Positions 1 to 64,000 of a stretch of DNA of 64,000 bases are shown one piece after another. The notes beneath the pieces are model-generated. The model worked only from the letters and a program-made list of their open reading frames with translations. It was not told where the DNA came from and did no database searches. The DNA lies in contig JAFAQY010000055.1 in NCBI GenBank assembly GCA_019261985.1, positions 1 through 64,000 of the forward strand, read 5' to 3'. The position numbers were made by a program, and so were the translations under genes. Origin of the DNA: Bryobacterales bacterium. GTDB taxonomy: Bacteria; Acidobacteriota; Terriglobia; Bryobacterales; Bryobacteraceae. The stretch's first letter is position 1. Each line of letters begins with the position of its first letter.

Positions 1-1
1 G

Positions 2-427
2 AATTGCAAGACCAGTAGTGGTCCCGCGAACAGCACGGAGCGAGCGCTTTGTTTCCAACTTCATCTCCAATTTCCTCCAGAAGAAGTTTTAACGCTTTAC
101 CGTTCGCGCCGCATTACCCCCATCATCTATGAAAGCGAGAATACGGGCGCATTACTATCAAGCCACGAGTTAACTCTATTTCGAGAATTGGTCGGGAGCG
201 AAGAAGCATACAAGTCCAAAATCCTCCTTGGCGTGTATACTAAACCGCACCATAATATCATCTACGATTCTTTTCGTTCAACCGGGTGTTTGCTTGATGA
301 ATTTCCTGCCAATAGGCTCAGCCGTTCAGCCGTGCAGGGCCCTCAACTTTACATAACCAAACAGGCTGCGGAAAGTTTGGCGAGACTGGCTTCAGCCTGC
401 GGCGGGCTTCAGCCCGCCCGGGGATGA
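2..427 (+). CDS. Hypothetical protein, 3' part of a gene entering from the left edge
   Basis: An open frame runs from base 2 to the TGA at 425-427 without interruption (about 141 residues), so a gene may start outside the window. I do not recognise the product. A stretch reading roughly LFRELVGSEEAYKSK is seen again in a decayed copy near 5.03 kb, where it continues as a short acidic tail and stops. That duplication argues that this stretch was once coding. The last residues (ASACGGLQPARG) are encoded by a palindromic repeat at 386-418, so the present C-terminus is probably not original. It may equally be a remnant. Codon use is not strongly biased. Confidence 0.3.
   Translation, partial: NCKTSSGPANSTERALCFQLHLQFPPEEVLTLYRSRRITPIIYESENTGALLSSHELTLFRELVGSEEAYKSKILLGVYTKPHHNIIYDSFRSTGCLLDEFPANRLSRSAVQGPQLYITKQAAESLARLASACGGLQPARG
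386..418. repeat. Type A palindromic repeat (GGCTTCAGCC / GGGCTTCAGCCC)
   Basis: Two adjacent short palindromes of the family that recurs about ten times in the window. The right edge is exactly where homology of the broken PEP-CTERM copy (459-1040) to its paralogs ends, so the element marks the breakpoint. Confidence 0.75.
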
Positions 428-458
428 CTGTTTCGCCTCTTCGACCGAAAAGCTGGCG

Positions 459-1040
459 TTAGAGCCAATAGCGGATCCCGGGCGGCTGTCCCTGGACGAA
501 GGTAATGTTAATAGAAGAGGGGAGCGGGCCCCCGGTCAGGCCGCCTTGGGTGCCGGGCGTCCACAACCCATCGTAAACGAAGTTGATGATGGCCGGAGGA
601 TTCGGCGCCACAACGGTTAGAGCGGTGGCGTCGAAGGCGCCGAAAACGCCATTGCCGAAAGTAAGGCTGGAGGGGTCGGTGATGTTGAACGAAACCGTCC
701 CGAAAAACTGAATGGGCATGCCTGCGAAGATGCCGATGTTGCTTGCCGTCGAGATCCAGTCCCCAAGCGTGACGGTCGTGGCCGTGAAGATGTTGCCCGT
801 ATCGACCGTCGTATTGCCGATGTCAGTGAAGACTTGACCCCCGATGACCATCGGATTGGCCTGTACACGGCTGGTCGGGGACAGGCAGGTCAGCGCCGCC
901 AGTCTGAACAGAATTACGGGACGCACGGCAAACCTGCCTCGCGAAAGGTTGGTGATATGATACCGGCGGTGGGCTTGGTCTGGACTTTTTGAAATTTGCT
1001 CACCGCCCCCAAGCTGATTGAAAGCATCGTTTCGTCGCAG
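459..1040 (-). pseudogene. PEP-CTERM paralog, copy 1, truncated and frameshifted
   Basis: This is the downstream-most member of a four-copy tandem family. It keeps the signal peptide (core starting RPVILFRLAALTCLS) and the body with the family block GLWTPGTQGGLTGGP. A one-base insertion relative to copy 2 in the codons after that block then shifts the frame, giving an early stop after IRYWL. The sequence beyond still aligns with the paralogs up to the codons before the PEP motif and stops at the palindromic repeat at 386-418, so the anchor is absent. At the position where the paralogs start with TTG this copy has CTG (1038-1040), with the same upstream Shine-Dalgarno (AAAGGAGAG). A GTG at 926 could also start a shorter product. 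If made, the protein would be secreted without an anchor. Confidence 0.75.
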
Positions 1041-1151
1041 TTTGGTCTCTCCTTTCGAAGTGATTTCGTCGCTATACCAACTCCATTCATCAGCCGGGCG
1101 CCGCCTCAGACCTGGCCCAGTGCCATTGAGTTCCTACCCGCCAACAGCAGG

Positions 1152-1877
1152 TCAGACGGTGACAGCGGGCCCGGTCTGGACATTCCGCCGCCGGCGGCGG
1201 TAGATCAGCACCCCAGCGGCGAGACCCGTGAGGCTGAGCACAAAGCTCGACGGCTCGGGGATGACTGTTTCGGCCTCTTCGACCGAAAAGGTGGCGTTAG
1301 AGATAATAGGCGATCCCGGGCCGCCGGGCTGGATCAAGAGAACGTTAATCGAGGACGGGAATGGTCCCCCTGTCAGGCCGCCTTGGGTTCCGGGCGCCCA
1401 CAACCCATCGAAAGAGAAGCTGGCGACGTTCGGAACCGGCGGCGAGGTGGTTACGGAGGTGGCGTCGAAGGCGCCGAAGACACCGTTGCCGAAGGTAAAG
1501 CCGGAGGGGTCGGCGATGTTGAACGAAACCTGCCCAAAAGTCTGTACGGGCATGCCTGCGAAGATGCCGGTACCGAACGTCGTCGTGGTCCAGTTCCCAA
1601 GCGTGAAGGTCATGGCCGTGGAGACGTCACCCGTATCGGTCGTCGTCACGCCGCTATCAGTGAAGCCTTGCATCCCGATGATAATCGGAGTGGCCTGTAA
1701 ACGGCTGGCCGGGGATAGGCAGGCCAGCGCCGCCAGCCCGAACAGAATTACCGGGCGCACGGCCAACCTGCCTGTGTGCCAACGGTTGGTGAGGTGATAC
1801 GGACGGTGGGCCTGGTCAGGGCTGGCTGAAATTTGGTCACCGCCCTCAAGCTGATTGAAGGCATCATTTCGTCTCAA
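1152..1877 (-). CDS. PEP-CTERM sorting domain protein, tandem copy 2
   Basis: Secreted protein of 241 residues. I chose TTG at 1877 because AAAGGAGAG lies 8 nt upstream and the same arrangement is kept in copies 3 and 4; an open frame extends further upstream but only through the spacer. The N-terminus is a long arginine-containing n-region, then a hydrophobic signal core (ILFGLAALACLS). The body is a beta-rich domain of unknown function with the family block GLWAPGTQGGLTGGP. The last 35 residues are a PEP-CTERM signal: VIPEPSS, a hydrophobic segment (FVLSLTGLAAGVLIY), then an RRRRR cluster. In known systems such tails are handled by an exosortase in the inner membrane; no exosortase gene lies in this window. 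What the domain does is unknown. Confidence 0.85.
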   Translation of the reverse strand: MRRNDAFNQLEGGDQISASPDQAHRPYHLTNRWHTGRLAVRPVILFGLAALACLSPASRLQATPIIIGMQGFTDSGVTTTDTGDVSTAMTFTLGNWTTTTFGTGIFAGMPVQTFGQVSFNIADPSGFTFGNGVFGAFDATSVTTSPPVPNVASFSFDGLWAPGTQGGLTGGPFPSSINVLLIQPGGPGSPIISNATFSVEEAETVIPEPSSFVLSLTGLAAGVLIYRRRRRNVQTGPAVTV

Positions 1878-1987
1878 TTTGGTCTCTCCTTTCGAAGTGA
1901 TTTCGTCGCTATACCAAATCCATTCATCAGCCGGGCGCCGCCTCAGACCCGCCCAGTTCCATCGAGTTCCTACCCGCCAACAGCAGG

Positions 1988-2707
1988 TCAGACAGTGACA
2001 GTGGGACCGGTCTGGACATTCCGCCGCGCTCGGCGGTAGATCAGCACGCCAGCGGCGAGACCCGTGAGACTCAACACAAAGCTCGACGGCTCGGGGGCGA
2101 GGGCCGTAAAAGTGGCGCCGGTAACGGTAATATCCGATCCCGGGCCGCCGATCTGGAGGAAGCTCACACCAAGAAAGGACGGGAAGGGTCCCCCGGTCAG
2201 GCCGCCTTGGGTACCGGGCGTCCATAACCCATCGTAAGAGAGGACGCGTATGACCGGAGGAAAGCCCGTGTCCCCGGTTAGCGACGTGGCGGTGAAAGTG
2301 CCGAACACGCCGTTGCCGAAAGTAAAGCTGGAAGGGTCGGTGATGTTGAACGAAACCGTCCCGAACATCTGTATGGGCATGCTTGCGAAAATGCCGCTGT
2401 TGTTTCCCGTCGTGGTCCAGTTCCCAAACGTGATGGTCGTGGCCGTGGAGATGCTGCCGGTATCGGTCGTCGTAATGCCGCTGTCAGTGAAGCCTTGCAT
2501 CCCGATGATGGGAAGCGGATCGGCCTGTACACGGCTCGTTACAGACAGGCAGGCTAGTGCCGCCAGCCCGAACAGAATTACCGGGCGCACGGCCAACCTG
2601 CCTGTGTGCCAACGGTTGGTGAGGTGATACGGACGGTGGGCCTGGTCAGGGCTGTTTGAAATTTGGTCACCGCCCTCAAGCTGATTGAAAGCATCATTTC
2701 GTCTCAA
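1988..2707 (-). CDS. PEP-CTERM sorting domain protein, tandem copy 3
   Basis: A 239-residue paralog of the neighbouring copies, starting at TTG 2707 with AAAGGAGAG 8 nt before it in the antisense reading. The signal peptide (ILFGLAALACLS) and the first third are almost identical to copy 2, while the middle (GDTGFPPVIRV region) has diverged. The tail is LAPEPSS, hydrophobic segment, RRARR, a normal PEP-CTERM anchor. The 110-bp spacer to copy 2 is itself conserved with the spacers between the other copies, so the whole unit including its leader was duplicated. It is likely transcribed with its neighbours or from an identical promoter in each spacer. Confidence 0.85.
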   Translation of the reverse strand: MRRNDAFNQLEGGDQISNSPDQAHRPYHLTNRWHTGRLAVRPVILFGLAALACLSVTSRVQADPLPIIGMQGFTDSGITTTDTGSISTATTITFGNWTTTGNNSGIFASMPIQMFGTVSFNITDPSSFTFGNGVFGTFTATSLTGDTGFPPVIRVLSYDGLWTPGTQGGLTGGPFPSFLGVSFLQIGGPGSDITVTGATFTALAPEPSSFVLSLTGLAAGVLIYRRARRNVQTGPTVTV

Positions 2708-2817
2708 TTTCGTCTCTCCTTTCGAAGTGGTTTCGTCGCTTCACAAATCCATTCATCTGCCGGGCGCCGCCTCAGACCCGGCCCAGCTCCATCGGGTTCA
2801 TACGCTCCAACACTCGG

Positions 2818-3546
2818 TCAGACAGTGACGGCGGGCCCGGCCTGGAGATCCCGCCAGCGCCGGCGTAGGTAAAGCACTATTCCAGCGGCCACGCCCGTGA
2901 GGCTCAAAAAAAAGCTCGACGGCTCGGCGATGACGGTTTCCTCCACTGAGACCGTCACGGTGCCGCTAGTAGAAATCGCCGTGCTCGGGCCGCCGATTTG
3001 GAGGAAGGCGAGGTTCAAGGCGGCAGGAAACGGTCCCCCGGTCAGGCCGCCTTGTGCGCCCGGCAACCAGTCCCCGTTGTACGAGTAAACTATGCTGTTC
3101 GGACCCGGCGTGACATTAAAAAGCGAGGTGGCGCTGAAGGCGCCGAAAACGGGATCGTGGAAGCTAATAGTAGAGGGGACGTTGACGTCGAACGTCTGCG
3201 GCCCTAGGAACTCTATGGGCATGCCTACGAAGATGCCGCTTTGGCTTCCGACAGAGATCCAGTTCGAGATTGAGAAGGCCGTGGCTGTGAGGATGTTACC
3301 CGTGTCGCTCGCCGTAGTGCCGAGATCGACGAAGCCTTGAGTCCCGATGGGTATCAGATTGGCCTGCAGACGCGCCGTCGGCGACAGGCAAGCCAGTGCC
3401 GCCAGTCCGAACAGAATTGCTGGGCGCAGCGCAAACCTCCCTGCACGCCAACGGTTGGTAAGGTGACACTGACGGCGGGCCTGGTCTGGACCTACTGAAA
3501 TTCGGTCGCCGCCCTCAAGCGGATTGAACGCATCATTCCGTCGCAA
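2818..3546 (-). CDS. PEP-CTERM-like sorting domain protein, tandem copy 4 (AEP variant)
   Basis: This 242-residue protein is the most diverged of the four tandem copies and lies first in the direction of transcription. It starts at TTG 3546 with an AGAAAGGAGAAAC ribosome site upstream. The signal core is ILFGLAALACLS and the family block is GDWLPGAQGGLTGGP. The sorting tail reads VIAEPSS instead of VIPEPSS, then FFLSLTGVAAGIVLY and RRRW, so the first proline of the PEP motif is replaced by alanine. Whether an exosortase still accepts it is not visible. Its position and divergence suggest it is the oldest copy. Confidence 0.82.
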   Translation of the reverse strand: MRRNDAFNPLEGGDRISVGPDQARRQCHLTNRWRAGRFALRPAILFGLAALACLSPTARLQANLIPIGTQGFVDLGTTASDTGNILTATAFSISNWISVGSQSGIFVGMPIEFLGPQTFDVNVPSTISFHDPVFGAFSATSLFNVTPGPNSIVYSYNGDWLPGAQGGLTGGPFPAALNLAFLQIGGPSTAISTSGTVTVSVEETVIAEPSSFFLSLTGVAAGIVLYLRRRWRDLQAGPAVTV

Positions 3547-3645
3547 TTTGGTTTCTCCTTTCTAAGTGATTTCGTTCAGAAAGTGCGCTATCGCAGGGCA
3601 CAATCGACACTGCCGGTTGTGACACTACGAAATCCAGCCACAACG

Positions 3646-4626
3646 TCAAACCGGATCGGTCGTGCGATTCCGTTTGCGGCGCCATGCGGCGCCACCCAGC
3701 AGCACTGTTCCCAGCAGAGTGATAGCGGCTGGTTCGGGAATCGGCGGAGGCTCCTCCGGTGGTGGCGTGAACGGATCGAAAACCGGAATTTGGCTGCCCG
3801 AAACGAATTGGATATGGCCCCCGGTGTCGATCAATTGACCTTGAAGCCTGAGGCTCGAAAACTGAAAGTCTGCCCCGGGATTAACCGCCAAGAAAGTACC
3901 ATACTCGCAAATAGGAACAACATTGACGTCGCCACAGCCGGAGGTCTGAAGTACGGTGCTCGGAGGAGGGCCTGTTAAATTCCACAGTATATGGGCAGGG
4001 TCAACTCCGCCTATATTCATTTGTGTGTTGATGGTACCCATACTCGGAAGATTGAAAATGAAAAAATCATCCGCACCCCCTACTAGCGTCACCGCCGGGC
4101 TTGACCAGCTTCCAATGTCGATGACATTCAACCCTCCGTTACCGGTGAAGGTTTGAGATCCGCTGATATTGCCTAAGGTCACCGTCGGCGTCAGGGCCAA
4201 TGCCGCTGCCGACAATGCCTGAGCGTCGGCAATCGCGGTTGTGCCGACAGTTGCCGCGACCGGCGTGACCGTGGGTGGCGTTTGTAGACCCTTAAAAGGA
4301 GGATCGTCGCTACCGGCGCCAAGCGGGGGGCTTGCATCGACACCGCCCGTGATGGCTCCATTATCACCGCCTGACGACGTGACCGTGCTCCCAGCGCCGA
4401 CCAAAACCTTGCCGTTGACGGGACCGCTATTCATCATGATGGAAGCGGTGGAGCCCGCCGAAACGATTGCGTATTGATTTAACACGTTACTAATCGGTAG
4501 GACGCTAGGCGTAGTGATCAAGTCCGCAAGGGCAGAGGAACTGGTGAAACAGATTGATAACAGCATCGCGAAACCAACAATAAAGCCGCGCCCAAGATGC
4601 AGCCAATACTTTTCATGTGACTTCAT
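3646..4626 (-). CDS. PEP-CTERM protein with choice-of-anchor-A-like body
   Basis: A secreted 326-residue protein, not related to the tandem array. The ATG at 4626 follows AAAGGAGGAG by 6 nt, a near-perfect ribosome site. Residues 1-34 form a signal peptide ending ALA-D. The body is low in charge and rich in Gly, Thr and Ser, with segments such as NVLNQYAIVSAGSTASI and a collagen-binding-like ALSAAALALTPT stretch of the kind seen in choice-of-anchor-A proteins. A proline-rich linker (PPPEEPPPIPEPAA) leads into the PEP-CTERM tail with a hydrophobic segment and WRRKRNR at the end. It is expected on the cell surface or in extracellular polysaccharide. The family assignment of the body is from memory and moderate. 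Confidence 0.8.
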   Translation of the reverse strand: MKSHEKYWLHLGRGFIVGFAMLLSICFTSSSALADLITTPSVLPISNVLNQYAIVSAGSTASIMMNSGPVNGKVLVGAGSTVTSSGGDNGAITGGVDASPPLGAGSDDPPFKGLQTPPTVTPVAATVGTTAIADAQALSAAALALTPTVTLGNISGSQTFTGNGGLNVIDIGSWSSPAVTLVGGADDFFIFNLPSMGTINTQMNIGGVDPAHILWNLTGPPPSTVLQTSGCGDVNVVPICEYGTFLAVNPGADFQFSSLRLQGQLIDTGGHIQFVSGSQIPVFDPFTPPPEEPPPIPEPAAITLLGTVLLGGAAWRRKRNRTTDPV

Positions 4627-5011
4627 AGAACTCCTCCTTTTGGATGCACAATGCCAAATGTTGTGGCGTACAGGAAATCCCCGAAGGTTAAGCTATATAG
4701 CCGGTGTGTTCCACATGAACGGCCGCGATTACGGTCCCCGCCGTCTCGCGGACAGCATGAATCAACCGCTTACATACCACTTCTCTCAATCCTCCAGTTG
4801 ACCGAACGGTTTAGAGTAACTTTTACAGGGTTTAACATCCCTACCCGACAACATGATGCGGGAAACCGCGGCATCACGAAAACATAAAGCGATACTGGCC
4901 CGATTGTGGCAATACAGAAGGCAGCTTACAACAGGCAGTCTGTGGTCTAGCAACATCCCTCTCGCTTCATCGATCAAGCGAGACGCGCTCATTTAGTGTT
5001 GAGCCAACTGT

Positions 5012-5125
5012 AAAATTTAAGCTATCTCAAGAAGTGGTCGGGAGAGAACAAGCATACAAGTCAAAACCCTCCTTGGCATGTATACCGACGCCGACGATAG
5101 TAACATCGACGATGCGTTGTCGTAA
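5012..5125 (+). pseudogene. Decayed second copy of the left-edge gene's 3' part
   Basis: Aligns with 168-280. Both read ...GGTCGGGAG-GAA-AAGCATACAAGTC..., then CCTCCTTGG-TGTATAC. A one-base loss after the AYKSK codons shifts the frame here. In the continued frame it reads TLLGMYTDADDSNIDDALS and stops at 5123-5125, which may show the original C-terminus of the gene. No start codon or ribosome site is present. Confidence 0.5.
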
Positions 5126-5207
5126 ATCGGATCTTTGTCTGATGACGCTATTACCAGTCGCCTGACGCACGAATAAGGACGCCTTGATGCAGGCAGTGCT
5201 ATGAACT

Positions 5208-5352
5208 GCAGGTATTACCAAGCGGATCGATGGAGCATTGCCCAGTCGAATGCAGCTATTACCACCGCGACTGCAGTTATTGCCAATCGAATTGCAACTG
5301 TGGCGACCCCTGCACTGCAACTGTGGCCAATCGAACTGCAATTATTGCAGTG
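5208..5352. repeat. Degenerate tandem repeat, unit about 21-23 bp
   Basis: About six imperfect units built on CTGCA-(A/G)-TATTGCC-AATCGAA. The best units are CTGCAGTTATTGCCAATCGA at about 5270 and CTGCAACTGTGGCCAATCGA at about 5315. Spacing is irregular and units are diverged, so it is an ageing minisatellite rather than a CRISPR array. It ends about 125 bp before the TPR gene. Confidence 0.55.
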
Positions 5353-5477
5353 GCTGGTGCGGCGGGCGATTATTCGAGCGGGTCTACACCAGCCGGGTGT
5401 TGCAGAATTAACCGGCATCGGTTATAAAAGACATGGTCGCGGACGAGGCTGCATCAAAGCTGAAGGAGGGGTGTAAT

Positions 5478-7706
5478 ATGCGCCTGCGAGCTTCGATTGT
5501 GTTACTTTCCGGCATTGCTTTTACAGCATGTTTCAGTACTCCCACCCAAAAGGAAGCAAAGTTCCTGAAAACGGGCAGCGATTATTTCGACAAAAAAGAT
5601 TATGCCCGCGCCGCGCTCGAGTTTATGAACGCGGTCAGGGCTGCCCACACGGCCGAGCCTTTATATCGGCTTGGCTTGACCTATCTCCAGTTGCAGGATT
5701 ACGACAAAGCCGTTTTGTGCTTTCAGCAGGCGCTGCAACTTAATCCCCAGCACAGCGGGGCGCAGTTGAAGCTCGCCGAGATGATGGCGAGCACTGCAGA
5801 CAAAAACACGCTAGAGGACGCTAAGAAGTGGCTGGACGCGATCATCGGCGCTTCGCCGGACAATGCCGAGGCTATCAACGCGCTTTCGATTACGGAAGCC
5901 CGGCTCGGCAATCCCGATGAAGCGATCCGGATGCTGGAGCAGGCACTGCGGAAAGCCCCGGCCGATCTGCGAACCTCGATTAGCTTAGCCCGGCTCAAGC
6001 TGTCGCAGAAGGATGTGGACGGGGCCGAACGCGCGTTGAAGGACGCCGTTCAGCACGCCCCCAATTCGGTACATGCGGCGCTGGCCCTCTCGCAATTCCG
6101 TGCGTCGATCGGGAAGCTGGATGAGGCCGAAGCCGAGGCGCATCGCGCTGTAAGCCTCGACCCGAAGAATGGGACCGCGTTGCTGACGCTGGCCTATGTT
6201 CAGGCGAATCAAAACCGCCTCGATCAGGCGGAAGAGACCTACCGCCGCATTTCGGCTCTTCCGGAGAAGCAATACAAACCTCTGCACGCCATTTTCTTGC
6301 TCCGCACCGGCAAAACAGATGGTGGGATTGCGGAATTGCAGCGCCTATGGAAGGCGGATAGAAAGGACCGGAACGTTCGCACACGGCTGGTGGCGGCTTA
6401 CGTGACTGCGAACAAGCAGGACGACGCGGAAAAGCTTCTTTCGGAGGCGATTCAAGCACAGCCCAACGACTCGCTTGCCCTCTCGCAGCGCGCGGAGATT
6501 TATCTTTGGGAGGGGAAGTATGCGCAAGCCGAGAAGGATTTGCAGCAAGCGGCCGGCGCGCAATTGGAGTCCGCGCCAGTGCATTACGCTCTCGCGCGGA
6601 TTCGGGCCGCGAGCGGCGCAAAAGTCGGGCAGCGGCAGGAGTTGGAAGAAGCGTTACGGCTGGATCCGAACATGCTCGCGGCGCGCATGGATTTAGTCCA
6701 GGCATTGATTGCGGACAAACAGGCGCAGACGGCTTTGAATATCGTCAATCAGGCGCCCGCGGCGCAAAAGAACAATCCTGGGTTGATCGCCGTATACGCG
6801 GCGGCATTGATGGGCGCCGGCGATCGATCCGCGGCCGCGAAGGAGATTCAACGCGGGCTTGCAATTGCCAGAACGCCTCTTCTGCTAATCCAGGGCGCTA
6901 CTCTGAAAACGATTCAGAAGAATTATGCGGGGGCTCGTGTTCCGCTGGAGGAGCTGCTGAAGAGGCAGCCGGACAACATCGACGGCTGGAACCTGCTGGT
7001 AGAGACATACGCGGCGGAAAAGCAGTTGCCAAAGGCAGTGGCGCGTTTGCGCAAGGGCGTGCAGCAGAATCCGAGATCGGCCAAATTGCAATTCCTGTAT
7101 GGGCTAAACCTGGTTGCGGCCGGTGACCTGAAAGGGGCGCGCTCCGCTCTCGCGGCCGCCGCCGCGATTGAACCCAATCTTGCCGACCTTCAGCCTGCAC
7201 AGGTGCAATTGGAAATTGTGGATGGGAAAACAGCTGCCGCGAAGCAAATGCTGACGGACGCGATTGCGCAGAATCCCAAGAACACGACTGCGAGATTGAT
7301 GTTCGCCGAGTTGGAGAACAAAGCCGGTAATCCAGGGGGCGCCAACGCGCAATATCGGGCGATTATCGGCGCGGATCCAAACAATGTCACGGCTTTGAAT
7401 AATCTGGCGTGGTTGTTCGCGAAAGACAATCCGGAGGAGGCGCTGAAATACGCGCAGCAAGCCGCCAAGCTTGCGCCGGAAGATCCATCCGTGCAGGACA
7501 CGATCGGCTGGCTTTACTACCACAAAGGCGTGTACGATTCGGCGGTACGCTATTTGAAAGCGGCTGTCGCCATCGAAGGCACTCCGCGGCGGAAATATCA
7601 TTTAGGCCTCGCGCTCACTAAAGGGGGTGATCAGGATGCGGGGCGAAAGATGGTTCGGGCGGCGCTGGATTCAGATCCGAGTCTGGCTAAAACCGAGGGG
7701 AACTGA
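5478..7706 (+). CDS. TPR-repeat lipoprotein, PrsT-like
   Basis: A 742-residue protein. The ATG at 5478 is preferred over upstream starts because AAGGAGGGG lies 7 nt before it and a signal peptide begins there. Residues 1-18 are hydrophobic and end FTAC, a weak but usable lipobox, so a lipoprotein is likely. The rest is an almost continuous array of tetratricopeptide repeats (for example AEPLYRLGLTYLQLQDYDKA and EAINALSITEARLGNPDEA), predicted to form a long superhelix for protein contacts. Proteins of this build in PEP-CTERM/exosortase clusters are called PrsT; they are usually near 900 residues, so this one is shorter. Proximity to five PEP-CTERM genes supports that link, but polysaccharide genes and the exosortase are not here. 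It could also be a general TPR scaffold. Confidence 0.75.
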   Translation: MRLRASIVLLSGIAFTACFSTPTQKEAKFLKTGSDYFDKKDYARAALEFMNAVRAAHTAEPLYRLGLTYLQLQDYDKAVLCFQQALQLNPQHSGAQLKLAEMMASTADKNTLEDAKKWLDAIIGASPDNAEAINALSITEARLGNPDEAIRMLEQALRKAPADLRTSISLARLKLSQKDVDGAERALKDAVQHAPNSVHAALALSQFRASIGKLDEAEAEAHRAVSLDPKNGTALLTLAYVQANQNRLDQAEETYRRISALPEKQYKPLHAIFLLRTGKTDGGIAELQRLWKADRKDRNVRTRLVAAYVTANKQDDAEKLLSEAIQAQPNDSLALSQRAEIYLWEGKYAQAEKDLQQAAGAQLESAPVHYALARIRAASGAKVGQRQELEEALRLDPNMLAARMDLVQALIADKQAQTALNIVNQAPAAQKNNPGLIAVYAAALMGAGDRSAAAKEIQRGLAIARTPLLLIQGATLKTIQKNYAGARVPLEELLKRQPDNIDGWNLLVETYAAEKQLPKAVARLRKGVQQNPRSAKLQFLYGLNLVAAGDLKGARSALAAAAAIEPNLADLQPAQVQLEIVDGKTAAAKQMLTDAIAQNPKNTTARLMFAELENKAGNPGGANAQYRAIIGADPNNVTALNNLAWLFAKDNPEEALKYAQQAAKLAPEDPSVQDTIGWLYYHKGVYDSAVRYLKAAVAIEGTPRRKYHLGLALTKGGDQDAGRKMVRAALDSDPSLAKTEGN

Positions 7707-7746
7707 TGGAGAGCGCGGGAATTTGCCGGACCTGGGGGTCCGGCGC

Positions 7747-7764
7747 GGGCGGGGGCGCCCGCCC
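7747..7764. terminator. GC-only hairpin between convergent genes
   Basis: A perfect 7-bp stem (GGGCGGG / CCCGCCC) with a 4-nt loop, placed between the TPR gene and the minus-strand fragment that ends at 7774. There is no T-tract, so intrinsic termination is uncertain. Confidence 0.3.
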
Positions 7765-7773
7765 CACGCTGAT

Positions 7774-8244
7774 TCATTCGAGAGGCTCTAGCTTTACTAT
7801 CGACGCGCCGTGATTGCTTCCCGTCCAAAACGTTGGCGGAGTGGTTGAGTTGTCGACGAACACGCGGCGGATGTTGGTGGAGCGCGGGAGCAGATACTCG
7901 GTAAACCGGCCGGTTTTAGGATCCAGGCGCAGCACGCGGTCTGTCGTCATCGATCGGGTCCAGGCGAAGCCGTTCTTGTCGACCACAACATCGTAAGCCG
8001 CGCTCCATGGCGCGGGCGCGAGCCACTCGCGAAACTGCTGGGTCCTGGTGTCGAACATGCCTATGCGATTGGCGCGATATTCGCCGAACCAGAGCCGGTC
8101 CTGCCCGTCCATCTGACCGCGCCTCGGACCGGATCCGTGAGTAGGCGTCGGAAACAAATCGACCTTGCCTGTCTTGGCGTCGATTCTGCCGATGTGCTCC
8201 TTGGCGAAGTCGGTGAGTGCGGTAACTGTTTTAAAGTTTTGCAA
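7774..8244 (-). pseudogene. C-terminal fragment of a streptogramin-lyase-like (Vgb) beta-propeller protein
   Basis: Reads as propeller blades from FAKEHIGRIDAKTGKVDLF through RLWFGEYRANRIGMFDT, DVVVDKNGFAWTRSMTTD and RVLRLDPKTGRFTEYLL to a normal end. Such secreted proteins usually have 300 residues or more before this point. Here everything upstream is missing, and the sequence passes within about 25 bp into an unrelated PEP-CTERM remnant. The only nearby start is a TTG without ribosome site or signal peptide. I call it a 5'-deleted remnant. The retained part shows no stops or frameshifts, so the deletion may be recent. Confidence 0.7.
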
Positions 8245-8270
8245 TTAAGCACTACGCCGCCAACAGCCGA

Positions 8271-8486
8271 TCAAATGACAGTGCCGCCGGGCCCGGTCTG
8301 GACATTCTCCCGCCGTCGGCGGTAGATCAGCACCCCAGCGGCGAGACCCGTGAGGCTCAGCATAAAGCTCGACGGCTCGTGGATGACTGTTCCGGGCTCT
8401 TCGATCTGAAAGTTGCCGCTCGCGGTAAAGCGATCCCGTGCCGCGGGTCTCGACGAAGGCAATGGCTTACGCTCGCAAAACGCCAA
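8271..8486 (-). pseudogene. Orphan PEP-CTERM anchor, 3' remnant of the tandem family
   Basis: Only the last 60 or so codons match the array at 1-3.5 kb: a stretch like FTASGNFQIEEPGTV, then IHEPSS, the hydrophobic segment FMLSLTGLAAGVLIY, RRRR and the family-specific end NVQTGPGGTV. The first proline of PEP is histidine. No signal peptide or body remains upstream. It shows that the family once extended, or was copied, 5 kb away from the array. It is not expected to be functional. Confidence 0.7.
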
Positions 8487-8581
8487 TTAATTCACCTCAA
8501 CGGCCCGAACGCGCTTCCGTTTTACTGGGCAGGTTTCGGCTGGTGGGAGACTCCAACGGCACGATTTCAGGAGAATAACCG

Positions 8582-9600
8582 ATGAGCAATCTATCCAAAA
8601 CCGATCGAGAGGCGATTATTTCAAGCGTCCTGAGTACAGTTGAGACTAAGCATTTTGACCCCCGCTTTATAAGGAAAGATGGCGATTGGCGATCGACGAT
8701 AAGCGCACTGGTCTGCTCGAAGCAACGAAGGATCAGGATTTCGCGACGAAGCTGAGCGACCTCGTGCGCTTGTTCGGAACGCCGGATGCTGGTTTGTTCC
8801 ACGAAAGCACTCGCAAAAAGATTGCGAAGGGATTGGCCGCCCAGTTCCAATATTGCCAGCCCAATGAGTGCGCACCCGGGTTCACGCAGCCTTCTGACGC
8901 CGGCGACGTGATGATCTCGAAGTTGGCTCACGGAGTCGGATGGCTGAAGGTGACCAAATTCCCCGGTGCAGTTGGAATCGACATCGCCAAAGAGATTGAT
9001 CGTGGTATCCGGGAGTTGCGCGACTGCGATCGCCTGATCATGGATCTTCGTGGCAACGCGGGCGGAGGTCTGGCCTTCTTGCGAGTGATGAGCTATTTAA
9101 CTCCGGAACGCCTCCCTGTTGGCTACAGCGTAACGCGGGCTCGCGCCGAAACCGACTACAGCAAGGAATCACTTGCGGTGTTCGACCGAATACCGTCACA
9201 AAAGGCTGCTCTGATTTGGCTTGTCCTGAAGTTTGGATTTCGCGACGATTCCGTGAGCGTCGTTACGGAGAGCCTCGGTTCCAAGCCCTTTCATGGCAAG
9301 ACTGTCGTCCTTGTGGATGAGAGCACCACAGGAGCCGGGGAGCGGATTGCTGCTTTTGCCCAGGAGCGTAGGCTCGCCCCAGTTGTGGGATCTCGTACAG
9401 CTGGGCGATTGATCTGCTGCAGCGTGTACAAGGTCGGTCACGGATATTTCGTACGTATTCCGGCACGCGCGTGGTTCACCTGGAGCGGAGAACTCCTTGA
9501 GTCAAAGGGCGTCACGCCGGATTGCACTGTTTTGACTGGAGAGGGCCGTCAGACGGATCTTCAGCTCGACCAAGCCGTCGAAGTGGTCCGCAGTTTGTAA
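8582..9600 (+). pseudogene. S41-family (C-terminal processing) peptidase, frameshifted and lacking PDZ
   Basis: The ATG at 8582 has GGAG 9 nt upstream and starts a plausible N-terminus (SNLSKTDREAIISSVLSTVE...FDPRF). Around 8685 the frame must shift to continue into the homologous run LLEATKDQDFATKLSDLVRLFG, and on through VGWLKVTKFPGAVGIDIAKEI and LRGNAGGG to the end. The PDZ domain expected between FHESTRKK and the KLAHGVG strand is missing (about 90 residues from memory of the family). The active-site region reads ESTTGAGE where members have a Ser-Ala-Ser-Ala core, so the nucleophile appears lost, while the later KVGHG lysine region is kept. Frameshift plus deletion plus active-site loss make a pseudogene likely. 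A sequencing error could explain the frameshift but not the rest. Confidence 0.7.
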
Positions 9601-9625
9601 GACATCACCAATCATAAGGAGTTTT

Positions 9626-10075
9626 ATAAAATCCAGTTTTGTAAGGGGTATTTCTGTCTTAAGTGTGGCCGGAATTGCGCGTGCACAGACCGCTGCCATC
9701 AACGGGGAGATTGCGGGGACAGTCGTCGATGCAAGCGGCGCGGCGATTATCGGCGCGACAGTCGGTGCGGTCAATGTCGCAACCGCTATCGGCAAAGCGC
9801 TGCAACGACGCCGGAGGGTCTTTATAGACTTCGAATTCTGCCTATCGGTGAATATTCGGTGAGCGTTTCCGCAAACGGGTTTGCCGGGTATGAACGGAGC
9901 GGGGTCAACCTGAACGCCGGGACCGTTGCGACTGTGAATGTCGAGTTACAACTCCACAAGCGTCACAACCCAAGTACTCGTGTCATCCGGTGTACCCGTT
10001 GTCGATCCGGGAAACACGGATGTGCGCCGGCTGAATCAATGGCAACGATATCAACCCCAGCCGATAATGAGCTAA
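9626..10075 (+). pseudogene. N-terminal remnant of a TonB-dependent receptor (Oar-like)
   Basis: The former start is visible as ATA at 9626 where ATG is expected, 5 nt after AAGGAG. It is followed by a signal peptide (SSFVRGISVLSVAGIARAQ) and a carboxypeptidase-regulatory-like strand set (INGEIAGTVVDASGAAIIGA). The frame changes near 9800 (continuing LYRLRILPIGEYSVSVSANG) and again near 9950 (SVTTQVLVSSGVPVVDPGN), then stops at 10073-10075. The plug and barrel are absent. It resembles the intact receptor at 35-37.8 kb in plan. Confidence 0.7.
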
Positions 10076-10412
10076 ATTCGTGTCAGTTCCTGCAGCCACT
10101 AGTAAGCGACCGACCGCCGCGCTCAGGAGCAGCCGCCGTAGCTCATGAATAAGCGGCCGCCGTACACTACCAACCTTCAACTAACTTTGGGACGCCCTCT
10201 TCAGTGGCGGGCTTTCTGGCACCAGTGACCCGCGCGAGCGCCCGCCGGCTTTCGATAGCCGATGAACCTCCTTCACTTTGTCCGGTGCGGGACGCCGTTT
10301 TGTCCGTCCGGTCCCGGTCAAATCCACAAGATTTCCACAGATCGGGAGTGATCCGCAATGAACCGGCGTGAAGTGGAAACTACTGAGGCGTGGGAGCCTT
10401 AGCGAAAAGGAT
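10076..10412. other. Intergenic region, no gene seen
   Basis: Sequence between the receptor remnant and tRNA-Cys. Short open frames exist on both strands but none has a ribosome site, recognisable motif or signal peptide. Confidence 0.5.
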
Positions 10413-10487
<75 letters not shown>

Positions 10488-10707
10488 GGGAACTCTCAGG
10501 CTACTTTAATAATAAACCGCGCAAACGGCTCGATTGTCAAACTCGCCGTTAGAACCTGAAAGGTTCGCCGGTCCCAAAAAACTGAAGCTGCCAGGCAACC
10601 GCACGGTCCTAAGCACGCATCCAATCGCATACATCAAAAGCCGCAAAAACAAGCCGGTGCGCGCGGAAGCGCTCGGGTGTAGAATAGCTCGGCTGGAGGA
10701 TACCAGA

Positions 10708-12447
10708 ATGTCCTTTCGACGAGGTTTGATGCGGGTAAGGGTCGCGCTCGCGCTCGTATTCCTGATCGGCAGTGCGCTAACGGCTAAGGCGCAGGGCCGC
10801 CGCGGAGGAGTTGCCGAACCGTACACCCCCGCGGCAGACGCGAAAGACTTGAAGGCTGTTCTCTTCAAGTGGATGTGGGCCGAAGGCATGCTGAAGGGCC
10901 ACGATGAGCGCGACATGGTCGCATCCCTCGAATATCAGGGGAAAGGCACGATTCAGGTAGACGCGCAACCTTGCACGCTCACCAAATACCGTGCCAGCAC
11001 GAATTACCAGGCCTTCAGTCAGCGCGTTCAGTACTCCTGCACCCGGCCGAATGGTCAAATGTATTCCACCATCGAGGTCGTGAGCGGGCTGTACGCCTGG
11101 AACGAAGACATTCCGGGTGCGGAAATCGTGCCGGGCAAAGGTAAGGCTACGCCGATGCCGGCCACGGTGCAGGACCGGCTCATTCGAATTTGGGCCAGTC
11201 CCCAGGGCGCACCCAAGGCCGCGATCGCCGGAACAACCGAGACGTTCTGGTTGGGCGCCAACCCCGGCACTCTTTTCGCGGACGGCGCCGCGAAGGTCGG
11301 CCAGACATCTGTCTCCTGGGAGGCTGGTAAGCCGGTCGTGACGTTCCCAATTCCCGGCGTTCCGGGGGCGGTGGCGACGGCCACCCTGGATGCCAAGTAT
11401 ATGACCGAGCGCGTGCAGGTAAAGCAGGGGACGACGACAACTGAGTTCACCTATGGCGACTACCAAGATTGGAATAACCCGCTGAACAAGATCTGGGTGC
11501 TATACGCGGGAAAGATCGTCGAGCGCCGGAACGGCGCAGTCGTCCGCGACCTGACCACCACGGAAACGGAGACCGGCAACGTCTATGTGGTTGCCCCTGT
11601 TCCGGCCAGTGTGCAAGCCGCCATCAAGGTCACGGGAAAGATCCCTCTCGGCGTCATCGCCAAGGCAGACCCGCAAGTAAACAAGTCCGCGCCCACTCCG
11701 CGGCTGGGCGGCCATCCAGACCTGACCGGCAACTATACCTACTCGGACTGGATCGGCAATTACATGACGGGCGGAGGACGCCGATGCGGTCCGACCCAGG
11801 AGTCAGACTGTACCCGGCAGGACAATCAGACCTACGATTTCGAGCTTTACTCGCCGTCGCGGTTCGGCAATATGGGGCGTCCGGTATACAAGCCAGAGTT
11901 CTGGGATAAAGTTCAACAGCTCGACATGTGGACGAACAAGTATGACCCGGTGATGACCTGCCAGCCGCTCGGAATTCCAAGAGAGGGGCCGCCCCGCCGC
12001 ATCTACCAAACCGACAAAGATGTGACGTTTATCTATACCGGTGGCGACGCGGGTGGCGGATACGGCGAATATCGCATCATCCCGACTGATGGACGTCCGC
12101 ACCGTAAGGAAGCGGACCTTGACATCTTGTATTTGGGCGATACCGTGGGCCGGTGGGACGGCGACACGCTGGTGCTCGATGCCATCGCGTTCCCCGATAC
12201 CACCTGGTTGGGACGCGGCGGTTTCTTCCACTCCGATCGCATGCATGTCGTAGAGCGATTCACGCGTCAAGGCGATGCCCTGCTTTACGACGTCACGGTG
12301 GAAGACCCCGAGGTGCTGGTCGAGCCGTGGGTGTTGCCGACGCGCATCGTAACGCGCAACGCCAACCCCGATGCCGGCCTTATCCGGGAGCGGGGCAATT
12401 GCGAGGTCTTCGAGACGGGGCAGGCCTCGTCCCAGATTCGCCACTAG
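10708..12447 (+). CDS. Secreted protein of an acidobacterial family of unknown function
   Basis: A 579-residue protein. ATG 10708 is chosen because GGAGGA lies 7 nt before it and a signal peptide follows (VALALVFLIGSALTAKAQ). The middle is beta-rich and has no motif I know. The C-terminal 150 residues contain the recurring block VGRWDGDTLVLDAI, FPDTTWLGRGGFFHSD, MHVVERF and a following EDPEVLVEPW, seen in many secreted proteins of Acidobacteria and some Proteobacteria whose role is undescribed. The stretch HPDLTGNY also belongs to that family. The next gene is convergent (12460-13032), with only 12 bp between stops. Function cannot be stated. Confidence 0.75.
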   Translation: MSFRRGLMRVRVALALVFLIGSALTAKAQGRRGGVAEPYTPAADAKDLKAVLFKWMWAEGMLKGHDERDMVASLEYQGKGTIQVDAQPCTLTKYRASTNYQAFSQRVQYSCTRPNGQMYSTIEVVSGLYAWNEDIPGAEIVPGKGKATPMPATVQDRLIRIWASPQGAPKAAIAGTTETFWLGANPGTLFADGAAKVGQTSVSWEAGKPVVTFPIPGVPGAVATATLDAKYMTERVQVKQGTTTTEFTYGDYQDWNNPLNKIWVLYAGKIVERRNGAVVRDLTTTETETGNVYVVAPVPASVQAAIKVTGKIPLGVIAKADPQVNKSAPTPRLGGHPDLTGNYTYSDWIGNYMTGGGRRCGPTQESDCTRQDNQTYDFELYSPSRFGNMGRPVYKPEFWDKVQQLDMWTNKYDPVMTCQPLGIPREGPPRRIYQTDKDVTFIYTGGDAGGGYGEYRIIPTDGRPHRKEADLDILYLGDTVGRWDGDTLVLDAIAFPDTTWLGRGGFFHSDRMHVVERFTRQGDALLYDVTVEDPEVLVEPWVLPTRIVTRNANPDAGLIRERGNCEVFETGQASSQIRH

Positions 12448-12459
12448 CGATTTCAGAGC

Positions 12460-13032
12460 TCAGGATAGTTTGACCGCACTGCAATATGACAACTCAACGA
12501 AGCCGTTTTTGTAAGCAACGACATCCTTAAGCTTCCATCTCTGTTCCGCCTCGGAGGTGCCGAAAAGGCGCAGGCCGTCGCCCAACAAGACCGGCGCAAT
12601 CGTAAGCCTGATTTCATCCACCAGGCCGAGAGTGAGAAAACTCTGGCATAAAATCGCCCCGCCAACCAGCCAAATGTTTTTGTATCGAGGCGCAAGCACC
12701 ACCTCAACCAATCGTTTGAGATCCCCCGAATAGAACTCCACGCTCTTTCTCGTAGCCGGCAGTTCCCGGTTTGTCACCACAATCGTCGGGCTATCGCCAT
12801 ATGGCCAGCCGAGTTCGAGTGCGTGTTCATAAGTACGCGAGCCGAGCACAAAGCAGTATACCGGTTCGACGACCTCCTGCCCTCTATCAGCGCTAACGCC
12901 TCGTTCGTAGACGTCGCCAGGGCTGTCCAGCCACGCCACAGTGTTGTCCTTCTTCGCGATAAAGCCATCAAGACTTGAGACAACGTGGAGTATAACGGTC
13001 GATTTGTTTGGGTTCACGTCATCGCGCGACAT
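12460..13032 (-). CDS. Dihydrofolate-reductase-like (RibD C-terminal) oxidoreductase
   Basis: A 190-residue protein of the DHFR/RibD-C fold. Early motif VSSLDGFIA matches the family's usual S-x-DG-x-I/A start. VLGSRTYE is the next helix-strand element, IVVTNRELP the central strand, IWLVGGAILCQSFL the glycine-rich nucleotide site, and DEIRLTIAPVLLGDGLRLF the C-terminal hallmark. The fold binds NADPH; the substrate in this subfamily is unknown, and these proteins are not the folate enzyme itself. It stands alone, downstream of a type A repeat. No clear Shine-Dalgarno was found before the ATG. Confidence 0.85.
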   Translation of the reverse strand: MSRDDVNPNKSTVILHVVSSLDGFIAKKDNTVAWLDSPGDVYERGVSADRGQEVVEPVYCFVLGSRTYEHALELGWPYGDSPTIVVTNRELPATRKSVEFYSGDLKRLVEVVLAPRYKNIWLVGGAILCQSFLTLGLVDEIRLTIAPVLLGDGLRLFGTSEAEQRWKLKDVVAYKNGFVELSYCSAVKLS

Positions 13033-13052
13033 ATCTGTTTGAACCCGCCACT

Positions 13053-13102
13053 GTGGGGCGGGCTTCAGCCGGGCTTCAGCCTGCGGCGGGCTTTAGCCCG
13101 CC
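13053..13102. repeat. Type A palindromic repeat cluster
   Basis: Three short palindromes in a row (GGCGGGCTTCAGCC, GGGCTTCAGCC, GGCGGGCTTTAGCCCGCC), directly upstream of the reductase gene. Confidence 0.8.
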
Positions 13103-13138
13103 TTAATCCCGGGCTGTCCGCCAACTTCCGCTACCGAG

Positions 13139-13172
13139 TACCTTAGGGTACCATTCGTACCACCCTAAGGTA
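13139..13172. repeat. Perfect 11-bp inverted repeat
   Basis: TACCTTAGGGT at 13139-13149 and its exact complement ACCCTAAGGTA at 13162-13172, with a 12-nt centre that itself contains GGTAC-CATTC-GTACC. No T-tract follows. It lies between the reductase and the receiver-like gene and could bind a dimeric regulator or form a hairpin. Confidence 0.6.
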
Positions 13173-13238
13173 TCCGCCTAATACCCAGATCGGTAAAAAT
13201 ACGTAATACTTGATTTTCAAAGCGAGAATAGCTGGGAC

Positions 13239-13772
13239 ATGCTTCAGCGTGCAGTACCTGGCGCAAGGCATGTTGCACCAGGAATCTTCAACTTCCCCCC
13301 ACGCTCCGCGAGCTATGCGGGCGCGGTACCGGAAAAATCATGCGCATTCCGAAAGGCTCCTCATCAGGCGAATCGCTATTCGCGAAGAGCACGGAGGTCG
13401 AAAACGCGAATTCTGGTCGTCGGCTCGGCGGCCTTTTCGCAACTGATCCGGCATCTTTTCCATGATCAACCGGAATTCGAAGTGGTCGCGAGCACGGGAG
13501 GTCTGAAGAATCTGGGGCCCAGGATCCAGCAGCTTCAGCCCGCGCTAATCGTCGCCAGTGTCAGATTAATCGGCACGAACGTTCAGCGGGCGGCTCGCGA
13601 AATCAAACGATGTAGTCCATGGTCGAAACTGATTCTTATTTTTCCCTATAAAGATCTGGCCGAAACCGCGCGCGATAGCGAAGCGGACGCCTGTTTAGAA
13701 CCAGAGGAATTGATGTACGGACTGTTGCCCGCGGCAACCCTGTTGTCCGGCCGCAACAAAACCCGTTGTTGA
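13239..13772 (+). CDS. Degenerate response-regulator receiver domain protein
   Basis: Residues 55-165 have the layout of a CheY-like receiver: strand ILVVGS, helix SQLIRHLFHD, strand EFEVVAST, helix with LGPRIQQLQP, strand ALIVASVR, then SKLILIFPYKD and ADACLEP. The acidic pair after strand 1 is GS, the phospho-acceptor position falls in IVAS, and the lysine of the last strand is replaced (LEP). It should therefore not be phosphorylated in the normal way. The first 50 or so residues are basic and look non-domain; no internal start codon exists before the domain, so the ATG at 13239 is used with little ribosome-site support. No output domain follows. It could be a stand-alone pseudo-receiver or a remnant. 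Confidence 0.5.
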   Translation: MLQRAVPGARHVAPGIFNFPPRSASYAGAVPEKSCAFRKAPHQANRYSRRARRSKTRILVVGSAAFSQLIRHLFHDQPEFEVVASTGGLKNLGPRIQQLQPALIVASVRLIGTNVQRAAREIKRCSPWSKLILIFPYKDLAETARDSEADACLEPEELMYGLLPAATLLSGRNKTRC

Positions 13773-13824
13773 CCGCCTTCAGTTAGCTCCCGCGTTCAAA
13801 ACCAAAATCCAAAGGAAACGTGTA

Positions 13825-15567
13825 ATGAAAAGCTCCCTCGGCACTCTTTTGCCTCTCGGAATACTACTTAACTGCGGCGCCATATTGGCTCAAGATACAA
13901 GTTCAGGGGTGATGATCCCTCCGAATTACGACAGCTTCATTCCGCCCGCGGTTGGACAAAACACGCCCGATCCGGCATTTGGAACGGCTGTTACCCGCGT
14001 TTCAAATGCTCTGGCCACGTCCAATTCCGACCGGGGCGGCTCCTTAACGTGGATTCAGAATGAATATTCGACCGCCAGCGCGTTCAACAACGATAATTCA
14101 AGATTCATTCTCCTTCACGAGAGCTACTTTGCCCTTTACGATGGCGGGACAGGACTATACATCGCTGACCTGCCTCTTCAGATCAATGCTTCGAGCGAGC
14201 CTCGGTGGTCGCGGAGCGATCTCGTCACGATTTATTACCATTCCGGGAATCAGTTGCTGAGTTACAACACGTCCACGGGCGGCACAAACGTGGTCCATGC
14301 CTTCAGCCAGTATGGGTCGATTAGCGGGCTGGGTGAAATGGACATCTCCCGCGACGGCGATCATTTCGTGTACGTGGGCGATAACCGCTTTGCATTTGTC
14401 TACCAGATCTCGACGGATACGGTCTACCCGGCGCTGGACATGTCCGGCAATCCAGTCGATAGTGTGTACATCACTCCGAACAACGAAATGCTGGTAAGTT
14501 GGATCGCTTCCGGGACGAGCCGCTTCACCGGGCAGGAGCTGTTCGATATTAATGGGAACTTCCTCCGGCAAATCAGCCATGCCGATGGCCACAAGCACCT
14601 GACAATCGATAACGATGGGTCCGAAGTTTTGATTTGGACCAACTCGAACGATGCTCAACCGATTGCCAATTGCAGCAATGGAATCGTCAAAATCGCCCTT
14701 TCGACGGGAGCTCAGACATGCCTCCTGCAACTGGACTGGAGCCTGGCGGTTCACATTACTGCGCCGGACGGCAACGGATCGGCATTTATAGATACCGAAG
14801 CGCCGGCGAACCCGGATCCCTCCACGGGCGGCGCGTGGGTTCCGTATGCCAACGAAATCCTGCAGGTAAAGCTGGATGGATCGGGAACGCTTCGATGGGC
14901 GCAGCACCGCAGCCGTTCCATCGGCTCATACGTTTGGCAGCCTAAATTGACGGTAAGCCGCGACGGGACAAGATTGCTTTACGGCAGCAATTACGACCTG
15001 CAGAACATATACGGCTACCCGGCCGATTACGCGGACGAATATCTCATCGTCATGGGCTCCTCTATAGGCGCGACGGCCGCTGCCGCGACCCCGGCTGCCG
15101 CAGCGCCCGCTCCCGCGGCGCCCGCTCCGGTCGCGGCCGCTCCCGCGGCGCCCGTTGCTTCGGCTCCGCCAGCGGCGGCTACAACCACGGTGCATTACGA
15201 GCAAAACAATGCGGCGGTTCAGTACGGTGGGAGCTGGTTTCCGAACGCCGGAGCCTTCAATAGCGGCGGTTCCGCGGCGATGGCGATGGATGCCGGCAGT
15301 CAAGCCACGTTTACCTTTACGGGATCGGGAGTTAGCTGGATCGGTTACGGCGATCCCTGGTCGGGCACCGCGGCGGTTTATATAGACGGGGTTTTTCAAG
15401 CCAGCGTCGACACATATTCCGCGGCTCCAAACGCCCAAGCAGTCGAATACTCAAACACAAACCTTCCTTATTCGAAACACACCCTGGCCATTGTCGTCAG
15501 CGGACAGCACAACACTACCGCGCAGGCAAGTTGGGTTTGGATTGACGCCTTCAACGTGAATCAGTAG
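13825..15567 (+). CDS. Secreted beta-propeller-like protein with Ala/Pro linker and C-terminal beta-sandwich
   Basis: 580 residues. ATG 13825 follows AAAGGAAA. Residues 1-22 form a signal peptide ending LAQ. Residues 30-410 are beta-rich with repeated blade-like turns (MDISRDGDHFVYVGDN, LTIDNDGSEVLIWTN, LTVSRDGTRLLYGSN), suggesting a WD40/TolB-like propeller. Residues 413-455 are a linker almost wholly of Ala and Pro. The last 120 residues read VQYGGSW, TFTFTGSGVSWIGYGDPW, AAVYIDGVF and TLAIVVSGQH, a jelly-roll resembling carbohydrate-binding modules of cell-surface enzymes. A role in binding or cleaving polysaccharide outside the cell is a guess. I recognise no catalytic motif. Confidence 0.75.
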   Translation: MKSSLGTLLPLGILLNCGAILAQDTSSGVMIPPNYDSFIPPAVGQNTPDPAFGTAVTRVSNALATSNSDRGGSLTWIQNEYSTASAFNNDNSRFILLHESYFALYDGGTGLYIADLPLQINASSEPRWSRSDLVTIYYHSGNQLLSYNTSTGGTNVVHAFSQYGSISGLGEMDISRDGDHFVYVGDNRFAFVYQISTDTVYPALDMSGNPVDSVYITPNNEMLVSWIASGTSRFTGQELFDINGNFLRQISHADGHKHLTIDNDGSEVLIWTNSNDAQPIANCSNGIVKIALSTGAQTCLLQLDWSLAVHITAPDGNGSAFIDTEAPANPDPSTGGAWVPYANEILQVKLDGSGTLRWAQHRSRSIGSYVWQPKLTVSRDGTRLLYGSNYDLQNIYGYPADYADEYLIVMGSSIGATAAAATPAAAAPAPAAPAPVAAAPAAPVASAPPAAATTTVHYEQNNAAVQYGGSWFPNAGAFNSGGSAAMAMDAGSQATFTFTGSGVSWIGYGDPWSGTAAVYIDGVFQASVDTYSAAPNAQAVEYSNTNLPYSKHTLAIVVSGQHNTTAQASWVWIDAFNVNQ

Positions 15568-15604
15568 GCCGCACCTACTTGCAGAAGTTGGCATACAGCG
15601 CGCG

Positions 15605-15644
15605 GTGGGGCAGGCTGCCAGCCTGCAGCGGGCTTTAGCCCGCC
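15605..15644. repeat. Mixed palindromic repeat supplying a stop codon
   Basis: GTGGGGCAGGCTGCCAGCCT followed by GCGGGCTTTAGCCCGCC. Read on the minus strand, the TAA in GGCGGGCTAAAGCCCGC is the stop codon of the S51 peptidase gene. Confidence 0.8.
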
Positions 15645-16399
15645 TGAGCGGTTTTGAGCGACTCTATCGGCGCAAGTTCTTCCTGCTGCCGTATCTGTTC
15701 GACAACAACATCGCCCCCACATTTATACACCCGATACGCGCGCGCGTTGTCTTTGGAGCTGATGACCCTGTAAAACCGGTCATCGATAAACTCTATAGCG
15801 CAGTTGTTCTCGATCGCGATTCCGGTTCCTCCGATCTTACGAATCATCTCGCGGAAAGCTCGCCGCCTCGGGACCCCGCGCGTCATGCCGTTGTAGTGCG
15901 GACAGTGTCTCCCGCTAACCAGTCCGAGGCCCCTTACGTTCATGTACTTCCAGTGTTGTGCATCATAAAACGACATCGAATCCGAATGCCCTGAATCAAA
16001 CCAGCAGATAGCGCCCGCGCTAATGCCGGCCAGGATGGTTCCGTTCCGGTAGGCAGCTTTGAGAATCCGGTCCAACCCGAGGCGCCGCCACACACGCATC
16101 ATATAAAGCGTGTTTCCACCGCCCACGTAAACAATATCCGCCGCAAAGATCTTCGTCCGGATCTGTTCCGTTGAAGGCAAATCTTTTGTAAGAAACAACA
16201 CGTCCGTCCGGCAATTGAGGAAGCCGCCAAAATATTCCCGGAAAGCCTCCCAATATGCTTCGGAATCCGAACTCGCGGTTGGAATGAAAAGAACATTCGG
16301 ACGCCGACGGTTCGAGAGGCGAATGATCTCCCGGTCAATCGCGGCAGTCCCGCGCGTCCGTATTTGCCCTCCTCCGATCGCCACAATGGCCCTCTCCAT
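15635..16399 (-). CDS. Peptidase E / cyanophycinase-like (S51) hydrolase
   Basis: A 254-residue cytoplasmic-looking protein. AIVAIGGGQI opens the fold, IVYVGGGNTLYMM is the family's second glycine block, and GISAGAICWF holds the nucleophile serine at about residue 127, as in PepE and cyanophycinase. The conserved HYN of RHCPHYNG and the AIENNCAIEF strand follow. PepE cleaves N-terminal Asp dipeptides and cyanophycinase cleaves cyanophycin; which applies is not decidable here. The last eight residues (SLKTAQAG) and the stop codon come from a palindromic repeat, so the C-terminus is probably not ancestral. There is no Shine-Dalgarno, and TAAGAT lies 6 nt before the ATG. Confidence 0.8.
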   Translation of the reverse strand: MERAIVAIGGGQIRTRGTAAIDREIIRLSNRRRPNVLFIPTASSDSEAYWEAFREYFGGFLNCRTDVLFLTKDLPSTEQIRTKIFAADIVYVGGGNTLYMMRVWRRLGLDRILKAAYRNGTILAGISAGAICWFDSGHSDSMSFYDAQHWKYMNVRGLGLVSGRHCPHYNGMTRGVPRRRAFREMIRKIGGTGIAIENNCAIEFIDDRFYRVISSKDNARAYRVYKCGGDVVVEQIRQQEELAPIESLKTAQAG

Positions 16400-16418
16400 T
16401 CGATGATCTTAACCAAAG

Positions 16419-16463
16419 TGGGGCAGGTTGCCAACCTGCGGCGGGTTGCCAACCCGCCTGGCG
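16419..16463. repeat. Palindromic repeat, type B-like (GGCAGGTTGCCAACCTGC)
   Basis: GTGGGGCAGGTTGCCAACCT then GGCGGGTTGCCAACCCGCC, two tandem palindromes just upstream of the S51 peptidase gene. Confidence 0.8.
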
Positions 16464-16544
16464 ACCTTTTCTATCAACCCGATCAGCGCGATTGGCCGCC
16501 TCCCACGCTCGCTCGCGCACCGCACGCCGATGTTTACCCCAGTC

Positions 16545-16575
16545 TTGACAAAATTGCACATTAGATATAGTCTAA
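16545..16575 (+). promoter_or_regulatory. Promoter with overlapping PerR/Fur-type operator
   Basis: A consensus -35 TTGACA at 16545-16550 is followed 17 nt later by TAGTCT at 16568-16573. A perfect palindrome TTAGA-TATAG-TCTAA occupies 16561-16575, covering the -10. Its length and 5-5-5 plan fit a Fur-family operator, so the downstream regulator probably represses itself. The start codon is only 9 nt after the -10, which implies a very short or absent leader. Confidence 0.65.
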
Positions 16576-16582
16576 ATACTTC

Positions 16583-17008
16583 ATGGAGTCCGAGGCGATC
16601 AAGCGCTCGCTCGAAGCCGGCGGATTGCGGTGTACTCCCCAGCGCTACGCCGTTATGGCATTCCTGACGAAACACGCCAGTCACCCTACCGCGGCGGAAA
16701 TCTTCGAAGCTGTTAATCGCGTTGATCCGCGCTCTTCCAGAGCCACTACTTACAACAATCTGCGGGACCTGGTGCACGCGGGTTTGGTGCGCGAGGTGGC
16801 CGTCGAGGGGCGCGCCGCGCGATTCGATGTGAAAGGCATGCGGCATCACCATTTCATCTGCGACCGCTGCGGAGATGTCGAAGATATCGAATGGTACGAC
16901 GTGCCCAGGCCCGCGTCCGCTTCCCTCGGTAAGCGGGTGCTCCGCGAATGTGAGCTGATTTTCCGGGGGCTTTGCACGAAATGCGCTCCCAAGCGTGCTT
17001 CCCGTTAA
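16583..17008 (+). CDS. perR: Fur-family transcriptional regulator, probably PerR
   Basis: A 141-residue regulator. Residues 1-85 form the winged helix (CTPQRYAVMAFL, TAAEIFEAVNRVDP, SRATTYNNLRDLVHAGLV). The dimerisation half has the metal-ligand run HHHFICDRCGD and a second CxxC, GLCTKC, giving the structural zinc site of four cysteines. PerR-type proteins use Fe or Mn and sense hydrogen peroxide by oxidising histidine ligands, then release genes such as katG. That katG starts 40 bp downstream on the same strand is the main reason to prefer PerR over Fur or Zur. The upstream palindrome supports autoregulation. Confidence 0.85.
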   Translation: MESEAIKRSLEAGGLRCTPQRYAVMAFLTKHASHPTAAEIFEAVNRVDPRSSRATTYNNLRDLVHAGLVREVAVEGRAARFDVKGMRHHHFICDRCGDVEDIEWYDVPRPASASLGKRVLRECELIFRGLCTKCAPKRASR

Positions 17009-17036
17009 TTTTTGACTAATTCGTATAAATTCGTAA

Positions 17037-19295
<2,259 letters not shown>

Positions 19296-19320
19296 TTTCA
19301 AAAACGAAAGCTGTTTGCTT

Positions 19321-19358
19321 GGCGCGCGCGGAGCGGTTCGCGCGCGCCGTTTGATTTT
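19321..19358 (+). terminator. Rho-independent terminator after katG
   Basis: A perfect 10-bp stem GGCGCGCGCG / CGCGCGCGCC with an 8-nt loop (GAGCGGTT), followed by GTTTGATTTT. Confidence 0.8.
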
Positions 19359-19676
19359 GGGATGATCTTGTGACCGGGGTTCACGGATAGCATGCTGTGA
19401 AACTGTGCCCCTGAAAGGTCCGGCATTTGAGCGAGCAAGGAAAGTCGATTCGTCAAATTATTGGGCTGCTGAAGCTGTTACATGGGACTGTTCAGCGGAG
19501 GCGAAAAATGTCAACCTGGGTGCATCGGCGTGTTCAGGGGCGAATCGTCCATGCTCCTGCATAAACAACGGGACGACGCAGCTTCGTCCGAGTGGCCCGT
19601 GATGCGGACGGAGCAATACCGGTCAACATCCTTAAGAAAATGGGTCTTATGCCCCTGGTGGTTTCCATCAACGGCA
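19359..19676. other. Intergenic region after the katG terminator
   Basis: Several short overlapping open frames occur on the plus strand, but none has a recognisable domain or ribosome site. It faces the 3' end of the NADH dehydrogenase gene. Confidence 0.45.
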
Positions 19677-20999
19677 TCATTGCCGAGGACTTATGGCAGC
19701 AGGCAGCGCGTTCTCCTCATCTTCTCTCGACATCGCTGGTGCACGGACCGTCATATACTGAGTCACGTCTTTAGAAAAAACCACATCCAGCGTCCATTGC
19801 AATGCGACGCGCACTTTTCTGTCCCAACCGGGCAACTTGGCTAGGTAAATGGTCCGCCACAGCCACCAAGCAAGGAAGCCTGAAAACTTGACTCCCAGTA
19901 CCTCGGCGACTCCCACGCGTTGTCCGATGGCCGCCATTTGGCCTAGCATGCGAAACGAAAAAGTCTTGGAGGAGCGCCCCTGAATTGCCGCCACGATGTT
20001 GTGGGCCGCTACTCGGCCCTGTCTCAAGGCATGCTGCGCCGTTGGAGGACAGGGCCGCCCCGTGTTCCGGTCGATGACCGCGGCGCAATCCCCGACAGCC
20101 CACACGTTGGGGAAATCCGGGATCTGCAGATAGTCGTTCACCGCAACTCGTCCGCGATCCTTCGCGCACGGCAAGACTTCCAGTAAAGGATTGGGCGTGG
20201 TTCCGGCAGTCCATATAATAGTGGCGCTTCGAATCGTCGCTCCGTTCGCAAGTGTCACCGAGTCGTCGGAGACCGCAGAAACCTTGGTGTTTAAGATGAT
20301 TTCCACTCCACGCTTTTCCAATTTCGCTAGCGTGTACCTGCCCAGCTCCTCTCCAAGCTCCGGAAGAAGGTACATCCCGGAGTGGACTAGAACGAGGCGA
20401 ACCATTTTCTGATGCAAGTTGCGGTAGAGCGGCAGAGCATGGCGCAAAAAGTCGTTGACCGCCGCAATCGTTTCGACGCCGGCAAACCCGCCGCCCGCGA
20501 CAACGAACGTCAACAGGGGCTCGCGGTCGTCTTTGGCACAATCGGTGTCCGCTTCTTCCAGGTGAGCGATCAGCCGATTTCGCAAGGCTACCGCGTCCCC
20601 CAAGCTTTTCATCGTAATCGCCCGTTCCATTAAACCGGGCAGGTTATAGAAATTCGCGGTGGAACCCAACGCCAGGATGAGATGATCATAGGGAACCGTG
20701 TGGGAGTGACGCCTGAAACCGTGGGACAACGTTAGGCGGCTATTGCGGAGGTCAATGTGCTCCACTTCTCCGGAGAACAGTTGCACTTTTCGTAGGAGCT
20801 TTCTCGTCGGATTCACGATGGTTGTCAGGTCCAGATCGCTCGCCGCAACTTCGTGCAGCATGGGCGTAAAGAGGAAAAAGTTATCTCGGTTTACAAGAGT
20901 GATGTCGACGTTTGATTTCTTGCCCAGCTGCCGTTCCAGTTCCAGGGCGCTGTATAGACCACCGAATCCGCCGCCTAATATGTAGACTTTCTTGTTCAT
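19677..20999 (-). CDS. Type II NADH:quinone oxidoreductase (NDH-2)
   Basis: A 440-residue single-subunit flavoprotein that passes electrons from NADH to quinone without pumping protons. The FAD site is ILGGGFGGLYSALE at residues 7-20; the second Rossmann site for NADH is VVAGGGFAGVE; the ATG-type motif VWAVGDCAAV binds FAD near the C-terminus, and PTAQHALRQGRVAAHN is typical of NDH-2. The last 100 residues (GFLAWWLWRTIYLAKLPGWDRKVR) form the amphipathic membrane-binding part. GGAG lies 6 nt before the ATG. It is co-directional with two DM13 genes upstream (49-bp gap) and probably in one operon with them, linking DM13 proteins to respiratory electron flow. Confidence 0.88.
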   Translation of the reverse strand: MNKKVYILGGGFGGLYSALELERQLGKKSNVDITLVNRDNFFLFTPMLHEVAASDLDLTTIVNPTRKLLRKVQLFSGEVEHIDLRNSRLTLSHGFRRHSHTVPYDHLILALGSTANFYNLPGLMERAITMKSLGDAVALRNRLIAHLEEADTDCAKDDREPLLTFVVAGGGFAGVETIAAVNDFLRHALPLYRNLHQKMVRLVLVHSGMYLLPELGEELGRYTLAKLEKRGVEIILNTKVSAVSDDSVTLANGATIRSATIIWTAGTTPNPLLEVLPCAKDRGRVAVNDYLQIPDFPNVWAVGDCAAVIDRNTGRPCPPTAQHALRQGRVAAHNIVAAIQGRSSKTFSFRMLGQMAAIGQRVGVAEVLGVKFSGFLAWWLWRTIYLAKLPGWDRKVRVALQWTLDVVFSKDVTQYMTVRAPAMSREDEENALPAAISPRQ

Positions 21000-21048
21000 T
21001 GGATTCTCCGGGCGAATGATTCAATCGCAGTGGCGTTCCCTGGTGTCA

Positions 21049-21558
21049 TCAGAACGGTTCTAGCCTCGCCAAGCCGAATATGGCGTGGAAGCGCTCGCAG
21101 TAAATCACGGCGGTGCGGTACTTCGTCAGGTCCGTGGTACCGGGCAGATCGTAGTTCTGATCGCCCTGGTTTCCTTTGAGCGATCCCAGTTCAACACTGT
21201 CGAGGTTGCCTCTTACGATTTCTTGTTGCAGGCCCTGATCGTCGCCTCGCACGAGCAGCACATGCACGTCGGGGCCATTGGACGTTATGAAATCGGTTAG
21301 ACGCAGATATTGCTTGCCATCGGACCGCTTATAAAGCGTCGCACGACCGCTTGTCTGGTGCGCTTTACCTTGGAGACGTCCGGTATAAAGAGGCTGAGGA
21401 TCGAGTGCTGAAGCAAAAGGCGCGGGTTCGTTAACCTTCTCGTTAATCCAGAGCTTGTCGGGCCGGAAAGCCCACCAAGCAGCGATGAAGATTGGGAAAC
21501 CTACCGCCGCCACGGTCCATTTCCTGCGGGATATCCATGTAGCTATTTGAAGTGTCAT
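21049..21558 (-). CDS. DM13-domain protein with N-terminal membrane anchor
   Basis: 169 residues; ATG 21558 chosen for AAGGAAAC just upstream. Residues 12-30 are a single hydrophobic segment (WTVAAVGFPIFIAAWWAF), probably an uncleaved anchor facing the periplasm. Residues 55-169 form the DM13 domain: GRLQGKAHQTSGRATLY, LRLTDFITSNGPDVHVLL, VELGSLKGNQGDQNYDLP and AVIYCERFHAIFGLARLEPF with the conserved cysteine. DM13 domains are thought, from bioinformatic work on eukaryotic proteins, to take part in redox or electron transfer through that cysteine. It follows a paralog and precedes NDH-2. Confidence 0.85.
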   Translation of the reverse strand: MTLQIATWISRRKWTVAAVGFPIFIAAWWAFRPDKLWINEKVNEPAPFASALDPQPLYTGRLQGKAHQTSGRATLYKRSDGKQYLRLTDFITSNGPDVHVLLVRGDDQGLQQEIVRGNLDSVELGSLKGNQGDQNYDLPGTTDLTKYRTAVIYCERFHAIFGLARLEPF

Positions 21559-21580
21559 GTCTGTTTCCTTAAGGGCTGAA

Positions 21581-21603
21581 TTGGGCGGTTGTGCACCGCC
21601 CAA
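21581..21603. repeat. Intercistronic hairpin between the DM13 genes
   Basis: A perfect 9-bp stem TTGGGCGGT / ACCGCCCAA with a 5-nt loop. On the minus strand no T-tract follows, so processing or mRNA stabilisation is as likely as termination. Confidence 0.45.
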
Positions 21604-21623
21604 CCGAGTTTTGAAAGCAGCGC

Positions 21624-22064
21624 TCAAAACTTCTCGAGCGGCGCTGCACCGAAGTTCGCGTTGAACCTCTCGCAATAAATGGAAACGGTTTGAAACTTAC
21701 TCAGGTCAGTCCCTTTGGGGACCACGTAATTCTGATCGCCTTCATTCCCTTTGAGGCTGCCGAGTTCCACACGCTCCGTATTGCCTTTCAGGAAATTGGC
21801 ATCGTCATCCGCATCCTTGGCTGCGATAAGAATCACATGCACATCCGGCCCATTCGAAGTCTTGAAGTTCGTCAGCCGAAGAACCAACTTCCCGTCCTGC
21901 TCCTGATAGAGGGTTGCCCGGCCCGAGGTATTATGCACTTTCCCATGAAAGGTGCCGGTCTCGATAGGCTTGGCCTTGCTGTCCTGTGCGTTCACCAAGG
22001 GCTGTAAAGCCAACGTGAAGGCCAAAGTCACCAGCGGAATTGCTGTCCTGCTGTTGCGAATCAT
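21624..22064 (-). CDS. Secreted DM13-domain protein
   Basis: 146 residues with AAAGGAGAGAG before the ATG. A cleavable signal peptide ends QPLVNAQ. The DM13 domain is complete: GTFHGKVHNTSGRATLY, LRLTNFKTSNGPDVHVIL, VELGSLKGNEGDQNY and VSIYCERFNANFGAAPLEKF. It is about 60 percent identical by eye to the anchored paralog next to it; this one lacks the anchor, so the pair may be a soluble and a membrane-bound partner. It is the first gene of the likely DM13-DM13-NDH-2 operon and diverges from the sigma-factor fusion gene. Confidence 0.85.
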   Translation of the reverse strand: MIRNSRTAIPLVTLAFTLALQPLVNAQDSKAKPIETGTFHGKVHNTSGRATLYQEQDGKLVLRLTNFKTSNGPDVHVILIAAKDADDDANFLKGNTERVELGSLKGNEGDQNYVVPKGTDLSKFQTVSIYCERFNANFGAAPLEKF

Positions 22065-22198
22065 AATCTCTCTCCTTTGCGTCGGTTGAATCTCTTCTGT
22101 TGCTTTTCCGGTCCGCGTCGTTGGTGTGACGGGGTAGCGGGGAAAAGGATGCAGAGTCTCTCGCCCGCGAGTGAACGATTCAAGCTAGAGTAAGACCA
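22065..22198. promoter_or_regulatory. Divergent regulatory region between DM13 operon and sigma-fusion gene
   Basis: 134 bp serve two divergent operons. Read on the minus strand, TGCATCC is followed 15 nt later by CGTCAC, which is ECF-promoter-like (a -35 block and a CGTC-type -10), but I cannot test it. No sigma-70 consensus is obvious. If the ECF factor regulates itself or the DM13 genes, its site must lie here. Confidence 0.35.
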
Positions 22199-23974
22199 AT
22201 GAGCTACTTCGGCGAGGTTGACCTGGGCTCGTCATTCCAACCCTTCTACACCTTGCGGGAATCCTATGGTTTCGTACCGAACCTCTTTCGCGCTCAGACG
22301 TTGCTTCCTCGGCTGATCGAGGCTGAGGCTGGACTTTCCGCTAGCTTGCTTTGGAAAGAGCGGGCGTTGTCCCGCGTCCAGAAAGAGTTCATTGCTTTCA
22401 TAGTTGCAGCTGCGTATGGAAATGCGTATTGCTTCGCCCAACACCATCAAACACTGAGTTCTCTAGGCGTGACGGAAAATCAGATCGATCAGGTGATGCG
22501 GGATCATCATCAGGCACTTTCGCGGCCGGACGCAGCTTTGCTCGATTTCGCGCTTAAACTGGCTTTCAGCGCTCCCTGGCTGTCGAGTGAGGACATCGTT
22601 GTGCTCCAAGACCACGGATTTACCGACGAGTCCATCCTGGAAGCCATTCTGGTTACGAGCCTGACTATCTTCTTCTGCACGCTCTCTACAGCGATGGGCG
22701 CATCGCCCGATCTCCACCTCCCGGCAAAGCCAGGCCCCCGCAAAGCCTTACGGCCGGCTACCGGCAAATACGTCGGCGGTACAGCGGGACCGTACTTGCG
22801 CACGGTAGAACTGAGTCCCGATAGCTTTCCGCCCTTCGCTTTTTTGGTGGAAAGATTTGGCTTCGTTCCGACAATCTTCCGGGCTCAAACACTCATACCT
22901 GATGTTATCGATGCCGAGGCCGATACCGTTCGCAAGATTCTCATGCCCGAGAACCTCCTTTCTCATGTGCAGAAGGAGTGTATCTTTCTGGTCGGATCCG
23001 CAGCGAACCTAAATACCTACTGTGTTGCCGCCCACTGTGAGATGCTCCGAAGAATGGGGGTTTCGGCCGAAGAGTCCGATCAGATCGCGATAGACCACCA
23101 CCAGGCTGAGCTTTCAGATGCCGATAAGAGGTTACTGGACTTCGCTGTCAAGCTGACTTCGCGGCCTTCCGAGTTTCACTCGGAGGATGTCGAACTGCTT
23201 CGACAACACGGTTTTTCCGAAGCGCATATTATGGAAGCCGCGGCGGCGACTGCGCTCAACTCTTTCTTCAATACGCTGCAGATGGGCCTTGGCACAACGC
23301 CTGACTTCGAAACTAATCGCGTGTTTGGGCCGGAGGACGCGCATCCTTTTCGTGCTGCGGACCGTCTAACGAACGAGGCGCAAGCTGACCCGGACTCCGA
23401 GTTGGTGGCCAGGGTACAGCGCGGCGACCTGGATGCCTTTGAGGAATTAGTCGCCCGTCATAGCCGCCGTGTCTACCGGACGTTGATGGGCATCCTTTCG
23501 AATATCGAGGAGGCTCAGGACGCAGTGCAGGACACATTCCTAAAAGCATTTCAGCATATCGGCGATTTCCAGGGGCGTTCTAAATTTTCCACGTGGGTGC
23601 TGACCATTGCAAGCAACACAGGTCTACAACGCCTGCGTGAGCGAAGGCCTATCGAGAGCCTCGATGAAGTACCGTCCGAAGAAGGTGGAGACTTCCGCCC
23701 CCGCCAAGTGCGGGCTTGGGTGGAGGACCCGGAGCAGTTGTGCTCTCAGGCCGAGAGGCGCCGCCTGGTGGAGAGCGCGGTGATGCAGCTCCCGCCAAAA
23801 TACCGAATGGTTCTGGTGCTGCGCGATATGGAGCAGCTTTCCGGGCTGGAAGTTGCCGCGGCGCTCGGTCTGGGAGTGCCTGCTATGAAGGCGCGGTTGT
23901 TTCGTGCACGCATGATGCTGCGGGAAGCCCTCGCACCTTATTTCGCAAGCAGTGCAAGAAGGATGGGTCAATGA
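22199..23974 (+). CDS. Double AhpD-like (peroxidase-related) protein fused to an ECF sigma factor
   Basis: 591 residues in three parts. Residues 1-175 and 205-375 are two copies of an all-helical AhpD/carboxymuconolactone-decarboxylase-like domain (FVPNLFRAQTLLPRLIEAEA and FVPTIFRAQTLIPDVIDAEA match). Each keeps one cysteine and a histidine where AhpD has CxxCxxxH: NAYCFAQH (Cys78, His82) and NTYCVAAH (Cys275, His279); the first cysteine is Asn in both. From about 398 the protein is a sigma-70 factor of ECF type: region 2 (VQRGDLDAFEELVARHS, EAQDAVQDTFLKAFQHI, SKFSTWVLTIASN) and region 4 (LPPKYRMVLVLRDMEQLSGLEVAAAL, MKARLFRARMMLREAL). There is no stop or ribosome site at the junction, so this is a true fusion in the sequence given. 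It probably acts as a cytoplasmic sigma factor with a built-in redox or peroxide sensor; that role is inference. Confidence 0.88.
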   Translation: MSYFGEVDLGSSFQPFYTLRESYGFVPNLFRAQTLLPRLIEAEAGLSASLLWKERALSRVQKEFIAFIVAAAYGNAYCFAQHHQTLSSLGVTENQIDQVMRDHHQALSRPDAALLDFALKLAFSAPWLSSEDIVVLQDHGFTDESILEAILVTSLTIFFCTLSTAMGASPDLHLPAKPGPRKALRPATGKYVGGTAGPYLRTVELSPDSFPPFAFLVERFGFVPTIFRAQTLIPDVIDAEADTVRKILMPENLLSHVQKECIFLVGSAANLNTYCVAAHCEMLRRMGVSAEESDQIAIDHHQAELSDADKRLLDFAVKLTSRPSEFHSEDVELLRQHGFSEAHIMEAAAATALNSFFNTLQMGLGTTPDFETNRVFGPEDAHPFRAADRLTNEAQADPDSELVARVQRGDLDAFEELVARHSRRVYRTLMGILSNIEEAQDAVQDTFLKAFQHIGDFQGRSKFSTWVLTIASNTGLQRLRERRPIESLDEVPSEEGGDFRPRQVRAWVEDPEQLCSQAERRRLVESAVMQLPPKYRMVLVLRDMEQLSGLEVAAALGLGVPAMKARLFRARMMLREALAPYFASSARRMGQ

Positions 23975-24216
23975 TCACCTGCGACGAGTTTATGGCGGAA
24001 TTGGGAAATTACCTGGAGGGAGAGGTTGCCAACGAAGTGCGCAAAGAGCTTGAACGTCACCTCTCACACTGCCGGACCTGCCAGGTGGTCTACGATTCCA
24101 CACTCAAGACTGTCAAAATCGTGACGGACAGCGGTTCGTTCGATCTGCCAGAGGTAGCTGCGCTGCCGATCAGAGAAAAGATCATGTCAAGGATACGGAA
24201 GGAGACGACCTCATAA
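23971..24216 (+). CDS. Zinc-finger anti-sigma factor, soluble
   Basis: 81 residues. The ATG overlaps the sigma gene's stop (ATGA) and AAGGAT lies upstream, so the two are translationally coupled. Residues 30-37 read HLSHCRTC, the H-x3-C-x2-C zinc anti-sigma motif, in a short helical protein with CDEFMAELGNYLEGE at the start. There is no transmembrane segment, so it should be cytoplasmic, as in ZAS proteins of the RsrA type that sense thiol oxidation. Its partner is almost certainly the fused sigma factor. Confidence 0.85.
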   Translation: MITCDEFMAELGNYLEGEVANEVRKELERHLSHCRTCQVVYDSTLKTVKIVTDSGSFDLPEVAALPIREKIMSRIRKETTS

Positions 24217-24689
24217 CATGTCCAATCACCTGGAGCTCCTCGGAATTGTCATGGCATTCCGAACCGATCGCGTACTGAGCCTACCGCTTTCGAAGTCGAT
24301 CTACCGCCAGTACGCCCAAAGCTCATGTGATTGAGGTTTCGCCGTTGTTGGAATCAGGAACGACGCGCTTGAGGGAACCGTCCAGGCTGCTTCGGGCGAA
24401 TTGTCGGCCACTCGGAGAAAGGTCGGCTAGCTCCCTCCCGTGAAATCCCCTCAGCCAACCTGACGGATAACGCATTATCGCCGGATGTAACAGCTCCCGA
24501 ATGGAACTTGACCCAGCTGGTCACCCCCACGAATGCTTCTACTCACGCAATAGAGAATTGTGCCAAAAGCACTTCGGCGTCCGAGTACACAATTCAACCC
24601 GGTGAAGCGTATTTTAGCGACGTTGGTGGGTACAGTTTTCTGGCCTTCTTACCCTTGTCTTTTGGAGCGAAAGCCAGTATTGCCGAAGT
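24217..24689. other. Gene-poor region after the anti-sigma gene
   Basis: A 38-codon frame starts at 24218 two bases after the anti-sigma stop, but it lacks a well-placed ribosome site and known motifs. Other frames are short and unconvincing. No repeat or terminator with a clear T-tract was seen. Confidence 0.4.
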
Positions 24690-25511
24690 CTACGGCTGCT
24701 TCGGTGGCGCGGCCTGCTTCTGATCCTTCTTATCGTCGACTGCATCGCCGAACGTAATCGTGGAGGAAGCTTTGAACTGCTTGTAGTCGTCGTAGCGGAC
24801 CGTTTCCTTCATCCGCACGTCCCGTTCCTTGAAATGCAAGGTGTCGTTCGCGGCCGTGTACGTTGGGAACCAATACTTGCCGTCGATCTGTTCCCGATAA
24901 GTTTCGAATTTCGGGAACGCCTGGTCCTCGTTGCGCTTCAGCAGGCCCACGCCGCGGCCGTACGTCTTAACGATTTGTAGGTCTCTATCGTCTACCCAAA
25001 CTTCGCCTTGGAAGTAACGCTTGCCCTGCTCGAGTTTTTTGGGCTTCACCGCGAAAACATAGGTTCCGATCTCATCGACCTTTTGCCGCCCCAGATAGCG
25101 AATCCAATATTTGGACAGCTCCGCCGTGGTCAGCACGAACGGCTGAACGCTCCGTAGATCCTCCATATCTTCGGGTGACAAATAAAACTCGGTCAGCGTC
25201 GAAACCGGCGAGTACACCACGCGCTCTGTACGTTTGCCGTCGGGTGTGAAGGTGATATCGGAAGTCATCTCCCATTTGCCTGTCGGCGTGCCGCCCTCCG
25301 TCAAGCTTTGGACGCGAGCCGTCTGCCGGTAAGTGTAGTTCTCCCGCGCCTGAGCGAATTCGGCTTCTTTCGCGGCGAATTTCTGGACGATCTCATTAAT
25401 ACGATCGTCCGTCAAATCGGTTGTCCCGGGCGTGGCCGTCGCATCCCCGGCGAAAACCGCGGGTGATCCGGCCAATATCAAACTTATAAATGTAAAACTC
25501 GATTTGCGCAT
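24690..25511 (-). CDS. Secreted protein, LolA-like fold probable
   Basis: 273 residues. I prefer the second ATG (25511) because GAGG lies 6 nt before it. Residues 1-22 are a signal peptide ending VFAG. The body reads like outer-membrane-lipoprotein-sorting relatives: a helical start (INEIVQKFAAKEAEFAQARENYTYRQT), then antiparallel strands (TFTPDGKRTERVVYS, VDEIGTYVFAVKPKK, RYFQGEVWVDDRDLQIVKTYG, KYWFPTYTAAND). It is common in Acidobacteria as a stand-alone periplasmic protein. It may carry lipid or lipoprotein, but no partner genes are nearby. The lysine- and glutamine-rich tail is disordered. Confidence 0.65.
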   Translation of the reverse strand: MRKSSFTFISLILAGSPAVFAGDATATPGTTDLTDDRINEIVQKFAAKEAEFAQARENYTYRQTARVQSLTEGGTPTGKWEMTSDITFTPDGKRTERVVYSPVSTLTEFYLSPEDMEDLRSVQPFVLTTAELSKYWIRYLGRQKVDEIGTYVFAVKPKKLEQGKRYFQGEVWVDDRDLQIVKTYGRGVGLLKRNEDQAFPKFETYREQIDGKYWFPTYTAANDTLHFKERDVRMKETVRYDDYKQFKASSTITFGDAVDDKKDQKQAAPPKQP

Positions 25512-25539
25512 AGACATCCTCTTTACCGACGAAATTTCC

Positions 25540-26718
25540 TTAACCGCGGTTTCCCAGCAACTGCTTCGCGATCGTCAGGCGTTGCATATTACTGGTGCCC
25601 TCGTAAATCCGGCCTATTTTGGCGTCCCGATATAGCTTCTCGACGGGATAATCCTTTGTAAATCCCACGCCGCCCAACACTTCCACCGCGCGGGAGGCAA
25701 CGCGCTCGGCCACTTGCGATGCGAAGTACTTGCACATGGCGGCTTCCGTCAGAAAGGGCATGCGCGCATCGTGACGGCGCGCGGCATTATAAACCATAAG
25801 CCGCGCGGCCTCGACCTCTACCGCCATCTCCGCTAGTTCGAACTGCACGCCTTGAAAGTCCGCGATCGGCTTGCCGAACTGTTTCCGTTGCTTCGAATAC
25901 GCGAGCGCGTGGTCGAGAGCGCCTTCGGCCAACCCGAGCATCTGGGCCCCGATCCCAATCCGCCCCTCGTTGAGTGTCTCGATTGCGATTTTGTACCCCC
26001 GCCCGGCCTCGCCGATCACGTTTTCGTTCGGGACCCGGCAATCGTCCAGAATCAGCTCGCAGGTGGAAGACGCGCGAATCCCGAGCTTATCTTCCTTTTT
26101 CCCGACCTTGAAGCCCGGGGTCTCGCGCTCGATCAGGAAAGCAGTAACGCCTTTGTACCCGAGTTCCGGATTCACATTCGCAAACAACAAAAACAGCCCT
26201 GCTTCGGATGCGTTGGTGATCCACAGCTTGCGGCCGTTCAGCCGGTAATGGCTGCCTTCGTCCACGGCGCGCGTCGCCATCGCGAAGGCATCGGAGCCGG
26301 ACCCGGCCTCTGACAAAGCATAGCTGGCGACTGTATCGCGAGCGGCGCGCGGCAGCCAGCGCCGCTGCTGCTCTGCCGACCCCCACCGGAGAAGCGCGTT
26401 ATTGAATAAGGTATTTTGCACGTCGACGATGACCGCCGCCGAAGGGTCGATCTTCGCCAACTCCTGAATCGCCAGGATCGATTGGAAGAAGGAGCCGCCC
26501 TGGCCCCCAAGCTCCTCCGGGATTTCGATCCCCATCAATCCCAAATCGAATAATTCGGCGATCAATTCTTTCTTGAAGATGCCCGTTTCGTCCATGGATC
26601 GGACGTGCGGAGCAAGGCGCTCGCGCGCAAACTGCCGTACCGAGGACTGAAACATCGTTTCTTCCTCGCTCAATTGCGCGAGCGGTGCGGAGACGGAATG
26701 GCTTTCGGCAGCCACCAT
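25540..26718 (-). CDS. Acyl-CoA dehydrogenase, short/branched-chain type
   Basis: 392 residues counting from ATG 26718. The flavoenzyme removes two hydrogens from an acyl-CoA and passes electrons to ETF. Signature 1 is YALSEAGSGSDAFAMATRA; WITNASEAGLFLLFANV is the FAD-binding middle strand; signature 2 is QFGKPIADFQGVQFELAEMAVEVEAARLMVY. The catalytic glutamate of GRIYEGTSNMQRLTIAK is in the position used by short- and branched-chain enzymes. The start overlaps no ribosome site; TACAAT lies 7 nt upstream, and the divergent gene begins 24 bp away. Confidence 0.92.
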   Translation of the reverse strand: MVAAESHSVSAPLAQLSEEETMFQSSVRQFARERLAPHVRSMDETGIFKKELIAELFDLGLMGIEIPEELGGQGGSFFQSILAIQELAKIDPSAAVIVDVQNTLFNNALLRWGSAEQQRRWLPRAARDTVASYALSEAGSGSDAFAMATRAVDEGSHYRLNGRKLWITNASEAGLFLLFANVNPELGYKGVTAFLIERETPGFKVGKKEDKLGIRASSTCELILDDCRVPNENVIGEAGRGYKIAIETLNEGRIGIGAQMLGLAEGALDHALAYSKQRKQFGKPIADFQGVQFELAEMAVEVEAARLMVYNAARRHDARMPFLTEAAMCKYFASQVAERVASRAVEVLGGVGFTKDYPVEKLYRDAKIGRIYEGTSNMQRLTIAKQLLGNRG

Positions 26719-26725
26719 CACTTCG

Positions 26726-26735
26726 ATTGTATATT
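26726..26735. promoter_or_regulatory. Overlapping divergent -10 elements, probable leaderless bidirectional promoter
   Basis: TATATT (26730-26735) is 7 nt before the plus-strand ATG at 26743. On the minus strand TACAAT (26731-26726) is 7 nt before the ATG at 26718. Only 24 bp separate the two start codons, and neither gene has a Shine-Dalgarno. Confidence 0.55.
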
Positions 26736-26742
26736 GGCAAGC

Positions 26743-26907
26743 ATGACCGATTGGAAGGCCATAGCTGCTGCCGTGCATGCGCCGATCCGTGACGATGATA
26801 CGGCTGTGATTGCGAATCTGGATATTTTGGAAAGCAGCTTCCGCCCGCTTCAGGACGCTATTCCGTTCGGCACGCCGCCGTGGACCGGGCCGGGCGACCT
26901 CGAATGA
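26743..26907 (+). CDS. AtzG/GatC-like small subunit preceding an amidase
   Basis: 54 residues: an N-terminal helix (WKAIAAAVHAPI), a second helix (TAVIANLDILESSFRPLQDAI) and a proline-rich tail ([14 protein letters not shown]). Its size, two-helix plan and place directly before an amidase with an ATGA overlap resemble AtzG or GatC, small proteins that wrap around amidases such as AtzE or GatA. The similarity is by layout more than by residues. It would act in the cytoplasm as a stabilising partner. Confidence 0.55.
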   Translation: MTDWKAIAAAVHAPIRDDDTAVIANLDILESSFRPLQDAIPFGTPPWTGPGDLE

Positions 26908-28232
26908 CCATTGTCGAAGCCGGCAACGCGCTGCGGCGGCGCAAGATCTCCGTCAGCGAATTAGCACGAGAAAGCCTGAAGCGCATCGCCCGAGCAAATG
27001 CGGCAATCAATGCATTCATAACCGTGACCGAAGGAGCGGCCTTGGCTCGGGCCGCGGAATTGGATCGAGACCTGGCGCGCGGCCTCGATCGCGGTCCGCT
27101 CCATGGCATTCCGGTCGCCCATAAGGACGCGTTCTATACGAAGGGCGTTCGCACCACGGCCGGCACGAAAATCCTCACCGATTTCGTTCCCGCTGAGGAT
27201 GCCGAACTGGTTTCGCGCCTGTGCGCGGCGGGAACCGTGATGGTGGGCAAGACCAACCTGCACGAGCTTTGTCACGGCATCACCTCGGACAACCCGCATT
27301 ACGGCGCGGTCCGTAATCCCTGGGACCTCAATCGAATTCCGGGCGGATCGAGCGGAGGTTCGGGTGCGGCGCTTGCCGCCGGTCTGGTTCCTCTTGCAAC
27401 CGGAACAGATACCGGCGGATCGATTCGCATTCCAGCCTCTTACTGCGGGGTCGTCGGTCTCAAACCTACCTATGGCCGGCTGAGCTGCCGCGGCGTTGTC
27501 CCTCTGGCTTTCACTCTCGACCACGTCGGGCCAATGACAACCACGGTGCGCGATGCGGCGCTTGCATTCCAAACCACGGCGCCGGAACATCCGGACGTAG
27601 CCGGGCTGCGCATCGGCGTGCCCGCGAATTTCTTCTTTGACCGCCTGGCGCCGGAGGTGGCTGCCTCCGTCCGCCATGCGGTGCAGACCGTTGCAGGATT
27701 AAAAGCACAAGTAGACGAGGTCGGGCTTCCCGACGTGGACGCGCTCAACACCGCCGGCCGGCTTATTCAATTAGCGGAGGCATCCGCGGTCTGGCGGCCG
27801 TATCGGAATCGACGCGAGGATTTCGGGGCCGATGTGTTCGCATTGCTGCTGCAAGGCCTGTTGCTTCCGGCCACGGATTACATCGATGCCCAGCGCGTCC
27901 GCCGCATGCTGGCCAGGGAATTTGCGGCCATCTGGAACTCCGTCGACTGCCTGCTCGCGCCGGCGACTGCGATCGCCGCTCCTCAAATCGGAGAAATGGC
28001 CGTGCGTGTTAATGGCTGCGAAGAAGATGTTCGCCTGGCCAGCACGCGTCTGACGCGCCCTTTTAACGTGCTCGGCTGGCCGGCGCTGGCCATGCCGTGC
28101 GGAGTTTCCGAATCCGGCCTGCCGGTCGGTCTTCAAATTGTCGCGCCGCCCAATCGCGAAGAGACATTATTCCGCGTCGGCGCCGCATTGGAGGACGCTC
28201 TGGGTGTCAATCGCCCTCGACGCGACGTATAG
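26904..28232 (+). CDS. Amidase-signature family hydrolase
   Basis: 442 residues; ATG 26904 overlaps the stop of the small gene. The Ser-cisSer-Lys triad is visible: Lys in [12 protein letters not shown], the first Ser in GGSSGGSG and the nucleophile Ser in [40 protein letters not shown] is the usual substrate-side loop, and [16 protein letters not shown] is the C-terminal hallmark. The family hydrolyses amides including biuret-type intermediates and Glu-tRNA side chains. With an AtzG-like partner, an AtzE-like role is possible; GatA is less likely since gatB lies elsewhere. The 3' end overlaps the glycosyltransferase start by 29 nt. Confidence 0.88.
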
Positions 28233-29220
28233 CATCGGACGGAATCTGTCCGGCGTCGGCGTCTATTCGCGGGAGATTCTGTTCGGCGTCTCAGGAGCTC
28301 ACCCAGAAGAGGAGTTTCTCTTCTATTACCGGCCGAACAAGCTTCCTCGTTCCCTACGCGATTCGTTGCCGCGCAATGTGAAGCGCCGGATTCTGCGCGG
28401 CCGCCCGGGGGCTCCGGTCTTCCACGCTTTAAATCAGCGGGTGGATTTCGCCGCGCGCCGGACTGTCTCCACTTTTCACGATCTGTTCGTTCTGACCGGC
28501 GAATATTCCTCACCCGAATTCCGCGCGCGCTTCGCGGCCCAAGCGCGGCAAGCTGCGCAAAAGAGCGACTTGATTATCGCCGTTTCGGAATTTACGGCCC
28601 ACCAGGTAGAGGAGCTTCTGCGCGTAGAACGATCGCGCATCCGCGTTATTCCTCACGGAGTGCATGTTCCAAACGCTTCTTCAACACCGCGACAAAAACT
28701 TGTCCTCACGGTCGGCGCGATTCAGAAGCGCAAGAACATCGCTCGCCTGGTGCAAGCGTTCGAGCGTATGCCCCCTGGCTGGCGCTTAGCGGTCGCCGGC
28801 TCAACGGAAGGCTTCGGCGCCGCGGAAGAGCTTCGCGCGATAGAGCTCTCGTCACGGAGAGCGGATATCGACACCTTGGGATATGTGACCTCGATCGAGT
28901 TGGAATCGCTCTACAATCGGGCGAGCATCTTTGCGTTCCCGTCGCTGGATGAAGGCTTCGGAATGCCCGTTCTGGATGCCATGGCCCACGGGATTCCTGT
29001 CGTAGCCTCAAATCGCTCGGCGATTCCGGAGGTCGCAGGCGATGCCGCGGTATTGGTAGACCCGCTGAACACCGACCAACTGGGCGAGGCATTGTGCAGC
29101 ATCGCAGGCGACAGCAAGCTTCAGCAGAGTCTCGCGCAACGAGGACGCGAAAGAGCCACGCGCTTCCCGTGGGCAGCCGCAATCGAAAAAACCTGGGCCG
29201 CATACAACGAACTCAGATGA
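28204..29220 (+). CDS. Glycosyltransferase, GT4 family
   Basis: 338 residues from GTG 28204, with GGAGG 9 nt upstream inside the amidase gene. The N-terminus [23 protein letters not shown] has the acceptor-side loop (SGVGVY) of GT4 enzymes, and VHxFHDL is seen as VSTFHDLFVL. VLTVGAIQKRKNIARLVQAF opens the nucleotide-sugar half, and PSLDEGFGMPVLDAMAHGIPVV is the E-x7-E motif. It transfers a sugar from a nucleotide donor with retention, probably in cell-surface polysaccharide or glycolipid synthesis. A flippase-like gene is convergent just downstream. Confidence 0.9.
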   Translation: MSIALDATYSIGRNLSGVGVYSREILFGVSGAHPEEEFLFYYRPNKLPRSLRDSLPRNVKRRILRGRPGAPVFHALNQRVDFAARRTVSTFHDLFVLTGEYSSPEFRARFAAQARQAAQKSDLIIAVSEFTAHQVEELLRVERSRIRVIPHGVHVPNASSTPRQKLVLTVGAIQKRKNIARLVQAFERMPPGWRLAVAGSTEGFGAAEELRAIELSSRRADIDTLGYVTSIELESLYNRASIFAFPSLDEGFGMPVLDAMAHGIPVVASNRSAIPEVAGDAAVLVDPLNTDQLGEALCSIAGDSKLQQSLAQRGRERATRFPWAAAIEKTWAAYNELR

Positions 29221-29230
29221 ATTGCTAGTA

Positions 29231-29250
29231 GGGCGGGCTTCAGCCCGCCC
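29231..29250. repeat. Type A palindromic repeat, single unit
   Basis: GGGCGGGCTTCAGCCCGCCC, a perfect palindrome between the convergent glycosyltransferase and flippase-like genes. It could work as a bidirectional transcript end. Confidence 0.8.
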
Positions 29251-29252
29251 AC

Positions 29253-30284
29253 TTAATCCAGCATGTCCCGCTGAAGCTTCATCTGCGCCGCATGATCCTC
29301 AGCGGCGCGCTTCAGGTCCAGCACATCCGCCTCCTCGAGCCAGACCGCGATCCATCCACCCGCGATCAGCGGCAGCGTAACAATGCCCCACAACACAACC
29401 GAGAATCGCCCTGCATCGCCGGGCGAGATACCGAAGATCTTGATCAAAACCTCGCGTGTCAGCAGTTGGAAGAGCCCAATATTGGCCGGCGCCTGCGGCA
29501 GCGCGAAGATCAATCGCATAATGATCAGCAGAGCGAAAGCATCCCAGACGGAAAGATCGAAAAGATACCCCTTAAATGCCGCCCAAACGGGAATAACCTG
29601 CAGCAGAAGCGCGGGAAGGCTTTGAAAAAAGCCAAGGTACAGGTAACGGGAGTGGCCGATAAGAGCCAAATCCTCGAGCAAAATCGACCACTGCCGCCGC
29701 CACCCTTTGCGGCGCTTATCTGTACGGGCGCTTTTGCCATTGCGGCGGAACATGGCCACCGCCAGAAGCAGCGCGCCGCCGACAACCAGGCCGCCGAGCA
29801 CCCACGCTCCATCCACCAGATAACGAAACTGGTGCGGAAAATGAATAAAGCGTAGAACCACCGCGAGCCCCAGGCAGAGCCAAATTCCATCGAAAATCCG
29901 CTCGATCAGAACGCTGGTAATCGCTACCGAGAACGGCAGCGCTGTGTGTCGCGACAGCAGATACGGGCGCAGCACTTCGCCGGCTTTGAATGGAAGAACT
30001 TCGTTGCCGAACAGTCCCACAAAGACGTAGCGCACGCTTTGCCAGAACCGCATCCGAACCACGGGGCGCAGGATGGAACTCCAGCGCATCGCGTAAATAA
30101 GATAAACGGCAAGTTGGACTACCAGCGCCAGCGCGACCCATTTCCAGTCCATGGAGACGAGGTCGTCTTTGAAATCCCCCAATCTGGCGTCGCGCAAAGC
30201 CCAGACCAAGGCAGCCACGGACAGGACATTAACAATGACAAAAATCAGCCGCGCGCTCGGCCTGCGAGTCCGCTTTTCACCCAA
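29253..30284 (-). CDS. Flippase-like integral membrane protein (lysylphosphatidylglycerol-synthase TM family)
   Basis: 343 residues with about eight hydrophobic segments, starting at LIFVIVNVLSVAALVWAL and including WVLGGLVVGGALLLAVAMF. Family marks are FGNEVLPFKAGEVLRPYLLSR near residue 100, ERIFDGIWLCLGL, and LPQAPANIGLFQLLTREVL near the C-terminus. The group is related to the membrane half of MprF and to AglD, which move lipids or lipid-linked sugars. The start used is TTG 30284 because no ATG precedes the first membrane segment in frame, so the exact start is uncertain. The protein ends with a charged helix. Confidence 0.8.
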   Translation of the reverse strand: MGEKRTRRPSARLIFVIVNVLSVAALVWALRDARLGDFKDDLVSMDWKWVALALVVQLAVYLIYAMRWSSILRPVVRMRFWQSVRYVFVGLFGNEVLPFKAGEVLRPYLLSRHTALPFSVAITSVLIERIFDGIWLCLGLAVVLRFIHFPHQFRYLVDGAWVLGGLVVGGALLLAVAMFRRNGKSARTDKRRKGWRRQWSILLEDLALIGHSRYLYLGFFQSLPALLLQVIPVWAAFKGYLFDLSVWDAFALLIIMRLIFALPQAPANIGLFQLLTREVLIKIFGISPGDAGRFSVVLWGIVTLPLIAGGWIAVWLEEADVLDLKRAAEDHAAQMKLQRDMLD

Positions 30285-30589
30285 GCCCCATTATCGCTTG
30301 GCTGCGTATGTTCCGGCCCACGCCCGCGGGACGCAACGCAGGCAGGCGCACGAGGCCGTGCCCACGGCAGTGCTTCCAGGTCGTCCTCGCGCGCGCCGGG
30401 GCTGAAACTGGCAGCGCACGTCTCCATTTCGCGCGGCCACAGACAAACCTCGAATCGTCTGCCCGATGCGGTCTCACTATGGCGTCAAATTCCAGACTCT
30501 TCATCTGATTTGTTTCATAAGAAATATTGGCGGTGGCCGGTGGCTTTTTGCGCTTACTTATGGGAGGGTGTTATTACACGAGCCATATT
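30285..30589. other. Divergent intergenic region before the kinase operon
   Basis: About 300 bp between the flippase-like gene and the kinase leader. GC-rich open frames exist on both strands but none is supported. No clear promoter consensus is identified. Confidence 0.4.
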
Positions 30590-30763
30590 ATGGTACACTC
30601 GGGCGCGACGATAAGCCCTGTGCCCCAGCATCCGGCGGGCGGTGACCCGGCCCCCGAAGATCTGCCCAATCCCTTTGTATCGCTGGATCTAAAGCGGCGA
30701 GAGCCCAATCCCACTCCCACACAGAGCGGGATGTTTACACAAATGCGAGGCGCAGCGTGTTGA
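30590..30763 (+). CDS. Possible short leader ORF before the kinase gene
   Basis: 57 codons, proline-rich (ISPVPQHPAGGDPAPEDLPN), ending TGTTGA so that the last bases overlap the GTG/TTG start of the kinase gene. Overlap suggests translational coupling, but there is no clear ribosome site and composition at third positions is not strongly coding-like. It may be a leader peptide or chance. Confidence 0.25.
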   Translation: MVHSGATISPVPQHPAGGDPAPEDLPNPFVSLDLKRREPNPTPTQSGMFTQMRGAAC

Positions 30764-33474
30764 CCAAAGTAAAAGACGACGATCTGGTGATGAGCCTGGT
30801 GGATCTGGCGTTGGCCCATGCGCCCGAGGCCCGCGACGCCTATATTGAGCGTGCATGCGCGGGCGATCTGGAACTGCTGGCGGAAGTCCGGAACTACGTA
30901 CGTTGGGAAGAGACGATGGATCGTTTCTTGCTCGATCCATTCCGCGTACCCCTTTATCCATTTGCGCGCGGAGAACTGCTCGCGGACCGCTTCCGGATGG
31001 TGCGACTGGTCGCCGAAGGAGGCATGGGCCTGGTGTATGAGGCCTGGGACGAAAGGCTCCGCAAACGCGTCGCCGTGAAGTGCGCGCACCCCGGCTTCGA
31101 TACGCGCCTGCCGCCCGAAGTGCGGCATGCTCGCGAAATCGCTCACCCAAACGTCTGCAAGATCTTCGATATTCACACCGCTTCCACGCCGCAGGGCTCC
31201 ATCGAGTTCTTCACCATGGAGTTCCTGGAGGGACCAACCCTCTCGGACCGGCTCCGCCGCGGACCTGTCGCCAAACGTGAAGCGAAACGCATTGCGAGCC
31301 AAATTTCCGCGGGGCTGGCGGAGGCGCACCGCCATGGAATCGTCCACGGCGATCTCAAAAGCAACAACATTATCCTCGTGCCCCAGGCCGAGACGGGCGG
31401 CGTTCGCGCGGTTATCACCGATTTTGGTCTGGCCCGCGGCCTGGCTCAGCCTTCCGGAGCGGAAGGGAGCCAATTCGAATCGGCCCGGCCTGGCGGAGCG
31501 CCGGATTATATGGCGCCGGAATTGTGGAGAGGCGAAAAGGCCACGCCCGCATCGGATGTTTATGCCCTGGGCGTTGTTTTCTGCGAGCTTGCCTCGGGCG
31601 TCCGCCCCTCTTCACCCGAAGCGCTACTGAAAAGCCACCCCGCCACTTACCGCCGCTGGAACGCCATCCTCCGGCGCTGCCTTAATTCTGATCCCGCCCA
31701 GCGGTTTCAGGATGCGGTGGAGGTCGAGCAAGAACTCGAACCGTCCAGCACCGTCTGGCCTTGGATTCTGGCCGCAGCCGCCCTGCTAGCGATTGTTGTC
31801 GGTTACATCACCCGGGAAGTCGTTCAGGCGCCCGGGCTGTCGTATACGCTCGCGATGCTGCCCGTCGAATCATCCCCGGATTTAACGGCGCTGGCGAACA
31901 CGCTCTCTGCTCAGATAGGCAAGCAACTCGCCGGCATCGATGGTGGAAATGTTGCTCGATTCAAATTCGTTCCGGCGGATCGCATTCAGCGCCAAGCGGC
32001 CGACAAGCTAGGCGTTACCCATTTCCTCCGCGCAAGACTGCAAAAAGAGAACGGCGCTTTAGTGCTGCGTGCGGCATTGGATAGGGTTCGCGCCGGAGGA
32101 CCTTTGCCGTGCGTATCCATCCTCTGCGCGGGGACAGGCGGCGACAGGAACTGGCTGATCCCGTACGACGAGCGCCATACGCCGGTGGCTCTAGCGGCTA
32201 TAGTTATTTCAACGCTGAACCTCCCGCCCCTCGCGCCGGCGCCGATGAAACCGGACGCGCGGCAGCATTACGAACAGGGGCTGTTGAACATGCGCCTCGA
32301 TACGGCAAAGGCTGTTTCCCTGTTCGAACAAGCCGGCGCGGAGGACCAGGATTCCGCTCTCATACCGGCTGCGCTCGCGGAAGTGCATTGGGCCATGTTC
32401 TGGAACGGCGGCAGGCGCGATATGGACGAGCTCGCGGAGGCCAAGAAGTGGCTGCGGATTGCGGAGAGCCGCGATCCGGATGTGCGCGCGGCTCACCAGG
32501 TGGAAGGCTCTCTTTATTACTACGCGGGGCTTTACGGGATCGCGCAGAAGGAACTCGAAAGAGCCGCGGAAGTGCAGCCCACAAGCGCCAATCCGCTGAT
32601 CTGGCTCGCCAAAGCACTGGAGGATAATAATCAACCCGACTTGGCGGGAGAAGCCTTTCAGAAGGCCACGGAAGTGGAGCCGGGGTACTATCGCACCTGG
32701 GAAAATCGTGCTTCCTATTACCAGAAACGCTCCGATTACCGGCAGGCGGCCACGATGATGCAACAAGCCGCTTCCTTAGCTCCGGAATTCGAAAAACCGC
32801 GATTACGCAGTTTTGTAGGCGCGTATTGCGCGGAAGCGGGAGAGTTCGATGCTTCGGAACAGGAGCTTCGGAAAGCCATCGCAGGCGCTGCTACCGTCCA
32901 TGCGCGCTACTTGCTGGGCTACACGCTCATGTATCGAAAACAGGAGCAGATGGCTCTTCAGGAATTCGAACAAGCGGTGCAGCTTGCCGCTAAAGGCTCT
33001 AACACCAGGAACTTTTCGTTGCCTTTGACGAAAATCTATCTGGGAATCGCTTACAGGCGGTTGGGCCAGGATGCAAAAGCAAAACAGGCATACAGCGACG
33101 GTCTACAAGCCGCCAGGAAAGAGTTGGCAATCAATTATCAAGATGGTTACGTCAACGCGTACCTCGGGTACTTCTATGCCGCATTGCATCAGCCCGAGGC
33201 CGCATGGGAGGAGATCGAGAAATCCAGGAGCGCTTTCCGCGACCACGCCGACGTGCGCTGGCGAGCGGTCCTGACATATGAAGAGCTCTACCGCAATACC
33301 CATGATCAGCGCTATCGCGACAGGACGCTGCAAGTGTTGATGGATGCTCCCTCGCAACAGCTCGCCGATATGAACCGTTGGCCGGACCTGGCGGACTTGC
33401 AGCACGATCCGCAATTTATCGCGTTGTTGATATCAAGACCTGTGAAGGAGGGAGACAGGGTATGCAAAAAGTGA
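30757..33474 (+). CDS. Membrane Ser/Thr protein kinase with periplasmic TPR region
   Basis: 905 residues. Residues 1-65 are a helical N-terminus. The kinase domain spans about 78-330: glycine loop VAEGGMGLVYEA, lysine in VAVKCAHP, catalytic loop HGDLKSNN and metal motif DFGLARG, with APELW and ASDVYALGVVFCELA. HGD replaces the usual HRD, so it is a non-RD kinase and should not need activation-loop phosphorylation. Residues 335-352 are one membrane span (WPWILAAAALLAIVVGYI). The rest is outside the membrane, with a domain resembling the adenylate-cyclase-linked TPR sensors followed by TPR repeats (AHQVEGSLYYYAGLYGIAQK, RTWENRASYYQKRSDYRQA). It overlaps the next gene by 13 nt, so kinase and protease are co-expressed. 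Confidence 0.9.
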   Translation: MLTKVKDDDLVMSLVDLALAHAPEARDAYIERACAGDLELLAEVRNYVRWEETMDRFLLDPFRVPLYPFARGELLADRFRMVRLVAEGGMGLVYEAWDERLRKRVAVKCAHPGFDTRLPPEVRHAREIAHPNVCKIFDIHTASTPQGSIEFFTMEFLEGPTLSDRLRRGPVAKREAKRIASQISAGLAEAHRHGIVHGDLKSNNIILVPQAETGGVRAVITDFGLARGLAQPSGAEGSQFESARPGGAPDYMAPELWRGEKATPASDVYALGVVFCELASGVRPSSPEALLKSHPATYRRWNAILRRCLNSDPAQRFQDAVEVEQELEPSSTVWPWILAAAALLAIVVGYITREVVQAPGLSYTLAMLPVESSPDLTALANTLSAQIGKQLAGIDGGNVARFKFVPADRIQRQAADKLGVTHFLRARLQKENGALVLRAALDRVRAGGPLPCVSILCAGTGGDRNWLIPYDERHTPVALAAIVISTLNLPPLAPAPMKPDARQHYEQGLLNMRLDTAKAVSLFEQAGAEDQDSALIPAALAEVHWAMFWNGGRRDMDELAEAKKWLRIAESRDPDVRAAHQVEGSLYYYAGLYGIAQKELERAAEVQPTSANPLIWLAKALEDNNQPDLAGEAFQKATEVEPGYYRTWENRASYYQKRSDYRQAATMMQQAASLAPEFEKPRLRSFVGAYCAEAGEFDASEQELRKAIAGAATVHARYLLGYTLMYRKQEQMALQEFEQAVQLAAKGSNTRNFSLPLTKIYLGIAYRRLGQDAKAKQAYSDGLQAARKELAINYQDGYVNAYLGYFYAALHQPEAAWEEIEKSRSAFRDHADVRWRAVLTYEELYRNTHDQRYRDRTLQVLMDAPSQQLADMNRWPDLADLQHDPQFIALLISRPVKEGDRVCKK

Positions 33475-34262
33475 AGAGCGGCTTGGTCGGAGGCGGCGAT
33501 CCAGGTGGGCCGAACGGTAGCGGTGATCCGGGCGGCCCAAACGGCAGCGGCGACCCGGGCGGTCCAAACGGGAGCGGTGATCCGGGCGGGCCTAATGGCA
33601 GCGGCGCACCGGGCCCGGCTGTACATTATGGCGTCGACTATCCTGCCGCCGCCGCATCGGCGCCGAAGCAGATCAACGTCATCGGGCCCGTCGTCATTGA
33701 GCAGCGTCTTCTTCGCTTCAGGATTCAGCGGCAAGAGCAAGCGGACTGGTGCTGGGCTGCGTGTGCCGCCAGCATAGAAAAATACTTCGACCATGACTCG
33801 AAGATAAAGCAGTGCGATGTTGCCAGTAAAACACTGCGTGTCGAGTACCCACAGGATGAACTCCCGGACAGCGATCCCGGCTGCTGCTGCCATTGCTGCT
33901 GTGAACCTGACCCCTGCGACAAGCCCGCAAGGTTAGGAATAGCTCTGCAGCAGATTCACAAATGGCGGAACAGCCTGCAGAGATCGCTAACGTTTGAGGA
34001 GGTTCAGCGTGAGATAGACCGCGGACGGCCGATCGGCGCAGGCATCAAATGGAACAGCGGCGGCGCGGACGGTTCACCGGGCACCACCGGTCATTTCGTC
34101 GTTATCCGCGGTTACCGGCTGCTTAGCTCGGGCGCTTGCCAACTCTACATCGCCGATCCTTTAAACGCATCGCGTCTGGTCGATTTCGGTGAATTTACAT
34201 TCGCCTACTATGGCGAGGGACAGTGGGTGGAAACCGACCTCGTCCACAGCGGGTTGGAATAG
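33462..34262 (+). CDS. Papain-like cysteine protease with nonapeptide repeats and CCCHCCC cluster
   Basis: 266 residues; AAGGAGGGAG precedes ATG 33462, inside the kinase gene's end. Residues 12-47 are four exact GDPGGPNGS repeats after a short head with GLVGGG. The protease domain begins near 85: nucleophile Cys97 in QADWCWAAC, His211 in GTTGHFVVIRGY and Asp232 in LYIADP, the order of C39/C70-like papain-fold enzymes. Between them lies a striking cysteine cluster at 138-152 (DPGCCCHCCCEPDPC), absent from typical members, possibly a metal site. There is no hydrophobic signal peptide. The GG pair near the N-terminus recalls double-glycine leaders, but this is speculative. It probably acts with the kinase upstream and the unknown protein downstream. 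Confidence 0.75.
   Translation: MQKVKSGLVGGGDPGGPNGSGDPGGPNGSGDPGGPNGSGDPGGPNGSGAPGPAVHYGVDYPAAAASAPKQINVIGPVVIEQRLLRFRIQRQEQADWCWAACAASIEKYFDHDSKIKQCDVASKTLRVEYPQDELPDSDPGCCCHCCCEPDPCDKPARLGIALQQIHKWRNSLQRSLTFEEVQREIDRGRPIGAGIKWNSGGADGSPGTTGHFVVIRGYRLLSSGACQLYIADPLNASRLVDFGEFTFAYYGEGQWVETDLVHSGLE
33495..33602 (+). repeat. Four in-frame 27-bp repeats encoding GDPGGPNGS
   Basis: Units at 33495, 33522, 33549 and 33576. The nonapeptide is identical in all four while the codons differ at several third positions. Confidence 0.9.
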
Positions 34263-34287
34263 CCGTAAGCCAGAAGGAGACCCGCAA

Positions 34288-35004
34288 ATGAGTTTGATTA
34301 CGCCGGCGCTTCCTCCCGCGATTCTGCGCGCGTTCAACATGGGCTTGGGGGATTTCGTTAGTCCCAAGGATCCACTTTGGGCCGTGATGCTGAAAAAGTT
34401 TATAGCGCTCGAGGTTTACAGTCTGAACCTGGACCACTTTATTGCCCGTGTGCCCGCTGGAGCGATCCCGCCGTCGTCTCTGGAGGGGTTGATAGATTCG
34501 GCTGGCTGGCATTTCCTGGCATCTGATGGCCACGTCTACGGCGCCTGCCATGTCGGCAGCTTCGACCCTTCGCTCCCTCCAAAGCTTACAGGTTTTAGCC
34601 GAGAGGCCGAAGTGCTTACTTCGATCGAGAGCTTCGATGACCTGAATACGATGGATCAACTGAGGAACTGTATATTTGAGCCGCGCGTGCTGCGGCTTCC
34701 ATGGGCTCGCTTCGAGGCATTTTGGCTGCACCTGCCCGACCAGATGGCGCAGCCAGCCGGCTGCAACGATTGGATTGTGCCCTACACCGGCTTTGTCGAG
34801 ACGCCGCCTAAATACCTCGACGACGATCACACCTCCATGCTTCAACTGGGCCGCCCGTTCGGCATTGCCGCTTTTCTGGGAGCGCTTAGAAGATACATCG
34901 GCGATCATTCTGGTAGAGTCGGGAATCGCAGGAGCCATGGCCGGACGGCTGGTCCGCCGCCTCCGCGGCCGGGGCACTTTTTTCCTCGCGTCAAACGCCC
35001 TTAG
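34288..35004 (+). CDS. Hypothetical protein, third gene of the kinase-protease operon
   Basis: 238 residues; AAGGAGA lies 7 nt before ATG 34288, 25 bp after the protease gene. I do not recognise the family. It has an amphipathic N-terminus (LPPAILRAFNMGLGDFV), a SAGWHFLASDGHVYGACHVG stretch that looks like a folded core, and many aromatic residues. The final 40 residues in this frame are poor in hydrophobic residues and rich in Pro and Arg. Another frame over the same bases reads ILVESGIAGAMAGRLVRRLR, more protein-like, so a frameshift near 34900 is possible. It could be a substrate or partner of the protease, which is inference from position only. Confidence 0.55.
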   Translation: MSLITPALPPAILRAFNMGLGDFVSPKDPLWAVMLKKFIALEVYSLNLDHFIARVPAGAIPPSSLEGLIDSAGWHFLASDGHVYGACHVGSFDPSLPPKLTGFSREAEVLTSIESFDDLNTMDQLRNCIFEPRVLRLPWARFEAFWLHLPDQMAQPAGCNDWIVPYTGFVETPPKYLDDDHTSMLQLGRPFGIAAFLGALRRYIGDHSGRVGNRRSHGRTAGPPPPRPGHFFPRVKRP

Positions 35005-35010
35005 TGGCAA

Positions 35011-35082
35011 GTGGGACAGCCTTCAGGCTGCGGCGGACTTGAGTCCGCCGGCGGGCGTGGCGGGCTGAAGCCCGCCGCAGGC
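35011..35082. repeat. Type A palindromic repeat cluster
   Basis: Three palindromic units: CAGCCTTCAGGCTG, GGCGGACTTGAGTCCGCC and GGCGGGCTGAAGCCCGCC, at the end of the kinase-protease operon and facing the TonB receptor gene's end. Confidence 0.8.
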
Positions 35083-35154
35083 TAATGCCCAACTGGGCTT
35101 TTATGAATTTGCGCTGGGCCGCAGGTCTATGCGTGACAGGTTGGGCGTCCCTAA

Positions 35155-37800
35155 TCAGAACGTCATCCCCAAATGTCCCACCACCAAGCGTGGGTTCAAG
35201 AAGTGCGTCCCGCCGAATGTCGACAGGAAATTGTACAGCGCGGCTTGATTGGTCAAGTTATCGATCGTCAACGATGCCGTAATCCGCCGCTGACCTTCGC
35301 TGTGCAGAAGATTATCGGTGCCGATTCCGAGGCTTAAAATCGTGCGCGGCTGCACCCGGTTGGGATTGTGATCGTCGTTCTCCTGGCTCGGAAAATTGTC
35401 GTAGCCGCCTTGCGGCAGGGTCAGCAATTTCGAAGTCACCAAGCCTTGCGTGCCGTTTGGGAGAACACAGCCGCGCAGAGGATTCTGAACCGTTGCAAAT
35501 ACGCCATTACAGGCCAGCCCAATCGTCACCTGCTGATTTGGCGTTAGCGCCAAAGCCGCGCCGGCGTCGGGAACGCCGCTCACTACCAATCCGCTGTCAT
35601 AGCGGATGGTGAACGCAATCCATTCCGCATTCTTCGGACGCTGGTAGCGCAGGTCGATTGTGGACTGAAAAGCCTGATCGTGGTCGATGCGGAACACGCC
35701 CGGCGCCAAAGGAGCGCCCTGGGCAATCAAGCCGCCTACCTCGGGTGGAAAGTAACGCGCGCGCGTATGGCCGAAGCTCCAATACGCCTGAAATCCGTGA
35801 ATGTTCGTCGAACTGAGCCGGCCGGTCAGGCCGTCGAGCTTGGAGTTATGCCATGCAATGGGGAAGGTGATGGTCGTGTTCAGAAGCACATTGAAATCGT
35901 AAGCATTATGAGTGTACTTCCAGAAGTAATCGAAATCCAGCAAGAACAGCTTGCTTAGAGTCTGCTGAAAGCCGGCGTTAAACTGATTGCGCATGCCGGG
36001 CTGAATCAGCGCGGGGATTGTGCCGAATACAGTCCCGGCAAGCCCGCCAACCCCGGTCGCATTCGAAAGCAGCAGATTCTCGTTGTAAGGCGTCTCGAAC
36101 GTCCGGGCATAGGCGACGCGCAGAACGGTTCCACTCGGTTTTATGTTATACGCGAGCCCTAGACGCGGCTGCGGACCGTTCGCCGAAACCAGTCCGTGAT
36201 AATAATTCCACCGGAACCCCATATTCACCACCAGATTGCCGAGGGTCATGGAATCCTGCACGTATGCCGCGAACTCCTCGATGTTGCCGGTAGCGTGAAA
36301 CAAAAACAGGCTGCCTCCACGCGTCAAATCGTACGGCAGCAAACCCGGAGAAAACGGCACCACCGCGTTGGGATTGCTCGCTATGTTCGGCTGATAGCCG
36401 GCGGCTGCGCACTGCGCCGGGCTGGTAAGCGCCGTATCGGGAACCGGGACTCCGCTCGAATTAATGCATGGCGAATTGTAAGCCGGATCGGTGATGCCGA
36501 AAGCGAAATTCTCCAACAGGCGCGTTTGCCGCGCGTCAAGGCCGTATTTCAGGGTGTGGCGTCCGATGGTCCTAGCCACCTCCGCCCGTACTCCCCAGTT
36601 CAGAAGCTGCCGCTGCTGGCTCTGGGTGGAGGGCATGTCGTTTTGAAGAGGATACCGGCTCGGGTAGTAATTGAACTGATCCTTTCGGATAAACGGGTTG
36701 ATCGTAATCAGGGAGTTGGAGCTGAACGTGTGCTGATACCCCGGCGCGATATTCCAGGTGAGCACGCGTTGGCGCTGATCCTGCGTGAGCTGGTCAAGCG
36801 AGTTCGGAATTTGTATCCAATTTCGCGCGGCGAATAAATTCAAATGGAGGGCATCGCGTCCCGTGGGCTGAAAATCCAGACGGTCGAAAAGAGTCTGGCT
36901 ATTTCCAGCACCGTGGTAGGGTTGAAACTCCGGTGTATCCAGGAAGCGCCCGCTTCGAATTCCCTCCACTGAAAGGAAATTTCCAAACTTTGCCGTACCC
37001 CAACCCAGGCCAAAATCTCCTCCGGCCGTGCCGAAAGATCCATATTGCGAATCGAGGTTTCCGAAAACCCGGCCGGCGCCCAGGCCGGAACGCGTCGTTA
37101 CCTGCGCCACCAGGCTGGTTTTTTCGCCAAACTCCGCTTCGGGGCTGCCCGTTACCAGAGTCATGCTTTGAATTGCACTCACGGGCAATTGCGTAGAGAA
37201 GATCTTGCTTTGTTGATCGTTGATCGGCTGCCCATCAATCAGGAAACTGGTTTGCGCGTGATCCCCGAGCGGATGGAAAAAGCCGTTCGCGTCCGCCGCC
37301 ACGCCGCCGGTGGTGTAAGTAATGGCTTCGCTAAGCCCGGCGCCGGGGGCGGTCAGCGGAAGCTTCATCAGTTGGTTGCGGTCGGCATCGACGTGGGCTG
37401 AGGGCTCCACTTCCAGAGCCTCGGCGGCGCCGGCTTCGACCGTTACAGATGTCGTGCCCCCGGCTAGCGCCATCGTCGCGTTGACCTGGACCGGAAGGGA
37501 GTTTTTGATATCCACGTCCTGCGAATAAGGCGAAAACCCGGCGGCCTGAATTTCCAGGTGGTACGAATTAGGCGGGATGTTAATTAGACGGAACGCGCCT
37601 GAGGCATCGGACATCACGGTTTGGCTATAGTTGGTGACCGGATTATGAACACTCACTTGAGCGCCCGGAATCGCCGCGCCCGATGGATCAACCACCATTC
37701 CCGTGATAGTTCCTGAGTTGCCAAGCGATTGAGAAAATGCAAGCGGACAGGGAAGCAGTAGGAGTCCAGCCAAGGCACTGAGCGCGAGAAGTTCCCTCAT
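35155..37800 (-). CDS. TonB-dependent receptor, Oar-like
   Basis: 881 residues from ATG 37800. Residues 1-24 are a signal peptide (LLLLPCPLAFSQ). Residues 28-115 are a carboxypeptidase-regulatory-like domain (GTITGMVVDPSGAAIPGAQV, SGAFRLINIPPNSYHLEI). A plug domain follows (FLIDGQPINDQQSK, SMTLVTGSPEAEFGEKTS), then a long outer-membrane beta-barrel with alternating aromatic strands up to the terminal LVVGHLGMTF, the phenylalanine end needed for barrel assembly. Such receptors import large ligands with TonB energy, in Acidobacteria probably oligosaccharides or peptides. The substrate is not visible and no transport genes lie next to it. Confidence 0.92.
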   Translation of the reverse strand: MRELLALSALAGLLLLPCPLAFSQSLGNSGTITGMVVDPSGAAIPGAQVSVHNPVTNYSQTVMSDASGAFRLINIPPNSYHLEIQAAGFSPYSQDVDIKNSLPVQVNATMALAGGTTSVTVEAGAAEALEVEPSAHVDADRNQLMKLPLTAPGAGLSEAITYTTGGVAADANGFFHPLGDHAQTSFLIDGQPINDQQSKIFSTQLPVSAIQSMTLVTGSPEAEFGEKTSLVAQVTTRSGLGAGRVFGNLDSQYGSFGTAGGDFGLGWGTAKFGNFLSVEGIRSGRFLDTPEFQPYHGAGNSQTLFDRLDFQPTGRDALHLNLFAARNWIQIPNSLDQLTQDQRQRVLTWNIAPGYQHTFSSNSLITINPFIRKDQFNYYPSRYPLQNDMPSTQSQQRQLLNWGVRAEVARTIGRHTLKYGLDARQTRLLENFAFGITDPAYNSPCINSSGVPVPDTALTSPAQCAAAGYQPNIASNPNAVVPFSPGLLPYDLTRGGSLFLFHATGNIEEFAAYVQDSMTLGNLVVNMGFRWNYYHGLVSANGPQPRLGLAYNIKPSGTVLRVAYARTFETPYNENLLLSNATGVGGLAGTVFGTIPALIQPGMRNQFNAGFQQTLSKLFLLDFDYFWKYTHNAYDFNVLLNTTITFPIAWHNSKLDGLTGRLSSTNIHGFQAYWSFGHTRARYFPPEVGGLIAQGAPLAPGVFRIDHDQAFQSTIDLRYQRPKNAEWIAFTIRYDSGLVVSGVPDAGAALALTPNQQVTIGLACNGVFATVQNPLRGCVLPNGTQGLVTSKLLTLPQGGYDNFPSQENDDHNPNRVQPRTILSLGIGTDNLLHSEGQRRITASLTIDNLTNQAALYNFLSTFGGTHFLNPRLVVGHLGMTF

Positions 37801-37831
37801 CCCTTCAGTATCGCGGATTCCTGTCACCCGA

Positions 37832-37844
37832 CAGTTATAAACTG
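37832..37844. promoter_or_regulatory. Palindrome with -10-like cores in a divergent promoter region
   Basis: CAGTTATAAACTG, a perfect 13-bp palindrome between the receptor gene and the divergent small gene. TATAAA (plus) and TATAAC (minus) lie inside it at reasonable distances from both starts, so it could be both operator and shared -10. Confidence 0.45.
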
Positions 37845-37870
37845 CATCATTAAGGTGTGAGGTGTCCCAA

Positions 37871-38044
37871 ATGCCTAATTGGTTGATCCTGCCGCTCTTC
37901 CTGGCAGCGTATTTCGTGGTGATGCGCTGGATTCTGCCTCGCCTCGGAGTGCCGACCTGAATCGGCGGCTCATGCAGCGCCGGGCCGCGCCGCAAACAGG
38001 AACCGCCGGCTGACGAGACTCTCAGACCCCCGCCAGTTCCCTGA
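37871..38044 (+). CDS. Tiny single-span membrane protein; candidate UGA-recoded selenoprotein
   Basis: ATG 37871 follows AGGTG by 7 nt. The conventional product is 29 residues: one hydrophobic span (WLILPLFLAAYFVVMRWI) then LPRLGVPT, stopping at TGA 37958-37960. If the TGA is read as selenocysteine, the frame stays open to TGA 38042-38044, giving 57 residues with U-IGGSC directly after GVPT and then a charged, proline-rich tail. From memory, small membrane proteins ending in a GVPTC-x4-C type motif exist in other bacteria, so a UGA exactly at the cysteine position is suggestive. GC-rich sequence just after the UGA can pair (GCGGC with GCCGC, 14-nt loop), as a bacterial SECIS would need. No sel genes are in the window. 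The span is fairly certain; recoding is a hypothesis. Confidence 0.45.
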
Positions 38045-39365
38045 ACTGCCCGCTACTATCCCCGAGCTTCTCCACCGGCAGTCCCAGCTTGTTCAGGACG
38101 GTCAATTGAAGATTCGTGAGCGGCGTGTGCTCCGGATAAACCAAATGCCGGCCGCCCTTCAACGTCCCGGCTCCTCCGCCTACAAGGAACGCCGGCAGCG
38201 GACCGTGGGTGTGGCGATCGCTATTGCTGATTCCCGACCCGAACAGAATGATCGTGTGATCCAGCAGAGACCCGTCGCCATCCGGAGTCTTACGCAGCTT
38301 TTCTAAATAATCGGCGAACAAGGCGATGTGATAGCGCTGGATCTTCGCACATTTGTCCATCTTCTCCGGGTTGCCCTGGTGATGGGTGAGCGGATGGTGC
38401 GCCTCCGGCACTCCAATCTGCGGATATGGCCGTGATGTCTGCTCGCGGCCGTACATGAATGTGATCACGCGAGTGATGTCGGATTGGTATGCCAGCAGTT
38501 GCAGATCGTAGAGCAACCGCACGTGGGCGTCGAAATTATCGGGAATGCCGGCGGGCTGCGCAACATCGGGCAGTTCCTTCGAACTCTGCTCCTCGGCCTT
38601 TTGTATCCGCCGCTCTACATCCCGAAGTGACGCAAGATAGTCGTCCACTTTGCGATTGTCCGTGGCTCCGAGCTTGCCCTGAAGCTGCTTCACACGATCG
38701 CCGACGGAATCCAAAAGGCTCTTATCCTGGCTGAGGCGCGCGGCCCTCACGCGCGGATCGGTGCTGTCGCTTGAACCGAACATGCGCTCGAACAGCACCC
38801 GCGGATTATTTTCCGCCATAAGCGGCAAAGTCGGCGTGAGCCAGGAAAGCGTGCTCGAATACGCGCAACTGTATCCCAGATCGCACGAGCCCAAGAGGCT
38901 GTTTTCATCGGCGGTCATTTGCAAGGACGATAGCTGCGTCTCGCGCTCGAATGCCTTCGCCGCGATCTGATCCATCGAGACTGCATTCTCTACGTTGCTG
39001 TCCGACTTCTTTACATGCACGCCCGTCAGATAGCTGCCGCACGCGCGCGAGTGATCGCCGCCCCCATCGCCGAGCGCCTCGGCTGGATCGCTGAACAGGC
39101 CCGTGACGACGATCAACTTGTCCTTAAACGGTTCTAGCCCCTTCAATGTCGGCGACAACTCGAAATTCGACCCGGCGCCCTTCGGCAGCCATTGGTCGTA
39201 GATGACGCCGTTGGGATGATAGACAACGCCGAAGCGGCGCACGGGAGCGGTCGCGGCGGCCGGCGCAAAAGCGGGAATCATCGCATCTAGCAGCGGCAAT
39301 GTTACGGCCGTGCCCATTCCGCGTAGCACGGTGCGGCGCGAAATCGACTTCTTCGTCACGAACAT
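38022..39365 (-). CDS. DUF1552 family secreted protein with Tat-like signal
   Basis: 447 residues. The N-terminus KKSISRRTVLRGMGTAVTLPLLDA has a twin-arginine signal (SRRTVLRG), so export in folded form is likely. The body matches DUF1552 proteins of Planctomycetes and Acidobacteria: FGVVYHPNGVIYDQWLP, FKDKLIVVTGLFSD, DHSRACGSYLTGV, HHPLTHHQGN, LFGSGISNSDRHTHG, LPAFLVGGGAGTLKGG. Members resemble the sulfatase/alkaline-phosphatase-like DUF1501 group, and the many His and Asp residues suggest metal binding, but no activity has been shown. It almost always follows a DUF1592-type cytochrome gene, as here (9-bp gap). Confidence 0.88.
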   Translation of the reverse strand: MFVTKKSISRRTVLRGMGTAVTLPLLDAMIPAFAPAAATAPVRRFGVVYHPNGVIYDQWLPKGAGSNFELSPTLKGLEPFKDKLIVVTGLFSDPAEALGDGGGDHSRACGSYLTGVHVKKSDSNVENAVSMDQIAAKAFERETQLSSLQMTADENSLLGSCDLGYSCAYSSTLSWLTPTLPLMAENNPRVLFERMFGSSDSTDPRVRAARLSQDKSLLDSVGDRVKQLQGKLGATDNRKVDDYLASLRDVERRIQKAEEQSSKELPDVAQPAGIPDNFDAHVRLLYDLQLLAYQSDITRVITFMYGREQTSRPYPQIGVPEAHHPLTHHQGNPEKMDKCAKIQRYHIALFADYLEKLRKTPDGDGSLLDHTIILFGSGISNSDRHTHGPLPAFLVGGGAGTLKGGRHLVYPEHTPLTNLQLTVLNKLGLPVEKLGDSSGQFRELAGV

Positions 39366-39374
39366 AGTGTTCTC

Positions 39375-41756
39375 CTAATTGCTCCCACGCTCGCCCGCGG
39401 TGGTTCTCATCTGGAACGGCGCGCTCTTCACAATTCCCAAAATTAGCGACGACCACCGGTAATCGTTAAGCTCCGCCTCACGGTCGATGGCGCGCACAGC
39501 CGGCGCATCGTAATATTCAAGCCCGCGCCCCAGCGCATACGTCAGCAGTTTTTCCGTTACGGCTTTGGCGAATTGCGTTTTCTGCGCCAGCAACGCCTGC
39601 CGCAATTCGCGCGGCCCGTTTACCTTCGATCCATCCAGCAGCACGCCGGACGGATCGATCGCATGGCCGGTGTCGGTGGTTCGCCACTGCCCGATGGCAT
39701 CGAAGTTTTCGAGGCTCAATCCCAGCGGGTCCATGCGGGCGTGGCAGCCGGCGCACGCGGGACTCGCCCGGTGCAACTCCAACATCTCGCGGACGGACAA
39801 AGGCTTATTCTCTTTATTGCTCGATTCGAGAGACGGCACATTGCCGGGCGGAGCGGGCATAGGCGCCGCCAGAATGTTCTCGAGCAGCCACTTCCCGCGG
39901 ATGGTCGGCGAAGTCCGGTTGGTATAAGAGGTCACCGCGAGCACGCTTGCCTTGCCCAGCAGGCCAAAGCGATTCTCATCGGTGAGCTTCACGCGCCGGA
40001 AGTGGCTTCCGTAGATGCCGGAAATTCCATAATGCCGCGCCAACTGCTCGTTTAGAAATGTCTCGTTCGAGGTCAGCAGATCGATGGCGCCGCGGTCCTC
40101 TTTTAGCTGCGCCTCGAGGAAGAGCTCAGTCTCGGTAACGAAAGCGCTCCGCAGATTGTCATCAAACCACGGAAATTTGGTGCTGTCGGGGTTCAGCAGC
40201 CAAACATTGCGGGTTTCGAGCCAGTCCCCGAAGAAATTTTCGATGAGCGATGCCCGCGCGCGTGGGTCCGCGAACATTCGCCGCACCTGCTGCTCCAACA
40301 CGGCCGGATCGTGTAGCTTGCCCGCGATCGCCAGGTCGAGCAGAGTGTCATCGGGGATGCTGCTCCACAAGAAGAACGACAGACGAGAGGCTAGCTCGAT
40401 ATCGGAGATCCGATAAACAGAACCTGGAGCGCCGCCGGCCGGATCGGCCTCAATACGGAAAAGAAAATCGGGACTGACCAGTACGCGCTCGACCGCCGCG
40501 CGAATGCCTTCATCGAAATCCCCAGCAGCCCGGCTACGCTTATAAAACGCCAACAGCGTCTGAAGATCGTCGTTCGTCACGGCTCGCCGGTAGGCCCGCC
40601 GAGCGAGGTTCGATACGATCTTCGTCGCGCATCCGGTTTCGTCCGCCGCCTTCGCCGGTTGACACACAAACAAAAGCCGGCGGCTCGGCGAATCGACCGG
40701 CGTCTTTCCGTCATACGGCCCGCCGATCAGTAACGCAGCGATCGCGATCGGCGAGGCGGCATTATCGGAATTGCGGCTGTATAGCGAAATGCGATCCGGC
40801 CCCGCGCCCTCGGGCGCTGTGTCGTCGGATTTGAACATGGTCGCGACCACGGAATGCAAACCGGCCTTCACAGCGACGCGCAGTTGCAGCGCGTCGTCGC
40901 TGTCGTACAAGTAAGTCTTCGACGGGGATTTTTCGCCGCCAACCGTGAACTCGCCGGCGCGCTTGCCGTCTATTCGCACTTCGATTTGTGTCGGCACGCT
41001 CAGGCCCTTGATCTGCGTATCCCAAGTCCGTTGCAGCCGAATCTTAAAAACATATTCTGCGTCGAGCGGAAAGTAATGCCGCGCCGCGACGCCGCCCTTC
41101 GACCCAAGCGGAAAATCCTCGCTCAGGCGATCCGTCTGCCGCAGGTAATTCTGATCGTTTGCGCTTCCCTTCAGCGCGCCGTAGCGAACGAATGCCGGGG
41201 GGATGTGGGGATCGCCAATGGCCCGGCGCGCAACCGCTGCGGCCGCGGTTACGTATCGATCCAGCAGCGCGGGCTGCATGGAAAGGGCCTCGGCATTGTT
41301 CTCGAATCCGAACGCCTGTTCATCCGGAGGCAGCATCGATTGCGGGTCGATTTCGACCGCAATCAAGTCGCGCACGGCATTCGCATATTCGGCGCGATTG
41401 AGGCGGTGGAGGCTGGCCGTGCGGCCCGGATTCACGCGGGCCGACGCGGCGCGGTCGATCTCGGATTCCAGCCAAGCGGCGACGCTGTCGTAAGTGGAGT
41501 TGTCCGGGCGCTTTATACCGGCGGGGGGCATCGACCGGCTCCGCAGCTTTACTATGACCTTTTCCCACGTCTCGGCAGCGTTTGCGGGATGTTCGGCGTC
41601 AATGCCTTCCAACACTAGCCCGCCTGTTTTGAGCTTTTGGCTGTGGCAGGACACGCAGTATTTCGTGCTTAATTCCTGTGCGGGCGTCGCGGCGAATGCG
41701 GTTATACCGGCCAGCGCGGTTAGCAACCGCGCGCAGGATGGCATCCTGCCCCACAT
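39375..41756 (-). CDS. Multidomain cytochrome-like protein (PSD1/DUF1587/1592/1588/1585 type)
   Basis: 793 residues; the ATG overlaps the ankyrin gene's stop (TGATG). Residues 34-38 are CVSCH, a haem c site within a PSD-type N-terminal region. LHRLNRAEYANAVRDLIAVEID starts DUF1587; the middle is DUF1595/1592 (LASRLSFFLWSSIPDDTLLDLA); VLAVTSYTNRTSPTIRGKWLLENIL is DUF1588 and the end (LRQALLAQKTQFAKAVTEKLLTYALGRGLEYYD) is DUF1585. Secreted or periplasmic; function unknown, thought to be redox-linked with DUF1552 partners. The first 14 residues (MWGRMPSCARLLTA) are encoded by a type B palindromic repeat, so the n-region and part of the hydrophobic core of the signal peptide come from the repeat. 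Confidence 0.88.
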   Translation of the reverse strand: MWGRMPSCARLLTALAGITAFAATPAQELSTKYCVSCHSQKLKTGGLVLEGIDAEHPANAAETWEKVIVKLRSRSMPPAGIKRPDNSTYDSVAAWLESEIDRAASARVNPGRTASLHRLNRAEYANAVRDLIAVEIDPQSMLPPDEQAFGFENNAEALSMQPALLDRYVTAAAAVARRAIGDPHIPPAFVRYGALKGSANDQNYLRQTDRLSEDFPLGSKGGVAARHYFPLDAEYVFKIRLQRTWDTQIKGLSVPTQIEVRIDGKRAGEFTVGGEKSPSKTYLYDSDDALQLRVAVKAGLHSVVATMFKSDDTAPEGAGPDRISLYSRNSDNAASPIAIAALLIGGPYDGKTPVDSPSRRLLFVCQPAKAADETGCATKIVSNLARRAYRRAVTNDDLQTLLAFYKRSRAAGDFDEGIRAAVERVLVSPDFLFRIEADPAGGAPGSVYRISDIELASRLSFFLWSSIPDDTLLDLAIAGKLHDPAVLEQQVRRMFADPRARASLIENFFGDWLETRNVWLLNPDSTKFPWFDDNLRSAFVTETELFLEAQLKEDRGAIDLLTSNETFLNEQLARHYGISGIYGSHFRRVKLTDENRFGLLGKASVLAVTSYTNRTSPTIRGKWLLENILAAPMPAPPGNVPSLESSNKENKPLSVREMLELHRASPACAGCHARMDPLGLSLENFDAIGQWRTTDTGHAIDPSGVLLDGSKVNGPRELRQALLAQKTQFAKAVTEKLLTYALGRGLEYYDAPAVRAIDREAELNDYRWSSLILGIVKSAPFQMRTTAGERGSN
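41713..41754. repeat. Type B palindromic repeat inside a coding region
   Basis: GCGCGGTTAGCAACCGCGC then CAGGATGGCATCCTG and CCCAC, the same as the copies at 45.9, 46.8 and 59.5 kb. Read on the minus strand it is the first 14 codons of the DUF1592-type gene. Confidence 0.85.
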
Positions 41757-43249
41757 CACTTCAGCTCCCGGCATTTGTTTTGCGCTTCGCATGGATGGCC
41801 TAGCTTCGGATCGGCGCCGTGCTTCAGGAGTAGATCCGCGCCCTCCTGGTTGTAAAGGACGCCGCCTAGCCGGTCTCCGTACCCCGCGGCCGCTAGATAA
41901 GGAGTTACACCCGCCTTGCTGACTGCGTTTACATTTACGCCTAGATCGATCATTTGCGCTAGAAGCGTATTCCATCCGCGATAGGCCGGGCCGAACAGGG
42001 CGTTCTCGCCAAACGTGGTCTCGCCTTTCGCGTCAAGGCCCAAATCCAACAGAAGCTTTACGGCGTCCGTCGCGTCCTTCTCGGTGAGAAGCGATTCGCC
42101 TATGCCATGATTCAACCCCGTGGCCGCCATAATCGCGGTCGCATTCGTGGCGGTGGGAATCTTGGGATCGGCGCCTGCATCCAGCAGAATGCGCATCATC
42201 TCCACATCGTCTACCGAAGCCGCAAGCAGAAAAGCGGTGGCGCCAACCGAGTCGGTATAGCCGGTGGCAAAATTCGGCGGCCGCTTCGTCATCCGGGCGT
42301 TCACATTCGCGCCGTGGGCCAGGAGAGCCTTCACGAGCCGCAGTTTCGCCTGACGATCCGGAATGCCGGACATCGCATCTGCAAAACCATAGACCGGGTT
42401 CGCGGCGAAGCCTTCCCACGTGGTCGAAGCCCAATGCAATGGAGTCAGCCCTGCCGCAAGAATGTTCGGATCGGCGCCGTGGTCCAACAAATACAGCGCG
42501 GTCTCCACTTGTGCCCGCATCGTTGCTACCAGCAACGGGGTGTAGCCGCTTCCGGTGGCATTTCTGCCGCCGCTTCCACCCTCACCGGCTTCCGTCAGTA
42601 TGTTCACGTCCACGCCGGCCGCCAACAGTAATTTCACGCTGTCCAGATCGCCGACGCGAGCCGAGAAGTGGATCGCGGTGAAGCCCTGTTTGGAGTGACC
42701 CGTGAGATCCGCATGTGCATCGATCAGCGCCTTGATTACATCCGGGTGTCGCTCCGCCGCCGCCCACATGAGCGCGGTCTGGTTTTGCGCCGGTTCCTTC
42801 GCATTCACCGCCGCGCCGTATTCGACAAGCAAACGAACCGCCTCCGCGGCGCCGGTCTTGGCGCAGGTCATCAGCGGTGTCTCGCCGGTTCCAATCGGGG
42901 TATTCGGATTCGCGCCCGCTTTCAGCAGGGAGTGCACCAACGCCGGACTCGCATTTATGCAGGACTCCGACAACGGCGTCATGCGGAAATCGTTTGCGAT
43001 ATTGGCATCCGCGCCTTTGCCCAGCAGCAGATCGGCGGTCTCGACATCATTCCAATGCGCGGCCCAAAGCAGCGCCGTCGAGCCGTCGCTCGACCGGGCA
43101 TTCACGTCGACTTTTTGACCGAGGAGCGCGCGTACGGCGGTTTGGTCCTGCTGCCGCGCAGCGTCTATCAGGCGCGAATCGGCGGCCTCGCCTGTGGTGG
43201 CGGCAAAAGCGAAGGCCGGTAACATAAGTACCGTTAGAAACCGAAGCAT
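41756..43249 (-). CDS. Secreted ankyrin-repeat protein
   Basis: 497 residues. A signal peptide (LTVLMLPAFAFAAT) precedes about ten ankyrin repeats, the clearest being GSTALLWAAHWNDVETADLL, NQTALMWAAAERHPDVIKAL, GFTAIHFSARVGDLDSVKLL and ATAFLLAASVDDVEMMRIL, most ending LLxxGADxN. It should be periplasmic and bind proteins, probably the DUF1592 and DUF1552 products encoded just downstream, since ankyrin genes accompany that pair in Acidobacteria. TATAAT lies 14 nt before the ATG. Confidence 0.9.
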   Translation of the reverse strand: MLRFLTVLMLPAFAFAATTGEAADSRLIDAARQQDQTAVRALLGQKVDVNARSSDGSTALLWAAHWNDVETADLLLGKGADANIANDFRMTPLSESCINASPALVHSLLKAGANPNTPIGTGETPLMTCAKTGAAEAVRLLVEYGAAVNAKEPAQNQTALMWAAAERHPDVIKALIDAHADLTGHSKQGFTAIHFSARVGDLDSVKLLLAAGVDVNILTEAGEGGSGGRNATGSGYTPLLVATMRAQVETALYLLDHGADPNILAAGLTPLHWASTTWEGFAANPVYGFADAMSGIPDRQAKLRLVKALLAHGANVNARMTKRPPNFATGYTDSVGATAFLLAASVDDVEMMRILLDAGADPKIPTATNATAIMAATGLNHGIGESLLTEKDATDAVKLLLDLGLDAKGETTFGENALFGPAYRGWNTLLAQMIDLGVNVNAVSKAGVTPYLAAAGYGDRLGGVLYNQEGADLLLKHGADPKLGHPCEAQNKCRELK

Positions 43250-43320
43250 GGCAATCCGCCGCCATTATACGAGATTTTCGCGTCGAGCGATGGTGTGACA
43301 TGCGAAACTCCCGACGCCCG

Positions 43321-44046
43321 TCAGGTGGATTCGGAAAGCTCGGTATCGCCAGGTTCGGCGATTTCTTCGTCTCTTTTGGGGAGCCGGCCGTAAATTTCGA
43401 AGTGGAGAGCCTCTTTAGCGAGCTTGCGACGATCCATCCACGCGGCAAGCTCGCGAAATGAAAATTCGAAGCCAGACCGTTCCGGTTTCCAATGCTCACC
43501 GAGCGCTTGCTGCAAGTTAGAGATTTGGGTAGCGGATTCCAGAGCCTTCTCTCGTGCCGCAGCACGCTCCTGTTGCAGTTGTTTCAGCTCGGCCTTCGCT
43601 TTTTCCAGGGTGCGGTTGAGGCGCTGCTCGTACAGGCTGAGCTTGGCGAGCAGGTCGCCCTGACTTTCCAGGGATCTGGCTTGAACGAGGGCGCAATGGA
43701 TGACGGGGTCGGAGGCCATTTCGCCGGGTTCCTCCTTCACGGCGAGCGCGAAGAGGTTGTTTTCCATGGCCCGGATGCGATCGAGGCGCCAATACGTGTC
43801 GGCGATGGTCTGGACGGCTTTGGTTTCCATGAGAGCCTTCGGCTTGAGCTCGGCGTGGAATTGGGCGCAGTGCTTTTGATAAGCGGCGAGGTCTTCTTCG
43901 GGCAACACGACGGTTTGGCCGGTGAGCCCGTGGCGGAGGGCGTTGAGGGACGCTCGGCGCTTGCCTTCGGGCGTAACCGGGCGGGTGGAACGAGATGCGT
44001 TTTGGCGGTTGATGGCGGCGCGGGTGGGGGCGGATGGGGATGTCAT
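43321..44046 (-). CDS. Hypothetical protein with INRQNASRSTRPVTPEGK motif
   Basis: 241 residues from ATG 44046. The N-terminus AAINRQNASRSTRPVTPEGK and SLNALRHGLTGQ form the signature of a large family in Acidobacteria and Planctomycetes (usually N-A-x-x-STGPxTxxGK...HGLTG) with no known role. The rest is alpha-helical and charged: ALMETKAVQTIADTYWRLDRIRAMENNLF, and a coiled-coil-like run LYEQRLNRTLEKAKAELKQL. There is no signal peptide, so it is cytoplasmic. Copies tend to be numerous and scattered in such genomes. It stands alone here. Confidence 0.7.
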   Translation of the reverse strand: MTSPSAPTRAAINRQNASRSTRPVTPEGKRRASLNALRHGLTGQTVVLPEEDLAAYQKHCAQFHAELKPKALMETKAVQTIADTYWRLDRIRAMENNLFALAVKEEPGEMASDPVIHCALVQARSLESQGDLLAKLSLYEQRLNRTLEKAKAELKQLQQERAAAREKALESATQISNLQQALGEHWKPERSGFEFSFRELAAWMDRRKLAKEALHFEIYGRLPKRDEEIAEPGDTELSEST

Positions 44047-44433
44047 ATCGAATAGCTCAATTGCTTTTCGCGCGGGGGGCAGCGGCGGGGTGGTGGGTGC
44101 GAGGGGGATGTGTATGAAACGCGGGCGGGTTGGGGATTGTGGGGAAGGTGAATGAGCACCGCTCAGATCCACGGCGACGAGGGCTCGCTCAGGCGTAGCA
44201 GCGGGTTCCGGCAAAATTGAGAATCTTGCAAAGCGCGTCAACGTCTAAAAGAGTGCTCACTGTTGAGAGATTTACTTCACACGGGCGAATGAGCATTCAG
44301 TCGGATTTCGGGTGACGTTCTTCAGCGGTAATTACAGCGCTGCTGTCCGCGATGGCGCGAATGGTATAAACGACGACGATCGCCGTAAGGAGCTACACCA
44401 TCGAAAAATACCTGGAGAACTTTCCGTAACCGG
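44047..44433. other. Intergenic region, no gene seen
   Basis: G-rich on the plus strand near 44070-44150 with frames that are shadows of no known product. No repeat apart from the one that follows at 44434. Confidence 0.45.
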
Positions 44434-44460
44434 CCAGGCGGGCTGGCAGCCTGCCCCACA
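44434..44460. repeat. Palindromic repeat
   Basis: CCAGGCGGGCTGGCAGCCTG followed by CCCCACA, three bases from the stop codon of the sialidase-like gene. Confidence 0.7.
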
Positions 44461-44463
44461 GTG

Positions 44464-45618
44464 CTAATTCAAGACGGCGGTTTTCACGCCTGTCTTGGCG
44501 TCGCCCCAGGCGATCCAGGTATCGTTTCCCGCGTGAATCAGCTTCGGGTAACCCAGGCTCTGGCGCGGGCCTTCGGCGATCTTGAGCGCGGGTCCGGGCG
44601 CGCCCGCGGGGGATATAACTCTCGCCATTACGCGGGCGGAGTTCTGGCCCTCTTCCAGCCAGGAGACGGTCGCGCCGCCGTCATTGTTCAGAACTGTGGA
44701 TGCATAGCCGAGCGCATCGCCGGTATTGAGCGCGATCGGTTTTGCGAAAGTCGCGCCCGCATCCGAAGAGAACGCGAATTGTACTCGGGGTTTATCGTCG
44801 GCTTCCGTGTACCACGCCACAGCCACTCGATTATCTTTCGCCGCGGCGGATGCGGCGTTCACCGGGCAAGCATTGATTTCCCATTTATCCGGATAGAGAA
44901 TTTTCGACGGCGACCACTTGCCGTTCTCAAACCGCAGCACTGCGATATCGCGAATGTCCTTCGAATTATGGCTGCGGTAAACCACCATCAACCCCTTCGC
45001 GGTTTTCACGACGGAAGTGGGGCAGCAGGAGCACACGTCCGCATCCAGCTGTTCCTCTTTTATCTCCTTGCCGTCGGCACCTACAACGGTGCGCATCAGA
45101 GAGACAGGCCCGTCTTCGCCCTTCAGCGCCTGCAGCCAAAAAATCGATGCCTCGCTCGGCCCGCTGGCGGCCACCGATGCAAGGCCATGCTGAACCGGGC
45201 TGCGGTCTTTGTGCGCCATGGCCGGCTCGGACCAGTGCGTTCCGTCGCGCGAAGTGGAAACGAAGATATACTCGGCCTCGGTGGAATCTTTTCCGTTTTC
45301 GACCCAATGCGCCAGCAGCGTGCCGTCGGGGAGCGCGAGCAACTCCGGCACTTCGGCGGGATGACGCCAGAAGCGTCGTCCCGGAGCGATGGTGCGCGCC
45401 TCCGACCACGCAGGACCTTTTCGTACGGCGTAACGCAGCGTAGACGAGCCATCTTTCGAGGGCTCGACCCAGCTTAGAAGAACGCTGCCGTCCGCGGCCA
45501 AAGCCCAATTAGGCTGGATGCCGCCGGCCGGGGACGGATTCGCGGCCGCCACAGGCTTAAGTGTCTGCGCAAAACTACAAATGCCGAGCGCCGCGAGAGC
45601 GATGATGGAGTACTTCAT
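44464..45618 (-). CDS. Secreted sialidase-like (BNR) beta-propeller protein
   Basis: 384 residues. A signal peptide ends GICSFAQ. Repeated strand patterns of the sialidase propeller are visible: STSRDGTHWSEPAMAHKD and FAFSSDAGATFAKPIAL are Asp-box (BNR) repeats. The cysteine motif DVCSCCPTS and NACPVNA may form disulfides. True sialidases need an arginine triad that I cannot confirm, so hydrolase activity is not assured; many such acidobacterial proteins are annotated only as exo-alpha-sialidase family. Exported, probably to the periplasm or outside. Confidence 0.75.
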   Translation of the reverse strand: MKYSIIALAALGICSFAQTLKPVAAANPSPAGGIQPNWALAADGSVLLSWVEPSKDGSSTLRYAVRKGPAWSEARTIAPGRRFWRHPAEVPELLALPDGTLLAHWVENGKDSTEAEYIFVSTSRDGTHWSEPAMAHKDRSPVQHGLASVAASGPSEASIFWLQALKGEDGPVSLMRTVVGADGKEIKEEQLDADVCSCCPTSVVKTAKGLMVVYRSHNSKDIRDIAVLRFENGKWSPSKILYPDKWEINACPVNAASAAAKDNRVAVAWYTEADDKPRVQFAFSSDAGATFAKPIALNTGDALGYASTVLNNDGGATVSWLEEGQNSARVMARVISPAGAPGPALKIAEGPRQSLGYPKLIHAGNDTWIAWGDAKTGVKTAVLN

Positions 45619-45875
45619 GTGTGTCCGGAAACGATTCTAGCAGGTCGCAAGCTCAAATTTTGGGTGGTTTCGACCATTGCGCCGGCAACGGCAGCGATTG
45701 CCAAAACGCTAACCTTCATTGTTGAGCTACTGGTTCCGCTCGGCCTCACCGAACCAGGTGTTCACCGGCCGCGCCCGATAGACCGGCGAATTACCCGGAA
45801 TTTGCACGTCCAGCACGGCCAGTGCTTTCTCCGCCTGGTCGCCGGAGCACGCACGCGCGGCCGCAGCTATTAGGA

Positions 45876-45979
45876 GTGGGGCAGGTTGCCAGCCCGGGTT
45901 GCCAACCGGCCCGCCCGGCGTTTTTGCCAACCCGAACAGCGCGGTTGGCAACCGCGCGCAGGATGGCATCCTGCCCCAC
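45876..45979. repeat. Type B palindromic repeat, two units
   Basis: GTGGGGCAGGTTGCCAGCCC and then a 61-bp unit from 45919 (CGTTTTTGCCAACCC ... GCAGGATGGCATCCTGCCCC). The second unit is almost identical to 46766-46827, giving a flanking pair around the toxin-antitoxin remnant. Confidence 0.85.
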
Positions 45980-46009
45980 TGGTGCTGGATGCATGTTCGA
46001 GGCGAAATC

Positions 46010-46279
46010 GTGAACTGGTTTAAATTAGTTGGTGTGCAGACCGTTGCCGCCTTTGAAGCGAAGGCCCATTTATCGGCTCTGCTCGACCGCGTCGCGAAAG
46101 GCGAGCGGATCACGATAACCCGCCACGGCATACCCGCCGCAGTGCTCGTACCCGTATCGGAGGGAGAGAAGCGGTTAAGCCACGAAGAAATTGTCGATGC
46201 TATGAGGGCGTTAAGGAAGCGAGTAAAACCGGATCGCATGAGCGTACGACAAATGATCGATGAAGGCCGCCCCTATTGA
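46010..46279 (+). CDS. Phd/YefM-type antitoxin
   Basis: 89 residues from GTG 46010 (GAGG 7 nt upstream); a second GTG at 46034 would start exactly at the family N-terminus (VQTVAAFEAKAHLSALLDRV). The Phd fold is clear: AKAHLSALLDRVAKGERITITRHGIPAAVLVPV, then a disordered, charged tail that would wrap the toxin. It binds its own operator and neutralises a PIN-domain toxin. The partner gene downstream is broken, so this may now be a solitary antitoxin or autorepressor. Stop and toxin start overlap (TTGA). Confidence 0.8.
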   Translation: MNWFKLVGVQTVAAFEAKAHLSALLDRVAKGERITITRHGIPAAVLVPVSEGEKRLSHEEIVDAMRALRKRVKPDRMSVRQMIDEGRPY

Positions 46280-46614
46280 CCGCTGTCGTCGTCGATGCAA
46301 CGGTGTCGCTAGCCTGGTGCTTCCCCGATGAGCGCGGGGAATACGCAGACGCGATTCTAGTGGCTCTCAAGGGCCGAACGATTCTAGTGCCGGCAATTTG
46401 GTCCGTCGAGGTTGCCAATGGAATGTGGGTGGGTGAGCGCCGAAAACGTGAACAATATTCTTGGGATCGCCCGCGAATACGCTCTCGCAGCATATGATGC
46501 TGCGATGCTGCGTATTTGGAACTTGCGATACGCCAGCGATCGGCGATCGCCACGCTGGACGTAAGGCTTCAGAAAGCCGCGAAGAGCGCGGAAGTGGCGG
46601 TTTTCGCTCTTTAA
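46276..46614 (+). pseudogene. VapC-type PIN-domain toxin, inactivated
   Basis: Starts at TTG 46276 overlapping the antitoxin stop. Residues 1-57 are a good PIN N-terminus (VVVDATVSLAWCFPDE, VPAIWSVEVANGMW) with the first acidic residues. About 40 codons are then missing, and the frame passes to LGIAREYALAAYDAA. There an 8-bp tandem duplication (GATGCTGC twice) shifts it again before YLELAIRQRSAIATLDVRLQ and the end at 46612-46614. All segments of the fold except the deleted one can be found in three frames. The encoded first-frame product is a 73-residue fragment lacking the later catalytic acids. Confidence 0.85.
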
Positions 46615-46765
46615 ACCGGCCTCTGACGCGCCAGGGGGCCCCTGCGAAGGGATCTCCGAGGTTCTGTTTGCTCCGCCACCGACAAAGCTCTCTACGTCGC
46701 GTCCGGCACGGACCGGCGTTGAAAGAAATAGACTCCCATATTCTATGCACGTTTGCCTGGGGCGA

Positions 46766-46827
46766 CGTTTTTACCAACCCCGGACAGCGCGGTTGGCAAC
46801 CGCGCGCAGGATGGCATCCTGCCCCAC
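46766..46827. repeat. Type B palindromic repeat
   Basis: CGTTTTTACCAACCCC ... GCGCGGTTGGCAACCGCGC ... CAGGATGGCATCCTG ... CCCCAC, nearly identical to 45919-45979. It ends 9 bp before the -10 of gatB. Confidence 0.85.
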
Positions 46828-46836
46828 GGGGGTCTC

Positions 46837-46842
46837 TATAAT
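46837..46842 (+). promoter_or_regulatory. Probable -10 of gatB, leaderless arrangement
   Basis: Perfect TATAAT, 9 nt before the ATG; no Shine-Dalgarno is present. Confidence 0.5.
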
Positions 46843-46851
46843 TGAAGTTAC

Positions 46852-48327
46852 ATGCCCAGCACCACTGTCGCGCCGATTGGGGACGCGATCGCCAAATATG
46901 AAGCTGTTATCGGGCTGGAGGTGCATGTCCAGCTCGCGACGCGGACGAAGATTTTTTGCGGCTGCCCCACCAGCTTCGGGGCTCCGCCGAATACGAACGT
47001 CTGCCCGGTGTGCCTGGGGCTGCCCGGCGCTTTGCCGGTGCTGAGCCGCCCGGCGGTGGAACTGGCGATTCAGGCTGCGCTGGCGCTGAATTGCCGTGTG
47101 AATTCGCGCTCGATTTTCGCGCGCAAAAACTATTTCTATCCGGATCTCCCCAAGGGTTATCAGATCTCGCAATACGACCAGCCGCTGGCGGCGCACGGGT
47201 GGGTGGATATCGAAGTGAATGGCGCGCCCAAGCGGATCGGCGTGACTCGCGTTCATATGGAGGACGATGCGGGTAAAAGCATTCACGAAGGCTTCAAGGA
47301 TTCGGACCGCTATAGCTACGTCGATCTGAACCGCTGCGGCACGCCGCTGATTGAGATTGTCAGCGAACCGGATATGCGCAGCCCGGACGAAGCGTATGCC
47401 TACATTACACAGATTAAACAGATCCTGCAGTATGTTGCCGTTTCCACCTGCGACATGGAAAAAGGACATCTGCGATGCGATGCGAACGTTAGCGTCCGGC
47501 TGAAGGGCGCGGAGAAACTTGGAACCAAGGCGGAAGTGAAGAACCTGAACTCCTTCCGTTTTTTGAAAATGGCGCTGGAACATGAGATCGAGCGCCAGGT
47601 GACGATCGTCGAAAGCGGCGGCAAGATCATGCAGGAGACACGGCTGTTTAATCCCGATACCGGGGAAACAGCGGGCATGCGGAGCAAAGAGCATGCGCAC
47701 GATTACCGGTATTTTCCGGAGCCGGACCTGGTTCCGCTGCGCGTGAGCGAGGCTTGGCTCGGCACAATTCGCGAGAGCATGCCGGAGCTGCCGGCCTCGC
47801 GGCGCGCGCGCTTCATCACGGCTTACGGCTTGCGCGAATACGATGCCGAGGTGCTTACGCTAACGCGAGCGATGGGCGATTACTTCGAGCAGGTGGCCCA
47901 AGTTTCCGGCAACGCGCGCGCAGCGGCGAATTGGGTGATGGGCGATCTCGCCGGATTGCTAAAGGCCGGCGGCAAGGACATCGCGGAATCGCCGGTTGGG
48001 GCGGAAAATCTCGGGCGCCTGATCGCGTTGATCGCGCAAAATAAAATCAACAGCAAGCTCGCCAAGGAAATTCTGCCGAAGATGTTTGCGACGGGCGATG
48101 GCCCCGAACCGATTATGAAGCGCGAGGGGTTGGAGCAAATCAGCGATGGAGGCGCGCTCGCGAAGGTGATAGAAGATGTGATTGCGGCCAATCCGAAGCA
48201 GGTGGATCAATATCGCGGCGGAAAAACGACCGTACTTGCGTTCTTCGTGGGACAGGTGATGAAGGCCACGCGCGGGCAGGCGGCTCCCGATGCCGTCAAT
48301 AAGCTGCTGAAAGAAAAGCTCGCGTGA
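46852..48327 (+). CDS. gatB: Aspartyl/glutamyl-tRNA amidotransferase subunit B
   Basis: 491 residues, the usual length. GatB binds misacylated Glu-tRNA(Gln) or Asp-tRNA(Asn) and activates it for amidation with ammonia from GatA. YEAVIGLEVHVQLATRTKIFCGC and CPVCLGLPGALPVLS carry the zinc cysteines; FARKNYFYPDLPKGYQISQYD is the family signature, and HMEDDAGKS follows. The tail domain (residues 345-490, NWVMGDLAGLL and QYRGGKTTVLAFFVGQVMK) binds tRNA. gatA and gatC are not adjacent. The stop overlaps the start of an ABC ATPase gene (GTGA). Confidence 0.97.
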   Translation: MPSTTVAPIGDAIAKYEAVIGLEVHVQLATRTKIFCGCPTSFGAPPNTNVCPVCLGLPGALPVLSRPAVELAIQAALALNCRVNSRSIFARKNYFYPDLPKGYQISQYDQPLAAHGWVDIEVNGAPKRIGVTRVHMEDDAGKSIHEGFKDSDRYSYVDLNRCGTPLIEIVSEPDMRSPDEAYAYITQIKQILQYVAVSTCDMEKGHLRCDANVSVRLKGAEKLGTKAEVKNLNSFRFLKMALEHEIERQVTIVESGGKIMQETRLFNPDTGETAGMRSKEHAHDYRYFPEPDLVPLRVSEAWLGTIRESMPELPASRRARFITAYGLREYDAEVLTLTRAMGDYFEQVAQVSGNARAAANWVMGDLAGLLKAGGKDIAESPVGAENLGRLIALIAQNKINSKLAKEILPKMFATGDGPEPIMKREGLEQISDGGALAKVIEDVIAANPKQVDQYRGGKTTVLAFFVGQVMKATRGQAAPDAVNKLLKEKLA

Positions 48328-48989
48328 TTCAGTTATCCAACGTTGAAAAGTATTTCGAGCACGGGCCGACGAAAACATTCGTTCTGCGCCGCGTGAATAT
48401 CGAGGTTAAAGAAGGCGAGTTCGTCTCGATCATGGGGCCTTCCGGGGCGGGGAAGTCCACTCTCTTACATGTGATCGGCATGCATGACTCGGCGTGGACC
48501 GGCGAGTACCAATTTCTCGATTATCCGATTCACCGTTTGAGGAAAAAAGATCGGGATGAGATTTACAAAAAATATTTCGGGTTTGTGTTTCAGAGCTATC
48601 ATCTGCTGGACTCGCTGACGGTTTACGAGAACCTGGAGATTCCGCTCTCCTACCGCAACTTCAAAAAGTCCGAGCGCGACGCCATCGTCTGCGACGTTCT
48701 CGACCGTTTTCAAATTGTCGGCAAAAAGGATTTATTTCCAAATCAGCTTTCGGGCGGGCAACAGCAGCTGGTAGCCGTTGCGCGCGCAATTATTGCCAAC
48801 CCAAAGGTGATCCTGGCCGACGAGCCGACGGGAAATCTCCATTCGACGCAAGCGCGCGAGATTATGGAGGTATTCAAAAGCCTGAATCAGTCCGGCGTCA
48901 CAATTATCCAAGTGACGCATTCGGAGACGAACGCGACATACGGGAACCGGATTATTCAAATTGCCGATGGGTGGATCGCCGGCGCTTGA
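48324..48989 (+). CDS. ABC transporter ATP-binding protein, LolD/MacB type
   Basis: 221 residues from GTG 48324. Walker [11 protein letters not shown]-loop [21 protein letters not shown], signature [15 protein letters not shown], Walker [12 protein letters not shown] and switch VTHSE. The pattern [17 protein letters not shown] is typical of LolD/MacB ATPases that work with FtsX-like permeases in lipoprotein release or efflux. No permease gene is next to it, so its partner is unknown. Co-transcription with gatB is implied by the 4-nt overlap. Confidence 0.9.
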
Positions 48990-48992
48990 GAA

Positions 48993-49754
48993 ATGCGCTG
49001 CGTTCTGCTGCACTATCACTTTTTTAAAAACGCCGGCACTACGATCGAGGAGATTCTTGCGCATAGCTTCGGCCACTTCGCCAGGCTCGATAATCCCGAT
49101 CCCCACCAGCCCATCTCGAACCCGGAGTTGCTCGCATTTCTCGAGCACAATCCGCTGATTCAAGGGCTTTCCAGCCATCACATCAACTACCCGGTCCCGC
49201 AGGCGCCGGGTTATCTGTTTTTCGACATTTGTATATTGCGCGATCCGGTCGATCGCCTGCGCTCGATGTACGATTATTTTCGCGAAAAGCCGTTTCCGGG
49301 ATATACACTGAGCGATTTAGCGAACCGGTCGACGCTGCCGCAGTTTCTAGAACGCCTGGTGAACGATGCGCCCTTTTATCTGAACGACGTTCAGGTGAAC
49401 CTGGTTGCAAATGGCGAGTGGGATCACCGCCCTTGCGCCGAGGATTTGGAGCGAGCCACTCGCCGGGTGTTAACGGCTTCATTCCTCGGAGTGGTTGACA
49501 TTTTTCGCGAGAGCCTCATCGCGGCGGAGTATGCGCTGAAGACGATTTTTCCGACGCTCAACTGCGCGCAACCGGCGGCGAATGTATCCTCGGGATCTCG
49601 CGTGAATGTGCGGGAGATCTGCCCTCCGGAGCTTTACGAGGAGCTAATGCGGCTCAATGCTTTAGATTTCGAGTTACTAAATCGCGCCCGATCGGAAATT
49701 GAGCGGCGGTTTAACAAAGTACCGGATGGAGCGCGCACGCCGCCCTCGCTATAA
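48993..49754 (+). CDS. Sulfotransferase family 2-like protein
   Basis: 253 residues, 3 bp after the ABC ATPase gene. LLHYHFFKNAGTTIEEIL matches the 5'-phosphosulfate loop (usually HxPKTAGTT), with Lys kept in FKNAGTT, and CILRDPVDRLRSMYDYFRE is the 3'-phosphate loop of PAPS-dependent enzymes. SHHINYP may hold the acceptor-site histidine. It should transfer sulfate from PAPS to a sugar or similar acceptor in the cytoplasm. Its linkage to gatB and mod genes has no obvious logic. Confidence 0.8.
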   Translation: MRCVLLHYHFFKNAGTTIEEILAHSFGHFARLDNPDPHQPISNPELLAFLEHNPLIQGLSSHHINYPVPQAPGYLFFDICILRDPVDRLRSMYDYFREKPFPGYTLSDLANRSTLPQFLERLVNDAPFYLNDVQVNLVANGEWDHRPCAEDLERATRRVLTASFLGVVDIFRESLIAAEYALKTIFPTLNCAQPAANVSSGSRVNVREICPPELYEELMRLNALDFELLNRARSEIERRFNKVPDGARTPPSL

Positions 49755-49755
49755 T
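49750..49755 (+). promoter_or_regulatory. Probable -10 of modB inside the preceding stop codon
   Basis: TATAAT 10 nt before ATG 49766; it overlaps the TAA of the sulfotransferase gene (49752-49754). Confidence 0.45.
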
Positions 49756-49765
49756 TGACCTTCCG

Positions 49766-50422
49766 ATGCCCATCGACTGGTTCCCGCTGTGGCTCAGTCT
49801 CCGAGTCGCTTTTGTTTCCACGATGCTGGCGATTGCGTTGGGCTTATCGATCGCCTACCTTCTTGCAAACCGGGATTTTCGCGGAAAGGAAATAGTGGAC
49901 GCGGCGGTCACGCTGCCCTTGGTGTTGCCGCCGACGGTGATCGGATTCTATCTATTAGTTGTCATCGGGCGCGCCAGCCCGCTGGGCAGAATATGGGAGC
50001 AGATCTTTCGTTCGCCGCTGGTTTTTACGTGGAAAGCGGCGGTGATCGCAGCGTTGTTGCATTCGCTTCCGCTTTTGGTGAAATCGGCCCGGGCCGCGCT
50101 CGAAAGCGTCGACCGCAGTTGTGAGCGGGCGGCCCGCACGCTGGGCGCTTCAGAATGGCGGCTGTTCTGGCGAGTGACATTGCCCTTGGCGCGCAGGTCG
50201 ATCATGGCCGCATCGGCTCTGGCCTTTGCGCGCTCTCTCGGCGAATTCGGAGCTACGCTGATGGTCGCGGGAAACATCCCCGGCCGGACGCAAACGGTCG
50301 CGCTCGCGATCTACGATGCGTACGAGAACGGTAACACTACCGTTGCGCTTACGCTCGTGCTCGTGATTTCCGCGGTGGCCCTCGGGATCTTGACTTTCTC
50401 CAACTGGCTAAGTCCGAAATGA
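49766..50422 (+). CDS. modB: Molybdate ABC transporter permease ModB
   Basis: 218 residues with five or six membrane spans (VAFVSTMLAIALGLSIAYLL, AVTLPLVLPPTVIGFYLLVVI). The EAA loop that touches the ATPase is ERAARTLGASEWRLFWRVTLPLARRSIMAASALAFARSLGEFGATLMVAG, of which LGEFGATLMVAGNIPGRTQT is the ModB-specific part. It imports molybdate (or tungstate) with ModC, whose gene overlaps by 4 nt. The binding protein gene modA is not in this window. Confidence 0.93.
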   Translation: MPIDWFPLWLSLRVAFVSTMLAIALGLSIAYLLANRDFRGKEIVDAAVTLPLVLPPTVIGFYLLVVIGRASPLGRIWEQIFRSPLVFTWKAAVIAALLHSLPLLVKSARAALESVDRSCERAARTLGASEWRLFWRVTLPLARRSIMAASALAFARSLGEFGATLMVAGNIPGRTQTVALAIYDAYENGNTTVALTLVLVISAVALGILTFSNWLSPK

Positions 50423-51489
50423 TTCAGGCAAGCATCCGAAAGACGTTTCCTCCGCGGCCGGATTCTACAGGATTTTCGCTGGACATCGACTTCAAGGCCG
50501 CGGCGGGAGTTACGGTGCTGTTCGGTCCTAGCGGCGCGGGAAAGACTTTGGTCTTGGATTCTTTGGCGGGGTTCGTCCGGCCGGATGAGGGACGCATTAT
50601 GCTCGACGATGCGATCCTGTTCGACGGCGCAACCGGCGTACACTTGACTCCGCAAGCGCGTAACTGCGGCTACGTGTTCCAGGATTACGCGCTATTCCCG
50701 CACATGACGCTGCGGGAAAACCTGGCGTTCGCGGCCGAGCGGCGTCCGCGGCTGGAGCGCCATCGCCGGGTAAAAGAAATGCTCGAACGCTTCCGTATCG
50801 CGGAAGTAGCCGGCCGCAGGCCTCACGAGGTCTCGGGCGGGCAGCGGCAGCGTTGCTCGATTGCGCGCGCGCTGATCGGCGCGCCGCGGTTGCTGCTATT
50901 GGACGAACCGGCGCAGGGCCTGGATGCGCCTCTGCGCGGGGAATTCTACGAAGTGCTCCGGCAGGTGCGGGCGGAGTTTCCGACGCCGATCCTGCTGGTG
51001 ACGCACGACCTCGATGAGTGTTTCGAGCTAGGCGAAGAAATGCTCGTGCTGCGCGCAGGCAGACTGGTTCAAAGTGGGGCTCCTCGCGAGATATTGGATC
51101 GCCCGGCGAGCCTGGATGTCGCGCGGCTTCTAGGAGCGTTCAATCTTTTCCCGGCACAGATTCGCACGCTCGACCCCGGGCGCAACACCAGCCGCGTGCA
51201 GATCGGCGAATTCGAAGTGGATGGGCCATACTTTCCGGGACGGCTTAAGGGCGATCGCGTGACGATCTGCGTCCGGCCTGAGCAGTTGACGGCCGCGGCA
51301 AGAAATGGCCGGCCGGGCCCGAATCAAATCCCGGCGATTTTGGAGCGAACCGTCGAGCGGCCGCAGTGGGTGAGGCTGGAATTTTCAGGGGGGATCGCCG
51401 TGGATCTGCCGCGCGCCGAATATGAACGGCAACGGGATAACCGCGAGTGGGTAATTGAATTTCCGCCCGCCGCGCTGCGCGCCCTTTGA
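50419..51489 (+). CDS. modC: Molybdate ABC transporter ATP-binding protein ModC
   Basis: 356 residues; ATG overlaps the modB stop (ATGA). Walker A GPSGAGKT, Q-loop VFQDYALFPHMTLRENLAF, signature VSGGQRQRCSIARAL, Walker B LLLLDEPAQGLD, switch THDLDE. The C-terminal 110 residues (NLFPAQIRTL, RVTICVRPEQLTAA, VERPQWVRLEFSGGIAVDL) form an OB-like domain similar to the molybdate-binding regulatory domain of ModC. It powers ModB. In place of ModA, a distant binding protein must be assumed. Confidence 0.92.
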   Translation: MIQASIRKTFPPRPDSTGFSLDIDFKAAAGVTVLFGPSGAGKTLVLDSLAGFVRPDEGRIMLDDAILFDGATGVHLTPQARNCGYVFQDYALFPHMTLRENLAFAAERRPRLERHRRVKEMLERFRIAEVAGRRPHEVSGGQRQRCSIARALIGAPRLLLLDEPAQGLDAPLRGEFYEVLRQVRAEFPTPILLVTHDLDECFELGEEMLVLRAGRLVQSGAPREILDRPASLDVARLLGAFNLFPAQIRTLDPGRNTSRVQIGEFEVDGPYFPGRLKGDRVTICVRPEQLTAAARNGRPGPNQIPAILERTVERPQWVRLEFSGGIAVDLPRAEYERQRDNREWVIEFPPAALRAL

Positions 51490-51493
51490 CGAT

Positions 51494-51532
51494 TGGGGCG
51501 GGCTGAAGCCCGCCGCAGGCTGAAGCCTGCCC
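51494..51532. repeat. Type A palindromic repeat, two units
   Basis: GGCGGGCTGAAGCCCGCC and GCAGGCTGAAGCCTGC between convergent modC and the 148-residue hypothetical gene. Confidence 0.85.
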
Positions 51533-51546
51533 GACCGGCAATTTAA

Positions 51547-51993
51547 CTAACCTGCTGTTTCCGAGTGCTGCTTGCGTGCTCTGATACCAGCCCGTATCGC
51601 CTCACGTCGCCGTGTTAGAGTCGCGTCCGCATCTGGAGCCGCCATTACAACGGCCTCTATGTGCTTGCAGAATTCCGGCTCTCCGGTGAGAGATCGCATT
51701 TCTGCCAGAAACGGTTGAATCTTACCGAATGTGGCGAAGATCTCGCCATGTGCCGCGCGGAATGCATCGCCGTCAATCGCGCCCGTAGTGACCATGGAGG
51801 CAGCCATGTCCCAATAGCCCACAACCATGCGGAACGATGGGTTGCGCTCCCCGCTAATTGCGGAAACGACGTCGGCGAAACTGTAGGGGTCGAACTCAAA
51901 CAGGAACCAAGAACGCGCCTCTCGCAAAACGTGCTCGCGACGAAGGTCGAACAATTGAAGATTTAATTGAGCACTCTCGAACGGCGTTGCCAT
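51547..51993 (-). CDS. Hypothetical helical protein (DUF4760-like)
   Basis: 148 residues without signal peptide. FESAQLNLQLFDLRREHVLREARSWFLFEF is one long helix; SFADVVSAISGERNPSFRMVVGYWDMAASMVTTGAI recalls DUF4760-like cytoplasmic proteins. Function unknown. TACAAT lies 9 nt before the ATG and no Shine-Dalgarno is seen. It is downstream of lptB on the same strand but has its own likely promoter. Confidence 0.65.
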   Translation of the reverse strand: MATPFESAQLNLQLFDLRREHVLREARSWFLFEFDPYSFADVVSAISGERNPSFRMVVGYWDMAASMVTTGAIDGDAFRAAHGEIFATFGKIQPFLAEMRSLTGEPEFCKHIEAVVMAAPDADATLTRRREAIRAGIRARKQHSETAG

Positions 51994-52002
51994 GACAATG
52001 TC

Positions 52003-52008
52003 ATTGTA
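52003..52008 (-). promoter_or_regulatory. Probable -10, leaderless arrangement
   Basis: TACAAT on the minus strand, 9 nt before ATG 51993. Confidence 0.45.
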
Positions 52009-52020
52009 GCGGCTGCTGTG

Positions 52021-52779
52021 CTACGCCCCGCCGGCCTGCAAGCGGCCCGCCTGCCACTCCAAATTGAAGTTTTCGCCGAGGTACACGCGCCGCACCTCGG
52101 GATCGTTCCCCAACGCGTCGGGCGAGCCGGAGCGGAAGATGCGGCCGTCGTTGATGATGTAGGCGCGGTCCACCACCGCGAGCGTCTCTCGCACGTTGTG
52201 ATCGGTCATCAGAATTCCAATGCCCGAGCGCTTCAAATCGTTGATGATTTTTTGGAGCTCCAGCACCTGAATCGGGTCGATGCCTGAAAAAGGCTCATCG
52301 AGCAGCAGAAAGCTCGGCTCAATCACCAAACTGCGGGCGATTTCGACGCGGCGGCGCTCTCCGCCTGAAAGTACGTAGCCCTTACTGTGCCGGACCTGCT
52401 CGAGCCCCATTTGCTCGATCAATTGGTTCATCCGGTTGCGCCGCTCGCGCCGGTTCATCCGCAGCGTCTGGAGGATCGCCATCAGGTTGTCCTCCACTGT
52501 CAGCTTGCGAAAAACGGAAGCCTCTTGCGGCAGATAGCTGATGCCGAGCCGCGCGCGCTGATACATCGCGTGCCGGGTGATGTCCTGATCGTCCAAACGC
52601 ACCTTGCCGGCATCGGGCGAGATCAGGCCGACGATCATGTAGAACGAAGTCGTTTTGCCCGCGCCATTAGGCCCAAGCAGGCCGACTACCTCACCCTGCT
52701 TCACCCACATGGATACGTTGTCGACGACCTTGCGGCCCCGGTAGGTTTTGGTTATTTCTTCCGTTCGAAGGATGCGCAC
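52021..52779 (-). CDS. lptB: LPS export ABC transporter ATPase LptB
   Basis: 252 residues from GTG 52779 with AGGAAG just upstream. Walker [11 protein letters not shown]-loop [22 protein letters not shown], signature [15 protein letters not shown], Walker [17 protein letters not shown], switch TDHNVRETL. The run [14 protein letters not shown] is the LptB-specific C-terminus. It drives extraction of lipopolysaccharide from the inner membrane with LptF/G, absent here. The gene for the LptC/LptA-like partner is 27 bp upstream, the standard arrangement. Confidence 0.96.
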
Positions 52780-52806
52780 TCGACTTCCTGTGGGCTAGTG
52801 TTGCGG

Positions 52807-55107
52807 CTACTTTTTCTTGCGGATGGTGCTTTGGGCGGGCTTGCTTTCTTCTCCGTCAACCAGCAGCCTATCATTATTGGCCCACCACGTCAATTGTTTC
52901 CCCGTCGTATTGCCTCTCACGCTGTCCACCAGAAGCGGCCGCCCGCCTTGTAAAATCACTTTGCCCTCGTCTGCGTAATATTCGGAATGCTCGCTCGTGC
53001 CGGTGCGCTTGCGCGGTTGGCCGGATGCCGTGGGCGCCGTACTATCGATTTTCACCGTGCCGTCGGCGAATGCCTTATCCAACGATGAATCCGAATCGGC
53101 GTCTTTTAAGAACGCGCGAATCTCGCGCGCGGTCACCGTCAGATCCGGCCGGGACATCACCGCGCCGCCTTGATAAATCGCGAGGCGCGTGTCGTCGTTA
53201 TAAGTCAAATCCGGCGCCCGCACCACCGTGTACACCGGGGGGGCGGAAGCTTTTGCTTTTGCCTTGGCTTCTATCTTCTCTGCGCCCTCGTCTTTGTTCT
53301 TATCCACGAATTGGCTGACTACCTTGCCGTGAGCTTCCAAAACCTGTTTTTGGCGATCGATATCCAGGCGGTCGCCCTGCACGCGATTCGCGCCCTGCCA
53401 CGCCACTGCCTGCTCTCCCGATTTGCCTTCGTAATGGATCTTCTGGTTGTGATCGGTCGACACCATTTTTTGCGCGCGCGCTTGCAAGACCTCGTCGCTC
53501 GAGAGCATCGCCGAAGACTTGCCCTTCTGATCCGGTTGACGCGTCGAAGCCACGTGTCCTTCGGCCGTGTAATCGCCGGTTTTTTGATCCATCACGATGC
53601 GATCGGCTGCGGCCGATCCAGTCGAATCCCAAGCGTGCGCCGAGCCGTCGAGGGTCATGATGTTGGTCTGCTGTTCCAGCACCGCCCGGTCCGCGCGCGC
53701 CTGGCTGTCCCCTTCCTGATAGCGGAAATCGGTTTTCTGCTCGACGCGCGCCAAGTCGCCCGTATTGGGATCGAATGTCGCGAGAATTTCTTTGCTCTGC
53801 GTGAATGCCGGCGCAGGAGGCATTTTGCCCGGTTGCGCCGGCTTATTCGTTTCGGTGGAAACATTTGTGGACCGGAACGATTGAACCCGGTTCTGAGCGC
53901 CGTAGGCGATCCAGATGCGATCGCCCTTCAGCGCCCGCTTAGGTTGGTCCGGCCGGTTGGGCAAAAAATCGAGCGTGCCCGCGCCGTCTGTTTCGGCAGT
54001 TTCGATCTCCTTCCCTCCCTGCCGCATCTTCAGGCGGATGGTTTCGCTGCGTAATACGCGGGTCTCCGGCGCGTTAGTTCCTGATTTCGCAAGCGGAGCC
54101 GATTCCGCGACCGCGTCGCCGGTTACCAGGCTCTTTTCCAGCGTGCTCTGCTTATCGGCGGTGTTGAAGTCCATATCGAGATGATTACCGGTTACGGTGG
54201 TCCGGCCAGTGTCGGAAGTCGATACCAGGCGCGCATGTTGCTCGCCATCGATGTGTTTGATGAGCATGGAATCGTCGAAGTGCAGGCCCATCAAATCCGC
54301 AGCGAACTCGACCTTGCGGCCCGGGTCGTCTTGAACTCCGCTCGCCTGGCGCGCATCGGCGTGTTCGATTTCGCCGTTTTGCAGGACGATGGTCGAAACC
54401 GCGGCATCCAGGTGCAGCGTGTCGCGGGTCAGCTTTGACCACGGCATTAACGTTACCCGCGCCTCGCGTTCCTGATAAACTGCTTCGCCCGCATCGATGT
54501 GCATCGGTTTTGCGTCGGGGTTCTTCCCGCGCCAGTCCAGCGATACCTGGCTTAATAGATGCAGCTCGCGTTTGTTGGGATCGTACTCGGCGCCCTTCGC
54601 CGAACCGCCGCCTGTGTCCAGCTCAAACGTGGCGGCACGATCGGTGGATACCTTGCCCGAATCCGCCGCGAAATGAACACCCGAGCTGTGGATATGAACG
54701 ACGCGGCCGTGCGGCGGGCCTTCGGCGTTCACGCCGAGCGTTATGTCGACTTGATCGTCCGAGTATAGCGATTTGTCATGAATATCGAATTGCGCCTTTT
54801 CGGTTTTGACTAAATCGTATTGAGACGACCCCTTCTGGTACAACTTCAGTTGCACTTGATCCAGCTCCATTACCGAGGGATCGGCCAATTGAACATTCCT
54901 GGCGGCGCAAACCTCCACCCTCGGACGGTCGCCTTCACTCTGGGTGTAGCACCAGTTATTACCGCGCGCTTCAATGCCCGATTCGAGCGGGGCCGGAGCA
55001 GCGGGCGCATCTTTATCCAGAAGCGCCTTACGTTTCATGTAAGTGTCGCCGACGAAGGCCACAATCATCAGGATGGCAGCCAATATGAGCCAGCGGCCGA
55101 AGCGCAT
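52807..55107 (-). CDS. LptC fused to a long array of LptA/OstA-like repeats
   Basis: 766 residues, far longer than LptC (about 190) or LptA (about 185). Residues 7-22 are one membrane span (ILAAILMIVAFVGDTY), then an LptC-like start (LESGIEARGNNWCYTQSEGDRPRVEV). The rest is a run of beta-jelly-roll repeats of the OstA/LptA kind, recognisable by ADRAVLEQQTNIMTLDGSA, ADRIVMDQKTGDYTAEGHV, GDRLDIDRQKQVLEAHGKV and HSEYYADEGKVILQGGRP. A single protein could thus bridge the inner membrane to the outer membrane LPS receptor. It precedes lptB. The start used is ATG 55107; TACGAT is 9 nt upstream. Confidence 0.85.
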   Translation of the reverse strand: MRFGRWLILAAILMIVAFVGDTYMKRKALLDKDAPAAPAPLESGIEARGNNWCYTQSEGDRPRVEVCAARNVQLADPSVMELDQVQLKLYQKGSSQYDLVKTEKAQFDIHDKSLYSDDQVDITLGVNAEGPPHGRVVHIHSSGVHFAADSGKVSTDRAATFELDTGGGSAKGAEYDPNKRELHLLSQVSLDWRGKNPDAKPMHIDAGEAVYQEREARVTLMPWSKLTRDTLHLDAAVSTIVLQNGEIEHADARQASGVQDDPGRKVEFAADLMGLHFDDSMLIKHIDGEQHARLVSTSDTGRTTVTGNHLDMDFNTADKQSTLEKSLVTGDAVAESAPLAKSGTNAPETRVLRSETIRLKMRQGGKEIETAETDGAGTLDFLPNRPDQPKRALKGDRIWIAYGAQNRVQSFRSTNVSTETNKPAQPGKMPPAPAFTQSKEILATFDPNTGDLARVEQKTDFRYQEGDSQARADRAVLEQQTNIMTLDGSAHAWDSTGSAAADRIVMDQKTGDYTAEGHVASTRQPDQKGKSSAMLSSDEVLQARAQKMVSTDHNQKIHYEGKSGEQAVAWQGANRVQGDRLDIDRQKQVLEAHGKVVSQFVDKNKDEGAEKIEAKAKAKASAPPVYTVVRAPDLTYNDDTRLAIYQGGAVMSRPDLTVTAREIRAFLKDADSDSSLDKAFADGTVKIDSTAPTASGQPRKRTGTSEHSEYYADEGKVILQGGRPLLVDSVRGNTTGKQLTWWANNDRLLVDGEESKPAQSTIRKKK

Positions 55108-55147
55108 ACTGTTTCTATCGTATCGCTAAGTACCGTTAACGCTTGCT

Positions 55148-55447
55148 CTACGGCAATCTTTGGTTGAACTGAATCGCGGGCTGGCGAATGTCAAGCGTCG
55201 TTTGGTGCAACACTCGCTTGCCTTCGGTAATTTGAAGTTTCTGGTTGCCATACGGCACTCCGGCAATCCGGTACTTACCCCGGACGTCCGTCAATTCATG
55301 GCGGCTGCCGACGGATACTGTGACGTTTATGGCGGGGTCTCCGTTGCGGCGAGTGATGGTCCCGGTCACGACAGCGGTTTGCTGGCCGAATAGAGGCAGA
55401 CGCAACGCGGCCGTTCCGGCGATTAACACAAAATGGCGGCGGGACAT
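55148..55447 (-). CDS. Small secreted carboxypeptidase-regulatory-like domain protein
   Basis: 99 residues. The signal RRHFVLIAGTAALRLPLFGQ contains RR and could be Tat or Sec. One beta-sandwich follows: AVVTGTITRRNGDPAINVTV, VRGKYRIAGVPYGNQKLQI. Such domains are usually parts of larger proteins; here it stands alone. It overlaps the upstream gene's stop by one base (TAATG), so it is coupled to the membrane protein. Confidence 0.7.
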   Translation of the reverse strand: MSRRHFVLIAGTAALRLPLFGQQTAVVTGTITRRNGDPAINVTVSVGSRHELTDVRGKYRIAGVPYGNQKLQITEGKRVLHQTTLDIRQPAIQFNQRLP

Positions 55448-55941
55448 TATCGGCCCTCTTTCGGAGCGGGAATTTTTAAATCGCCGAGATCCTCGTCCGG
55501 ATCAAGCTGAAGATGGACATGATTCTGCTCGGTGGTGACATAAATAGCCGGAGGGTCGCTGCTTTTCAGGTCTCTCTTCCGGGCCGAGAAATGGAAAATA
55601 CCATCCTCGCCGAGCGAGACCGTCTTAGTCGCATATACGACCTCCGCATCGGGGATAGCCGGTACCACGGTCCCCTTCACCGCAACTTCAGCTTCCTCGT
55701 TGTTCAGATCCGCCTGACACGCCGATAACTGTTGCTTGGCAGTATCGGCAGCCGATTTAGCGATGCTGGAGTAGGAATAATGCAGCATCCCATAGATGAT
55801 TAAAAAACCCGCGGCGGCGCCGCCCATTTGATATTCCTTTTTATTAATGCCAGCCGTGCTTTGTAGAAACCGGAACAAAATGAACGCCGCTCCCAGGCTC
55901 AATGTAAATAGAATCGCTACCGCGCCGATACTAACGTCCAC
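55447..55941 (-). CDS. Two-span membrane protein of unknown function
   Basis: 164 residues from GTG 55941, with AGGAGG 6 nt upstream. Spans at residues 5-26 (IGAVAILFTLSLGAAFILFRF) and 40-55 (MGGAAAGFLIIYGMLHY). A coiled stretch follows (AKSAADTAKQQLSACQADLNNEEAEV), then an all-beta C-terminal domain (TVSLGEDGIFHFSAR, AIYVTTEQNHVHLQL). No family recognised. It is co-directional with the small domain protein downstream and nadE upstream. Confidence 0.65.
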   Translation of the reverse strand: MDVSIGAVAILFTLSLGAAFILFRFLQSTAGINKKEYQMGGAAAGFLIIYGMLHYSYSSIAKSAADTAKQQLSACQADLNNEEAEVAVKGTVVPAIPDAEVVYATKTVSLGEDGIFHFSARKRDLKSSDPPAIYVTTEQNHVHLQLDPDEDLGDLKIPAPKEGR

Positions 55942-56015
55942 AAATGCCTCCTGCTTCCAAGAAGATAATCATAGCCCCGAAGAGCGCCGGACGGGCAAAT
56001 GCGCGTGGAATTAGT

Positions 56016-56051
56016 GAGGCGGCTTCAGCCTGCGGCGGGCTTTAGACCGCC
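56016..56051. repeat. Type A palindromic repeat, two units
   Basis: GGCTTCAGCC and GGCGGGCTTTAGACCGCC, starting directly after the nadE stop codon. Confidence 0.75.
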
Positions 56052-57701
56052 TTATTCCGAGAAGCGCTGTGCGATGGGGACTCGCCGGCCGATGCCGAAC
56101 GCTTTCGTGGTCACCTTCAAACCCGGCGCGGCCTGCTGGCGCTTGTATTCGTTGCGGTCGACTTTGTTCACAATGTCATGCACCAGCGCGAGCGGCAGTT
56201 TCTGGGTTTCCGCTATATAGCGCGGCGATTGCATTTGCTCGATATAAGCCTCTAGAATCCTGTCGAGCACTGGATATTCGGGCAGCGAATCGGTGTCTTT
56301 CTGATCCGGACGCAGCTCGGCCGACGGCGGCTTCGTAAACACGGACTCCGGGATCGCATTCTTGTGCCGGCGATTCGCGATCCGCGAAAGCGAGTACACC
56401 ATCGTTTTGGGCACATCGCTGATAACCGCCAGCCCGCCGCACATGTCTCCATACAGGGTGCAGTAGCCCACGGCAAGCTCGCTTTTGTTCCCGGTGGTCA
56501 GGACCAAAGCGCCGGTTTTGTTCGAGAGCGCCATCAGCGTCACACCACGGAGCCGGGATTGCAGATTCTCTTCCGTCACGTCCGGCGCGCGGCCGGCGAA
56601 CAGGGGCGCAAGTTCACCGGCGAAGCGGCCGTACACGCCCGATATAGAAACCACCTCGAAGCGGATGCCCAGCCGGCTCGCCATCTCGCGCGCGTCCGTG
56701 ACACTGCCTTCCGAGGAATACGGCCCCGGCATCCCAACACCGGTTACATTTTCTTTCCCGACTGCTTCCACGGCGATGGCAGCGGTGAGCGATGAATCGA
56801 TTCCGCCGCTTAATCCGATGAGCACTTTCGAGAATCCGCACTTGCGAATGTAGTCGCGGGTGCCCAGCACCAGCGCCTGGTAAATGGCTTCGCACTCGTC
56901 CGCAAAGTCCTCGTGCCGGTCGCCCGTGCCCTCGTCGAGGTCGCCGACCACCAGATCTTCTTCGAAAGATCGCGCCGCGGCGATCAACTCGCCCGACCCG
57001 TTCATCGCGAAGCTGGATCCGTCAAACACGAGCTGATCGTTGCCCCCCACCTGATTCACATACACAACCGGTTTTTTGTATCCGCGGGCGAGCGCGCGAT
57101 AAATTCCGCGGCGAATTTCACGCTTCCCCGTGTTAAAGGGCGAAGCGTTGATGCAGATCATCATGTCCGCGCCCGCCGTAAAGAGTTCTTCCACGGGGTC
57201 GCGCTTGTAGAGCCTCTGCTTCCAATAACGCCTGTCGTTCCAGGCATCCTCGCAAATGGTGAGCGCGACTGGCCGGCCGCGAAGGGAGCACATTTCCACC
57301 TTCTCGGCCGGGCGGAAGTACCGGGCTTCGTCGAAAACATCGTAATTCGGCAGCAGCATCTTAGTCTGCCGGAACACCACTTTTCCGCCGTCGAGAATGG
57401 CCGCGCAGTTCAGCGCCCGCTTACCGGTTTCGGCTTGCGACCTCGCGACATAGCCGCAGATGACCGCAATGTTCAGGCCGGCAGTAGCACTCGCGAGGCG
57501 CTCCAATTCGCTCTCGCTTCGCTCCACGAAGCTGGCCTTCTCAACCAAGTCGCGGGGCGGGTAGCCGGTTAGGGAAAGCTCCGGAAAAATAGCCACCTGC
57601 GCGCCGCGTTTCTCAGCCTCGCGGGCGCGTTCCGCGATCCTGGTACTGTTGCCCGGGAAGTCGCCAACGGTGGGATTTATTTGCGCCAAGGCGATGCGCA
57701 T
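56052..57701 (-). CDS. nadE: Glutamine-dependent NAD+ synthetase
   Basis: 549 residues in two domains. Residues 1-255 are a nitrilase-type glutaminase (FPELSLTGYPPRDLV with the catalytic Glu, and CINASPFNTGKREIR after the nucleophile region). Residues 270-549 are the NAD synthase with ATP loop LIGLSGGIDSS and KSELAVGYCTLYGDMCGG, ending in the AYKRQQAAPGLKVT stretch typical of the family (here YKRQQAAPGLKVTTKAFG). The last step of NAD+ synthesis from deamido-NAD+. No Shine-Dalgarno; TACAAT lies 9 nt before the ATG. Confidence 0.96.
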   Translation of the reverse strand: MRIALAQINPTVGDFPGNSTRIAERAREAEKRGAQVAIFPELSLTGYPPRDLVEKASFVERSESELERLASATAGLNIAVICGYVARSQAETGKRALNCAAILDGGKVVFRQTKMLLPNYDVFDEARYFRPAEKVEMCSLRGRPVALTICEDAWNDRRYWKQRLYKRDPVEELFTAGADMMICINASPFNTGKREIRRGIYRALARGYKKPVVYVNQVGGNDQLVFDGSSFAMNGSGELIAAARSFEEDLVVGDLDEGTGDRHEDFADECEAIYQALVLGTRDYIRKCGFSKVLIGLSGGIDSSLTAAIAVEAVGKENVTGVGMPGPYSSEGSVTDAREMASRLGIRFEVVSISGVYGRFAGELAPLFAGRAPDVTEENLQSRLRGVTLMALSNKTGALVLTTGNKSELAVGYCTLYGDMCGGLAVISDVPKTMVYSLSRIANRRHKNAIPESVFTKPPSAELRPDQKDTDSLPEYPVLDRILEAYIEQMQSPRYIAETQKLPLALVHDIVNKVDRNEYKRQQAAPGLKVTTKAFGIGRRVPIAQRFSE

Positions 57702-57710
57702 ATTCTTCTA

Positions 57711-57716
57711 ATTGTA
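57711..57716 (-). promoter_or_regulatory. Probable -10 of nadE, leaderless arrangement
   Basis: TACAAT on the minus strand, 9 nt before ATG 57701. Confidence 0.45.
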
Positions 57717-57724
57717 AAGGAGCC

Positions 57725-57768
57725 GGTGGAGCAGGCGTGAGCCTGCAACGGGTGCTTCCGCACCCGCC
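57725..57768. repeat. Palindromic repeat, two units
   Basis: GCAGGCGTGAGCCTGC and CGGGTGCTTCCGCACCCG, a third flavour of the palindromic repeats, also present at 61.7 kb. Confidence 0.7.
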
Positions 57769-57811
57769 GCGCGCCGGGGCGGAGCCGTTCGCTGAATCCA
57801 GATTTCGGCCT

Positions 57812-58246
57812 TTATTGCTTTTTTTGGCCCGCGCCTGTGGGACGCCTGCCGTAATTCGGCCGGTAATCCATATGGCAGGTAACGCACGCCTCATATAACT
57901 GCTGGTTCAATGCGACCATCGCGTTCAGGTCCTTCGCAATCGCCGCCGTATAAGCGCTTGCTCCCGCATCCAGCAACAGCTTCGCGTCCGCCATCCACTT
58001 GTCGTTATCGCGGGCGCGACCCGGCATCATCAGCAGGTTCGCCGATTCGGCGACTGTTAAAGCGTTCTGCCGTACCCGCTCCCAATCGACGTCTGTTTTT
58101 GGAGGCTCGCGCTCGATATAGAATATTGCGTCCGAAGTGGGATAGATGATGTCGATCATCAACTGGCTCATCGTGGCCACGCGTTGAGATGTTGGGGCTT
58201 GCGCGTAGGCGGTGAAAGCGAGAAGAAACAGAGCCGCTTTTCCCAT
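57812..58246 (-). CDS. Cytochrome c'-like haem protein
   Basis: 144 residues. A signal peptide ends TAYAQA. Four helices fit cytochrome c': ATMSQLMIDIIYPTSDAIFY, DWERVRQNALTVAESANLL, DKWMADAKLLLDAGASAYTAAI and LNAMVALNQQLYEACVTCHMDYRP, with the haem c site CVTCH in the last helix as the family requires. Periplasmic; probable electron or gas-ligand binding. TAAAAT lies 6 nt before the ATG. Confidence 0.85.
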   Translation of the reverse strand: MGKAALFLLAFTAYAQAPTSQRVATMSQLMIDIIYPTSDAIFYIEREPPKTDVDWERVRQNALTVAESANLLMMPGRARDNDKWMADAKLLLDAGASAYTAAIAKDLNAMVALNQQLYEACVTCHMDYRPNYGRRPTGAGQKKQ

Positions 58247-58393
58247 GCGGGAATTTTATCACCGCGCCTCCTCCTTCGTGGGCAGCTTCGCGATCCTTCC
58301 GCCTGAACTTTTCGCCGGGCGCGAGCGTCATTTGTAAGGAACAGCCGTGGCTAGTTACGCGCTTGCTAACTGACTAAAAAGGACGCGTTTTTC

Positions 58394-59344
58394 ATGGATA
58401 CTCTGTTTCGTTGCCTCACCGTAATGCCGCTTGTGTCATCGTTCTGCTGCGCGCAGCCGACATCCGCTGTCGCGGGATCGATCACCTTGGCCAGCTCGGG
58501 TTACCAGGTCCCTCCAGCAGCGCTCGACGTCGCCCCGGGCCAGCTCATCGTCCTTCACATCCACGGCATCGCCACAACGATTCCATCGAGCATTGCGGTG
58601 GTCCCCGACTCATCCGGATTTCCGCATGTGCTCAATGGCATTTCCGTCGATTTGATTCAAGGCACGAACGCTACTGCCACAGCCTTGGAACTCCGCGCCA
58701 TCTACCAAACACACTGCCTTCAGCCCTGCAGCGCCGTCACCGGAATCACCCTGCAAATACCTTTTGAGCTCGAATCCGACTTCCTTGCCAAAGGCGACCC
58801 GGCTCCATACCTTCGAATCAGCGAGAACGGTAAAGCCGTAGGCGCCCTCTCGCTGCGGCCGGTTTCCGACAATATCCACGTGCTGAACACCTGTGACGAC
58901 TCGCAGATTTACATCAGCGCGGCTGTCTCCGTGCCGCAGGACATCTGCGCCCCGGTCGTCATGGTCGGCGGAGCGCTCAACAGCCTATACAATCTTGCCC
59001 ACTCCGGCGATGAACTGGCGGTGTGGCTGTATGGAATGGGAGCCGTTATGCAACAGTCGACGGGCTGTTGCGTTTCTGAGATTCCCCAGCCGGTGCAGGT
59101 TTTCCAACTCAATTTCGATTACCGCCCTAACGCACCCGCGTCCCCCGTAGTCCCTGGCTTCGGCGTGACGGCAGCCCCGCTATTCACGGGCTACGTCGGA
59201 ACGCCCTACCAGTTGAACTTCGCCGTACCGCCCGTCCCCGCCGGCGTGCCCGCCTGCGACGGAGTTCGCATCAAATCGAATCTGACGGTGACCATAACCG
59301 GATCGAATTCGTCGGACGCGGCGCAGATCTGTGTTTTGCCTTAG
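58394..59344 (+). CDS. Secreted protein with Solibacter-type C-terminal domain
   Basis: 316 residues; signal peptide ending CCAQ. The C-terminal part (PVVPGFGVTAAPLFTGYVGTPYQLNFAVPPVPAGVPACDGVRIKSNLTVTITG) resembles TIGR03437, a domain found mainly in Solibacter, here slightly degenerate. Residues 30-190 are a beta-rich domain with paired cysteines. Function unknown; it may be a surface adhesin-like protein. AAGGA lies 10 nt before the ATG. Confidence 0.65.
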   Translation: MDTLFRCLTVMPLVSSFCCAQPTSAVAGSITLASSGYQVPPAALDVAPGQLIVLHIHGIATTIPSSIAVVPDSSGFPHVLNGISVDLIQGTNATATALELRAIYQTHCLQPCSAVTGITLQIPFELESDFLAKGDPAPYLRISENGKAVGALSLRPVSDNIHVLNTCDDSQIYISAAVSVPQDICAPVVMVGGALNSLYNLAHSGDELAVWLYGMGAVMQQSTGCCVSEIPQPVQVFQLNFDYRPNAPASPVVPGFGVTAAPLFTGYVGTPYQLNFAVPPVPAGVPACDGVRIKSNLTVTITGSNSSDAAQICVLP

Positions 59345-59425
59345 CTGCCGGTGGGGTCCAGTGCGTTCATTGCGGCGTTCGGGAGCGTGGCAAAGGATAC
59401 ACGCGCGTGACACCTGTTGGTGACG

Positions 59426-59490
59426 GCGGGGCAGGTTGCGCGGCGCCCAGCGCGATTAGCAATCGCGCGCAGGATGGCATCCTGCCCCAC
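59426..59490. repeat. Type B palindromic repeat
   Basis: GGCGGGGCAGGTTGC, then CAGCGCGATTAGCAATCGCG and CAGGATGGCATCCTG with CCCCAC, four bases from the stop codon of the PQQ dehydrogenase gene. Confidence 0.8.
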
Positions 59491-59494
59491 GAAC

Positions 59495-60718
59495 TTACTT
59501 TGGTGTCACATGGATTAGCGCGCCGGGGTTGGCGTCTTCCAACAGCCACAGTGAGCCGTCGGGCGCTTCTTCGACATCGCGGATGCGCTTGCCCACGTTC
59601 CAGCGCTCGGCGGGTTTGGCTCCGCCGTGACCATCAAAGATGATGCGGTTGAGCGACGTGGTGCCCAGACCGCTGATGAAACCGTTGCCGTCCCATTGCG
59701 GGAAAGTCTGCTTGCCGGTGTAGAACATCAGATTGCCGGGCGCGATCACCGGCACCCAATAAATCGCGGGCATCGCCAAATCGGGCCGCGAGTCGGGTTT
59801 GGGAATGGGCACGCCGTTATAGTTATTGCCGAAGGAGACCAGCGGCCAGCCGTAATTCTTGCCCTTCTCGATGTGGTTTAATTCGTCGCCGCCGCGCGGG
59901 CCGTGCTCCACCTCCCACAGTTCGCCGCTCGGGGAAAACGCCAAACCGTACGGAGTGCGGAAACCGCTGGCCCAGGTTTCAGCCGGAGTCAGGTTCGGCC
60001 CCGCAAAGTTGTACGTGCTCACCACCTTCGCATTTTTCGCGGCTTCGGTGTCAGTGGGCGGATCGATCAACGGAATACTGGCGGCGCCGGTTTTGCCGAA
60101 ATTCGGATTGTCGGGGGCGGGTTTGCCGTCGAGCGTCAGATGCAACACCTTGCCTTCGGGCTGGTTGGGGTCCTGCGCGGGGGTGAAGCGCATGCGGTCG
60201 CCGACGGTCATAAACAAGGAATTGCCGTCGGGGGCGAAAGCCACTTGCGCCCCTTCCTGACCGCCCTTGCCCTTCGGCATCTGATGCCAGAGCACTTCAA
60301 AATTTTGAAGCCGGGCGTTGTTGCCGTTGATCGTTAGCTTGGCGCGCGCCAGGGCCAAGCCCCCGCCGTAGTCGCCCGGTTCGGAATAGGTGAGATAGAT
60401 GCTCTGGTCGCTTGCGTACTTCGGCGAAACGAAAACGCCGAACATGCCGCTCTGTCCCTGCCAATAAACCGGAGGCGTATTGCCCACGGTGGCGATCTTC
60501 TCTCCGTCCTTTGATACCAGCCAAATGGGCCCGATCTTTTCGGTCACCAGCATTCGGCCATCGGGGAGGAATGCGATCCGCCAGGGCAGTTCAAAGGTGG
60601 ACACGGTAGTCATCGTGAAGGGCAGGCCGGCTTCGGGCTTCAGTTCGCCCGCATTCGTCTGAGCCCAACCAGCTCCCGACGCCAGGATGAAAAGCAACGC
60701 CGTTTGCGCCAATTTCAT
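59495..60718 (-). CDS. PQQ-dependent sugar dehydrogenase, soluble aldose type
   Basis: 407 residues. The second ATG (60718) is preferred because AAGGAG lies 8 nt before it and a signal peptide (TALLFILASGAGWAQ) starts there. The six-bladed propeller is recognisable: LPWRIAFLPDGRMLVTEK, GQSGMFGVFVSPKYASDQSIYLTYSE, GAQVAFAPDGNSLFMTVGD, FRTPYGLAFSPSGELWEVEHGPRGGDELN, ISGLGTTSLNRIIFD. The His of VEHGPRGGDE and the Arg of the same loop contact PQQ in soluble glucose dehydrogenase. It oxidises aldoses in the periplasm. PQQ synthesis genes are not in the window. Confidence 0.88.
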   Translation of the reverse strand: MKLAQTALLFILASGAGWAQTNAGELKPEAGLPFTMTTVSTFELPWRIAFLPDGRMLVTEKIGPIWLVSKDGEKIATVGNTPPVYWQGQSGMFGVFVSPKYASDQSIYLTYSEPGDYGGGLALARAKLTINGNNARLQNFEVLWHQMPKGKGGQEGAQVAFAPDGNSLFMTVGDRMRFTPAQDPNQPEGKVLHLTLDGKPAPDNPNFGKTGAASIPLIDPPTDTEAAKNAKVVSTYNFAGPNLTPAETWASGFRTPYGLAFSPSGELWEVEHGPRGGDELNHIEKGKNYGWPLVSFGNNYNGVPIPKPDSRPDLAMPAIYWVPVIAPGNLMFYTGKQTFPQWDGNGFISGLGTTSLNRIIFDGHGGAKPAERWNVGKRIRDVEEAPDGSLWLLEDANPGALIHVTPK

Positions 60719-60895
60719 CGTCATTTCTCCTTAGTTTTGACGCGCCGCACCTTAAGCAATCTGGGCGCTTTTGTTCATCCTACACCACTCCGGAATATAT
60801 CTTGTTGCGACGGGCGAGCGTCTTTATCTTTTCGCCCGATCACATTGTTCGTCATTTCATCGAATCCCGCTCCCGCCTTCCGAGATCTAAAGGGC

Positions 60896-61633
60896 ATGGC
60901 AAACGAAAAAAAGGTCGCCCTGATCACAGGCGCGAACAAAGGGCTGGGCCTTGAAATGGCGCGCCAACTTGGCCAAGCGGGGCTTACGGTTGTGGTGGGG
61001 GCGCGCGATCCCCAGAAAGGAGAAGCCGCAGCCGAAGCACTGCGTAAGCAGGGAATCGACGCCCGATTTCTCAAGCTCGATGTGACGAACCGGCACGATC
61101 ATGCCGCCGCGGCCAGGTTTGTGGAGCAGAACTTCGGGCGCCTCGACATCCTCATCAACAACGCCGGAATCGCCTTGGACGGATTTAACTCCGGCGCGCC
61201 GAGCACGACCACTGACGAGGTGATCCAGCAGACGTTTGACACGAACTTTTTCGCCCCGGTGGCGCTGACGCGAACATTGTTGCCGCTTTTGAAAAAGAGC
61301 GAGGCCGCGCGCATCGTCAATATGTCGAGTATTCTGGGCTCGCTGACTTTGCATTCCGATCCTAGTAGCCCCATTTACGATTTCAAGCACTTGTCCTATG
61401 ACACTTCAAAGGCGGCCTTGAATTTGTTTACGATTCAACTTGCGTATGAGCTGAAAGATACAAAGATCAAGGTAAACTCCGCGCACCCCGGGTGGGTGAA
61501 GACGGATATGGGCACGAATGCCGCGCCCATGGAAATTCCTGAAGGAGGCAAGACCGGCGTCTTTCTGGCTCTGCTGGGCGAAGATGGGCCTACGGGCGGT
61601 TTTTTTCATCTTGGCAAACGAGTGCCGTGGTAA
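60896..61633 (+). CDS. Short-chain dehydrogenase/reductase
   Basis: 245 residues from ATG 60896. The cofactor loop is ALITGANKGLGLEMARQL; LDILINNAGIALDG and RIVNMSSILGSL are the next motifs. The active site is Tyr389-type in order only: HLSYDTSKAALNLF gives Tyr-x3-Lys with Ser in NMSS. The Arg in VVVGARDPQKGE after strand 2 favours NADP(H). The carbonyl-reductase-like subgroup is likely. No partner genes; the gene stands alone. Confidence 0.9.
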   Translation: MANEKKVALITGANKGLGLEMARQLGQAGLTVVVGARDPQKGEAAAEALRKQGIDARFLKLDVTNRHDHAAAARFVEQNFGRLDILINNAGIALDGFNSGAPSTTTDEVIQQTFDTNFFAPVALTRTLLPLLKKSEAARIVNMSSILGSLTLHSDPSSPIYDFKHLSYDTSKAALNLFTIQLAYELKDTKIKVNSAHPGWVKTDMGTNAAPMEIPEGGKTGVFLALLGEDGPTGGFFHLGKRVPW

Positions 61634-61670
61634 GCGGCGCGCGCGTCGGCGTGATCGAATCACGAATCCG

Positions 61671-61830
61671 GTGGAGCGGGCTTTAGCCTGCTACGGGTGC
61701 TTCAGCACCCGCAACCGGTGCTTGAAGACTTTAGTCTCCGGCTCGCGCCGCTCATCTGCGTGCATCGGCTCCAAGCTCAGGCCGCCGTGCCGAGGCTGAA
61801 GCCTCGGTTGCAGGCTGAAGCCTGCTCCAC
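61671..61830. repeat. Palindromic repeat cluster, four or five units
   Basis: GCGGGCTTTAGCCTGC, CGGGTGCTTCAGCACCCG, GAGACTAAAGTCTTC-like, CCGAGGCTGAAGCCTCGG and GCAGGCTGAAGCCTGC, the largest group of these elements here, between convergent genes. Confidence 0.8.
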
Positions 61831-61860
61831 AGCGAGCGCGCAGTACGCCAATTTCGGCGG

Positions 61861-63105
61861 CTACCGGGAGGGAACAGACTTCTGTTCGGCGATCCCGTCG
61901 AGAAAAGCGAAGTATTGCCTCAAGTGCGCCTCCCGGCACCAGGAGCGCAGGAAACCCTGATATCCTTTTTCGCCGAGTTCGGCGCGCAACACTGGGGACG
62001 CCGCGAGTTGGTTAAGCCTGGATAGAAGCTCTTCATCGTTGCGGTAGACGAAGCCGCCGCCGCTATCCTCCACTACCTCCGGCAGCGCGCCGAGATCGCG
62101 CACCACAGCGGGGGTCTTGCGCGCAAAAGCCTCTACGCTGGTCAGCCCGAATGTTTCGTAGGTGACCGAAGGCACGATGCAAGCGATGGAGTGGTAGTAC
62201 AGCGAGCCCAGGTCGTTCTGTGCGAGCGGACCCAGAAATTTGATTCGCGGATTGGCCGAGGCCATGGCGCGCAGTTGGGACTCGTAGCCGCCGGTTCCCG
62301 CAACCAGGAGTTCGTGGTTCGGCATCTTTTCCCAAATTGCGATCAGCGTTTGTAGACCTTTGATTAATTCCAGCCTCCCGACAAATAAGAAGTACGGGTT
62401 CGGGTGTGGACGCGGCCCCGGATTGCGCCAGTCGCCGTCAACGCGCTCCAGGAAGTTGGGCAAATGTGCGACCGGCTTTGAAAATCCGCGCTCGGCGTGC
62501 ATGCGCGCCGTAAAACGGCTGGGCGCCACGAATTGATCCACATGGGCGGACATGCGGTCGAGCATTCCGGTGTACCGCCACAATTGCGGAGGACGCCTGG
62601 CTTCGAGGGTGCAGCGCAGGCACTCCGGCTCGCGGCATGGCTCGCGATTGAATTTCCAAAGCACGTGCACCGGGCAGATCAACCAGTGCTCGTGGGTCGT
62701 GTACATCTTCACCGCGCGGCGATTTCCCGATGTCACGCGCAGTATTTCCGGTCCCAACAGAGAGACGTTGTGAAAATGAATCACGTCAAACTTACGCGAG
62801 CGGAGCACCTCGTCGATTGCTCTCCGCTTCAGCCAAGGCCGCCCGGTCTGCTGAGTTAGCAGCGGAGAGAGCGATCCGAAGGGGCTGCGCAGCTCGTGGC
62901 GGGTTACATTCGGATGTTCGGCGAATTGGACCGGCGGAGCGGCGGGATGCAGTAGATGGTATGAATCGACGCAGTGGACCACGTCCACGTTGTGCCCGGC
63001 GTCACCGAGCGCGTGCGCCAGCCGGTACAACTGCATGGCATCGCCGCCGAAGCCGTAGGGCGGATAAAACGTGGTCAGGTGGAGGAAGTTCAGGTGCCGG
63101 CTCAT
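61861..63105 (-). CDS. Glycosyltransferase, GT4 family
   Basis: 414 residues. FLHLTTFYPPYGFGGDAMQLYRLAHALG is the acceptor-binding N-terminus with the GG loop, and CxLRCTLExRRPPQLWRYTGML carries cysteines that may bind metal (GTA-x-CLRC). YFLFVGRLELIKGLQTLI starts the nucleotide-sugar half and YETFGLTSVEAFARKTPAVV is the E-x7-E motif. Probably builds exopolysaccharide or LPS. The start overlaps the stop of the upstream glycosyltransferase (ATGA), so the two are co-translated. Confidence 0.9.
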   Translation of the reverse strand: MSRHLNFLHLTTFYPPYGFGGDAMQLYRLAHALGDAGHNVDVVHCVDSYHLLHPAAPPVQFAEHPNVTRHELRSPFGSLSPLLTQQTGRPWLKRRAIDEVLRSRKFDVIHFHNVSLLGPEILRVTSGNRRAVKMYTTHEHWLICPVHVLWKFNREPCREPECLRCTLEARRPPQLWRYTGMLDRMSAHVDQFVAPSRFTARMHAERGFSKPVAHLPNFLERVDGDWRNPGPRPHPNPYFLFVGRLELIKGLQTLIAIWEKMPNHELLVAGTGGYESQLRAMASANPRIKFLGPLAQNDLGSLYYHSIACIVPSVTYETFGLTSVEAFARKTPAVVRDLGALPEVVEDSGGGFVYRNDEELLSRLNQLAASPVLRAELGEKGYQGFLRSWCREAHLRQYFAFLDGIAEQKSVPSR

Positions 63106-64000
63106 GCGGCTCCCACGCCGTTAATGACGCTCATCATCTGACGGGCCGCATTATCCCAAGTTAGCCGTTGCGCCGCCTGGGTCGCGCGCTCCGACATCTC
63201 GACTCGCTTTTGCTCCGAAGACAGGACGTCCGCCAATGCCCGCGCGATGTCATCCTCGGCCGGCTCGATATACACGCCCCCGCGGCCCAATAAACCTTCG
63301 AGGGGACTCGCTTTGGTTGCAATCACGGGGCATCCGCATGCCGCGGCTTCCACCGCCGGCAGACCGAATCCCTCCATCAACGAAGGCAGCACCAGAACAC
63401 GTCCGAGATTCAAGAGAGCCACCAGATCCGCATCGCTCATGAATCCGGTGAACACCACTCGATCCCGTAACCCTAGCGCTTCCACGCGAGCCGCGATGGT
63501 GCCGTAATAGGTGTGGAACGCGTCGCCCGAAGTGTCGCCGACCATCGCCAGGATCGAATCGGCAAACTCCGGCCGCGCCACGATGCGGGCGAACGCGCTG
63601 ATCAGCGCTTCGAGATTTTTGTGCGGGCTGAATCCCCCGACGTACAGCACCATGGGGCGGCTTCCATCGAGGCCGAGCTTCCGGAGGGTCGGGGAAGGGC
63701 AGGGATGCTCGAGCCTGCGAAAAATGGGATCGGCGGCTTCGCCGACCACTTGAACCTGATTCGGATCGCCGCCGAAACGCTTCAGGATTTGCTGTTTCGA
63801 GTAATCGGACACAGTGATCAACGCGTCCGCTTGCATGCGTCCCAGCGCGACCTTCATATTCCAAAAGATCCGGGCAGCGCGGCGCGGAACCGTCAACTGA
63901 GGAAATGTTTCGGCAATCACGTCGTGCATCATTACCAGCTTCCGCGCGCAGCTAAATATCGGGACGTAGCTGTAGATGGTCGGAAACAGCACCACATCGA
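63102..64000 (-). CDS. Glycosyltransferase, GT4 family, cut by the window edge
   Basis: The visible 299 codons lack the N-terminus: the frame (DVVLFPTIYSYVPIF) is still open at base 64000, so the gene continues outside. VMMHDVIAETFPQ is the acceptor-side loop, VLYVGGFSPHKNLEALISAFARI opens the second half, and PSLMEGFGLPAVEAAACGCPVIA is E-x7-E. It lies upstream of a second GT4 gene, implying a polysaccharide cluster to the right of the window. Confidence 0.88.
   Translation of the reverse strand, partial: DVVLFPTIYSYVPIFSCARKLVMMHDVIAETFPQLTVPRRAARIFWNMKVALGRMQADALITVSDYSKQQILKRFGGDPNQVQVVGEAADPIFRRLEHPCPSPTLRKLGLDGSRPMVLYVGGFSPHKNLEALISAFARIVARPEFADSILAMVGDTSGDAFHTYYGTIAARVEALGLRDRVVFTGFMSDADLVALLNLGRVLVLPSLMEGFGLPAVEAAACGCPVIATKASPLEGLLGRGGVYIEPAEDDIARALADVLSSEQKRVEMSERATQAAQRLTWDNAARQMMSVINGVGAA

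Follow-up and report, generated by a model that had tools for sequence, protein, structure and literature searches.

A single gene of the window encodes two CMD/AhpD-like domains followed by an ECF sigma factor. The window comprises 64,000 nucleotides, positions 1 to 64,000 of the forward strand of contig JAFAQY010000055.1 (GCA_019261985.1, Bryobacterales bacterium), and all coordinates refer to it (Table 1). The frame contains no internal stop. Pfam matches CMD over two stretches of the protein, followed by Sigma70_r2 and Sigma70_r4_2, each above its curated cut-off. The protein is also a member of the NCBIfam family peroxid_rel (TIGR01926), which it matches over two stretches with 179.4 bits (cut-off 81.8). 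No further sigma region is reported by Pfam and the PDB matches are ECF sigma factors, in keeping with the ECF type that possesses Sigma-70 regions 2 and 4 only. The approximately 398 residues with the tandem CMD module that precede σ2 constitute a regulatory extension, that is, an extra domain on the same chain.

Table 1. Genes, domains and promoter-like block at the fusion locus of the window
Feature	Position	Strand	Description
Type II NADH dehydrogenase-like flavoprotein (NDH-2)	19677..20999	-	Pyr_redox_2, NDH2_C
DM13 protein b	21049..21558	-	DM13 above cut-off; membrane-anchor-like N-terminus (by eye)
DM13 protein a	21624..22064	-	DM13 above cut-off; signal-peptide-like N-terminus (by eye); divergent from fusion
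Promoter-like conserved block	22125..22153	+	TGTGACGG-N15-GATGCA; precedes fusion gene; sole exact copy in genome
Fusion gene	22199..23974	+	591 aa: CMD/AhpD-like domain 1, CMD/AhpD-like domain 2, ECF sigma regions 2 and 4
CMD domain 1 (CMD1)	22199..22708	+	residues about 1-170; Glu63, Asn75 (first-Cys position), Tyr77, Cys78 (codon 22430-22432), His82
CMD domain 2 (CMD2)	22787..23314	+	residues about 197-372; Glu260, Asn272, Tyr274, Cys275 (codon 23021-23023), His279, Cys280
ECF sigma domain	23393..23971	+	residues about 399-591; σ2 417-483, σ4 522-574
Soluble zinc anti-sigma protein (ZAS, zf-HC2)	23971..24216	+	81 aa; CHCC motif Cys4/His30/Cys34/Cys37; 4-nt overlap with fusion

An earlier note on this DNA had described one uninterrupted frame with two AhpD-like domains and a complete ECF sigma factor, an overlapping zinc anti-sigma gene, and two DM13 genes and an NDH-2 gene in divergent orientation. 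All of this is borne out, the anti-sigma gene by a zf-HC2 domain above the Pfam cut-off and the divergent genes by their Pfam domains and strands. Cys78, Cys275, the histidine at +4 and the asparagine replacing the first cysteine, which were also named there, are present in the window protein. The NDH-2 gene falls just outside the range given in that note (21049-24216).

Between the window and G411, the Ka/Ks ratio is 0.26 for CMD1, 0.158 for CMD2 and 0.158 for the sigma domain; it is 0.6–0.7 for the two linkers. The three domains are under purifying selection. A full-length AlphaFold model had a pLDDT of 34, so that no interface is visible, and was not used. The model of CMD2, built on a four-row alignment, reached a pLDDT of 72 in the best of five and 40–46 in the others, and served for fold assignment only. 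It matches Sestrin2 weakly (Foldseek E 0.078–0.26). The module is not classed with the sestrins, as the best Foldseek E is 0.078 and no sestrin is found among the PDB sequence matches up to E 1.

Occurrence and relatives of the fusion

A search for the same domain order across genomes found the fusion in eight genomes from two classes, with an overlapping anti-sigma gene in all eight. The carriers are some soil Acidobacteriota. A bacteria-wide scan, with patterns taken from one protein, matched the nearest relative only and does not show absence outside Acidobacteriota. The phylum scan scored the best three candidates per genome only; repeated with a one-Cys CMD query, it gave matches at E 1e-22 or better in 5 of 396 genomes (G000, G128, G153, G169 and, weakly, G234). 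On plasmids, 48 records matched the CMD tandem, all with less than 60% identity and none spanning 80% of it. Among the literature matches listed, a CMD-sigma fusion is described in none of the titles or beginnings of abstracts, most subscription papers being outside the scope.

At three other loci, sigma and anti-sigma genes occur without the fused module, and a CMD gene lies behind them in two. The sigma, ZAS and one-Cys CMD genes are adjacent in G169 and at G128:C31, and the sigma factors of these two loci cluster with those of the fusions (92/90). In the CMD tree, which left out the second domain of G407, all CMD1 copies form one group (98/94) and all CMD2 copies another (98/98), the pattern that a single origin of the tandem would give. 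A separate CMD gene is found within the same gene run at G407, G128, G519, G169 and G128:C31. Beside the stand-alone CMD gene of G153:C196, no sigma or ZAS gene was detected. As versions with separate genes, with the fusion, with partial decay and with a deleted domain exist side by side, the order in which the putative sensor was incorporated into the sigma factor is testable.

Cysteines of the CMD module and of the anti-sigma protein

The first cysteine of CxxC is missing from all 21 CMD domains compared, none of which thus has the AhpD-type dyad; its position is occupied by Asn, Asp, Glu or Ser. All seven CMD2 copies that can be aligned (G407 lacks that stretch) and six of six stand-alone CMD proteins possess the full set of AhpD-type proton-relay residues, namely Glu, the second Cys and His. 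In CMD1, this set is complete in just four of the eight fusions and incomplete in the other four, and every fusion retains at least one domain with the complete set. Cys275 is kept in 7/8 fusions, the position of Cys78 is occupied by Cys in 5/8 and by Trp in 3/8, and no cysteine of the module is common to all eight. Given the triad of CMD2 in 7/7 against 4/8 for CMD1, Cys275 and not Cys78 is the better-kept thiol; equal roles for the two are ruled out by the alignment. The sensor with one reactive thiol per domain envisaged in the earlier note is therefore upheld as regards a one-Cys site instead of CxxC, and fails as regards two equivalent sensing domains. In the window, CMD2 has an additional cysteine (Cys280) immediately after its histidine, which the note does not mention.

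The anti-sigma proteins of the eight fusion loci are of the CHCC type (Cys-x(n)-His-x3-Cys-x2-Cys), as are all 38 distinct ZAS genes found, which include these eight (44 rows minus 6 rows repeating the same places). The motif also occurs in ZAS partners of sigma factors without CMD nearby and is thus not tied to the CMD module. In the window, the ZAS protein contains the three cysteines of the motif only. The closest NCBIfam model is RsrA (TIGR03988), with 39.8 bits against a cut-off of 62.5, so that the protein falls short of the RsrA equivalog. Redox sensing by RsrA requires an N-terminal cysteine zinc ligand (PMC4960319). Since a CHCC motif such as RsrA needs for redox sensing is found at all eight fusion loci, the anti-sigma protein may be the redox switch. 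This pattern, with the gene overlapping the fusion each time, speaks against a sigma factor that senses alone and directly, as had been proposed.

The promoter-like block and the divergent genes

The block that precedes the fusion gene has a single exact copy in each of the genomes G000, G411 and G407, always at the fusion. Because it was first found at the fusions and then searched for in the genomes, the search tests its rarity and not its function. Its placement suggests that the fusion is autoregulated. G407 has an additional TGTGACGG-N16-GATGCA, perhaps by chance, on the other strand within its fusion gene. A search pattern for ECF promoters of the GGAAC type matched at three scattered places.

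A promoter common to the fusion and the DM13 genes was considered and rejected. With up to three mismatches, no block precedes DM13 in the window, in a scan of low power that gave 12 matches overall against 18.6 expected by chance, so that the exact site alone is meaningful. With up to one mismatch, none precedes DM13 in G411 or G563. The block being found upstream of the fusion only, the control of the DM13 and NDH-2 genes by the fusion sigma factor that the earlier note had put forward is not supported.

Co-occurrence with the fusion holds for DM13, which is present in four of the six genomes that carry the fusion and in 1 of the 251 others in the order, and is weaker for NDH-2, a close copy of which is linked to the fusion at three of the eight loci. 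G407 and G519 possess the fusion and have no DM13 in their genomes. We infer that the DM13 and NDH-2 proteins serve the same redox physiology as the fusion. A literature search for the DM13 domain with electron transfer gave a sole match, concerning insect cuticle; the rare DM13 domain gains here a regulatory context.

Possible mechanisms and known systems

The reading that we tentatively prefer, while granting it somewhat less than an even chance, is that the ECF sigma factor and its anti-sigma protein form a pair that responds to redox state and is autoregulated, the sigma factor having absorbed what used to be a separate partner protein. On the observed architecture, conservation, residue patterns, promoter-like block and neighbours, the following thiol chemistry and direction of signal would fit. 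The overlapping CHCC zinc protein would hold the sigma domain until, as in RsrA, a disulfide links its Cys4 to Cys34 or Cys37, and would then release it. The two CMD domains together would be a repurposed peroxidase-related protein, CMD1 acting mainly as a structural partner. As CMD2 retains a Glu-Tyr-Cys-His relay without a cysteine three residues upstream, reaction with a hydroperoxide or an electrophile would stop at a sulfenic acid or an adduct of Cys275. This modification would change the seating of the module on the sigma domain, or the oxidation would be handed to the bound anti-sigma protein.

In favour of this redox model count the presence of a ZAS gene with each of the eight fusions, the CHCC motif in 38/38, the CMD2 triad in 7/7, a Ka/Ks of CMD2 equal to that of the sigma domain, the clustering of separate-gene sigma factors with the fusion ones, and the block at the fusion. 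That a one-Cys AhpD-like site can work is indicated by human Sestrin2, in which a single cysteine reduces alkyl hydroperoxides via sulfenic acid (PMC4674687). Against the model count the lack of a cysteine common to all eight fusions, a ZAS score below the RsrA cut-off, CHCC motifs without CMD, the CMD gene of G153:C196 without sigma or ZAS gene alongside, and the differences from Sestrin2 (given below) and from TTHA0727, which has Ser instead of the first Cys and is inferred to be devoid of peroxidase activity (PMC3141380).

Rather unlikely, though closest behind, is a CMD tandem that serves for ligand binding or docking and carries out no thiol chemistry. Binding of a hydrophobic small molecule or of a partner protein would alter the hold of the anti-sigma protein on the sigma domain. 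CMD1 is indeed retained where its active site is incomplete, the CMD2 model resembles Sestrin2 weakly, sestrins have a second AhpD-like domain that lacks redox activity, and the SnoaL and TPR extensions of ECF sigma factors are thought to work through ligand or partner binding (PMC8999054). However, the kept Glu, second Cys and His of CMD2 would be needless without thiol chemistry.

A further reading, which we consider unlikely, is a tethered peroxide relay. In this case CMD2, with its one Cys and fixed to the sigma factor, would be oxidised first and would pass the oxidation on to the zinc-bound thiolates of the anti-sigma protein that sits on the same sigma chain, so that signal, receiver and transcription factor would form one unit; at the separate-gene loci, a free CMD protein would act likewise in trans. 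If true, bacteria would have, in a sestrin-like tandem, their own equivalent of thiol-peroxidase relays such as Orp1-Yap1, and a peroxidase fold would have been turned into a bacterial transcription sensor in parallel to animal sestrins.

It is quite improbable that the module is a working enzyme co-expressed by the fusion, the autoregulating sigma factor making its own detoxifying CMD as ECF41 drives a neighbouring CMD gene. A CMD gene is the only ECF41 target detected in B. licheniformis and R. sphaeroides (PMC3426412), and both the separate CMD genes in five gene runs and the block before the fusion itself would agree with such a role; but the first cysteine is missing throughout, CMD1 is losing its active site, and the ECF41-linked CMDs all retain CxxC. 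The model of the earlier note, in which the sigma factor senses peroxide or thiol state via Cys78 and Cys275 and switches on a divergent DM13/NDH-2 operon, is slightly less probable still. The window protein has both thiols and DM13 co-occurs with the fusion, but the Trp at position 78, the overlapping CHCC anti-sigma genes, the low-power scan without a block before DM13 and the two fusion genomes without DM13 argue against it. Finally, a product of misassembly, frameshift or read-through is virtually excluded: loci with separate genes exist, as the note had reckoned with, but the frameshift that it coupled to them is absent, and eight open frames with mostly different flanks and three domains under purifying selection rule out an artefact.

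Several known systems come close to the fusion. The peroxidase-related AhpD-like proteins (TIGR01926; PDB 6k40, 2prr, 2pfx, 2oyo, 3c1l) share family, fold and the Glu, Tyr, second Cys and His, whereas the CMD domains of the fusion lack the first Cys, are duplicated and are joined to a sigma factor. To our knowledge, TTHA0727 has no known function, and its chain is without a sigma factor. This CMD-family protein from Thermus also lacks the first cysteine (Ser70; PMC3141380). Sestrin2 likewise contains two AhpD-like domains in tandem, of which one has a single-Cys site and the other is devoid of catalytic residues, and it acts in stress signalling (PMC4674687); unlike the fusion, it is eukaryotic, keeps the first Cys, in its N-terminal domain, and acts on mTORC1 signalling rather than RNA polymerase. 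In the fusion, it is the second Cys that is kept, in the C-terminal CMD domain.

Among sigma factors, SigR-RsrA and SigH-RshA resemble the fusion locus in that an ECF sigma factor is paired with a ZAS protein that is short and soluble, and the CHCC zinc motif here is as in RsrA; they have no fused sensor, whereas the ZAS protein here scores below the RsrA cut-off and has just the three motif cysteines. ECF41 (SigJ, Ecf41Bli) shares the fusion to an enzyme-fold domain and a genomic link to CMD proteins, but its own fused domain is a C-terminal SnoaL, CMD is a separate target gene with CxxC, and there is no obvious anti-sigma gene (PMC3426412). In the fusion, CMD is doubled, N-terminal and without CxxC, and a ZAS gene overlaps; Pfam finds no SnoaL in the protein, which is thus not an ECF41 member. 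CorE (ECF238) has cysteine-based sensing in the sigma factor's own extension, which differs in being a metal-sensing C-terminal Cys-rich tail without anti-sigma factor, and ECF270 is listed with a soluble anti-sigma of unspecified mechanism, an Acidobacteria model protein and extensions in some members (both from PMC8999054). The fusion is possibly a peroxide detector built into the sigma switch itself. In the same review, ECF sigma factors that carry a fused regulatory extension are said to be devoid of an anti-sigma factor (PMC8999054); unlike these, the fusion group, with a ZAS gene overlapping at 8/8 loci, combines a regulatory extension and an anti-sigma factor.

The fusion gene and its distribution

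The fusion gene is a single open frame encoding a chain of 591 residues. Pfam matches, all above the curated cut-offs, place two CMD/AhpD-like domains (CMD1 and CMD2) before sigma-70 regions 2 (residues 417-483) and 4 (residues 522-574), and the NCBIfam model peroxid_rel (TIGR01926) matches the protein in two stretches (179.4 bits, cut-off 81.8). The gene that follows encodes an 81-residue zf-HC2 protein and overlaps the fusion gene by 4 nt. The uninterrupted CMD-CMD-sigma frame and overlapping zinc anti-sigma gene described in an earlier note are therefore confirmed.

The host genome (6.49 Mb) contains a single copy. Full-length fusions were found in 3 of the 396 genomes of a phylum scan (the host G000, G128 and G153), in G411 and G407 besides the host in a scan of 61 relatives, and in 6 of 257 genomes of the order (G000, G411, G407, G519, G483 and G563). 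The same domain order, for which the note had proposed a search, thus occurs in eight genomes of two classes. In the alignment, six are from one family, including G411 from the genus of the host, and G128 and G153 are from another class. The zf-HC2 gene lies directly behind the fusion at all eight loci, with overlaps of 1 to 26 nt when the start codons of the longest frames are used, these starts being uncertain in G128, G153, G483 and G563. In the comparison of the window with G411, Ka/Ks was 0.258 in CMD1, 0.158 in both CMD2 and sigma, and higher in the two linkers (0.61 and 0.71).

Coordinates of the features in the window and in loci (L) fetched from the compared genomes
Feature	Sequence	Position	Strand
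Fur-family regulator and catalase-peroxidase (KatG) gene	window	16583-19295	
Promoter-like block	window	22125-22153	+
Fusion gene	window	22199-23974	+
zf-HC2 protein gene	window	23971-24216	
27/54-base tandem array	window	33493-33614	
tRNA-Ile call (anticodon tat)	window	38760-38851	-
Fusion gene with deletion in CMD2	L057	7526-9091	-
Block-like sequence inside fusion gene	L057	8146-8175	+
Second ECF sigma gene	L058	8087-8749	-
Second ECF sigma gene	L059	1284-2294	-
Second ECF sigma gene	L079	10226-10879	+
Frame joining sigma to preceding protein	L060	8166-10178	-
Canonical CxxC CMD gene	L077	3185-3844	+
Shared four-gene set	L087	12740-17431	
Shared four-gene set	L084	3-2854, 14702-15808	
Shared four-gene set	L088	6187-9655	
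Shared four-gene set	L089	1050-2168	

CMD active site and phylogeny

Twenty-one domains (8 CMD1, 7 CMD2 and 6 stand-alone) were aligned with four canonical CxYC proteins. The note had claimed that both domains lost the first cysteine of CxxC and kept the second cysteine and the histidine. The loss holds for all 21 domains, and 7/7 CMD2 and 6/6 stand-alone copies have the full set of Glu, second Cys and His; the retention does not extend to CMD1 as a whole, where 4 of 8 copies have the full set. The second Cys of CMD1 is replaced by Trp in G519, G483 and G563, and G411 has Gln at the His position, with a His one residue further. Every fusion retains at least one complete Glu-Cys-His domain. A Cys immediately follows the active-site His in 6/7 CMD2 and 4/6 stand-alone copies. 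The nearest solved structures for both domains are 6k40, 2prr, 2pfx, 2oyo and 3c1l, and a Foldseek search with a moderate-quality CMD2 model was consistent with these. The corresponding positions of the 2prr protein are Cys86, Tyr88, Cys89, His93 and Glu74 (passages of PMC4674687; residue mapping by this analysis).

The sigma, zf-HC2 and CMD genes are separate and in this order at loci of G169 and G128 (contig C31), and a G215 locus has sigma and zf-HC2 genes without CMD. In the sigma tree, the eight fusion sigmas group with those of these three loci (92/90), and nine sigmas of family f2 fall outside this group. Of 25 f2 loci fetched, one (L038) was cut by a contig end; the other 24 (L014-L037) all have a zf-HC2 gene, and no CMD was found within about 1.5 kb (0/24). 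The CMD tree has one group for domain 1 (8 rows, 98/94), one for domain 2 (7 rows, 98/98) and, with weak support, one for the stand-alone genes (6 rows, 61/86). A single origin of the tandem would give this pattern, which falls short of proof.

Stand-alone one-Cys CMD genes also occur downstream of the fusions in G407 and G519, and in G128 behind a second sigma gene and a second zf-HC2 gene; beside the stand-alone CMD gene of G153 (contig C196), no sigma or zf-HC2 gene was detected. The G407 fusion carries an in-frame deletion through the CMD2 active site that removes the stretch with the Cys, and its separate one-Cys CMD gene, behind the anti-sigma gene, is intact. In G519, a canonical CxxC CMD gene adjoins the fusion and its one-Cys CMD gene. 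The sigma on contig C31 of G128 is joined in a 670-residue frame to the preceding protein, a relative of which is a separate gene in G169; this frame may be another fusion or may reflect a lost stop. Three loci have, downstream of the fusion, a second ECF sigma gene, which at L058 and L059 is accompanied by a zf-HC2 gene of its own; this arrangement suggests a sigma cascade.

Promoter-like block and gene neighbourhood

The block TGTGACGG-N15-GATGCA is identical upstream of the fusions of G000, G411 and G407, has one change in G519 and is present by eye in a decayed form in G563; none was seen upstream of the fusions of G483, G128 and G153. Allowing at most one mismatch, nine sites were found in five genomes. 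The three exact sites are all at a fusion, as is one of the six one-mismatch sites (G519), and the reversed pattern gave two sites. These counts indicate that the block is rare and specific. TGTGAC and GATGCA are separated by 17 nt, a spacing that suits an ECF promoter; it is therefore likely, judging from sequence, that the fusion autoregulates through the block, which could instead be a site for another regulator. The block was not found before DM13. Inside the G407 fusion gene, the opposite strand carries TGTGACGG-N16-GATGCA, whose spacer exceeds that of the upstream block by one base.

Two DM13 genes and one NDH-2 gene (Pfam) are divergent from the window fusion. DM13 occurs in 5 of the 257 genomes of the order. 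G000, G411 and G563 each have two DM13 domains in the entire genome, both situated 0.1 to about 5 kb from the fusion; G483 has a partial gene on a different contig from the fusion, and G500, which lacks the fusion, has a match (28.5 bits, cut-off 25) in a 726-residue frame. The co-occurrence of DM13 and NDH-2 that the note suggested checking was found in part. DM13 is present in 4/6 fusion genomes versus 1/251 others (Fisher p 4e-7), or 3/4 fusion genera versus 1/80 (p 2e-4), both tests treating related genomes as independent, but it is absent from G407, G519 and the two genomes of the other class, G128 and G153. Close NDH-2 copies (at least 57% identity) occur in 5/8 fusion genomes and are linked to the fusion in three (G000, G563 and G153); G411 has DM13 and no close NDH-2. 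Within the order, close copies occur in 3/6 fusion genomes versus 3/251 others (p 1e-4), and at an E threshold of 1e-100 the figures are 3/6 versus 22/251 (p 0.013).

The fusions of G153, G407 and G563, which represent both classes, share neighbours no more than about 20 kb away: genes for a glucose dehydrogenase, a GMC oxidoreductase, a glyoxalase-fold protein and an aquaporin (Pfam names of the G563 copies). This set perhaps moved as a block. Immediately before the G563 fusion is a molybdopterin oxidoreductase/ferric-reductase pair, by our own reading MsrPQ-like. In the window, the Fur-family regulator and KatG genes are convergent to the NDH-2/DM13 genes, making the 16.5-24.2 kb region rich in redox genes. 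Elsewhere in the window, a 92-base tRNA-Ile called by ARAGORN is absent from Rfam at its threshold and probably false, and a GC-rich tandem array contains about 4.5 copies of a 27-base unit.

Proposed working and comparison with known sigma factors

The zinc motif CHCC, as in RsrA, is present in 38/38 distinct zf-HC2 genes found, eight of them behind fusions; the window protein scores below the cut-off of the RsrA model. Since CHCC is equally common without CMD nearby, it carries nothing specific about the fusion. The anti-sigma protein is likely the switch and the CMD module an added input. Redox release would be carried out by the anti-sigma protein, CMD2 may have a sensing role, and sigma would act on its own promoter. 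The boldest reading is a relay of oxidation from CMD2 to the anti-sigma protein.

No report of a CMD-sigma fusion was among the literature matches listed, a set that leaves out most subscription papers. The first part of section 3.5, the tables and passages of the review PMC8999054 mention no CMD extension; there, ECF sigmas with regulatory extensions are described as lacking an anti-sigma factor, and ECF270 is tabulated as having soluble anti-sigmas, its model being an Acidobacteria protein, and also as carrying extensions in some members. ECF41 is also tied to CMD genes, but according to passages of PMC3426412 its sigma is fused to SnoaL, the linked CMDs keep CxxC, and there is no obvious anti-sigma gene, in contrast to the one-Cys domains and zf-HC2 gene of the fusion loci.
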